Positions 1-31,154 of a stretch of DNA of 31,154 nucleotides are shown one piece after another. Position 1 is the stretch's first letter; every line of letters begins with the position of its first letter. A program made the position numbers and the translations under genes. The DNA is taken from positions 1 through 31,154 of the IMG/VR virus record IMGVR_UViG_3300047510_002095; one strand, 5' to 3'. The DNA is from a virus. The notes under the pieces were generated by a model that saw only the letters and a program-made list of their open reading frames with translations, was not told the origin of the DNA and ran no database searches.

Positions 1-440
1 ACGATAATTATGTTGTAATCCGTGAAGGTAGGTCTCGTTCCAAGTATTTCTTTGCAGATCCAAATGTAATTGTTACTCCTCCAGATAAATCCATCTCTCT
101 TCCAAGTGAGGATGTGTGCTTCATTCTAGATACTAAAGAACTTGATAAACTGCTTAAGGCTGCTGCAGTATATCAACTGCCTGACTTGTCTGTGGTTGGT
201 GAAGCAGGTGTTGTGAAACTTGTTGTTCGTGACAAGAAGAATGATACTTCCAACGATTTCTCTGTAGTTGTTGGTGAGACTGATGAAGTGTTTACCTTCA
301 ATTTCAAGGTTGAAAATCTTAAAATTATTCCTGGTTCTTATGAGGTAGTAATCTCTTCTAAACTTTTGTCACGATTCAAGAATACTGGATTTGATGTGAC
401 CTATTATGTGGCTCTAGAACCCGATTCAACATTTGGATGA
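1..440 (+). CDS. 45: Sliding clamp gp45, 5'-truncated
   Basis: The frame is open from base 3 (Asp-Asn-Tyr) and ends with TGA at 438-440, so about 145 C-terminal residues of the DNA polymerase processivity clamp are present. In T4, gp45 is a trimeric ring of 228 residues that tethers gp43 to DNA and also activates late transcription. The fragment shows the alternating beta pattern of clamps and lies directly upstream of the loader genes gp44 and gp62, the T4 order. The true start lies outside the window; a GTG at 114 is internal. The stop overlaps the next ATG (437) by four bases, suggesting translational coupling. The identification rests on position plus general sequence character. Confidence 0.8.
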   Translation, partial: DNYVVIREGRSRSKYFFADPNVIVTPPDKSISLPSEDVCFILDTKELDKLLKAAAVYQLPDLSVVGEAGVVKLVVRDKKNDTSNDFSVVVGETDEVFTFNFKVENLKIIPGSYEVVISSKLLSRFKNTGFDVTYYVALEPDSTFG

Positions 441-946
441 ACATCTTTGTAACAAGTGAATATCCTGCAGAAAGTGCTGTATGTCTTCCAGATAAGCACA
501 TAGTCAAAATGCCCCTTGAGTGTTGCCAGATGCTCTCTATCGTGGCATCCAAGTGGTATCACAACTATGGACCCCTCCTTAAGGCAGACAGTACTCCATA
601 CAGTACAGAGAAGGGTGCATTCCGCAATCATCCCTGTACTAAGTGGGCAGCAGAGAGTATTCATAATGCTTATTGGTTAATAAAGCACGGTATGAACCTG
701 TGTGATGAATATACTCTTCGATACGGGAAAGTTCATTCCTGTTACAAGACCCTCGTAGATGCCTATTATTTGTTCCCTCGTGGTAAAATTGATAAGGTAG
801 AAAACTTCGTTCGTGCTATGCCAGATGAGTTTAAACTGGATACAACTATTGACACTTTTACTGCTTACAAGATGTACATTGCATCCAAACCTTGGGTTAG
901 CAATAATTATCTTCGTATGCCGCAAAGAAAACCTGATTGGATTTAA
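437..946 (+). CDS. Conserved phage protein, 169 aa, function unknown
   Basis: It starts at ATG 437, overlapping the gp45 stop (ATGA junction). The N-terminus reads MNIFVTSEYPAESAVCLPDK, followed by H-I-V-K-M. Similar openings (MNIF..., then D-K-H-V-V-K-M) occur in small proteins of many large phages, some loosely annotated as pyrimidine-dimer glycosylase-like. I cannot confirm that activity: the T4 DenV catalytic N-terminal Thr context is not visible. The protein is rich in His, Cys and aromatic residues with no membrane segment. Its place inside the gp45-gp44 interval suggests co-transcription with the replisome genes. Confidence 0.75.
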   Translation: MNIFVTSEYPAESAVCLPDKHIVKMPLECCQMLSIVASKWYHNYGPLLKADSTPYSTEKGAFRNHPCTKWAAESIHNAYWLIKHGMNLCDEYTLRYGKVHSCYKTLVDAYYLFPRGKIDKVENFVRAMPDEFKLDTTIDTFTAYKMYIASKPWVSNNYLRMPQRKPDWI

Positions 947-953
947 TTAAATT

Positions 954-1184
954 ATGAAAGTCAAAGACCTGATTGAAAAACTCCAAGAGTTTCCAATGGA
1001 TATGGAAGTTGTTGTTGATGGTGGTTTGTTTGAGTATGATGCTGATTTAGACCCCCGTGAAATAGTTGTGAAAAGTGGTACATCATTCACTCAATACATT
1101 TCGCAAAGAAGGTATAAGGAAATGTCTGATGATGCAGAACTTGATGGTAGTTTTATTGATGAAAAAGTTATTTACTTGGGGTGA
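954..1184 (+). CDS. Small conserved phage protein, 76 aa
   Basis: It starts at ATG 954, seven bases after the previous stop, and ends with TGA 1182-1184. It opens with MKVKDLIEKLQEFPMDMEVV, a helix-then-strand pattern (KDLIEKLxxFPxDxEVVVxG) found in many small phage and bacterial proteins of unknown function. It is acidic, with no signal or membrane segment. Its last base directly abuts the end of the oppositely oriented endonuclease gene at 1185, so the endonuclease appears to have been inserted exactly behind this stop codon. Function is unknown. Confidence 0.7.
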   Translation: MKVKDLIEKLQEFPMDMEVVVDGGLFEYDADLDPREIVVKSGTSFTQYISQRRYKEMSDDAELDGSFIDEKVIYLG

Positions 1185-1757
1185 TTATGAAAAAATCCTT
1201 TTGGGTCTAATTCTGTACCAATCGGTATGTTTTGGACTATCAATTCTTTTTCTAACTGATTTTGGTGTTCCTAAATTTTTATAATATTCTTCTGCCTCTT
1301 TGATAGAAGAAAACTCCTTTCCTTCACAAACAACTGGATATGAGTTTGCCTTTCCAACTTTCTTTTTTGCTTCCTCTGGAAACTTTTTTCCAAGCATACC
1401 ATAAGTAGCATATTCTTCTTTTGGTTTTCTTTGATGATATTCCTTCATAGCATTTATAAAGTTTGGAGAATTTAGTGGTTTGCAACCTTCTCCACCATCA
1501 GTCATATTGTATTTTGGATTTAGTTTTTTTATCCAATATATTTCTCTTTTGTCCAAATCTTCCAATAAAACTTGATTTTCTATTTCTTCTATGGTAAAGT
1601 TATCAAAACCATACTTTCTCATCGCACGGTGCAAATATGTTTTTGAACCATACGATGCATCATACTTATGTTTTTGAAATCTTTCTTCTTTTGATTTGAT
1701 TGTTTGTCCTATGTAAAAATCATTATTTACCATATTGGTTATTTTGTATATAATCAT
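1185..1757 (-). CDS. GIY-YIG endonuclease, probable homing endonuclease
   Basis: This 190-aa protein is antisense to all its neighbours. The GIY-YIG core is complete: Y-K-I at 4-6, Y-I-G-Q-T at 15-19, Arg26, Glu72 (the usual catalytic Arg and Glu) and Asn84 in YNMTDGG. Residues about 140-187 (PVVCEGKEFSSIKEAEEYY... to W180) resemble the NUMOD1/IENR1 DNA-binding repeats seen at the C-terminus of intron-type endonucleases. Stop TAA (1185-1187 on +) touches the stop of the upstream gene. A late promoter box, TATAAATA, lies on the minus strand at 1786-1793. A mobile, free-standing homing endonuclease between gp45 and gp44 is the best reading; its target site is not visible. Confidence 0.85.
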   Translation of the reverse strand: MIIYKITNMVNNDFYIGQTIKSKEERFQKHKYDASYGSKTYLHRAMRKYGFDNFTIEEIENQVLLEDLDKREIYWIKKLNPKYNMTDGGEGCKPLNSPNFINAMKEYHQRKPKEEYATYGMLGKKFPEEAKKKVGKANSYPVVCEGKEFSSIKEAEEYYKNLGTPKSVRKRIDSPKHTDWYRIRPKRIFS

Positions 1758-1785
1758 AACTGGTTGAAAACTACCGTCCTTGAAC

Positions 1786-1793
1786 TATTTATA
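1786..1793 (-). promoter_or_regulatory. Late promoter box (TATAAATA) for the antisense GIY-YIG gene
   Basis: On the minus strand the sequence reads TATAAATA, the T4-type late promoter used with gp55/gp33 and the clamp. It sits 28 bases before the endonuclease start. It is flanked by a 7-bp inverted repeat: ATAATCA at 1750-1756 overlaps the endonuclease start codon, and TGATTAT at 1804-1810 overlaps the gp44 start region. Confidence 0.65.
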
Positions 1794-1808
1794 CTATAAA
1801 AATTGATT

Positions 1809-2753
1809 ATGACAAGTGAATTCTTATTCTGCGAAAAATACCGTCCGAAAGTAATTGATGACTGCATTCTCCCTGATGATACTAAAAAAACATTCAAGGA
1901 GTTTGTGGAGAAGGGTGAAATTCCAAATCTTCTTCTTGCAGGTCCTCCTGGAATTGGTAAAACTACAATCGCAAAAGCATTATGTAACGAACTGGGGGCA
2001 GATTTTTATGTCATCAACGGATCCGACGAAGGGCGTTTCCTGGATACTGTACGGAACCAAGCAAAGAACTTTGCTTCGACCGTCTCACTTACGGGATCTT
2101 CTAAACACAAAGTCATCATCATCGACGAGGCTGATAACACAGGCAACGACGTACAACTCCTTCTACGGGCAAATATTGAGGCATTTTATAACAACTGCCG
2201 CTTTATCTTCACCTGCAACTACAAAAACAAAATCATTGAACCCTTGCACTCCCGATGTGCCGTCATCGACTTCACAATCAAAGGGAAACAAAAAGCGCAG
2301 TTGGCAGGATCCTTCTTCAAGCGTTTACAAAACATCCTGGATGCGGAAGGCATCGAGTATGATCAAAAAGTCGTTGCAGAACTGGTCTCAAAACACTTCC
2401 CAGACTTCCGAAGAGTCCTCAACGAATGTCAGAGGTATTCTACGGGAGGAAAAATTGATGCGGGCATTCTTGCATCTTTCTCTGACATCTCTGTAAACGA
2501 TCTTCTCAAATACCTTAAAGAGAAAAACTTTACAGAGGTCCGTAAGTGGGTCGTATCTAACTTGGATAATGACTCTTCAGTTATTCTTCGGAGAGTTTAT
2601 GATGCACTTTATGATGCACTAGTTCCTGCAAGTATTCCCGCTGCTGTTCTTATTATTGCAAAGTATCAATATCAGATTTGTTTTGTGGCAGATCAAGAGA
2701 TCAACTTGCTTGCAGCACTAACTGAAATTATGTGTGAAGTTGAATTTAAATGA
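1809..2753 (+). CDS. 44: Clamp loader large subunit gp44 (AAA+ ATPase)
   Basis: This 314-aa protein is an AAA+ ATPase that, with gp62, opens the gp45 ring and loads it at primer ends. Walker A is GPPGIGKT at residues 45-52, Walker B is IIIDEAD at about 103-109, and the SRC arginine-finger motif is at 148-150 (LHSRC). I chose ATG 1809 (MTSEFLFCEKYRPK) because the YRP motif normally lies near residue 11 in this family; an upstream in-frame TTG at 1803 is possible. No clear Shine-Dalgarno precedes it. Codon use between about 2000 and 2450 is richer in C-ending codons than in neighbouring genes. The stop overlaps the next start (ATGA at 2750). Confidence 0.95.
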   Translation: MTSEFLFCEKYRPKVIDDCILPDDTKKTFKEFVEKGEIPNLLLAGPPGIGKTTIAKALCNELGADFYVINGSDEGRFLDTVRNQAKNFASTVSLTGSSKHKVIIIDEADNTGNDVQLLLRANIEAFYNNCRFIFTCNYKNKIIEPLHSRCAVIDFTIKGKQKAQLAGSFFKRLQNILDAEGIEYDQKVVAELVSKHFPDFRRVLNECQRYSTGGKIDAGILASFSDISVNDLLKYLKEKNFTEVRKWVVSNLDNDSSVILRRVYDALYDALVPASIPAAVLIIAKYQYQICFVADQEINLLAALTEIMCEVEFK

Positions 2754-3865
2754 TTATTTCAGAGCAAGACGCCCAATGGGCTGCAGATGAATTCATCCAA
2801 TATTTTTCTCATATGGGAAATATTGAAGACTATCTGCGTTTTGTAAAGAAGGAGGTTATCAAGAATAGTAATTCAATAGTTTCTTTGCACGATGAATTTT
2901 TTAATGAAGATATTCATCCAGAGGATATGGATTTTGATATTAAGTTTGTTGGGGATAGATTTCAACAAGCATTACCTCAAGATCATTATAATACTCTTCT
3001 TAAGGTGGTTTCTTCTCACAATAATGAGTCAAATATTCCTGGAAGAGAATTGCGTTGGATTATCTTCGAACGAAACACCAAGAAAGTTCTTGGGTTTATT
3101 CGATTTGGTTCACCTGTAATTAATTCCAAACCAAGAAATTTATGGTTAGGAAAACAACCAGATCTTTCTATTTTTAATCGTCACGCTGCGATGGGATTTG
3201 TAATTGTTCCATCACAACCTTTTGGGTATAATTATCTTGGAGGAAAACTTCTTGCATTAATGTGTTGTTCTCATTTTGCAAGAGAAACACTTAATGAAGT
3301 TTTTGAGAAAGATATTGCTCTCTTTGAAACTACTTCTCTTTATGGTTCAACTACAGACGCATCGCAATATGATGGTCTTAAACCATTTATGAGATATAAA
3401 GGTTTGACTGAGAGTAAATTTCTTCCTCTTCTTCACGACGAAATCTTTCACAAATTGCACGATAGATTTACATATCTGAATAACAATATTCCTTTGACTG
3501 ATAATAAAGCATCGTCTAAAAAGATGAAGCGTCAAACAAAGATGATTTCAATTATTCGCAATTCACTTCAAGATCAGGAAAAACTTAAAAGATTTAATGA
3601 AGTAATCGGTACTGCATTTGATCTTACTCAAAAGAAGAGATTTTATATTTCTGATTATGGATATGAAAATGTTCGTGAAGTAATTTTGGGGGAGGAAGAT
3701 AATCTTCGTCCAGGTCAAAACTGGGATAAGTTTTATCTTGAGAACATTATTTCTTGGTGGAAGAAAAAGGCAACAAAACGATATGAAAAACTTAAATCCG
3801 AAGATCGCTTTAGAACTAAAGTGGAACTTTGGACCGATGATGACGATATTCAAATTATACGATGA
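2750..3865 (+). CDS. DruA-like (DUF4338-like) protein between gp44 and gp62
   Basis: This is a 371-aa soluble protein. Residues about 100-222 follow the layout I recall for DUF4338/DruA: an LRW(I)(I)FER strand, then G-F-I-R-F-G-S, W-L-G, a hydrophobic strand FVIVP, an alanine/leucine helix YLGGKLLALM, then a charged strand DIALFETTSLYGSTTDASQY and a G-x-K-x-F-x-R-Y-K-G segment. DruA is a component of the Druantia anti-phage system and related proteins occur in mobile elements. Here it overlaps gp44 by four bases and gp62 by four bases, so it is translated within the clamp-loader operon. T4 has nothing in this position. Resemblance is by eye only; molecular activity is unknown. The C-terminal part (230-371) is rich in Lys and aromatics. 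Confidence 0.5.
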   Translation: MIISEQDAQWAADEFIQYFSHMGNIEDYLRFVKKEVIKNSNSIVSLHDEFFNEDIHPEDMDFDIKFVGDRFQQALPQDHYNTLLKVVSSHNNESNIPGRELRWIIFERNTKKVLGFIRFGSPVINSKPRNLWLGKQPDLSIFNRHAAMGFVIVPSQPFGYNYLGGKLLALMCCSHFARETLNEVFEKDIALFETTSLYGSTTDASQYDGLKPFMRYKGLTESKFLPLLHDEIFHKLHDRFTYLNNNIPLTDNKASSKKMKRQTKMISIIRNSLQDQEKLKRFNEVIGTAFDLTQKKRFYISDYGYENVREVILGEEDNLRPGQNWDKFYLENIISWWKKKATKRYEKLKSEDRFRTKVELWTDDDDIQIIR

Positions 3866-4248
3866 CTTACGAACTTAAAGATTGGTTGAACTCTATTAAT
3901 TTCACCAAAGAAAATTTGATGGAAGAAGACCCAAGTTGTGCTAAAGAGTATGCACCTTATATCATTAATAAATGTCTATCTGGACAAATTGATTCTATTC
4001 TTTTTGCAAACGAAATGAATATGAATCATCAACTTGACAAAGATATGCAATATTCATTTTATCTAAATAGTCTGAGGAAAAAGAAGAGATTTTCTCCTTG
4101 GCTCCGAAAAGATAAAGTCAAAGATTTAGAATGCATAAAACAGTATTATGGATTCAGTAATGAAAAAGCATCACAAGCTTTAAAAATCTTAAATAAATCG
4201 CAACTTGACTTTATAAAACAACGACTTGAAACTGGCGGAACGAAATGA
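3862..4248 (+). CDS. 62: Clamp loader small subunit gp62
   Basis: This is a 128-aa protein starting at ATG 3862 inside the previous stop (ATGA) and overlapping RegA by four bases. T4 gp62 (187 aa) holds the gp44 tetramer together in the loader; cyanophage versions are shorter. The N-terminus MTYELKDWLNSINFTKENLM and the downstream Lys-rich helical segment fit this subunit, as does its place immediately before regA. No nucleotide-binding motif is expected or seen. Identification depends on N-terminal resemblance and synteny. Confidence 0.88.
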   Translation: MTYELKDWLNSINFTKENLMEEDPSCAKEYAPYIINKCLSGQIDSILFANEMNMNHQLDKDMQYSFYLNSLRKKKRFSPWLRKDKVKDLECIKQYYGFSNEKASQALKILNKSQLDFIKQRLETGGTK

Positions 4249-4685
4249 CTACTCAAACAATTGAACCACAAGTAAATTGGGCCCCCGATATGATGGTGGA
4301 AGTTATCCTAAATGAACCGGATGACTTTCTGAAAGTTCGTGAAACTTTGACTCGTATCGGAGTTGCATCAAGAAAAGAGAAAAAACTCTACCAATCTTGC
4401 CATATTCTTCATAAGCAAGGAAGGTATTATATTGTTCACTTTAAAGAACTATTTGCCCTTGATGGTAAACACGCGAATCTGACTGTAAACGATGTTCAGC
4501 GTCGTAATCGTATTACTCGTCTGCTTGCAGATTGGGGACTTATTACGGTTGTAAAAGAAGATTCGGTTTCTGATATTGCACCACTTAATCAAATTAAAGT
4601 TCTTGCATATAAGGACAAAGGAGATTGGATTCTGGAACAAAAATATAATATTGGTAAAAAAGGAAAAGGTGTAGAAACCGAATGA
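4245..4685 (+). CDS. regA: Translational repressor RegA
   Basis: This is a 146-aa RNA-binding repressor. In T4, RegA (122 aa) binds the initiation regions of many early mRNAs, including its own and those of clamp-loader genes, and shuts them off. The sequence carries the family pattern VEVILNEPDDFLKVRETLTRIG, then CHILHKQGRYYIVHFKELF and RRNRITRLLADWGL. About ten N-terminal residues extend beyond the T4 start. It ends 9 bases before a rho-independent terminator that closes the gp45-regA transcription unit. Confidence 0.95.
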   Translation: MTTQTIEPQVNWAPDMMVEVILNEPDDFLKVRETLTRIGVASRKEKKLYQSCHILHKQGRYYIVHFKELFALDGKHANLTVNDVQRRNRITRLLADWGLITVVKEDSVSDIAPLNQIKVLAYKDKGDWILEQKYNIGKKGKGVETE

Positions 4686-4693
4686 TTTAAGTA

Positions 4694-4716
4694 GGGAGTT
4701 CAACACTCCCTTTTTT
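4694..4716 (+). terminator. Rho-independent terminator after regA
   Basis: Stem GGGAG (4694-4698) pairs with CTCCC (4706-4710) around a TTCAACA loop and is followed by six T. It separates the clamp-loader/regA unit from hsp20. Confidence 0.85.
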
Positions 4717-4794
4717 AATACCTATTGATATATAATTATTGAGGATGCCGCAAGGGTCCACAAAACACAAACTCGCTTAAAAGGAGCTACCATA

Positions 4795-5229
4795 ATGTCT
4801 AACATCACAAGGTACACTGCTGCGGATCTTTCTACTCTGATGGATAAGATCACTCGCAATAGTATTGGATTGGATGAATACTTTGATCGTATTTTCAGTC
4901 TTCACGAGACAACTTCTAACTATCCTCCATATAATCTAGTTCAAGTCAGTAATGTAGAATCTAGACTTGAATTGGCACTTGCAGGATTTAAAAAGAAAGA
5001 AGTTTACGTCTATACTCAAGATGGCAAATTATTTATTGAAGGACAGAAGGAGGATAAAGAAACTGAATCCAGTTATATTCACAAGGGGTTGGCTCAAAGA
5101 AGTTTCACTCGTTCTTGGACTATTTCCGATGATACTGAAGTTAAATCAGTTGAATTTGAGGATGGACTTTTGACAATTACTCTTGGTAGAATTGTTCCTG
5201 ATCACCATAAGAGAAAAGATTATCTCTAA
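4795..5229 (+). CDS. hsp20: Small heat shock protein Hsp20 (alpha-crystallin family)
   Basis: This is a 144-aa chaperone of the IbpA/Hsp20 type, a hallmark of T4-like cyanophages. The alpha-crystallin domain spans about residues 42-135: YPPYNLVQ..., LELALAGFKKKEVYV, then L-F-I-E-G-Q-K, GLAQRSFTRSWTISDD and the G-L-L-T-I-T-L motif near 124-131. The family role is ATP-independent holding of unfolding proteins, presumably during infection or head assembly. A strong Shine-Dalgarno (AAGGAG) precedes ATG 4795. It is monocistronic or paired with the 59-aa gene that follows. A TATAAT at 4731-4736 could be a -10 box, but I see no good -35. Confidence 0.93.
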   Translation: MSNITRYTAADLSTLMDKITRNSIGLDEYFDRIFSLHETTSNYPPYNLVQVSNVESRLELALAGFKKKEVYVYTQDGKLFIEGQKEDKETESSYIHKGLAQRSFTRSWTISDDTEVKSVEFEDGLLTITLGRIVPDHHKRKDYL

Positions 5230-5241
5230 ATAAAAATAAAA

Positions 5242-5421
5242 ATGAAATCTTTCGACGAGTTCAAAACAATTGCATATAAAAATGCAATTCCACATACTGT
5301 TTATTCTGGAGGAAAAACAAAAAGAATTCCAAAAGGAAAAGCAGTTCCTGTAAGAAGTCGCTCAAATGCTGGTGGTAATGGAGACTCTGGTGATGGTAGT
5401 GGTGGAGATGGTGGGGAATAA
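5242..5421 (+). CDS. Small Gly-rich protein, 59 aa
   Basis: ATG 5242 opens MKSFDEFKTIAYKNAIPHTV and the ORF closes with TAA 5419-5421. The first half is basic (KTKRIPKGKAVPVRSRS); the tail is a Gly/Asp/Ser repeat (GGNGDSGDGSGGDGG). The MKSF.EF start echoes the capsid-targeting peptide of T4 internal proteins, but the Glu needed for a prohead-protease site is absent. It begins 12 bases after the Hsp20 stop and is followed by a terminator, so it probably ends the Hsp20 transcript. No function is recognised. Confidence 0.6.
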   Translation: MKSFDEFKTIAYKNAIPHTVYSGGKTKRIPKGKAVPVRSRSNAGGNGDSGDGSGGDGGE

Positions 5422-5444
5422 ATAGAATTGAATATCGTCGCCGC

Positions 5445-5487
5445 GAGGAGCACCTGGCAAAATCCAGGTTGACTCCTCCTTTTTTTC
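5445..5487 (+). terminator. Long rho-independent terminator
   Basis: Outer stem GAGGAG (5445-5450) pairs with CTCCTC (5473-5478); inner stem CCTGG (5453-5457) pairs with CCAGG (5464-5468). A run of T follows. It closes the Hsp20/59-aa unit. Its 3' arm overlaps the -35 box of the next promoter. Confidence 0.88.
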
Positions 5488-5496
5488 TGCTATAAT
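5469..5496 (+). promoter_or_regulatory. Early sigma-70-type promoter overlapping the terminator
   Basis: TTGACT (5469-5474), 16-base spacer, TATAAT (5491-5496). The -35 lies within the terminator stem-loop and the spacer is the T-tract. Predicted start near 5503 gives a leader of only about 15 bases with GGAG (5509-5512) before ATG 5518. Confidence 0.8.
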
Positions 5497-5517
5497 AATA
5501 AGAGGTATGGAGTAAAA

Positions 5518-5898
5518 ATGACAGTAAAACTTATTGTCCTGAAATCGGGAGAAAAAATAGTATCAGATATTAAAGAAGGATTTTATGAGGATAAATTGGT
5601 CTGCTATATTTTAGATAGACCTTGTAGTATTTCTATAAATGGTTCTTATAAGATTCTTGATGATGAAAATACTGATGAAAATAATAATGAAAATCTAGTG
5701 AGTATATCATTACATTCTTGGCCTTCATTATCGAATGATACTACAATTGAATTAATTCCTGATTGGATTGTTACAATCGTGGAACCAAAAGACGAACTTA
5801 AAAAAATGTATGAAACTCAAGTATTAGGTATTAACGAAAATGAAAATAGTCAAAATATTGTTCTTACTGAACAACCAGATTCTGATAAGTCAGATTGA
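5518..5898 (+). CDS. Conserved cyanophage protein, 126 aa, possibly Sm-like
   Basis: It starts at ATG 5518 with a GGAG Shine-Dalgarno and a dedicated early promoter. The N-terminus (MTVKLIVLKSGEKIVSDIKE) has the strand-turn-strand (LxSGExIxSxIxE) look of small Sm/SH3-like barrels. Residues 48-60 are an Asn/Asp/Glu linker and the C-terminus is acidic. The order of elements (opening barrel, a short L-x-W/F segment, then D-W-I-V-T-I-V-E-P...LKKMYE) also appears in the next gene, so the two are probably diverged tandem duplicates. It sits directly upstream of DNA polymerase; function is unknown. Confidence 0.75.
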   Translation: MTVKLIVLKSGEKIVSDIKEGFYEDKLVCYILDRPCSISINGSYKILDDENTDENNNENLVSISLHSWPSLSNDTTIELIPDWIVTIVEPKDELKKMYETQVLGINENENSQNIVLTEQPDSDKSD

Positions 5899-6106
5899 AG
5901 AAGTTGGTGCTGATGTTGGAGAACCTGATTGTAAATTAATTAATCCTTTTGCAATAAAAAGAGAATTGACTATGAATACTTTAGAACCCTTTCTTTGTGG
6001 ATACACAAAAGATAATACGTTTATGATGAGTTCTGATAAGATTCTTACTCTTGCAGATCCAACCCCCACACTTCTTGAAAAATATGAGGACTTGATTAAA
6101 GAATGA
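5840..6106 (+). CDS. Conserved cyanophage protein, 88 aa, paralogue of the preceding gene
   Basis: The opening MKIVKILFLLNNQILISQIE is followed by EVGADVGEPDCKLINPF, and the end reads SSDKILTLADPTPTLLEKYE. This matches, element by element, the 126-aa protein before it (LIVLKSGEKIVSDIKE ... DWIVTIVEPKDELKKMYE). ATG 5840 lies 59 bases inside the preceding gene; I keep it because the encoded N-terminus completes the shared motif. The C-terminus overlaps the gp43 start by four bases. A role next to polymerase is suggested only by position. Confidence 0.75.
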   Translation: MKIVKILFLLNNQILISQIEEVGADVGEPDCKLINPFAIKRELTMNTLEPFLCGYTKDNTFMMSSDKILTLADPTPTLLEKYEDLIKE

Positions 6107-8604
6107 ATTATTGCTTCTATACTAATGTTCAGTTGATTGGTAATCAATTTTTAGTTCGTGGTGTTGAGAATGGTAAAAGATTTGAAAATAGAGATGAATT
6201 TTTTCCAACTCTTTTTGTAAAGACTAAAAAAGAATCTAAGTATAGAACATTAACTGACGAATTTGTAGAACCTATTCGACCAGGGACTGTTAGGGATTGT
6301 CGTGAGTTCTATAAAAAATATGAAAATGTAGATGGGTTTGAGATCTATGGAAATGATCGATATATCTACCAATACATTTCAGAAAAATATCCAGAAGATG
6401 AGATTAAATTTGATATTTCTAAAATTAAACTTGTAACTCTAGATATTGAGGTTGCATCGGAGGGAGGATTCCCCGATGTAGAATCTTGCGTTGAAGAAAT
6501 TCTTTCTATTTCAATTCAAGATTATACTACTAAAAAGATTATTACCTGGGGAGTAAAACCATTTAACAATGTACGCAAAGATGTAACATATCATTATTGT
6601 CCTTCTGAATACGAACTCCTTAACAACTTTATTAATTATTGGATGGTTGATGTTCCTGATGTAATTACTGGGTGGAACATTCAACTCTATGACATCCCTT
6701 ATATTGCCAAAAGACTCAATCGAGTTCTTGGTGAAAAGTTAATGAAGCGTCTTTCTCCTTGGGGACTTGTGACTGAAGGTGAGGTTTTCATCAACGGCCG
6801 TAAGCATACATCTTTTGATGTTGGTGGTGTAACGCAACTTGATTATTTGGATCTTTATAAGAAGTTTACTTATAAGGCACAGGAATCTTATCGCCTTGAT
6901 TATATTGCTGAGGTTGAACTGGGTCAGAAAAAATTAGACCACTCCGAGTTTGATACCTTCAAAGACTTTTACACTAAAGGTTGGCAGAAGTTTATTGAAT
7001 ATAACATTATTGACGTAGAACTTGTTGACCGCTTGGAAGACAAGATGAAACTAATTGAACTTGCACTTACGATGGCCTATGATGCCAAAGTTAATTATGC
7101 TGACGTGTTCTATCAAGTTCGTATGTGGGACAATATTATCTACAACTATCTCAAAAAAAGAGATATTGTAATTCCTCCCAGAAATAGATCTCAAAAAAAT
7201 GAGAAGTATGCTGGTGCTTATGTAAAGGAACCAAAACCGGGTAAGTATGATTATGTCGTCAATTTTGACTTAAACAGTCTATATCCACACTTGATTATGG
7301 GATATAATATTTCACCAGAAACTCTTATTGATGAAAAACATCCAACAGTAACTGTAGACAAAATTCTCAATCAAGATCTTACTTTTGAAATGTATAGTGA
7401 TTATGCAGTATGTGCGAATGGAGCGATGTATCGTAAAGATGTTCGTGGATTTCTCCCAGAACTGATGGATAAAATGTATAATGAGCGAGTCATTTTTAAA
7501 AAGAAAATGATTGAGGCAAAGAAGCAATATGAGAAGAAAAAGTCTAAAGAGTTAGAAAAAGAAATTGCTAGATGTAATAATATTCAGATGGCAAAAAAGA
7601 TTTCTTTGAACTCTGCTTATGGCGCGATTGGAAATCAGTATTTTAGATATTATAAACTTGAGAATGCTGAGGCAATCACTCTTTCGGGACAGGTTGCGAT
7701 TCGTTGGATTGAAAGTAAGATGAATTCTTATCTAAATAAACTTCTTAAAACTGAGGATGTTGATTATGTTATTGCTTCTGATACTGATTCCATTTATCTT
7801 CATATGGGTCCTTTGGTTGAAACTGTATACAAGGGAAGAGAAAAAACTACTGAAGGCGTTGTTTCGTTCCTTGATAAGATCTGTAAGGTGGAACTTGAAA
7901 AGTATATTGAAAGTTGCTACCAAGAACTGGCTGACTATGTGAATGCATACGATCAGAAGATGCAGATGAAGCGTGAGAATATTGCTGATCGTGGAATCTG
8001 GACTGCTAAGAAGCGTTATATTCTGAATGTCTGGGATAGTGAAGGTGTTCGTTATGAAGAACCTAAACTGAAAATGATGGGTATTGAGGCAGTCAAATCT
8101 TCAACTCCTGCTCCTTGCCGCAAGATGATTAAAGATGCTCTTAAACTAATGATGAGTGGGACTGAAGATGAGGTAATTGACTTTATTGAGAATGCTCGTA
8201 AGGATTTTAAGAAACTCCCGCCAGAACAGATTTCATTTCCACGCTCTGCATCTGACGTAAACAAATATAAAGCATCCAATACAATTTACTCAAAGGGAAC
8301 ACCAATTCACGTTCGGGGAGCACTTTTGTTTAATCATCTCATTAAAAATGCAAACCTTACAAATAAGTATTCTCTCATACAAAATGGTGAAAAAATTAAA
8401 TTCATCTATCTAAAAAAACCAAATACAATTCAAGAAAATGTTATCTCCTTTATTCAAGAATTTCCAAAGGAGTTAAATCTTGACAAATACATAGACTATG
8501 ACCTACAATTTGAGAAAGCATTTCTAGAGCCACTCAAATCAATTCTTGATGCAATTGGGTGGAGCGTAGAAAAAACGACTAGTTTAGAATCATTTTTTAC
8601 ATAA
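6103..8604 (+). CDS. 43: Family B DNA polymerase gp43
   Basis: This is the replicative polymerase with 3'-5' proofreading, 833 aa (T4 gp43 is 898). Exonuclease motifs: DIE at 114-116, GWN..YD at 190-197, and Y300/D304 in YNIIDV. Polymerase motif A is D389-LNSLYP, motif B is KKISLNSAYGAIGN at about 498-511, and motif C is D560-T-D562 (YVIASDTDS). KKRY, for primer-template contact, follows. All catalytic residues are present and there is no intron or split, unlike some T4-like phages. It starts with ATGA overlapping the preceding gene, and is followed by a short gap and uvsX. Confidence 0.97.
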   Translation: MNYCFYTNVQLIGNQFLVRGVENGKRFENRDEFFPTLFVKTKKESKYRTLTDEFVEPIRPGTVRDCREFYKKYENVDGFEIYGNDRYIYQYISEKYPEDEIKFDISKIKLVTLDIEVASEGGFPDVESCVEEILSISIQDYTTKKIITWGVKPFNNVRKDVTYHYCPSEYELLNNFINYWMVDVPDVITGWNIQLYDIPYIAKRLNRVLGEKLMKRLSPWGLVTEGEVFINGRKHTSFDVGGVTQLDYLDLYKKFTYKAQESYRLDYIAEVELGQKKLDHSEFDTFKDFYTKGWQKFIEYNIIDVELVDRLEDKMKLIELALTMAYDAKVNYADVFYQVRMWDNIIYNYLKKRDIVIPPRNRSQKNEKYAGAYVKEPKPGKYDYVVNFDLNSLYPHLIMGYNISPETLIDEKHPTVTVDKILNQDLTFEMYSDYAVCANGAMYRKDVRGFLPELMDKMYNERVIFKKKMIEAKKQYEKKKSKELEKEIARCNNIQMAKKISLNSAYGAIGNQYFRYYKLENAEAITLSGQVAIRWIESKMNSYLNKLLKTEDVDYVIASDTDSIYLHMGPLVETVYKGREKTTEGVVSFLDKICKVELEKYIESCYQELADYVNAYDQKMQMKRENIADRGIWTAKKRYILNVWDSEGVRYEEPKLKMMGIEAVKSSTPAPCRKMIKDALKLMMSGTEDEVIDFIENARKDFKKLPPEQISFPRSASDVNKYKASNTIYSKGTPIHVRGALLFNHLIKNANLTNKYSLIQNGEKIKFIYLKKPNTIQENVISFIQEFPKELNLDKYIDYDLQFEKAFLEPLKSILDAIGWSVEKTTSLESFFT

Positions 8605-8612
8605 GGAGTATT

Positions 8613-9620
8613 ATGGATTTTTTGAAAGATATTGTAAATGAAATTGGTGGAGAATACACCCAACTTGCTTCAGATATTAATGAAACTGAAACTTTTGTGG
8701 ATACAGGTTCGTACATTTTTAATGCTCTTGTATCCGGCAGTATATTTGGTGGCGTATCTGGGAATAAAATTACTGCAATCGCAGGTGAAAGTTCTACGGG
8801 AAAGACTTTTTTCTCTCTTGCCGTCGTTAAAAATTTCCTTGATAATAATCCTACTGGATATTGTCTGTATTTTGATACTGAAGCAGCAATCACAAAATCC
8901 CTTCTGGAAAGTAGGGGAGTTGACACAACTCGTTTGGTGGTTGTCAATGTCGTAACAGTAGAAGAGTTTCGTGGTAAGGCACTTAAGGCAGTTGACCTTT
9001 ATATGAAAAAACCTGAAGGAGAACGCAATCCTTGTATGTTTGTGTTAGACTCTTTGGGAATGCTCTCCACCAGCAAAGAGATTAATGATGCTCTGAACGA
9101 CAAAGAAGTTCGGGACATGACTAAATCTCAACTGATTAAAGGTGCATTCCGTATGCTGACTCTGAAACTAGGTCAGGCAAAAATTCCAATGTTAGTTACT
9201 AATCATACTTATGATGTTATTGGTGCATATGTTCCTACAAAGGAAATGGGTGGTGGTAGTGGCCTTAAGTATGCCGCTTCTACTATCATCTATCTCAGCA
9301 AGAAAAAAGAAAAAGACGGAACAGAAGTCATCGGAAACATTATCAAGGCAAAGACTCATAAATCACGTTTAAGTAAGGAGAATCAAGATGTGGAAGTCCG
9401 TCTTTATTATGATGAGCGCGGCCTTGATCGTTACTATGGTCTTTTGGAACTTGGTGAGATTGGTGGACTCTGGAAGAATGTAGCAGGCCGCTATGAGATT
9501 GATGGTAAGAAAATTTATGCCAAACAGATTCTAAAGGAACCTGAAGAATACTTTACTGAAGAAGTAATGCAACAGTTGGATCAAATTGCTCGTAAGGAAT
9601 TTAGTTATGGAGAAAGTTGA
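8613..9620 (+). CDS. uvsX: UvsX, RecA-like recombinase
   Basis: This is a 335-aa strand-exchange ATPase that forms filaments on ssDNA and drives recombination-dependent replication. Walker A is GESSTGKT at 58-65, followed by CLYFDTEAA, and the Walker B-like strand is CMFVLDSLG. The MGGGSGLKYAAS segment corresponds to the RecA DNA-binding loop 2 region. It starts at ATG 8613 with AAGGAG eight bases upstream, nine bases after gp43. Its 3' end overlaps the gp41 start by 14 bases, coupling recombinase and helicase. Confidence 0.95.
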   Translation: MDFLKDIVNEIGGEYTQLASDINETETFVDTGSYIFNALVSGSIFGGVSGNKITAIAGESSTGKTFFSLAVVKNFLDNNPTGYCLYFDTEAAITKSLLESRGVDTTRLVVVNVVTVEEFRGKALKAVDLYMKKPEGERNPCMFVLDSLGMLSTSKEINDALNDKEVRDMTKSQLIKGAFRMLTLKLGQAKIPMLVTNHTYDVIGAYVPTKEMGGGSGLKYAASTIIYLSKKKEKDGTEVIGNIIKAKTHKSRLSKENQDVEVRLYYDERGLDRYYGLLELGEIGGLWKNVAGRYEIDGKKIYAKQILKEPEEYFTEEVMQQLDQIARKEFSYGES

Positions 9621-10983
9621 GTTTCTAATTTTAAGAAACCTATTATATAATGAGGAATACATCCGCAAAGTAATACCATTTTTAAAATCAGAATATTTTG
9701 AAGATCAAAATCAAAAAATTGTTTTTGAAGAAATACTCTCTTTTGTGCAGGAATATAATCAACCAGCAACAAAAGAAGTTTTATGTATTGAGGTAGAAAA
9801 AAGAAAAGATATCAACGAGACATCGTTTAAAGAAGTTCTTCATCTAATAGGTTGCCTAGATGATGTTCCTGTTGAGTTTAATTGGTTGATTTCTACAACA
9901 GAAAAGTGGTGCCGTGACCGTGCCATTTATCTTGCTTTAATGGAGTCGATTCATATTGCAGATGATAAAGATGAAAAGAAAAATCGGGATAGTATTCCTT
10001 CTATTCTTTCTGACGCTCTTGCAGTAAGTTTTGATAATCATATTGGTCACGATTACTTACAGGACTATGAACAACGCTACGAATCTTATCACAGAAAGGA
10101 GGATAAAATTGAATTTGATCTCGAACACTTTAATAAAATCACGAAAGGTGGTCTCCCTAACAAAACTCTTAATATCGCTCTTGCTGGTACGGGCGTCGGG
10201 AAGTCTCTATTCATGTGCCATGTGGCTAGCTCCGTCTTGCTCCAAGGACGGAACGTTTTGTACATTACGTTGGAAATGGCAGAAGAACGTATTGCTGAAA
10301 GAATTGATGCAAACCTTCTAAATGTTCCTATTCAGGACATTGTAAATCTTCCAAAGCAGATGTTTGAAAATAAGGTAACAAATCTTGCAAAGAAGACTCA
10401 AGGTACTTTAATCATCAAAGAGTATCCCACTGCATCAGCACACTCAGGACATTTCAAGTCTCTATTGAATGAACTTGCACTTAAGAAGTCCTTTAAACCT
10501 GACATCATCTTTGTTGATTATTTGAATATCTGTGCTTCTTCCCGATTTAAGGGTGGTAATAATGTAAATTCTTACACCTTAGTCAAGTCAATTGCAGAAG
10601 AACTCCGTGGTCTTGCTGTGGAATTTAATGTTCCTATTGTAAGTGCAACACAAACTACCAGAAGTGGTTTTGGTTCATCTGATGTTGAATTAACTGATAC
10701 CTCAGAATCATTCGGTCTTCCTGCTACTGCTGACCTTATGTTTGCTTTGATTAGTACTGAAGAGTTGGAGGGTCTGGGGCAAATTCTTGTGAAGCAACTT
10801 AAGAACCGATATAATGACCCAACAATCTATAAGAGATTTGTAGTAGGTATTGATCGTGCAAAGATGCGACTTTATGATTGTGAGCAATCTGCACAGCAAG
10901 ACATACTTGACAATACAAGAGAAGAAGAGTATGATAATGAAGATAGAAAACCTAGAAAATCATTTGAGGGATTTAAATTCTAA
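9607..10983 (+). CDS. 41: Replicative DNA helicase gp41 (DnaB-like)
   Basis: This is a 458-aa hexameric 5'-3' helicase of the DnaB superfamily that moves on the lagging strand and pairs with primase gp61. The N-terminal helical domain (1-150) precedes a RecA-like motor: Walker A AGTGVGKS at 193-200, LYITLEMAEERIAERIDANL, Walker B IIFVDYLNIC, and the sensor segment VSATQTTRSG. ATG 9607 (MEKVEFLILRNLLYNEEY) is preferred over the upstream TTG 9586 because it matches family length. It ends one base before mazG. Confidence 0.95.
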   Translation: MEKVEFLILRNLLYNEEYIRKVIPFLKSEYFEDQNQKIVFEEILSFVQEYNQPATKEVLCIEVEKRKDINETSFKEVLHLIGCLDDVPVEFNWLISTTEKWCRDRAIYLALMESIHIADDKDEKKNRDSIPSILSDALAVSFDNHIGHDYLQDYEQRYESYHRKEDKIEFDLEHFNKITKGGLPNKTLNIALAGTGVGKSLFMCHVASSVLLQGRNVLYITLEMAEERIAERIDANLLNVPIQDIVNLPKQMFENKVTNLAKKTQGTLIIKEYPTASAHSGHFKSLLNELALKKSFKPDIIFVDYLNICASSRFKGGNNVNSYTLVKSIAEELRGLAVEFNVPIVSATQTTRSGFGSSDVELTDTSESFGLPATADLMFALISTEELEGLGQILVKQLKNRYNDPTIYKRFVVGIDRAKMRLYDCEQSAQQDILDNTREEEYDNEDRKPRKSFEGFKF

Positions 10984-10984
10984 T

Positions 10985-11398
10985 ATGACTCAAGTTATTG
11001 ATACAAACAAATATATTGAATTCGTTCGTCAAACTACAAGTCCTGCAAGTAGTGATCTAGCAGCACTTCTTTCTCGCATTACAGAACTTGAAACGACTGC
11101 TGATGCTGATGTTCCTCGTCTAATTACTGCTGCTTTCGGTATTAGTGCCGAAGCAGGAGAGTTTACTGAGGTAGTAAAGAAAATCATACTGCAGGGGAAA
11201 CCTTATACTGCAGATAATGTCTTTCATATGAAGAGAGAACTTGGTGATATCTGTTGGTATCTTGCTCAGGCTTGCATGGCTCTTGATACTAACTTTGAGG
11301 AGATTCTGCAAATGAACTATGAGAAACTGAGTGCTCGTTATCCTGAGGGATCATTTGATGTTTATAAATCTGAAAATCGTGTGGAGGGAGATCTGTGA
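10985..11398 (+). CDS. mazG: MazG-like nucleotide pyrophosphohydrolase
   Basis: This is a 137-aa all-alpha NTP pyrophosphatase. The metal-binding motifs are E56-A-G-E59 and E85-L-G-D88 (KRELGDICWYLAQ), which coordinate Mg2+. In cyanophages MazG has been proposed to act on dNTPs or on (p)ppGpp to reshape host metabolism; substrate cannot be read from sequence. I chose ATG 10985, one base after the gp41 stop; a longer frame from 10850 lies inside gp41 and is rejected. The stop overlaps the next gene's GTG (GTGA). Confidence 0.92.
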   Translation: MTQVIDTNKYIEFVRQTTSPASSDLAALLSRITELETTADADVPRLITAAFGISAEAGEFTEVVKKIILQGKPYTADNVFHMKRELGDICWYLAQACMALDTNFEEILQMNYEKLSARYPEGSFDVYKSENRVEGDL

Positions 11399-11568
11399 CT
11401 AAAGAAATTAAAGTAACTCTTAAACTGGATGTAAGATCTGCACTTGAAGTTCTTCAAGTTCTTGATGGTGCTACTGCTGGATATAGTGAAGAGTTTGCTC
11501 CAGAGCGAATTGTGAGACTTCGTGAGGTAATGACTCAAATTGATACTGAACTAGAAAAAGCAGTTTGA
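11395..11568 (+). CDS. Small conserved protein, 57 aa
   Basis: It starts with GTG 11395 overlapping the mazG stop by four bases and ends with TGA 11566-11568. It reads VTKEIKVTLKLDVRSALEVL with a mixed charged C-terminus (RIVRLREVMTQIDTELEKAV), a beta strand followed by two helices. GGAG upstream (GTGGAGGGAG) supports the GTG start. It is the last gene before a strong terminator and is presumably co-translated with MazG. No function is recognised. Confidence 0.7.
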   Translation: MTKEIKVTLKLDVRSALEVLQVLDGATAGYSEEFAPERIVRLREVMTQIDTELEKAV

Positions 11569-11571
11569 TTG

Positions 11572-11598
11572 AAACCTCCTCCTTCGGGAGGTTTTTTT
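11572..11598 (+). terminator. Terminator with UUCG tetraloop
   Basis: CCTCC (11578-11582), TTCG loop, GGAGG (11587-11591), then seven T. The last T is also the first base of a late promoter TATAAATA. It ends the polymerase-mazG operon. Confidence 0.9.
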
Positions 11599-11605
11599 AT
11601 AAATA
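11598..11605 (+). promoter_or_regulatory. Late promoter TATAAATA
   Basis: Perfect T4 late consensus fused to the T-tract of the preceding terminator. Start of transcription is expected near 11611; ATG at 11627. Confidence 0.8.
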
Positions 11606-11626
11606 ACTAAAAAAGTATTTGTAAAA

Positions 11627-12442
11627 ATGGATCCCAAAGAAATCATAGGTTTGGTAGAGGCATATCAAGAAGTTTATGCTCCTCAAGAAGAGATTGATGA
11701 AGCAGTAAAGGGTGTTGATCCAGAAATGAGAAAGGCAGCAGCAGCAGAAAGAAGAGCAGGTGATAAGCGTCTTCCTCCTTCAAAAGGTAAAGGATATGCT
11801 GCTCACGCTATGCAGCAAGCAGCATATGTAGATAAACTTACAAAAGGAAAGCATCTTCCTGGAATGGCTCATGAAGAAGTAGAAATCTTCGATGTAGTTC
11901 TTGAGTTTCTCCAAGCAGAAGGATACGCAGAAACTCTGGAAGAAGCAGAGTGGTTAATGGCGAATAAAATTGATGATGAAGTAATTGGTATTATTTTAGA
12001 AATTACTGGTGGTAAGGGACATCCTGGATATAAAGCGGGATCAAAGGATCACGGCCCAATGCAATCAGGACATTCTGCTGATAGTGAAAAGAGAAAGGAT
12101 AAAGGTGGTACAATGTCTCAGAGACACGGATATCATCTTGGTGATATTGATGATGACGATGATGATGAGGATGGACTTGAGACTATCGTTAAGCAACAAT
12201 CAAGAGACAGTAGAGAAAGAGTTAGAAAACCTTTAAGAAATAAGGTTAAGGCAGCAAGAAAGGTTCTCTCAAAAGAAGAATATGTAGATGAAGCACAAGA
12301 GGCTCGCAACAATCCTGAGAAGTATGAAAGAGAGCAGAGCAAAAAGACTGCTCCTGTTCGTGGAGAAAGAACTCCTATGCCCCCAAGAGGAGATAAGCGT
12401 AGAGAAGACTTTGAGAAGTGGTATGCCGCTAATGTTCGCTGA
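11627..12442 (+). CDS. Late virion-type protein, 271 aa
   Basis: It starts at ATG 11627 behind a perfect late promoter. It is charged and low in complexity, with an Ala/Arg-rich N-terminus and an Asp run near residue 180 (GDIDDDDDDED). Residues about 84-122 (EEVEIFDVVLEFLQAEGYAE, then TLEEAEWLM...EVIGIILE) are a helical module of the pattern YDVVLxxLxxEGYAExxEEAExIM that recurs in cyanophage head/virion proteins. A diverged copy is in the 763-aa protein at 14651. Probably an internal head or scaffold-type protein; inferred from the late promoter and composition only. Confidence 0.7.
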   Translation: MDPKEIIGLVEAYQEVYAPQEEIDEAVKGVDPEMRKAAAAERRAGDKRLPPSKGKGYAAHAMQQAAYVDKLTKGKHLPGMAHEEVEIFDVVLEFLQAEGYAETLEEAEWLMANKIDDEVIGIILEITGGKGHPGYKAGSKDHGPMQSGHSADSEKRKDKGGTMSQRHGYHLGDIDDDDDDEDGLETIVKQQSRDSRERVRKPLRNKVKAARKVLSKEEYVDEAQEARNNPEKYEREQSKKTAPVRGERTPMPPRGDKRREDFEKWYAANVR

Positions 12443-12465
12443 TAGATAAAGCGAAAGTTTCTCTG

Positions 12466-12496
12466 ACCCTCTCAACTTATTGTTGGGGGGGTTTTT
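12466..12496 (+). terminator. Terminator
   Basis: ACCCTCTCAAC (12466-12476) pairs with GTTGGGGGGG (12482-12491), including G-U pairs, followed by five T. It closes the 271-aa gene. Confidence 0.75.
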
Positions 12497-12507
12497 ATTG
12501 ATTATTT

Positions 12508-12515
12508 CATAAATA
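12508..12515 (+). promoter_or_regulatory. Late promoter CATAAATA
   Basis: One-base variant of the late box, 23 bases before ATG 12539. The segment from CATAAATACTTGAAAAAA to GTA is almost identical to the one before the Dps gene at 28286. Confidence 0.7.
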
Positions 12516-12538
12516 CTTGAAAAAAGTACATAATAAAA

Positions 12539-13324
12539 ATGCCCAAAGTAAAAGATGATCAACCATTACTAGATGGTGATGGCGGATCTCCAAAAGTGAT
12601 AGCAAATAATGCTGGATTCCAGTATGAAGAAGATTTGATTAAAAAATTAAGATCCAAAGGATTTACTTGCGGAGATCCTGCCGGAGCAGACAACGCTAAA
12701 GCTGATTTGGAAATAACGCTTCCTAAAAATGCACCAAAAGTAACAAAATTTGAATTGAAAGAAAAATTATCTGCCGATTTTGCTCAACTGAATATGGATT
12801 TTGATACCACACAAAAAAAGTTTTATATTGACGAAAGAAAATCTAGTAATCAAAAAGAAGCAGCCCAAACGATGATAGGTATTGCTAAAAATTTTAATAT
12901 CATTCGAGAAGCTAATAATTGGTGGAAACCAGAAAAAAATCCTCCCCAAAGATTTATGCTTGGGAATGAATATTCAAATGTATCTAAAAGGCAAATAGGA
13001 AGAAAATTAGATCTTAAAAATTTTCCAGATAAATTTTTATTAGAAGGTAAGTCTGCAGCACAAGCAGTAGAGCAGTATTATAATTCTAAAAATACATATT
13101 ATATTCAGGTAAAGGGATTTGGATTATATTATATGGGAAGAGATGTAGAAAATTTTGGTGTTCCTAGATTTTCTAATATGGTTGGAAATAGCAACATAAG
13201 AATTAGAATAAAAACAAATTCTGCTAGTCAGGAAAGATGGTCCTTTTTGATGGCTCTTAAAATTTCTGGATTGAGAAAAAGTCCATTTGATCTAGATAAA
13301 GATCCTTCGTTTCTTTTAAATTAA
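12539..13324 (+). CDS. Putative PD-(D/E)XK nuclease-fold protein, late expressed
   Basis: This is a 261-aa protein. The N-terminal half has the spacing of a PD-(D/E)XK core: FQYEEDLIKKLRSKGF (first helix), G-D-P-A-G-A-D-N-A-K-A-D-L-E-I (candidate Asp about 57), then KFELKEK (the E-x-K pair about 73-75) and a helix LSADFAQLNMD. These restriction-endonuclease folds serve as nucleases, resolvases or packaging factors in phages. The late promoter and location among virion-type genes argue for a head-associated or DNA-processing role. The C-terminal half (150-261) is basic. The fold is inferred by eye and no activity is proven. Confidence 0.5.
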   Translation: MPKVKDDQPLLDGDGGSPKVIANNAGFQYEEDLIKKLRSKGFTCGDPAGADNAKADLEITLPKNAPKVTKFELKEKLSADFAQLNMDFDTTQKKFYIDERKSSNQKEAAQTMIGIAKNFNIIREANNWWKPEKNPPQRFMLGNEYSNVSKRQIGRKLDLKNFPDKFLLEGKSAAQAVEQYYNSKNTYYIQVKGFGLYYMGRDVENFGVPRFSNMVGNSNIRIRIKTNSASQERWSFLMALKISGLRKSPFDLDKDPSFLLN

Positions 13325-13330
13325 TAAATA
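13323..13330 (+). promoter_or_regulatory. Late promoter AATAAATA
   Basis: One-base variant of TATAAATA overlapping the stop of the preceding gene, 20 bases before ATG 13351. Confidence 0.55.
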
Positions 13331-13350
13331 AAGGTATAAGAATAAACAAT

Positions 13351-14649
13351 ATGAAGAGTTTCTTAAAATTCATAATAGAAGCAACAGAGTCGCAAGCAGC
13401 GATGCAAGCGAAAAAACTTGGATATACTGGAGACGGCCACGGTGGTTGGTTAGATCGCTCTGGTAAAGTTGTTGCAAGAACTGAAAAGGGAAAACTTAAG
13501 TATATTGATGGTCGTCAGGCAAAAGGTGCAGAAGAACCTGCTGGGGCAGCAAGGCAAGCAGTACCAGCTCCTGCAGCACAACCTCAAACAGCACAAGCAC
13601 CTGCTCCTGCAGCATCTCAAGCACCTGGAGCAGCACCTGAAGATCAAGGACAAGAACAAGAACTTCCACCACTTACAGTTGTATTTGGTCGCTTCAATCC
13701 ACCAACAGTCGGACACGAAAAACTTCTGAAGTCTGCAAAGAGAATCTCTGCTGGTGGTGATGTTAAAATCTATCCATCAAGATCTCAAGATCCAAAGAAA
13801 AATCCATTAGATCCAGATCTTAAAGTTTCGTATATGAAAAAGATGTTCCCTGAATTTGAGGAGAACATTATTAATGATTATAAGATGAAAACAATATTTG
13901 ATGTTCTTGTAAATGCAAACGAAGAAGGATACTCAAACGTAAATATCGTTGTTGGTTCAGATCGTCAAGCAGAGTTTGAGAACCTCGCTCAAAAATATAA
14001 TGGTGATCTTTATACCTTTGATTTAATTCGTGTTGTTTCTGCTGGTGTTCGTGATGCTGATGCAGAAGGTGTAAGTGGAATGTCTGCATCTAAAATGAGA
14101 AAAGCAGTAATGGATGATGACTTTGCATCATTCCGCAGAGGAACTCCAAAGTCATTAAATGATGCAGAAACTCAAGCACTCTTCAATTCAGTTCGTCAAG
14201 GAATGGGTGTGAAGAAATCTAAAGTAAAGAAAGAAAGTTATAATCTCTGGGAGATTGCTCCAAAGTATGATATGGGTAATCTTCGTGAGAATTATGTGAG
14301 AGGTAGAATTTTTAGAATGGGTGATGAGGTTCAGAACTTAAATACTGGATTAGTTGGTGAAGTAGTTCGTAGAGGAACTAATTATCTAATCTGCGTGACT
14401 GAAGAAGGTTATATGTTTAAGTCCTGGATTAAGGATTTGACTGAATATACAGAAGTTAAAATGGATAGTCCTATGAGAGATAAGACTCATCCAAATACTC
14501 TTGTGGGGACTTTAGGTGCATTTAAACATTATGCAAGTAAGACTCCAGGTGCAGTTGGAACGAATAGTCAAAATCTTCAGAAGGGTGGTAAGGCATACGG
14601 GGTCAATTTCATAAATAAGTATAGAAAAATAAAAGAAAGCGTTTATTAA
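13351..14649 (+). CDS. Nucleotidyltransferase with capsid-targeting-like N-terminus
   Basis: This is a 432-aa modular protein. Residues 1-14 (MKSFLKFIIEATES) closely resemble the T4 internal-protein targeting peptide MKTYQEFIAEA, including an I-x-E site of the type cut by prohead protease gp21. Residues 24-55 are a short G-Y...GGW...DRSGKVVA module. A Pro/Ala/Gln linker (61-105) follows. The cytidylyltransferase-like domain begins at VVFGRFNPPTVGH (110-122, the H-x-G-H-type nucleotide motif) and includes VGSDRQ (201-206) and the S-A-S-K-M-R motif (245-250) that corresponds to I-S-S-T-x-x-R. A C-terminal SH3/KOW-like stretch (about 315-365) ends the protein. Substrate is unknown; NMN, pantetheine-phosphate and glycerol-phosphate transferases share the motifs. 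Confidence 0.8.
   Translation: MKSFLKFIIEATESQAAMQAKKLGYTGDGHGGWLDRSGKVVARTEKGKLKYIDGRQAKGAEEPAGAARQAVPAPAAQPQTAQAPAPAASQAPGAAPEDQGQEQELPPLTVVFGRFNPPTVGHEKLLKSAKRISAGGDVKIYPSRSQDPKKNPLDPDLKVSYMKKMFPEFEENIINDYKMKTIFDVLVNANEEGYSNVNIVVGSDRQAEFENLAQKYNGDLYTFDLIRVVSAGVRDADAEGVSGMSASKMRKAVMDDDFASFRRGTPKSLNDAETQALFNSVRQGMGVKKSKVKKESYNLWEIAPKYDMGNLRENYVRGRIFRMGDEVQNLNTGLVGEVVRRGTNYLICVTEEGYMFKSWIKDLTEYTEVKMDSPMRDKTHPNTLVGTLGAFKHYASKTPGAVGTNSQNLQKGGKAYGVNFINKYRKIKESVY
14610..14617 (+). promoter_or_regulatory. Late promoter CATAAATA inside the previous gene
   Basis: It lies within the last 40 bases of the nucleotidyltransferase gene, 34 bases before ATG 14651, so the next gene can be transcribed on its own late in infection. 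Confidence 0.6.
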
Positions 14650-14650
14650 G

Positions 14651-16942
14651 ATGTCTATAAATCCTCTGAATGATATTTCCAAGGTTTATTTGGAGCAGGT
14701 TGCTGCACAACAACTTGATGAAGTTTCTGCTGACCTTGCCCTAAAGGCATCAAAGGAAGCAGGAAAAAGAGCTGGTGTTCTTGCTGGATTAAGTGGTGGA
14801 GATCCTAAAGTAGCAGCGAAAGCAAGAAAAAAGAGAGTACAAGCAGAGAGACTTTACAGTAAGCAAGCAAAGAAAAGAGTTGTTAATGTTACTCCAATTA
14901 AAGAGGAGGAATCGGAATTTGAAATTGAAGAGGGTATGACTCTCAAAGATTATAAGAAAAAGCGTAGTGCTCTTAAGCAGAAAGAAAAGAGAGCATCGGA
15001 TAAGATTTCTCCTGGACGTAGAGCAGGTATTCATGCAGACAAAGCATCTCCTGAAAGAGCAGCAAGACATCGTGCAAATGTAGATCCTGATTATGATCGT
15101 GATGATGAGAGTGATATGTATCCTGGTGGTAAGTTAAAGAATCCTAAGAAGATTCGTAAAGCAAAAGCACTTGGAGAACTTGGCGAGTCTTCAGTTCCCG
15201 GCAAACCAGCAGAAAAACTTGGTGCAGTAACTGCTATTCCTAAAGCAGAAAGAGATGCTGCAAGAGAAAGATTACTTGCTAAAGCAAAGGCTATGAGAGA
15301 AAAGAATCTCACTAAAGAAGCACTTGATCCTGTAGGACATGAAGATGCTGATGTTGATAATGACGGTAAGAAGAATACAAATGCTGATAAGTATCTTCTA
15401 AAGCGTAGAAAGGCAATTGGTAAGGCAATCTCAACTCACGAAGCAAAAGAAGTGAAGAGATGGTGGGATGATGATGGAGATGGAAAAGGGTATGAGGAAG
15501 GAGAAGTTTCTGGTAAGTTTAAGAAAAAGAAAAAGACAGTAAAGGAAGGATTCTCAAATTGGAGACAGGATCTTATTGAAGTTGCAGATCTTATTGATAA
15601 GGAAGAGAATGAAAAGGAAATTACCGAAAAGAAAGTAAAGAACAAGATTAAGATTAATCCAAGTATGGGTGAAGCCGTAGAAAATCTTGGTGGAACTCTT
15701 CTTGAAATGGTAGAGATTGACGAAGTAGATTATATTGTTGAGAGTGTATATGATGAACTTCTGGAAGAAGGTTATGAAGAAGATGATATTGAAGAGGCAA
15801 TTGAATATGCATTAACTGAAGCAAAAGTTACTTTTGGGCACGATACATCTACTGGTGGTACTGAAAAGAAAAAGGAAGGTCTTTTAAGTGTTGCTAGAAA
15901 GAAACTCTCTGGTCTTAAGAAATCTGCAAAACAAGCAGTAGCAACTGGAGCAAGAAAGGTTGCTAAAGGTGCATTAGGTGTTGCTCGTAAAATGGAAGGT
16001 GGAGATAAAACTCCAAGTGCAGCACATACTGGAACAAGAAAGGCATCAACCTATCGTGGTGCTGGTGCAGGACAAAAAGAAAAAGTAAGCAGTGGTTCAT
16101 ACAAAGGACCTGAAAAGAAAACTGCAGAAAAACCTGCTGATCCTTGGGAAGGTAGTGCAACAACTCCAGCAAAACCAAAACCAAAACCAAAAGCAAAGGC
16201 ACCTGCAGCAAAAGCAAAGACCACTAAAGTAAGTGGTGGAACTGCTAAACCACCTGCAAAAAGAAAAAGATCCAGTAAGTTAGATGATCTTCTTGCAAGT
16301 GTAAGAAGTGAAGAGGTTCAGATTGATGAGAAAGTTTTAACTGCTGCTGAAACTAAAAAGAAAGAGGAACTTGTTAAGTCTATGAAGAAGAGTTCATCGG
16401 ACTTTGAGGCAAGATATCCTGGTCGTGGTAAAGAAGTGATGTATGCTACTGCAACTAAAATTGCAAAGAAAGTAGCAGAGCAAGCACTTGAGATGCAACC
16501 AAAAACTTCAGAGCAACCAGACCAACAGAAAAAAAAAGTCCAACAACAACAAGATAGAATGAGGCAGCAAGAAGTTCAAATTCTGCAAAGAAAACTTCAG
16601 GCACTCAGATCAGCACCTAAAGGAACTGATCCTTCTATTACTGCTGGATATGAACCAGAAGGTGAATTGGTTGATGAGAGAACTAGATACGCAAAAGAGA
16701 CTGAAAAGAATTTTAGAACTGGTCGTCCATCTGTAGAAGGTGGTGATCCTAAAGTTGCTGCAAGAAATAAAGCACCATTCAAATATGGTGGATCCAGACA
16801 AGCACCTAAAGTTCGTGGAGAAAAACCACCTGTCTCTGGAGCTCCTGGATCTGGGAGACAAAACCCAGCACATATTGTTGCTGTTCGCAAGGCAAATGCT
16901 GAGAGAGCAAAACAAAATAGAGTCGGTTCAAGGTTTGATTGA
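14651..16942 (+). CDS. Large Lys/Ala-rich virion-type protein, 763 aa
   Basis: The N-terminus MSINPLNDISKVYLEQVAAQ is a recurrent start of cyanophage structural proteins. The protein is strongly basic and low in complexity, with modules in order: K/R-rich 50-170; a Ca2+-loop-like DADVDNDG at 232-239; WWDDDGDGKGYEEGE at 271-285, another acidic EF-hand-like loop; a helical module EVDYIVESVYDELLEEGYEE near 358-390, shared with the 271-aa protein; a Pro/Lys/Ala tract (about 500-540); K-S-S-S-D-F-E-A-R-Y-P-G-R-G-K-E-V-M-Y (about 577-595); and a Gln-rich coiled coil (about 622-655). G-G-D-P-K-V-A-A appears twice (about 49-56 and 697-704). An internal head protein is the likely role. Confidence 0.75.
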   Translation: MSINPLNDISKVYLEQVAAQQLDEVSADLALKASKEAGKRAGVLAGLSGGDPKVAAKARKKRVQAERLYSKQAKKRVVNVTPIKEEESEFEIEEGMTLKDYKKKRSALKQKEKRASDKISPGRRAGIHADKASPERAARHRANVDPDYDRDDESDMYPGGKLKNPKKIRKAKALGELGESSVPGKPAEKLGAVTAIPKAERDAARERLLAKAKAMREKNLTKEALDPVGHEDADVDNDGKKNTNADKYLLKRRKAIGKAISTHEAKEVKRWWDDDGDGKGYEEGEVSGKFKKKKKTVKEGFSNWRQDLIEVADLIDKEENEKEITEKKVKNKIKINPSMGEAVENLGGTLLEMVEIDEVDYIVESVYDELLEEGYEEDDIEEAIEYALTEAKVTFGHDTSTGGTEKKKEGLLSVARKKLSGLKKSAKQAVATGARKVAKGALGVARKMEGGDKTPSAAHTGTRKASTYRGAGAGQKEKVSSGSYKGPEKKTAEKPADPWEGSATTPAKPKPKPKAKAPAAKAKTTKVSGGTAKPPAKRKRSSKLDDLLASVRSEEVQIDEKVLTAAETKKKEELVKSMKKSSSDFEARYPGRGKEVMYATATKIAKKVAEQALEMQPKTSEQPDQQKKKVQQQQDRMRQQEVQILQRKLQALRSAPKGTDPSITAGYEPEGELVDERTRYAKETEKNFRTGRPSVEGGDPKVAARNKAPFKYGGSRQAPKVRGEKPPVSGAPGSGRQNPAHIVAVRKANAERAKQNRVGSRFD

Positions 16943-16978
16943 TCTAAATAAGAAAGGATAAACCATAAGGAGGTTATT

Positions 16979-17164
16979 ATGTCTTTAGCAGCACTTATTG
17001 CTTTTTACAACGCAAATCAAGCGGCAATTCTCACCGTTCTTCTAGTCATTTCAGAGTTTCTTGGTGCTAATCCAAAGATCAAGGCAAACGGATTTGTTTC
17101 ATTTATTATTGAACAAGTTCGTGCTAGGGCAATTGCTGGTGGAGCCAAAGATCCAACTCCTTGA
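16979..17164 (+). CDS. Small membrane protein, 61 aa
   Basis: ATG 16979 follows a very strong Shine-Dalgarno (AAGGAGG) with seven-base spacing. A hydrophobic segment (residues about 14-28, QAAILTVLLVISEFLG) forms one membrane span, followed by a short basic tail. A weak late-box variant TCTAAATA lies at 16943-16950. It ends just before a terminator, so it makes a short, highly translated message. Holin-like size and topology are possible, but a single span and no lysis neighbour make this a guess. Confidence 0.75.
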   Translation: MSLAALIAFYNANQAAILTVLLVISEFLGANPKIKANGFVSFIIEQVRARAIAGGAKDPTP

Positions 17165-17185
17165 TATTACTTCACAAAATTATAG

Positions 17186-17217
17186 AGAGACCTCAAATTT
17201 GGGGTCTCTATTTTTTA
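17186..17217 (+). terminator. Terminator fused to a late promoter
   Basis: AGAGACC (17186-17192) pairs with GGTCTCT (17203-17209), followed by a run of T that ends in TATAAATA. Confidence 0.88.
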
Positions 17218-17223
17218 TAAATA
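17216..17223 (+). promoter_or_regulatory. Late promoter TATAAATA
   Basis: Perfect late box overlapping the terminator T-tract, 33 bases before ATG 17257. Same terminator/late-promoter junction as at 11598. Confidence 0.8.
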
Positions 17224-17256
17224 TTTCTACGAAACAAATTAGTAAAGGTAACAAGA

Positions 17257-18027
17257 ATGGCACTCTGGGGAAACAATGACAACATAGGATCTGGAGGCAC
17301 AGTATCTCTTAATCTTGTCGGAAGTGATTGGATTGTAACAGGATCCGGTACCACTTTTGGACAAGTTGGTGCAGCTGCAACTGGTAACGTAATTAGATTT
17401 GGTATTCGCGGTAATGGCGGAACCTACTATGGAGATTCTGTAATTGTTGGTATTGCAAGTACAACACAATTGACAATTGATTCCACTGCGGGATTAAGCA
17501 CAACTGGAATCTCTGGAACAAGTTTTTATATTAGCGAACTTCCCAAGTATACAGTTCTTGATAGTTCATATAGTAATGCTAATGATAGTGCCCCAACCAC
17601 TACAACTCTTAATGTCACAGGAACAGCAACTACGAATGCTGGAGTAGGAACTGATATTATTCCTGTTATTGCTCCATCTGGTGTGATTGTTGGTGACTTA
17701 CTTGTAAATGGTGCAAGTAATATTGCCATTTCTGTTATTGGATCTACAACAATTTCTCTTGGATCTACAATTTCTGTTGGAATTGCTACTGGTGCAACTC
17801 TTTCGTTTAAGAGATATGTTGATGGATATGATAAGCAAGTTTATGGAATTTCTACTTCATCTGAATATGTTGCAATTGGATATAGTGGATACGCTCACGC
17901 TGGTTGGGTAGGCGTTACTACATATGTCGATTGTGACGGGAACTTTAGGGTGAAGACAGAAACTCTTGTTGCGATGTCTGGAATTAGTACTGGTTCTGAT
18001 GGGATTCTTTATCCAACTGGTGTTTGA
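17257..18027 (+). CDS. Beta-rich virion structural protein, 256 aa
   Basis: It begins MALWGNNDNIGSGGTVSLNL and is rich in Gly, Thr, Ser and Val with many short strands, typical of capsid-decoration or tail structural proteins. The C-terminal section Y-A-H-A-G-W-V-G-V-T...FRVKTETLVAMSGI is shared, in my recollection, by the MALWG-type structural proteins of T4-like cyanophages. There is no enzyme motif. It has its own perfect late promoter and a likely AAAGG ribosome site 12 bases upstream. Confidence 0.75.
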   Translation: MALWGNNDNIGSGGTVSLNLVGSDWIVTGSGTTFGQVGAAATGNVIRFGIRGNGGTYYGDSVIVGIASTTQLTIDSTAGLSTTGISGTSFYISELPKYTVLDSSYSNANDSAPTTTTLNVTGTATTNAGVGTDIIPVIAPSGVIVGDLLVNGASNIAISVIGSTTISLGSTISVGIATGATLSFKRYVDGYDKQVYGISTSSEYVAIGYSGYAHAGWVGVTTYVDCDGNFRVKTETLVAMSGISTGSDGILYPTGV

Positions 18028-18034
18028 TTAACTT

Positions 18035-18427
18035 ATGATCTTTAATGAACTGAATGAGGACAATTTCCTCTTGTTTGCTATTAAACACTATGAAAATCCT
18101 CAAGCAGTCACCAAGGAAGACTTTGATAAGGATTTAAATCATTTTAAGTATATTAAAAGATTATTGAAAAGATATAAAAATACAGGTGAATTAAAAACTC
18201 ACCTTCTTTTAAATCATTTTATTATTCTTTATAATATATTTGGAGAAGCCACAACTCCGATGTTATTTTTTAAAATTGAAAAGGAATTGTGGTCTTCTAT
18301 GAAAAGTTTTGTTATTTTTCTCAACAGACTTCCTGAGTATCCAAAATCTGGTATTCACAATATACAAGTTGATCTTTATTGTCTAGAAGAACTATACAAA
18401 ATCTACAATGGAAAAGAAGAAGATTGA
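18035..18427 (+). CDS. Conserved phage protein, 130 aa
   Basis: It starts at ATG 18035, seven bases after the previous stop. It is predicted all-helical, with hydrophobic helices and Lys-rich segments (FKYIKRLLKRYKNTGELKTH), and has no membrane or enzyme motif. Proteins of this type are common in T4-like phages immediately downstream of structural genes. It overlaps the next gene by 20 bases. Function unknown. Confidence 0.75.
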   Translation: MIFNELNEDNFLLFAIKHYENPQAVTKEDFDKDLNHFKYIKRLLKRYKNTGELKTHLLLNHFIILYNIFGEATTPMLFFKIEKELWSSMKSFVIFLNRLPEYPKSGIHNIQVDLYCLEELYKIYNGKEED

Positions 18428-18635
18428 TAAAATTATTGAGGCATTTCGTAATTATAGAAATCTGAAAGAAGAGGGAATGGTTGTAGGTACTGGTGGATTT
18501 ACTGGTGCCTCTGACCCTAAAGGGCCTACCGCAGGGTTTGATCCTTTGTTGGGAAAGAAGAAGAAGGATGGAACGGTAGATTTTAGAAGACTTTCACCCC
18601 CTTATAGGAAATGGGTGAAATCAATAGATAAATAA
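18408..18635 (+). CDS. Small conserved protein, 75 aa
   Basis: It starts at ATG 18408 inside the end of the preceding gene. A helical start (IDKIIEAFRNYRNLKEE) is followed by a Gly-rich stretch (GTGGFTGASDPKGPTAGFDP) and a basic end (RRLSPPYRKWVKSIDK). The G-x-G-G-F-T-G-x-S...G-P-T-A-G motif is familiar from cyanophage proteins of unknown function near structural genes. No enzyme signature. Confidence 0.75.
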   Translation: MEKKKIDKIIEAFRNYRNLKEEGMVVGTGGFTGASDPKGPTAGFDPLLGKKKKDGTVDFRRLSPPYRKWVKSIDK

Positions 18636-18638
18636 ATA
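18627..18638 (+). promoter_or_regulatory. Overlapping late-promoter boxes GATAAATA/AATAAATA
   Basis: Two overlapping one-base variants of the late box lie at the end of the 75-aa gene, upstream of the 137-aa gene. Exact start is uncertain. Confidence 0.5.
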
Positions 18639-18655
18639 ATTCCAATACTACTTGG

Positions 18656-18693
18656 GTTATTGATTAGTTTAATAGTAGTAAAAAATCAATAAC
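18656..18693 (+). repeat. Perfect 10-bp inverted repeat in the leader of the 137-aa gene
   Basis: GTTATTGATT (18656-18665) pairs with AATCAATAAC (18684-18693) across an 18-base loop. It ends ten bases before ATG 18704 and has no T-tract, so it is a leader hairpin rather than a terminator. Confidence 0.75.
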
Positions 18694-18703
18694 TATAACC
18701 AAA

Positions 18704-19117
18704 ATGTTTAATCCAAATGCATCCGCAGATACTAAAATTGCTGTGTTGGAAGAAAGACTTTCTGCATATGAAATTATGATGAGGAAGATTGACGAAGCAA
18801 TACAGTTAATGGGGAAAACAAATCAGAATATTAGTAAAATGCTTGCAGTTCACGAAGAAAGAATTGAACAGTGTCATAAATCTGACGATTATATTAGTAG
18901 GGTAATTGAAGAACTGAGACTTGAGAATAAAGATCAGCACGAAGTAGTATCAGAAAGAATAGAAAAAATAGAGAATAAATTAGAAGAATTTGTTAAATTT
19001 CGTTGGATTGTAGTTGGTATTTTTGCAGTATGTAGTTTTGCATTTTCACAATCTCATATTGTTGTTGATTTCTTAACTCCGGACGTATCAGAAGTACAAG
19101 TAGAAAAAACTAAATAA
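18704..19117 (+). CDS. Coiled-coil protein with C-terminal membrane anchor (XhlA-like), 137 aa
   Basis: Residues 10-100 form a long charged coiled coil (LEERLSAYEIMMRKIDEAIQ, ISKMLAVHEERIEQ, ...VSERIEKIENKLEEFVKF). A single membrane span follows at about 101-118 (RWIVVGIFAVCSFAF), with a short tail of 20 residues. This is the topology of XhlA/haemolysin-like phage membrane proteins that act with holins, but the family match is by architecture only. No clear Shine-Dalgarno; the leader contains a 10-bp hairpin. Confidence 0.75.
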   Translation: MFNPNASADTKIAVLEERLSAYEIMMRKIDEAIQLMGKTNQNISKMLAVHEERIEQCHKSDDYISRVIEELRLENKDQHEVVSERIEKIENKLEEFVKFRWIVVGIFAVCSFAFSQSHIVVDFLTPDVSEVQVEKTK

Positions 19118-19151
19118 TTGAGTGTTGGCTTTTATGCCAATGAAAACTCAA
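19118..19151 (+). repeat. Stem-loop after the coiled-coil gene
   Basis: TTGAGT (19118-19123) and TTGGC (19125-19129) pair with GCCAA (19136-19140) and ACTCAA (19146-19151). A-rich rather than T-rich sequence follows, so it may be a 3'-end or processing structure. The rest of the interval to 19230 shows no convincing gene. Confidence 0.5.
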
Positions 19152-19230
19152 AAAAAGATTACGCTTTACTCACTACAAAAAACAACAAATTCTGTCATCA
19201 AGTGGACTGGAATAATAACGTCCCTCTGTC

Positions 19231-19258
19231 TTGACAAAACGCGGTAGTCTGGTAGAAT
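19231..19258 (+). promoter_or_regulatory. Early sigma-70-type promoter before primase
   Basis: TTGACA (19231-19236), 16-base spacer, TAGAAT (19253-19258). Start expected near 19265, about 18 bases before the primase ATG. Confidence 0.75.
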
Positions 19259-19282
19259 AGATCAACAGATTAATGTTTGTTT

Positions 19283-20251
19283 ATGGACTTTGTTGATGTA
19301 AAGTACATCAATTTGATATCTTCTCGCTTTAAGAAGTTTAAGAAGGTAAAGAATAATCTTTATAATTTTCGCTGTCCAATTTGTGGCGACTCTCAAAGTA
19401 ATAAAAATAAGGCAAGGGGATATTTGTATCAAGTCAAAAACAATACAAATTTTAAGTGCCATAATTGTGGAATTAATATATCCTTCAATAATTTTCTCAA
19501 GCAAATAGATACTACGATTCATAAACAATATACTTTTGAGAAATTTAAAGAAGGAAATACTGGAAGGAATTTTGCTGTAGGGGAACCAGTATTTAAATTT
19601 GAATCTCCAAAATTTAAACCAAAATTAAATTTACCAAAAGCATCAGAAAATCTTGATGCAAAAGAATATTTGGAAAATAGAAATTTAAATCCTTATAAAT
19701 TCTATTACGCCAATAAATTTAAGGAGTGGACCAACTCTCTCAAAAAAACATTCGACAGTACGGAAAGAGATGAACCAAGGATTATTATTCCTTTGTTCTA
19801 TCAAAATACTCTAGTCGGATTTCAAGGAAGAGCACTTGGTCCAAACAAGATTAAATATATTACTGTGATGCTTGATGACGATGCCCCAAAAATCTATGGT
19901 CTTGATGAAGTCAAAAAAGGTCAAACTGTGTACATCACAGAAGGTCCCTTTGACTCTACATTTATCTCCAATTCAATTGCTTTATGTGGTGCAGATGGTG
20001 ATGTTGCTAAGTGGGGCATTAGCGATCCTGTTTGGATATACGATAACGAACCACGTAATGCAGAAATCCACTCAAGAATCTCCAGAGTTATTGATAGGGG
20101 AGAAAAGGTCGTTATCTGGCCTTCAGCAATAAAAGAAAAGGATATTAATGAGATGATATTATCTGGACTAGACGTTCAGTCTGTGATAGAATTAAATACT
20201 TATTCTGGATTAGAAGCAAAACTTAAATTTACCACCTGGAAAAAAATATGA
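19283..20251 (+). CDS. 61: DNA primase gp61
   Basis: This is a 322-aa DnaG-type primase that makes RNA primers with the gp41 helicase. The zinc-binding cysteines are C31, C34, C59 and C62 (CPICG...FKCHNCG). The Toprim domain shows VYITEGPFDS and, downstream, VWIYDNEP, the acidic residues of the catalytic site. ATG 19283 (MDFVDVKYINLISSRF) fits known gp61 starts; an in-frame TTG six bases earlier is less likely. Stop overlaps nrdA by four bases, so primase and ribonucleotide reductase are coupled. Confidence 0.95.
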   Translation: MDFVDVKYINLISSRFKKFKKVKNNLYNFRCPICGDSQSNKNKARGYLYQVKNNTNFKCHNCGINISFNNFLKQIDTTIHKQYTFEKFKEGNTGRNFAVGEPVFKFESPKFKPKLNLPKASENLDAKEYLENRNLNPYKFYYANKFKEWTNSLKKTFDSTERDEPRIIIPLFYQNTLVGFQGRALGPNKIKYITVMLDDDAPKIYGLDEVKKGQTVYITEGPFDSTFISNSIALCGADGDVAKWGISDPVWIYDNEPRNAEIHSRISRVIDRGEKVVIWPSAIKEKDINEMILSGLDVQSVIELNTYSGLEAKLKFTTWKKI

Positions 20252-22548
20252 GTAACGGAACCAAAGTAGTCAAGAGAAATGGAACAATTGAGTCTCTTGA
20301 CCTTGATAAGATGCACGTAATGGTTGAAGAGGCGTGTAGGGGTCTTGCAGGCGTCTCTGCAAGTCAAGTTGAGATGACCTCTGGTATTCAGTTTTATAAT
20401 GGAATTTCTACACAAGAGATTCAAGAAATTCTAATCCGTAGTGCAAGTGACCTAATTGATTTGGAGCACCCTAATTATCAATTTGTTGCTGCCAGGCTGC
20501 TTCTTTTTGCAGTTCGTAAGCAACTTTATGGAAAAATGAAGGAACTTCCACATCTTGAGCAACACATTTATGTGTGTGTAAATCAAGAAGTTTATGATAA
20601 TGATATTTTCAATAAGTATTCAAAGGAAGAAATTGACAAAGCAAATAGTTTTATAGATCATGATCGTGACTATCTCTTCACTTACGCAGGTCTTCGTCAA
20701 GTAGTTGATAAATATCTGGTTCAGGATAGGAGTGGTGGTGGAGTATATGAAACTCCCCAGTTCATGTATATGATGATTGCTCTGACTATCTTTGCAGAGT
20801 ATCCAAAGGAAACCCGTATGTCATATGTTAAGAGGTACTATGACGCAATCAGCAAGCACAAAATCAACATTCCAACACCCATCATGGCAGGTGTTAGAAC
20901 CCCACTTCGTCAATTTGCATCTTGTGTTCTCGTTGATGTTGATGACACCCTCGATAGTATCTTTAGCAGTGATATGGCTATTGGCAGGTATGTTGCACAG
21001 AGGGCTGGAATCGGCATCAATGCAGGCAGAATTCGTGGTATCAACTCTAAAATCAGAGGTGGAGAGGTACAACACACAGGCGTTGTCCCCTTCCTTAAGA
21101 AGTTTGAGGCAACTGTCCGATGCTGCACTCAGAACGGCATCAGAGGTGGTTCTGCTACAGTTCACTTTCCTATCTGGCACCAAGAAATAGAGGACATTCT
21201 TGTACTCAAAAATAATAAAGGAACGGAAGACAATCGTGTTAGAAAACTTGACTATAGCATTCAAATCAGTAAACTCTTCTACGAAAGATTTATTCAGGAC
21301 GGCGAGATCACTCTGTTCTCTCCGCACGATGTACCTGGACTTTATGATTCTTTCGGAACAGACAAGTTTGACGATCTATACGTTGAATATGAGAACAATT
21401 CGTCCATTTCGAAGAAAACTATCAAGGCGCAAGAACTTATTCTTAATCTCCTCAAAGAACGTGCTGAAACGGGTCGTATCTATATCATGAATATTGACCA
21501 CTGCAATTCTCATAGTTCGTTTAAGGATAAGGTTGAAATGAGTAATCTTTGCCAAGAAATTACTCTTCCAACTTATCCACTTCAACATATTGATGATACG
21601 ACTGGTGAGATTGCTCTGTGTATTCTCTCTGCAATTAATGTTGGTAAAGTAAAATCTGATGAAGAACTTGAAGAACTTTGCGATCTTTCAGTTCGTGGCC
21701 TTGAAGAACTGATTGACTATCAGAAGTATCCTGTGCTTGCAGCAGAGGTCGCTACAAAGGCACGTAGATCCCTTGGAGTGGGATTTATTGGTCTTGCTCA
21801 TTACCTTGCCAAACTTGGATTCAATTATGATTCTCAAGATGCGTGGGATGCAGTTCATGGACTTTCTGAAGCATTTCAGTATTATCTTTTGAAAGCATCT
21901 AATCAACTTGCAAAGGAAAAGGGACATTGTGAATACTTTGGTCGCACCAAGTATGCTGATGGCATTCTTCCTATTGACACATATAAAAAAGACGTAGACG
22001 AAATCTCTTCGGTACAATTACAGCATGATTGGGAATCACTTAGAACATCCATCTTGGCTCACGGTCTCAGGCACTCAACACTGTCCGCACAGATGCCTTC
22101 GGAGAGCAGTTCCGTTGTGTCAAATGCAACCAATGGAATCGAACCTCCTCGTGGGTACTTGTCCATTAAAAAGTCGAAGAAAGGTCCTCTTAAGCAAATT
22201 GTACCCCAGTATCATACTCTTAAGAACAACTATACGTTGCTTTGGGATATGCCTAGCAATCGTGGTTATATCAATATTGTTGCTGTTATGCAAAAATTCT
22301 TCGATCAAGCGATTTCTGGAAACTGGTCGTATAACCCAGAGAATTATGCCGATAATGAAGTTCCTGTTAGCGTAATGGCGCAAGATTTTCTTACCACATA
22401 TAAGTATGGTTGGAAAACTTCCTACTACCAAAACACTTATGATATTAAAACTGATGAGGTAGTAGAAGAACCAAAACAAGATCTTCAATCGCTTCTTGGC
22501 GAACTTTCTGGTGCTGATGAAGGTTCTTGTGACAGTTGTTCCATCTGA
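20248..22548 (+). CDS. nrdA: Ribonucleoside-diphosphate reductase, alpha subunit (class Ia)
   Basis: This is a 766-aa catalytic subunit that reduces NDPs to dNDPs. Visible landmarks: an N-terminal ATP-cone (VVKRNGTIESLDLDKMHVMV), the first redox Cys in QFASCVLVD, the active-site N-L-C-Q-E motif, the partner Cys in ALCILSAINVG, a P-S-E-S-S loop, and a C-terminal C-D-S-C pair (SCDSCSI) for thioredoxin or glutaredoxin exchange. All catalytic residues are intact. It starts at ATGA overlapping primase and is followed 50 bases later by nrdB. Confidence 0.97.
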   Translation: MSNGTKVVKRNGTIESLDLDKMHVMVEEACRGLAGVSASQVEMTSGIQFYNGISTQEIQEILIRSASDLIDLEHPNYQFVAARLLLFAVRKQLYGKMKELPHLEQHIYVCVNQEVYDNDIFNKYSKEEIDKANSFIDHDRDYLFTYAGLRQVVDKYLVQDRSGGGVYETPQFMYMMIALTIFAEYPKETRMSYVKRYYDAISKHKINIPTPIMAGVRTPLRQFASCVLVDVDDTLDSIFSSDMAIGRYVAQRAGIGINAGRIRGINSKIRGGEVQHTGVVPFLKKFEATVRCCTQNGIRGGSATVHFPIWHQEIEDILVLKNNKGTEDNRVRKLDYSIQISKLFYERFIQDGEITLFSPHDVPGLYDSFGTDKFDDLYVEYENNSSISKKTIKAQELILNLLKERAETGRIYIMNIDHCNSHSSFKDKVEMSNLCQEITLPTYPLQHIDDTTGEIALCILSAINVGKVKSDEELEELCDLSVRGLEELIDYQKYPVLAAEVATKARRSLGVGFIGLAHYLAKLGFNYDSQDAWDAVHGLSEAFQYYLLKASNQLAKEKGHCEYFGRTKYADGILPIDTYKKDVDEISSVQLQHDWESLRTSILAHGLRHSTLSAQMPSESSSVVSNATNGIEPPRGYLSIKKSKKGPLKQIVPQYHTLKNNYTLLWDMPSNRGYINIVAVMQKFFDQAISGNWSYNPENYADNEVPVSVMAQDFLTTYKYGWKTSYYQNTYDIKTDEVVEEPKQDLQSLLGELSGADEGSCDSCSI

Positions 22549-22598
22549 GAAATCCCAAATAATTTTAATGTTAAATAATCTAGTGAAGAGAGGCGAGT

Positions 22599-23777
22599 AT
22601 GCAGTTTAAGGTTTCTTCAACCGAAGATCAAACACAAATCAAAGGAATGACAGTATTTAATACAGAAAAAGTTGATACTAAAAAACAACCAATGTTTTTT
22701 GGAAAACCTCTTGGAATTCAAAGATATGATTCGTACAAATACCCAGTTTTTGATAAACTCACAACTCAACAATTAGGTTATTTTTGGAGACCTGAAGAAG
22801 TGTCTCTTCAAAAAGATCGTGGAGATTATCAAACTCTTCGTCCCGAACAAAAGCACATTTATACTTCTAATTTAAAATACCAAATTATGCTAGATTCCAT
22901 TCAGGGTCGCGGCCCTGGAATGGCATTTATTCCTTATTGCTCTCTTCCAGAACTGGAAGCGTGTATGGAAGTATGGGGATTTATGGAGATGATTCATTCC
23001 CGTTCTTATACCTATATCATTAAAAACATTTACTCAGATCCTTCTGAGGTGTTTGATACTATCATTCACGATGAGCGTATTCTGGAACGTGCTAAGAGCG
23101 TTACAGAGTCTTATGATGACTTCATTAATTCAGCACAAAATTATGGTACTTCTAATGATTGGATGTACAGACTTGAAGGAGTCACAAACGCAAAGGAAAA
23201 TCTCAACGATGTCAAACGAAAACTCTACAGAGCAATCGCAAACGTTAATATTCTTGAAGGTATTCGCTTCTACGTTAGTTTTGCTTGCAGTTTCGCCTTT
23301 GGTGAACTTAAGCTTATGGAAGGATCAGCTAAAATCATTAGTCTCATCGCAAGAGACGAAAATCAACACTTAGCACTTACTCAGAACATTCTGAATAAGT
23401 GGAGGGATGGTGATGATCCTGAAATGCAAAAAATTATGAAGGAAGAAGAAGAGTGGACATATAAAATGTTTGATCGTGCTGTAAATGAAGAAAAGCGTTG
23501 GGCAGATTACCTGTTCAAAGATGGTAGTATGATTGGACTTAATGATAAACTTCTTCAGCAGTATGTTGAATGGATTGCAAATCGCAGACTAAAAGCAATT
23601 GGTCTTAAACCTCAGTATGATATTTCGGCAAACAATAATCCACTTCCCTGGACTCAGCACTGGATTTCTTCTAAAGGACTTCAGGTAGCCCCACAAGAAA
23701 CGGAAGTTGAGAGTTATGTAGTTGGAGGCATTAAACAAGATGTTACCAAAAATACTTTCGCAGGATTCCAATTATGA
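22599..23777 (+). CDS. nrdB: Ribonucleoside-diphosphate reductase, beta subunit (class Ia)
   Basis: This is a 392-aa radical-generating subunit. W-R-P-E-E-V-S-L-Q-K-D-R, the E-x-x-H pattern in MEMIHSRSYTYI (with the Tyr of the radical site) and the late E-N-Q-H-L-A-L-T metal ligands are all present. It pairs with NrdA to supply dNTPs during host-genome shut-off. ATG 22599 is preceded by GAGAGGCGAG. No intron is seen, unlike T4 nrdB. The end overlaps a small acidic ORF by 38 bases. Confidence 0.96.
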   Translation: MQFKVSSTEDQTQIKGMTVFNTEKVDTKKQPMFFGKPLGIQRYDSYKYPVFDKLTTQQLGYFWRPEEVSLQKDRGDYQTLRPEQKHIYTSNLKYQIMLDSIQGRGPGMAFIPYCSLPELEACMEVWGFMEMIHSRSYTYIIKNIYSDPSEVFDTIIHDERILERAKSVTESYDDFINSAQNYGTSNDWMYRLEGVTNAKENLNDVKRKLYRAIANVNILEGIRFYVSFACSFAFGELKLMEGSAKIISLIARDENQHLALTQNILNKWRDGDDPEMQKIMKEEEEWTYKMFDRAVNEEKRWADYLFKDGSMIGLNDKLLQQYVEWIANRRLKAIGLKPQYDISANNNPLPWTQHWISSKGLQVAPQETEVESYVVGGIKQDVTKNTFAGFQL

Positions 23778-23889
23778 TGAATGGTGCGAACAAGCAATTC
23801 TAAATGCATACAAAGATGCTGCAGAATGTGATGAATTTATGTTTGGTGATTATGACTACTGTAAGGAATGGTTGGGAACAAAAGAATAA
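23740..23889 (+). CDS. Small acidic protein, 49 aa
   Basis: ATG 23740 lies inside the 3' end of nrdB in another frame; the ORF ends with TAA 23887-23889. It reads MLPKILSQDSNYDEWCEQAI and continues into a strongly acidic, aromatic tail (CDEFMFGDYDYCKEWLGTKE). Two thirds of it is outside nrdB, and the composition is protein-like rather than random. A later ATG at 23842 would leave only 15 residues. Function unknown; existence not certain. Confidence 0.5.
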   Translation: MLPKILSQDSNYDEWCEQAILNAYKDAAECDEFMFGDYDYCKEWLGTKE

Positions 23890-23921
23890 CTTATAAATAC
23901 CCTCAAAGGGTAATGGGTTAT
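23886..23921 (+). repeat. Nested hairpin around the late promoter of the second GIY-YIG gene
   Basis: ATAAC (23886-23890) can pair with GTTAT (23917-23921), and ACCCT (23899-23903) with AGGGT (23907-23911). The late box TATAAATA (23892-23899) sits within the left half, and the right half ends four bases before ATG 23926. Confidence 0.55.
23892..23899 (+). promoter_or_regulatory. Late promoter TATAAATA
   Basis: Perfect late box 26 bases before ATG 23926, embedded in an inverted repeat. Confidence 0.8.
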
Positions 23922-23925
23922 ATGA

Positions 23926-24363
23926 ATGAGTTGCAGTTATACTAATCCGTGGTATTATAATGATAAACCTTTTGAGTCTGGTGATATTCAAGATTATTTT
24001 GGTTTTGTTTATCTTATCAAGAATAATCTTAATGGTAGGAGATATGTTGGTAGGAAGTATTTTTGGCAGTTTAGAACTCCTAAAGGGAAAAAAAGAAAAG
24101 TAAAATCTGAATCTGATTGGAAAAACTATTATGGGTCTTGTCCGGAACTTAAAGAAGACATTGACAAAATTGGCAGAGAAAATTTTAGTCGAACTATCAT
24201 ATCATTACATAAAACAAAGGGCAAAACAAACTATGAGGAGACAAGACAACTCTTCCTCAATAATGTCCTCACAGAATCTCTTGACAACGGAGTCCCAGCC
24301 TTCTATAATTCAAACGTCCTCTCCAGATACTTCAGAAAAGATTACTATGGAAACTCAGATTGA
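23926..24363 (+). CDS. GIY-YIG nuclease-domain protein, 145 aa
   Basis: MSCSYTNPWYYN is followed by a GIY-YIG core: FVYLI (27-31), R-Y-V-G-R-K (39-44), then W-K-N-Y-Y-G-S-C and a conserved E-N-F-x-R strand near 85-89. The end, Y-N-S-N-V-L-S-R-Y-F, provides the usual Asn-containing motif. This type is, as I recall, common to T4-like cyanophages as a putative endonuclease, and lacks extra DNA-binding repeats, so it may be a fixed phage nuclease rather than a mobile one. In T4 the GIY-YIG enzyme EndoII (DenA) also lies next to nrdB. Perfect late promoter upstream. The 3' end overlaps the next gene by 17 bases. Confidence 0.75.
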   Translation: MSCSYTNPWYYNDKPFESGDIQDYFGFVYLIKNNLNGRRYVGRKYFWQFRTPKGKKRKVKSESDWKNYYGSCPELKEDIDKIGRENFSRTIISLHKTKGKTNYEETRQLFLNNVLTESLDNGVPAFYNSNVLSRYFRKDYYGNSD

Positions 24364-24565
24364 AAGTGAACCCGTAGCACAAGTTAGAGATTGGGCAATT
24401 GAAAAAATTCAATTACTTCACGATGCAGATCGTCACAAAAATGCCAAAGCCCTTGCTGCAGAGTTTGATGAGTGGATTAATATTCCTGATGGAACCGAAG
24501 AACTTGATTATCTTTGTTTAGAAGAACAAGGATGGACTGATGAGGAAGAACTGGATATTCGGTAA
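24347..24565 (+). CDS. Small acidic protein, 72 aa
   Basis: I chose ATG 24347 (METQIESEPVAQVRDWAIEK), within the end of the GIY-YIG gene; the longer frame from 24131 is a shadow of that gene. Strongly acidic and helical (ALAAEFDEWINIPDGTEELD, W-T-D-E-E-E). Possibly a DNA mimic or adaptor by charge, but that is only a composition-based guess. A consensus early promoter begins right after its stop. Confidence 0.7.
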   Translation: METQIESEPVAQVRDWAIEKIQLLHDADRHKNAKALAAEFDEWINIPDGTEELDYLCLEEQGWTDEEELDIR

Positions 24566-24574
24566 CCCGATTCC

Positions 24575-24603
24575 TTGACAAATTCTAAATAATAACTTAT
24601 AAT
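24575..24603 (+). promoter_or_regulatory. Full-consensus early promoter
   Basis: TTGACA (24575-24580), 17-base spacer, TATAAT (24598-24603). Start expected near 24610, at the left edge of a terminator-like hairpin. It heads the leader of the lysozyme gene. Confidence 0.88.
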
Positions 24604-24611
24604 GTAAAAAT

Positions 24612-24634
24612 CCCTGTTATGAGCAGGGTTTTTT
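24612..24634 (+). terminator. Terminator immediately after the early promoter
   Basis: CCCTG (24612-24616), loop TTATGAG, CAGGG (24624-24628), then six T. It should stop read-through from upstream; transcripts starting at about 24610 contain the hairpin as their first bases. Confidence 0.8.
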
Positions 24635-24663
24635 GTTATGAGATTTTGATCGTGACACCTAGA

Positions 24664-24713
24664 GCCGTGGAAAGTGCCCTTTGAGAAGAGGGTGGACCCC
24701 CTTTCTATACGGA
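24664..24713 (+). ncRNA. Candidate structured leader RNA upstream of the lysozyme gene
   Basis: The untranslated leader between the promoter start (about 24610) and ATG 24735 can fold into a long hairpin: CCGT (24665-24668) with ACGG (24709-24712), GGAAAG (24669-24674) with CTTTCT (24701-24706), and CCCTTT (24677-24682) with AGAGGG (24687-24692) closing a GAGA (GNRA) loop. TGGACCCC (24693-24700) stays single-stranded on the 3' side. GGATGCCG follows at 24711 and also occurs at 4743 in the Hsp20 leader. No known riboswitch class is recognised. Confidence 0.45.
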
Positions 24714-24734
24714 TGCCGAATTCAATTTAACTAA

Positions 24735-25376
24735 ATGCTTAGAAACCTAACAAATGTAACCGTAGCTCTTTTAGGTGCGGTTGCAACATCAGCGGCAACA
24801 CTGCCAGCACCGAGTATGGCAACATCTTCAGTACAAGCACCATTTGCAATTGTTCCTGAAGGTCCTACTCAAGAGACAGAGACCAAAGAGGTTGTTCCCG
24901 AGAAACCTAAAGTAAAACGATTAGTTTGTAAAGGATGTAATACTAATGAGTCCCGTACTCTGGAATTCTTACAGAAACGAGGAATCACTGACAAAAACGC
25001 CCTAGCAACCATTATGGGCAATATCCGACAAGAATCTACCTTCACTCCTAATATCTGTGAAGGTGGTGCTAGAACTTCCTATTCTAACTGTGGTGGGGGG
25101 TATGGTCTTATCCAATGGACTAATGCTCCTCGTTTTTATGGACTAGGAAGACATGCTGCTCGTATTGGTGCTAATCCTTCCTCACTGGATGCACAACTTG
25201 ACTATATGCTGCACGAAGGTGATTGGAAGATGATTGAAACCCAGATGAAAACACCTGGTAAGTCTATTACTGATTATATGCGACTTGCTAGAAAGTGGAT
25301 TCGTTGGGGTCATCACGGAGCAAGAACTGACTTTGCTTATGGTTATGCAAATAAAATGGTTCTTACTGAAGTTTGA
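24735..25376 (+). CDS. Phage lysozyme (tail-lysozyme-like) with N-terminal signal
   Basis: This is a 213-aa protein. Residues 1-30 form an Ala-rich hydrophobic signal (VALLGAVATSAATLPAPSMA) followed by a Pro/Glu linker (38-62). The domain from about 74 resembles Phage_lysozyme2: IMGNIRQESTFTPN, where E100 is the probable catalytic acid, G-G-Y-G-L-I-Q-W-T, a GRHAARIGANPSSLDAQLDY helix, and W-R/K-rich tail. Cys65, Cys68, Cys108 and Cys119 could form disulphides after export. The family cuts peptidoglycan. Its early promoter, rather than a late one, is unexpected for a lysis or tail enzyme. Confidence 0.8.
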   Translation: MLRNLTNVTVALLGAVATSAATLPAPSMATSSVQAPFAIVPEGPTQETETKEVVPEKPKVKRLVCKGCNTNESRTLEFLQKRGITDKNALATIMGNIRQESTFTPNICEGGARTSYSNCGGGYGLIQWTNAPRFYGLGRHAARIGANPSSLDAQLDYMLHEGDWKMIETQMKTPGKSITDYMRLARKWIRWGHHGARTDFAYGYANKMVLTEV

Positions 25377-25391
25377 GAATACATACAATTA

Positions 25392-25399
25392 AATAAATA
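25392..25399 (+). promoter_or_regulatory. Late promoter variant AATAAATA
   Basis: One-base variant of the late box. Transcripts would begin near 25405, inside the left arm of the terminator hairpin that follows. Confidence 0.55.
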
Positions 25400-25401
25400 T
25401 T

Positions 25402-25426
25402 GGGGAGTTCTATACTCCCCTTTTTT
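25402..25426 (+). terminator. Terminator directly abutting a start codon
   Basis: GGGGAGT (25402-25408), loop TCTAT, ACTCCCC (25414-25420), six T, then ATG at 25427 with no spacer. It ends the lysozyme transcript. Confidence 0.85.
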
Positions 25427-25720
25427 ATGTCCATAGATAATCTTCCAGAAGAACCAGAAGATATTGTTGATATTGCCGCAAAGGCAGGATATTTAAAAGT
25501 AAAGACTGATATTGGCGATATTAAATTAAACTCTCATAATTCTGTAGAGATACAACCAAAAGGAACTCCATTTGGGGCAAAGGTGAAAGTAGAGAATGAT
25601 GGGTCTGTAACTCCAACTTTGACTTTTGATACAAAGAAACTACGAGAACCGAAAAAGAATATAGATACTAATAAGATGTTGGATGATGCTATCGATGACT
25701 TCTGGGAAGGACAAGTATGA
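25427..25720 (+). CDS. Small acidic protein, 97 aa
   Basis: It starts at ATG 25427 immediately after the T-tract of a terminator (MSIDNLPEEPEDIVDIAAKA). A weakly beta-patterned middle (YLKVKTDIGDIKLNSHNSVE) precedes a charged tail. There is no Shine-Dalgarno, since the upstream bases are the terminator. No known family is recognised. The end overlaps the next gene. Confidence 0.65.
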   Translation: MSIDNLPEEPEDIVDIAAKAGYLKVKTDIGDIKLNSHNSVEIQPKGTPFGAKVKVENDGSVTPTLTFDTKKLREPKKNIDTNKMLDDAIDDFWEGQV

Positions 25721-25976
25721 GTTTCAATATGGAAGAAAACGATATGATATTTTTCACTATGTAAAGTTGGGCCTTTTACTTAAAGGTTCTATAGATTTGA
25801 TTTCTATGGTTCCTGGAGTTAAAAAGAAACAAGTTTTTAATTTAGTAGACATCATTCAACTAAAACTTGGAATAGACGTATTAAATGATTATATTATTCA
25901 AGATGATGAACTCATAAGATATCGAATAGAAAGAGTTTTAGACAAATCAATTAAGGATTATGAAAGGAATTCCTGA
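25695..25976 (+). CDS. Conserved small protein, 93 aa
   Basis: I chose ATG 25695 (MTSGKDKYEFQYGRKRYDIF); ATG 25683 would add four residues. Overlaps the preceding gene. Basic N-terminal half, then helices (VFNLVDIIQLKLGIDVLNDY) and a charged end (DDELIRYRIERVLDKSIKDY). Possibly a small DNA- or protein-binding adaptor, but there is no motif to confirm this. It overlaps the next gene by 17 bases. Confidence 0.65.
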   Translation: MTSGKDKYEFQYGRKRYDIFHYVKLGLLLKGSIDLISMVPGVKKKQVFNLVDIIQLKLGIDVLNDYIIQDDELIRYRIERVLDKSIKDYERNS

Positions 25977-26439
25977 GTTCTCATTTAAAGTAAGACTAAC
26001 TCCAAAGCGTTCTTTGATTGCTATTTTGATAGCATCCTCACTTGCGTTTTTGACTACTAAGTGTGGAATAACAAAACAAGATGTTTTAAAGTATTATAAT
26101 GAGTTGAGAAAACTTATCAAATGGGATTTGCCCGATAGTATCATTGACGATATTGATAATGAATTAAACGAACAAATTAATAATGATTCAGAACTACTCA
26201 AACAAAAGATACAAACAGAAGTTGATAGTGCAATAAGAAATTATGAACTTCAAGAAGAAAAAAACAGAGTTATCAATATGAAAAACAAGAACATTCTAGA
26301 AGAAATCAATAAAGACAAATATGATAAACTCCAGAAGTTGATTGTAGAGAATGCAATTTATTATGAGTTTCCTGACGGTACTATGGGTATTCGTGGTGCT
26401 TGGGTTGCTCCAGACCCTCGTGAAACGCCCTTAGAGTAA
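25960..26439 (+). CDS. Membrane-anchored coiled-coil protein, 159 aa
   Basis: It starts at ATG 25960. A basic N-terminus (KVRLTPKR) is followed by one hydrophobic span at about 18-33 (SLIAILIASSLAFLTT), then a long charged helical region (about 60-120: DDIDNELNEQINNDSELLKQ...). The C-terminus (YYEFPDGTMGIRGAWVAPDP) looks like a separate small motif. Single N-terminal anchor plus a long coiled coil is the topology of an inner-membrane spanin (Rz-like), and the lysozyme is two genes upstream, but I see no partner o-spanin. Confidence 0.65.
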   Translation: MKGIPEFSFKVRLTPKRSLIAILIASSLAFLTTKCGITKQDVLKYYNELRKLIKWDLPDSIIDDIDNELNEQINNDSELLKQKIQTEVDSAIRNYELQEEKNRVINMKNKNILEEINKDKYDKLQKLIVENAIYYEFPDGTMGIRGAWVAPDPRETPLE

Positions 26440-26482
26440 GTTTGCATATATAAACATATCCTATTTTATTTTGGAGATTATT

Positions 26483-26671
26483 ATGTCTGTATCACAAGAA
26501 CTACTGAGTGCTGTTGAAGCGTGGAAAGTAGAAGACGAAAAATTTATTGCTGGTAACAATGCTGCAGGTACTCGGGCCCGTAAGGCACTTCAAGAGGTCG
26601 CCAAACTAGTCAAGGCACGTAGAACCGAGATTACCGAAGAAAAGGCAGCACGTAAGGAAGCAAAGGGTTGA
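26483..26671 (+). CDS. Histone H1-like (Hc1-type) protein, 62 aa
   Basis: ATG 26483 follows TGGAG (26472-26476). The sequence MSVSQELLSAVEAWKVEDEK leads into F-I-A-G-N-N-A-A-G-T-R-A-R-K-A-L-Q-E-V, the hallmark G-N-x-A-A-G-T-R-A-R-K motif of Hc1, the H1-like nucleoid protein of chlamydiae, which also occurs as short forms elsewhere. The C-terminus is a Lys/Arg/Glu helix. Probably a small abundant DNA-binding protein that affects host nucleoid or phage DNA compaction. The stop overlaps a good early promoter for the tRNA region. Confidence 0.75.
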   Translation: MSVSQELLSAVEAWKVEDEKFIAGNNAAGTRARKALQEVAKLVKARRTEITEEKAARKEAKG

Positions 26672-26695
26672 CTTTAGTGCTCTGATGCCTTATAG
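26667..26695 (+). promoter_or_regulatory. Early promoter for the first tRNA
   Basis: TTGACT (26667-26672), 17-base spacer, TATAGT (26690-26695), overlapping the Hc1-like stop codon. It leads into the leader of tRNA-Arg. Confidence 0.78.
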
Positions 26696-26710
26696 TAGTT
26701 TCACGGGTGG

Positions 26711-26776
26711 AGGAGGTCCAAACTTCTCATAAATCCCACACCTCCTATGCCTCTCAACGATGCACAAACAGGGAGG
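26711..26776 (+). repeat. Competing hairpin arms in the tRNA-Arg leader
   Basis: AGGAGGT (26711-26717) pairs perfectly with ACCTCCT (26740-26746). The same CCTCC can pair with GGAGG at 26772-26776. The two pairings exclude one another. The interval 26696-26784 holds no clear gene; a 16-codon ORF starts at 26747. Confidence 0.5.
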
Positions 26777-26784
26777 TTCCTTAT

Positions 26785-26857
26785 GGGCGTATGGTGAAGT
26801 GGATTATCACACGGCTCTTCTAAAGCCTTATCCCTGGTTCAAATCCAGGTACGCCTG
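26785..26857 (+). tRNA. tRNA-Arg (TCT)
   Basis: Acceptor GGGCGTA pairs with TACGCCT (26850-26856). Anticodon loop CTTCTAA gives TCT (reads AGA). T-arm CCTGG-TTCAAAT-CCAGG is perfect. No encoded CCA. The base pair 27-43 is a mismatch. Confidence 0.92.
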
Positions 26858-26862
26858 TTAAA

Positions 26863-26903
26863 TAGTTCAATTGTATAAATAATAATATATTTCCTTTGGA
26901 CTA
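26863..26903 (+). repeat. Inverted repeat enclosing the late promoter of HNH-1
   Basis: TAGTTCAA (26863-26870) pairs with TTGGACTA (26896-26903, one G-U). The loop contains the TATAAATA box and the right arm abuts ATG 26904. Confidence 0.65.
26874..26881 (+). promoter_or_regulatory. Late promoter TATAAATA
   Basis: Perfect late box, 22 bases before ATG 26904, placed in the loop of an 8-bp hairpin. Confidence 0.8.
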
Positions 26904-27455
26904 ATGGATAAACAAAAATTAATAGAATATATTGAAGATGGAATGTCAACCTCACAAATATCTAAACTTGAAAGTAAAGGAAAAACCACTGTTAGGTATT
27001 GGTTAGACAAATATCAATTAAAAACAAAACATAAAACATTTAAAGATGGATATATTTTAAATCCAATTTTAAAAGTAGATGGTAAACCAATTCAAAATTG
27101 CTCTAAATGTAAAGTTCTTTTGACAGAAAAAACTGGATATTGGCGTGAAAGTAAAAAAATATGGCAAGCAAATTGTAAAAAATGCCACAACAAATATTCT
27201 GTAGAAAGGTGGCAAAATAATAAAAAAAGAGCAGTTGATTATAAAGGTGGAAAATGTGAGAGGTGCGGATATGATAAGTGTATCGATGCTTTAGAGTTTC
27301 ATCATATAGACCCATCACAAAAAGATAAAAACTTTGGTAACATTAAAATACGAAAATGGGAAGACCAAAAAAAGGAACTTGACAAATGTATATGTGTTTG
27401 TTCTAATTGTCACAGAGAGATACACTCTAAATTAAGACTTGACACCATCGAATAA
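26904..27455 (+). CDS. HNH endonuclease 1 with N-terminal helix-turn-helix
   Basis: This is a 183-aa protein. Residues 1-35 (MDKQKLIEYIEDGMSTSQIS, then TTVRYWL) form a helix-turn-helix. A zinc ribbon follows: C-S-K-C about 68-71, C-K-K-C about 91-94. The HNH core has C-E-R-C, then L-E-F-H-H-I-D-P-S-Q, and C-S-N-C-H-R-E-I-H near the end, i.e. the beta-beta-alpha-metal fold. A free-standing homing endonuclease is likely, since it sits between tRNA-Arg and tRNA-Ala. It has a late promoter within a hairpin. No clear Shine-Dalgarno apart from the hairpin arm. Confidence 0.88.
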   Translation: MDKQKLIEYIEDGMSTSQISKLESKGKTTVRYWLDKYQLKTKHKTFKDGYILNPILKVDGKPIQNCSKCKVLLTEKTGYWRESKKIWQANCKKCHNKYSVERWQNNKKRAVDYKGGKCERCGYDKCIDALEFHHIDPSQKDKNFGNIKIRKWEDQKKELDKCICVCSNCHREIHSKLRLDTIE

Positions 27456-27467
27456 CTGGTGTAATAT
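27439..27467 (+). promoter_or_regulatory. Early promoter before the tRNA-Ala cluster
   Basis: TTGACA (27439-27444), 17-base spacer, TAATAT (27462-27467), inside the end of HNH-1. A long imperfect hairpin (about 27481-27528: GTAAGT with ACTTAC, TATATCC region with GGTATA) lies between it and tRNA-Ala. Confidence 0.6.
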
Positions 27468-27532
27468 ATAAAAGTGATAGAGGGTAAGTCACTGTTATAT
27501 CCTTATGAGGTATATCACACTTACTCCATCTT

Positions 27533-27605
27533 GGGGAATTAGCTCAGTTGGTAGAGCGCGGCCTTTGCAAGGCGGGTGTCAGGAGTTCGAGTCTCCTATT
27601 CTCCA
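27533..27605 (+). tRNA. tRNA-Ala (TGC)
   Basis: Acceptor GGGGAAT pairs with ATTCTCC (27598-27604), A discriminator. Anticodon loop TTTGCAA gives TGC. T-arm AGGAG-TTCGAGT-CTCCT. Confidence 0.95.
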
Positions 27606-27608
27606 TCC

Positions 27609-27690
27609 GCCCAAATGGCGGAATTGGTAGACGCGCAGGGTTTAGGTTCCTGTAGATTTATCTGTGGAGGTTCAAGTCCTCTTTTGGGCA
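27609..27690 (+). tRNA. tRNA-Leu (TAG)
   Basis: Acceptor GCCCAAA pairs with TTTGGGC (27683-27689), A discriminator. Anticodon loop TTTAGGT gives TAG (reads CUA). A long variable arm marks class II. T-arm GAGG-TTCAAGT-CCTC. Three bases separate it from tRNA-Ala. Confidence 0.94.
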
Positions 27691-27691
27691 C

Positions 27692-27720
27692 TTGACAATC
27701 TGGGTTTTATACCTTATGAT
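27692..27720 (+). promoter_or_regulatory. Early promoter between tRNA-Leu and tRNA-Gly
   Basis: TTGACA (27692-27697), 17-base spacer, TATGAT (27715-27720). GACAATC (27694-27700) and GATTGTC (27718-27724) form an inverted repeat spanning the promoter. Confidence 0.72.
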
Positions 27721-27729
27721 TGTCTTATT

Positions 27730-27800
27730 GCGAGTGTGGTGTAGCGGTAACATGCGAGCCTTCCAAGCTCTTGTCACGGGTTCGATCCCCGTCACTCGCT
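27730..27800 (+). tRNA. tRNA-Gly (TCC)
   Basis: Acceptor GCGAGTG pairs with CACTCGC (27793-27799). Anticodon loop CTTCCAA gives TCC (reads GGA). T-arm CGGG-TTCGATC-CCCG. Confidence 0.94.
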
Positions 27801-27802
27801 CT

Positions 27803-27819
27803 GAACCTTCAGGTTCTTT
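27803..27819 (+). terminator. Weak terminator after tRNA-Gly
   Basis: GAACC (27803-27807) pairs with GGTTC (27812-27816) around TTCA, followed by only three T; it may instead be a processing or attenuation hairpin. Confidence 0.5.
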
Positions 27820-27847
27820 AAACACACAAACACACGGGAGTAAATAA

Positions 27848-28051
27848 ATGACACCTTACGAACTTCGTTTTGAAATCTTCAAGCAAGCATATAATATGCT
27901 AAATGATCAGTTCAGTACTGAAATGGATACTGCTCGTTATTGGAATCTAAATTCTTCAAATACTGTGAAGATGGATTATCCAGAGTTTCCAACTCTACAG
28001 GATGTTCTTAAGCAAGCAGAAACGATTAATGATTTTGTAAGTTCTAAGTAG
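27848..28051 (+). CDS. Conserved cyanophage protein, 67 aa
   Basis: It starts at ATG 27848 after a GGGAG ribosome site. MTPYELRFEIFKQAYNMLND opens a helical N-terminus; an Asn-rich centre and Y-P-E-F-P-T-L-Q-D-V follow. Small proteins with this start are, as I recall, frequent between tRNAs in T4-like cyanophages. No function is recognised and no membrane segment is seen. The stop is followed eight bases later by tRNA-Asn. Confidence 0.75.
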   Translation: MTPYELRFEIFKQAYNMLNDQFSTEMDTARYWNLNSSNTVKMDYPEFPTLQDVLKQAETINDFVSSK

Positions 28052-28059
28052 TAGAACAT

Positions 28060-28131
28060 TCCACAATAGCTCAGCGGTAGAGCCATCGACTGTTAATCGA
28101 TTGGTCCCTGGTTCGAATCCAGGTTGTGGAG
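28060..28131 (+). tRNA. tRNA-Asn (GTT)
   Basis: Acceptor TCCACAA pairs with TTGTGGA (28124-28130), G discriminator. Anticodon loop CTGTTAA gives GTT. T-arm CCTGG-TTCGAAT-CCAGG. Confidence 0.94.
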
Positions 28132-28133
28132 TA

Positions 28134-28205
28134 CCTCTGGTAGTCTATTGGTAAGGACGGGTGGACAACACACACGGATACTGGGTTCGATTCCCAGACA
28201 GAGGA
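28134..28205 (+). tRNA. Degenerate tRNA-like element (anticodon uncertain)
   Basis: A perfect T-arm (CTGGG-TTCGATT-CCCAG, 28181-28197), a D-arm (GTCT with GGAC) and an acceptor (CCTCTG with CAGAGG, plus one mismatch) are present. The anticodon arm fails: the best fold, GGGTG-GACAACA-CACAC, has a mismatch and A in place of U33, giving CAA in the anticodon place. It lies two bases after tRNA-Asn and three before tRNA-Val, in the same transcript. A tRNA relic, or a tRNA mimic, are both possible. Confidence 0.55.
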
Positions 28206-28208
28206 CAA

Positions 28209-28281
28209 GGGAGCATAGCTCAGCGGTAGCAGCGTCTGCTTTACACGCAGAATGTCGGGGGTTCGAATCCCTCTGCTCCCA
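28209..28281 (+). tRNA. tRNA-Val (TAC)
   Basis: Acceptor GGGAGCA pairs with TGCTCCC (28274-28280), A discriminator. Anticodon stem TCTGC-TTTACAC-GCAGA gives TAC (reads GUA). T-arm GGGG-TTCGAAT-CCCT region is well formed. Confidence 0.93.
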
Positions 28282-28285
28282 TTTG

Positions 28286-28293
28286 CATAAATA
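28286..28293 (+). promoter_or_regulatory. Late promoter CATAAATA for the Dps gene
   Basis: Late-box variant starting five bases after tRNA-Val. ATACTT (28291-28296), overlapping the box, can pair with AAGTAT (28303-28308) just before ATG 28310. Near-identical module at 12508. Confidence 0.7.
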
Positions 28294-28309
28294 CTTGAAA
28301 AAAAGTATA

Positions 28310-28744
28310 ATGGAAAAACTTTATAAATTACTCAGTGATGCTCAGTCATCACTTTTTGTTTTGTTCCATAAAACCTGGGCATTTCACTGGAATGTTGTAG
28401 GTGAAGACTTTACTCAACTTCATCAACTGTTTGGTGGACAATATGAAACGATGTTTGAAGAGATTGACAGGCTCTCCGAACATATGAGATACTTAAATGT
28501 AAAACCTTTAAGTTCTCTTTCAAGAATGCTTGAAGTAACTCAAATCAAAGAAGCAACAAGTTCTACGGGAGCAAAAGAGATGCTTCAAGAACTTTTGGAT
28601 AACAATACTAAATTTTGTGAGTTAATGGGTGAAATTTCGGAAGAGTCTGAAACTCAAAAATCTTATGCAACTGCCAATCTAGTTCAAGATTTGATGGAAT
28701 CTCACGGAAAATTTGTTTGGCAATTAAGAGCACATTTACAGTGA
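28310..28744 (+). CDS. dps: Dps-like ferritin, DNA-protection protein
   Basis: This is a 144-aa four-helix protein of the Dps/ferritin-like family. The intersubunit ferroxidase pattern is complete: H26 (FHWNV), H38 (QLHQLF), D53 and E57, in the family spacing H-x11-H-x14-D-x3-E. Dps forms 12-subunit shells that oxidise Fe(II) with hydrogen peroxide and protect DNA. I chose ATG 28310 (MEKLYKLLSDAQSS); a longer frame through the tRNAs upstream is not coding. It lacks the long basic N-terminal tail of E. coli Dps. Late promoter. Confidence 0.87.
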   Translation: MEKLYKLLSDAQSSLFVLFHKTWAFHWNVVGEDFTQLHQLFGGQYETMFEEIDRLSEHMRYLNVKPLSSLSRMLEVTQIKEATSSTGAKEMLQELLDNNTKFCELMGEISEESETQKSYATANLVQDLMESHGKFVWQLRAHLQ

Positions 28745-28759
28745 TTACGGTAACAAAAA

Positions 28760-29011
28760 ATGATATCAATAAGATGCAAAGATTGCAGTAAAGAATTAGT
28801 GGGGCACTCTTCAAAAACTATTAGTTGTGGATGTCCCAATATGGCAACAATTAGAGGAGATAAGATTTCGGCAGTTGACTTATCCCGTATTGTAATGCTA
28901 AACTCATTAAAGGAAACACCAAAAACAAACGTGTTAACCTCCCAGGATATTGCCTGGCAAGAACAAAGACGCCAAAGAAAAGTGAGGCGTCTTGATTTCG
29001 AAGTCCGTTAA
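28760..29011 (+). CDS. Small Cys-containing protein, 83 aa
   Basis: ATG 28760 opens MISIRCKDCSKELVGHSSKT, then ISCGCPN: C6, C9, C23 and C25 suggest a small zinc knuckle. The rest is helical and basic (QDIAWQEQRRQRKVRRLDFE). The start lies 15 bases after the Dps stop, so the two share a transcript. It resembles short cyanophage zinc-containing proteins. A nucleic-acid-binding role is possible but unproven. The terminator-like inverted repeat at 29012 begins right after its stop. Confidence 0.75.
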   Translation: MISIRCKDCSKELVGHSSKTISCGCPNMATIRGDKISAVDLSRIVMLNSLKETPKTNVLTSQDIAWQEQRRQRKVRRLDFEVR

Positions 29012-29040
29012 GTTCTAATTTTTTATAAATAAATTAGAAC
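29012..29040 (+). repeat. Perfect 10-bp inverted repeat with a late promoter in its loop
   Basis: GTTCTAATTT (29012-29021) and AAATTAGAAC (29031-29040) are exact reverse complements with a nine-base loop holding TATAAAT of the late box (29024-29031). It lies between a stop codon (29009-29011) and the HNH-2 start (29053). Confidence 0.85.
29024..29031 (+). promoter_or_regulatory. Late promoter TATAAATA
   Basis: Perfect late box located in the loop of the 29012-29040 hairpin, 21 bases before ATG 29053. Confidence 0.8.
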
Positions 29041-29052
29041 CTTTTAAATGAT

Positions 29053-29412
29053 ATGCCTTATAAAGATAAAGAAAAGCAAAAAGAAGCACAACGTCTTTGG
29101 GCTCAAAAACAATCTGGAGAATTTAAAAAAATTAAATACCAAAGAGAATATAATAATAAAAAGTTGATGGTTGAAAAACTAAATCAATTAAAACTTGAAA
29201 AAGGTTGTTGTGATGCTTGTGGAGATTACCATCCTCCCTGTTGTTTTGATTTTCATCATATTGAGGCAGAAAATAAGAAAAAGGAAGTTTCTTACTTAGC
29301 GGGAAAAGGATACAAATGGGAGACAATCCAAACAGAAATAGATAAATGTTATATGCTCTGTTCTCCGTGTCATCGTAAAATACACGCTGGTTTATTGGAA
29401 ATAATATGGTGA
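29053..29412 (+). CDS. HNH endonuclease 2, small
   Basis: This is a 119-aa protein. A basic Lys/Gln-rich helix (residues 3-45) precedes the HNH core: C-D-A-C-G, F-D-F-H-H-I-E (about 71-77), then C-S-P-C-H-R-K-I-H (about 103-111). The two CxxC pairs are zinc-binding; the D-F-H-H motif and final H are the metal centre. The stop TGA (29410-29412) is formed by the acceptor stem of tRNA-Ser, so this gene and the tRNA overlap by five bases. Likely a homing endonuclease. Confidence 0.85.
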   Translation: MPYKDKEKQKEAQRLWAQKQSGEFKKIKYQREYNNKKLMVEKLNQLKLEKGCCDACGDYHPPCCFDFHHIEAENKKKEVSYLAGKGYKWETIQTEIDKCYMLCSPCHRKIHAGLLEIIW

Positions 29413-29492
29413 GGTGGCCGAGTGGTTTAAGGCAACTGTCTTGAAAACAGTCGATGTGAAAGCATCCGAAGGTTCGAATCCTTTCCTCACCG
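29408..29492 (+). tRNA. tRNA-Ser (TGA)
   Basis: Acceptor GGTGAGG pairs with CCTCACC (29485-29491), G discriminator. Anticodon stem ACTGT-CTTGAAA-ACAGT gives TGA (reads UCA). Class II variable arm. The 5' end overlaps the HNH-2 stop. Confidence 0.95.
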
Positions 29493-29521
29493 TTTAAAAT
29501 TATGATGATATCCACACATAC

Positions 29522-29549
29522 TTGACAAAATAAGATTGTTAATTAAACT
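29522..29549 (+). promoter_or_regulatory. Possible early promoter
   Basis: TTGACA (29522-29527), 16-base spacer, TAAACT (29544-29549). The -10 is poor. It would serve the two tiny genes that follow. Confidence 0.5.
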
Positions 29550-29579
29550 AAATTAGTAATAATAACGTATAGATCCCAA

Positions 29580-29735
29580 ATGGATGATCACACATACCAA
29601 AATTGGGTTAAAATAAAGGAAACGTTTGAATCATCAGGTAATACTGATAATATGTTTTATAAAAGAGCGTGTGAAATAATTAGAACAAAAAGAGATCCTC
29701 TGGCAAAATTTCTTGGTAATAAAAATGACACCTGA
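29580..29735 (+). CDS. Small protein, 51 aa
   Basis: ATG 29580 to TGA 29733-29735. It reads MDDHTYQNWVKIKETFESSG, then NTDNMFYKRACEIIRTKRDP and a short tail. The Y-x-N-W-x-K-I-K...D-N-M-F-Y-K-R-A-C-E-I pattern is the kind I associate with tiny conserved cyanophage genes. The gene is helical and basic and overlaps the next ORF by 11 bases. Function is unknown. Confidence 0.7.
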   Translation: MDDHTYQNWVKIKETFESSGNTDNMFYKRACEIIRTKRDPLAKFLGNKNDT

Positions 29736-29883
29736 AGAAGTTCAAGAAATGATCGACCAGTCAGTTGCAAAAGCCATTGACAGGCACAATAAAACTGCTA
29801 CAATAATATCAGCAACAATCGGTTCAGTACTCCTTTTCTTTTATGCTCACGGTGTTCTTCAGGTGGTTGACAGGGTTCGATAA
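29725..29883 (+). CDS. Small membrane protein, 52 aa
   Basis: ATG 29725 (MTPEEVQEMIDQSVAKAIDR) to TAA 29881-29883. A short amphipathic N-terminus is followed by a single hydrophobic span at about 25-41 (TATIISATIGSVLLFFY) and a basic tail (VVDRVR). It is overlapped by the preceding gene and its end carries the -35 of the next early promoter. No function is recognised. Confidence 0.7.
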   Translation: MTPEEVQEMIDQSVAKAIDRHNKTATIISATIGSVLLFFYAHGVLQVVDRVR

Positions 29884-29895
29884 ACCTGATAGGAT
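29867..29895 (+). promoter_or_regulatory. Early promoter for tRNA-Pro
   Basis: TTGACA (29867-29872), 17-base spacer, TAGGAT (29890-29895). Start expected near 29902, six bases before tRNA-Pro. Confidence 0.7.
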
Positions 29896-29907
29896 ACACA
29901 AAGAAAT

Positions 29908-29981
29908 CGGGACGTAGCTCAGTTTGGTAGAGCAGGCGCTTTGGGAGCGTCAGGCCGTAGGTTCAAATCCTATCGTCCCGA
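29908..29981 (+). tRNA. tRNA-Pro (TGG)
   Basis: Acceptor CGGGACG pairs with CGTCCCG (29974-29980), A discriminator. Anticodon stem GGCGC-TTTGGGA-GCGTC gives TGG (reads CCA). The C1 start is typical of Pro tRNAs. Confidence 0.95.
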
Positions 29982-30004
29982 CTTATAATCTTTATATTAT
30001 AAAA

Positions 30005-30232
30005 ATGAATCAAGAACTAAACCAACTTCAATCATTTACAATCGAAGAATTTCAATCAGACTTTGATGCTCTAATGAATAGAGTTGAGAATGGTGAATCA
30101 TTTCTTATTACTAGCAAACACGGAAATGCTGTAATGGTTCCTTATAAAGATGTGGTTAGTATATGTGAAGAGTCAAATGTGGATTTTGAGGAGATAGTCA
30201 AAATTCATACCGATCACGAAGAAGGGTCTTGA
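30005..30232 (+). CDS. Phd/YefM-like antitoxin, no toxin partner
   Basis: This is a 75-aa protein. S-F-T-I-E-E-F-Q-S-D-F-D-A-L-M-N-R-V-E-N-G-E plus F-L-I-T-S-K-H-G-N-A-V-M-V-P-Y-K-D-V match the prevent-host-death fold (helix, then strand-turn, G-x-x-x-V-M-V-P). It ends with an acidic tail (ESNVDFEEIVKIHTDHEE). ATG 30005, shortly after tRNA-Pro. The type II toxin usually found next to it (Doc, YoeB, RelE-like) is absent in this window, so it is an orphan. It may block a host toxin or regulate transcription. Confidence 0.75.
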   Translation: MNQELNQLQSFTIEEFQSDFDALMNRVENGESFLITSKHGNAVMVPYKDVVSICEESNVDFEEIVKIHTDHEEGS

Positions 30233-30257
30233 CGAAGCGTTCCAGATCCGCTATTAT
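30229..30257 (+). promoter_or_regulatory. Early promoter for the class II tRNA
   Basis: TTGACG (30229-30234), 17-base spacer, TATTAT (30252-30257). It overlaps the antitoxin stop codon. Confidence 0.7.
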
Positions 30258-30271
30258 AGATTTGGTTTTAT

Positions 30272-30359
30272 GCGAGTGAGACTTGGTAGTCAGAGGAGTC
30301 TTATAAACTCTTTCCGCCAGATTAGCGGCTTTGACCTGGTTCGAATCCAGGCACTCGTA
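30272..30359 (+). tRNA. Class II tRNA with TAT anticodon (unusual)
   Basis: Acceptor GCGAGTG pairs with CACTCGT (30352-30358), A discriminator. T-arm CCTGG-TTCGAAT-CCAGG is perfect. A long variable arm (CCGC/GCGG, 30314-30330) marks class II (Leu, Ser or Tyr). Anticodon stem GGAGT-CTTATAA-ACTCT gives TAT, which reads AUA (Ile). The D-arm is compact (GACT-TGGT-AGTC). One base change from TAA (Leu) would explain it. Identity cannot be fixed from sequence. Confidence 0.7.
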
Positions 30360-30369
30360 TTACTCTAAA

Positions 30370-30398
30370 CTACACTTAGAGTATAAATAAAAGTGTAG
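30370..30398 (+). repeat. 8-bp inverted repeat with late promoter in its loop
   Basis: CTACACTT (30370-30377) pairs with AAGTGTAG (30391-30398). The 13-base loop contains TATAAATA. The right arm ends 15 bases before the HNH-3 ATG. Confidence 0.7.
30382..30389 (+). promoter_or_regulatory. Late promoter TATAAATA
   Basis: Perfect late box in the loop of the 30370-30398 hairpin, 24 bases before ATG 30414. Confidence 0.8.
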
Positions 30399-30413
30399 AG
30401 TGGTCTAACATCG

Positions 30414-30827
30414 ATGATAGGAACTTGTAAAAACTGCAAAAAAAACTTTAAGTATTCTCCTTCACAAGGAAAAGGTATTTACTGCTCTAATAAATGCCAA
30501 CAAGAAGATTATTATAAACAAAATATATCTGATTGGTTATCTAAAAAAATAACTGGCAAAGTTAGAGATGGAAGACCAAGTGATTTTGTTAGAAGATTTA
30601 TGCTTGAAGAGGCAGGATATAAGTGTTCCGAATGTGGATGGGGAAAACCAAATCCAACAAACGGTATTATCTATCTTGAAATAGATCACATAGATGGATC
30701 AAGAGAAAATGGATACAAAGAAAATTTAAGAGTTTTGTGTCCTAATTGTCATACTTTAACAGATACTTATAAAACTTTAAATAAAAAAGTTGGGTATCAT
30801 AAACAAAGACGACAATTAAATGAATAA
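30414..30827 (+). CDS. HNH endonuclease 3 with zinc finger
   Basis: This is a 137-aa protein. An N-terminal finger (C5, C8, then Y-C-S-N-K-C near 24-28) is followed by a basic stretch and an HNH core: C-S-E-C-G-W-G, Y-L-E-I-D-H-I-D-G (about 92-100), N-L-R-V-L-C-P-N-C-H. The E-I-D-H-I-D-G and C-P-N-C-H motifs are a textbook HNH with zinc. The gene ends one base before tRNA-Met, and a late promoter lies in an inverted repeat upstream. Likely a homing endonuclease. Confidence 0.87.
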   Translation: MIGTCKNCKKNFKYSPSQGKGIYCSNKCQQEDYYKQNISDWLSKKITGKVRDGRPSDFVRRFMLEEAGYKCSECGWGKPNPTNGIIYLEIDHIDGSRENGYKENLRVLCPNCHTLTDTYKTLNKKVGYHKQRRQLNE

Positions 30828-30828
30828 C

Positions 30829-30901
30829 GCTCCTTTAGCAATCTGGTGAATGCAGCGAACTCATAATTCGCCTGAGGCGTGTTCGATCCACGCAAGGAGC
30901 A
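30829..30901 (+). tRNA. tRNA with CAT anticodon (Met or lysidine-Ile)
   Basis: Acceptor GCTCCTT pairs with AAGGAGC (30894-30900), A discriminator. Anticodon stem GCGAA-CTCATAA-TTCGC gives CAT. T-arm GCGTG-TTCGATC-CACGC. It is not an initiator by acceptor pairing; Met elongator versus Ile2 cannot be told apart here. Confidence 0.9.
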
Positions 30902-30903
30902 TC

Positions 30904-30928
30904 AGACACTTCTCAAAGTGTCTCTCTT
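30904..30928 (+). terminator. Terminator of the tRNA region
   Basis: AGACACTT (30904-30911) pairs perfectly with AAGTGTCT (30916-30923) around CTCA. The T-tract is short and broken, and runs into the -35 of the next promoter. Confidence 0.65.
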
Positions 30929-30955
30929 GACTTTCAAACTTCAACCCTTTATAAT
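30927..30955 (+). promoter_or_regulatory. Early promoter at the right end
   Basis: TTGACT (30927-30932), 17-base spacer, TATAAT (30950-30955). It drives the partial gene at 30978. Confidence 0.85.
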
Positions 30956-30977
30956 TACAAGGTCAACAAACAAAAAA

Positions 30978-31154
30978 ATGACTCTGACTACTAAATTTAA
31001 GAAAGACGTTCAAACTCTTCGTTCTGCTGCGAATGGCGATTTCTATCTTGATGTAAAGAATCCGAAACTTTACAAAAAGGTTCGTCGTTACTATGAGAAC
31101 GAAGGTGTAGTATTCTCGGGTGATCCTCTTGATGACTATGAGATTCTTATGGAA
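30978..31154 (+). CDS. Conserved phage protein, 3'-truncated
   Basis: ATG 30978 opens MTLTTKFKKDVQTLRSAANG and the frame is open to the last base, giving 59 residues. It is basic at the start and acidic at the end (DPLDDYEIL). Shine-Dalgarno is weak. A perfect -10 lies upstream, so early expression is likely. Small proteins with this start are, to my knowledge, common in T4-like cyanophages; function unknown. Confidence 0.75.
   Translation, partial: MTLTTKFKKDVQTLRSAANGDFYLDVKNPKLYKKVRRYYENEGVVFSGDPLDDYEILME

Follow-up and report, generated by a model that had tools for sequence, protein, structure and literature searches.

Upstream of HNH-2, the second of three HNH genes in a 31,154-nt viral sequence (IMG/VR record IMGVR_UViG_3300047510_002095, the whole of which is here called the window), a late-promoter motif lies in the loop of a perfect hairpin. 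The locus raises the question of whether this arrangement keeps the endonuclease silent on early RNA and allows its translation from late RNA. The reading that we favour, with a probability of roughly 0.6, is that a mobile HNH-endonuclease/tRNA-Ser cassette has its 5' control region in this element, which acts as a late-only translation lock.

Layout of the element and the virus that carries it

The original prediction of exact 10-bp arms enclosing TATAAATA was correct in all its coordinates (Table 1). The arms GTTCTAATTT and AAATTAGAAC are exact complements over 10 bp, and the motif and the right arm share one base, the last of the former and the first of the latter. The stem contains two G-C pairs of 10 and closes a loop of 9; it begins flush with the stop codon (29009-29011) of the upstream ORF, ends 12 nt before the HNH-2 AUG, and is followed, one base further on, by four T. 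From the spacing of start sites at T4 late promoters, the late RNA is predicted to start near 29037. The HNH-2 protein matched the PHROGs HNH endonuclease family phrog_3106 (E 1.3e-23) and gave no Pfam match at E 0.001. A promoter-like site at 27692-27720, upstream of the hairpin, is a consensus match only.

Table 1. Features at the three HNH genes, numbered from the first base of the window
Feature	Position	Strand	Remark
HNH-1 layout: TAGTTCAA / TATAAATA / TTGGACTA	26863-26870 / 26874-26881 / 26896-26903	+	TTGGACTA abuts ATG at 26904
Upstream ORF, 83 aa	28760-29011	+	phrog_8074 (unknown function)
Left arm GTTCTAATTT	29012-29021	+	10 bp; expected only in read-through RNA
Late-promoter motif TATAAATA, in hairpin loop	29024-29031	+	
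Right arm AAATTAGAAC	29031-29040	+	predicted late 5' end (near 29037) inside this arm
HNH-2, HNH endonuclease ORF, 119 aa	29053-29412	+	ATG at 29053
tRNA-Ser(TGA)	29408-29492	+	ARAGORN start 29407; the end of HNH-2, stop codon included, lies in its first five bases
HNH-3 candidate: CTACACTT / TATAAATA / AAGTGTAG	30370-30398	+	

The window matched a 219-kb virus contig (G001), its parent, by a 100-base probe and by all three HNH proteins (100%). The phage records that resembled a 6-kb part of the window numbered 346, and in 339 the name was Synechococcus phage, Cyanophage or Prochlorococcus phage. A homologue of gp55 was found in all five genomes searched (G001, DSL-LC02, S-WAM2, G003 and G004), with E values of 1.1e-16 to 1.6e-22 and identities of 32-39%. 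The source of the window is a T4-like cyanophage with a gp55 homologue. A passage of PMC2984593 describes NATAAATA as a cyanophage late promoter. The assignment of TATAAATA as a late promoter is thus supported as regards the motif and the presence of a gp55 homologue in the phage line, and its activity is predicted.

The reading of the gene as part of a cassette draws on its neighbourhood. A tRNA adjoining the HNH gene was identified by ARAGORN in 25 of the 44 copies tested; in 23 of these the tRNA contains the HNH stop codon, and in two the stop codon is within 10 nt of it. In L001, L018 and L028 the HNH ORF overruns into the tRNA-Ser gene by 38, 37 and 48 nt, respectively, and in L001 and L018 the TGA that stops the ORF is at the same time the TGA anticodon. 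Immediately 5' of the hairpin, tRNA-Ser stumps of 72 nt (L014) and 22 nt (L030) were found, as if the unit of hairpin, HNH gene and tRNA-Ser had replaced a resident tRNA-Ser. On the other side of the L014 cassette a complete tRNA-Ser is present, and the L030 contig ends inside a tRNA-Ser. Site-specific cleavage and homing by HNH-2 are putative, and the stumps bear on them only indirectly. In S-WAM2 the upstream ORF and the tRNA-Ser are present with another ORF between them (frames read by eye).

Conservation of the arms and switching of the promoter class

Relatives of the HNH-2 protein are encoded at 57 loci in the IMG/VR scan, and Synechococcus phage DSL-LC02 of the phage collection carries the same gene with the hairpin. 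For the pair counts the arms were anchored by script at GTTC/GAAC and not on the MAFFT alignment, which misplaced the left arms because loop lengths differ; since the script chose the best-pairing anchor, the counts lean slightly towards pairing. The counts were made without L012 (upstream sequence the same as in L010), L040, the identical copies L003/L004 and the distant loci L034-L059, and three variant loops, CATAAATA (L016), TCTAAATA (L018) and TATATATA (L029), were included in the late type.

In the 17 late-type loci so defined (window included), which hold nine distinct arm pairs, 96% of the cells were paired against a shuffle mean of 85%, and double-sided changes were present at six of the 11 pairs against 2.5 in shuffles; none of 1000 column shuffles reached these values, a result that is no strict probability because such shuffles do not keep relatedness. 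Pairing fell to 22-57% when the arms were slid by 1-3 positions. Exchanges are exemplified by U-A to C-G in L026 and L033 and by several swapped pairs in L031 and L032. Since the cells that depart from Watson-Crick pairing comprise seven G-U and only four other mismatches, RNA pairing is favoured over a DNA palindrome. Covariation of this kind argues that the arms pair in RNA, and it argues against the view that a symmetric DNA operator is the sole constraint. A comparison of the arms in related phages had been proposed with the original prediction; the arms were found conserved with compensatory and G-U changes, and this conservation is the strongest evidence for the element. In L017 and L033 the arms contain mismatches and no occlusion was found (p = 0.911 and 0.931), and L006 is marginal (p = 0.079). 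Among the distant copies, L034, L036 and L048 have GGTTC...GAACC or GTTC...GAAC next to the ATG and no clear promoter; in other distant copies arms of either kind are absent.

The association with this gene family was also seen from the side of the arms. A scan of IMG/VR for GTTCTAAT...ATTAGAAC gave at least 119 stretches, 80 of which were listed and read. Four of these 80 places precede a gene of the HNH-2 family (L163, L164, L219 and L230), with TATAAATA in the loop of three and TCTAAATA in that of one, and no late motif was found in the loop at the remaining 76 listed places. A scan for the exact element, with one loop length that differs from that of the window, returned five contigs, two of them among these four, and in all five an HNH-2-family gene follows. 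PeSL, attributed to Arbiol et al., is said to be a general mobile promoter cassette; an explanation of this type was rejected, since among the listed places the arms and the late motif occur together only before an HNH-2-family gene.

Thirty copies (28 IMG/VR loci, DSL-LC02 and the window) were classed by promoter. A late-type motif lies between the arms in 18, a sigma-70 promoter (TTGACA-like, spacer of 16-18 nt, TATAAT-like) takes the same place in 11, three of which (L024, L025 and L027) are near-identical, and one copy has neither. On the HNH gene tree at least four class switches fall on well-supported branches, and five on the best tree. Upstream DNA that is specifically complementary and occluding (p <= 0.05) was found in 15 of the 18 late-type copies versus one of the 11 sigma-70 copies, and the median ddG was 6.6 versus 1.4 kcal/mol (Mann-Whitney p = 7e-5 for related sequences; since the 5' end was set according to promoter type, the measured region starts at a slightly different point in the two classes). 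In the sigma-70 copies arm pairing equals that of shuffles (0.69) and no covariation was observed; the loss of pairing in this class is only partial, since folding in six of the 11 remains better than that of shuffled elements and the stem of L028 is still strong. An independent-pairs test on the tree gave four pairs on well-supported branches and a median p of 0.25-0.5, too few pairs for significance.

The two promoter classes within one gene family constitute a natural experiment, as a lock that serves late timing would be unneeded in the sigma-70 copies. A tentative extension of the main reading is that hairpin and promoter class co-evolve in mobile HNH-tRNA cassettes, selection keeping strong pairing around the late promoter and relaxing it around the sigma-70 promoter. 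The lock might then keep translating ribosomes from disturbing the maturation of the tRNA-Ser that overlaps the gene, in parallel to the protection of its intron by I-TevI, and would need no Shine-Dalgarno sequence to do so.

Folding, proposed mechanism and alternative explanations

It had been argued that a perfect 10-bp repeat at this exact place is unlikely to arise by chance. As worded, the argument was too strong because perfect stems of 10 bp are no rarity in DNA like this: two with loops of 3-15 were present in the whole window, and 40 dinucleotide shuffles averaged 0.68 (sd 0.96). The argument holds for position, and the improbable thing is the placement of the stem, not its existence.

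Folded in isolation, the element gave an MFE of -8.2 (p = 0.004, z = -4.9 against its own shuffles); the fold of a 101-nt stretch around the hairpin is unexceptional (z -0.32). When only the upstream flank was shuffled, the start region was no longer occluded (p = 0.010, the lowest value that 100 shuffles allow). Three cyanophage genomes gave 58 late-promoter-like sites followed by an ORF; the lowest p in this set was shared by both HNH-2-family copies and two other sites. The ddG of the G001 copy was 11.5, or 9.3 with a slightly different flank. With 20, 50 and 100 nt of RNA upstream of the motif, occlusion of -12..+3 was 0.2, 6.0 and 0.6 kcal/mol and that of -18..+6, which includes part of the right arm, was 5.5, 10.1 and 5.8 kcal/mol. 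The predicted occlusion next to the AUG is thus dependent on the flank folded, and clear with one of the three lengths.

The same test was applied to phage T4 as a positive control. A ddG of at least 9 was obtained at five of 25 sites, those of I-TevII, I-TevIII, segB and e (two promoters), all described as hairpin-controlled; soc was missed (p = 0.941) and I-TevI is not among the 25 sites. Occlusion of the HNH-2 start region in the read-through RNA is similar to that of I-TevII, I-TevIII, e and segB.

As to the 5' ends, the read-through RNA, the translational block, its timing and the conflict with the tRNA, we infer the following. Read-through RNA from the upstream tRNA/ORF cluster would hold both arms and fold into the 10-bp hairpin, the 3' strand of which, at -22 to -13 before the AUG, would occupy the upstream part of the region covered by the 30S subunit, and the endonuclease would be poorly translated. 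Transcription of the gp55-dependent late type from TATAAATA in the loop would give an RNA without the left arm, open for initiation. Such a lock would fit a gene that shares its RNA with tRNA-Ser: as the HNH-2 stop codon lies inside the tRNA, ribosomes on the read-through RNA would run into it, and 5' processing of the tRNA would remove that stop codon. The remaining parts of the scheme, namely the arms, the motif, the pairing shown by covariation, the link to the HNH-2 family and the overlap with the tRNA, are read from the DNA itself.

The weak step of the lock is the translational block itself. A Shine-Dalgarno-like tetramer was found in none of the 19 copies tested, versus 13 of 59 late-promoter genes in three genomes, so no Shine-Dalgarno sequence is sequestered. 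Moreover, the upstream stop codon abuts the left arm, and a terminating ribosome could therefore melt the stem; its position at the stem base allows translational coupling instead of a block. The original analogy with I-TevI is well borne out in layout and only in part in mechanism. The late motif in the loop, the covarying arms and an occlusion like that of the T4 controls agree with it; the absence of a hidden Shine-Dalgarno sequence, the distance of the stem from the AUG and the occlusion of -12..+3 with a single flank length fit it less well.

Three other explanations were weighed against the translation lock. The palindrome overlies the promoter and might be a DNA operator: bound there, the HNH protein (or a different dimeric protein) would repress transcription from its own late promoter, in the way established for I-TevI at its operator (passages of PMC2988022); GGTTC/GAACC arms are moreover kept in several distant copies and partly also around the sigma-70 promoter. 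We regard an operator as an unlikely account, since the compensatory and G-U changes alter the half-sites yet keep RNA pairing, and loop length varies among the copies. Likeness of the element to the adjacent tRNA-Ser, a possible homing site, was in addition not above shuffles in the window (eight of 30 as good); among 19 copies this likeness was clear only in L007 and L024 (0 of 30 shuffles as good), with two of 30 in L022 and three of 30 in L026. An origin of the left arm from a tRNA T-arm was likewise dropped, being not significant in the window. An operator and an RNA lock could coexist.

That the hairpin serves the upstream message, by protecting or processing its 3' end or by weak termination, with little effect on HNH translation, is suggested by its beginning right after the upstream stop codon, by the four T after the stem, and by the late promoters TATAAATA at 11598 and 17216 of the window, each lying, on visual inspection, immediately 3' of a GC-rich stem-loop and its T run in a terminator-promoter layout. 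This role too seems improbable. The arms straddle the promoter and do not lie 5' of it, and in L014, L016 and L017 the element persists next to upstream DNA of a different sequence. Features of an intrinsic terminator were not found, given the two G-C pairs of 10, the four T in the window and the absence, by eye, of a T run after the stem in L010, L016, L032 and L033; the stem falls outside the limits of our terminator scan (at least three G-C pairs, loop of at most 8). Least probable, and by our estimate very much so, is that the element has no present function and has persisted through shared ancestry, or because it forms the left end of the mobile cassette. The stumps in L014 and L030 make it the outermost cassette part there, and the arms are partly kept in sigma-70 copies; the double-sided changes, and the weaker pairing where the promoter is of the sigma-70 class, are contrary to such an explanation.

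Other late-promoter genes and known hairpin-controlled systems

A lock common to all three HNH genes of the window was considered and dropped. For HNH-1, occlusion was found in the relatives L089, L090 and L092 (p <= 0.02) and was weak in the window (p = 0.184), and no covariation was observed (0.875 paired, with 690 of 1000 shuffles as high; no left arm was assigned for L088). Just upstream of HNH-1 and a tRNA-Arg, positions 26741-26777 (+) matched the Rfam abiF RNA (RF03085) with 44.9 bits (gathering 37). For HNH-3, a different hairpin displaces the stem when the region is folded in silico (p = 0.856), and the stem is probably not formed in the window. A divergent HNH-3 copy (L063:40-97) has a different predicted stem, of 13 bp, around CATAAATA, with a right arm that abuts the ATG (p = 0.010).

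In G001, DSL-LC02 and S-WAM2 the ddG was higher for endonuclease genes than for other genes (13 versus 45 sites, p = 0.0003; p = 0.0016 without the HNH-2 family), the endonuclease labels having been set after the first ranking and later checked with Pfam/PHROGs. In G003 and G004 the enrichment was not significant (13 versus 34, p = 0.15), with three endonuclease labels resting on likeness to labelled proteins; the pooled comparison without the HNH-2 family gave p = 0.0025 (24 versus 79). Most "other" genes were labelled by eye, and the G001 site 214303, of high ddG and without a PHROGs match, was counted among them. A general rule that late promoters of endonuclease genes sit in hairpins is weakened by the result for G003 and G004 and was not retained. 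Over the five cyanophage genomes, a ddG of at least 9 was reached at six of 105 sites: two HNH-2-family copies, an endonuclease-VII-like HNH gene of G001 and three others. This endonuclease-VII-like gene (Pfam; L105, about 88786-89372 of G001, ddG 10.7) lies beside a second late-promoter gene, which from the start of its product we take to encode PsbA.

A late promoter combined with a hairpin is an established design in I-TevI and has also been reported for I-TevII, I-TevIII, segB and Aeh1 mobE (passages of PMC2988022 and PMC3014915). As in the proposed HNH-2 scheme, the late RNA of I-TevI, I-TevII and I-TevIII begins inside the hairpin and loses its 5' strand; unlike HNH-2, these genes are intron-encoded and have a sequestered Shine-Dalgarno sequence about 8 nt before the AUG, and I-TevI also represses itself (passages of PMC2988022). 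In T4 gene e (lysozyme), which does not encode an endonuclease, RNAs from the late promoters are without the 5' part of an inhibitory structure (passage of PMC3014915).

In the literature searched, as far as its text was available, no cyanophage hairpin of this type was described. The findings that are new, as far as searched, are the covariation, the switching of promoter class, the missing Shine-Dalgarno sequence and the stop codon inside the tRNA. The control design known from T4 is hereby carried into cyanophages with comparative support that is unobtainable from one sequence, and the overlap with the tRNA suggests a reason for silence of the endonuclease on the shared RNA.

Among free-standing genes, T4 segB resembles HNH-2: a homing-type gene flanked by tRNA genes, it has a predicted late promoter, and promoter and RNA structure are arranged in a similar way (passage of PMC2988022). 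It ends 5 nt from a tRNA-Arg and gave a ddG of 12.5 in our test (p = 0.069). Its product is a GIY-YIG endonuclease, whereas HNH-2 is of the HNH type, has its stop codon inside the tRNA and hides no Shine-Dalgarno sequence. Aeromonas phage Aeh1 mobE is a free-standing HNH gene with a similar arrangement of promoter and hairpin (passage of PMC2988022), for which an inhibitory effect of the hairpin was shown (passage of PMC3014915); it differs in that its ribosome binding site is sequestered and that, to judge from titles in a reference list, it lies within a ribonucleotide reductase gene. The closest precedent in layout is seg43(25) of Aeromonas phage 25, a segD-like endonuclease gene for which the passage in PMC2988022 mentions no promoter in the loop, and in which the hairpin, as in HNH-2, lies beside and not over the start region.
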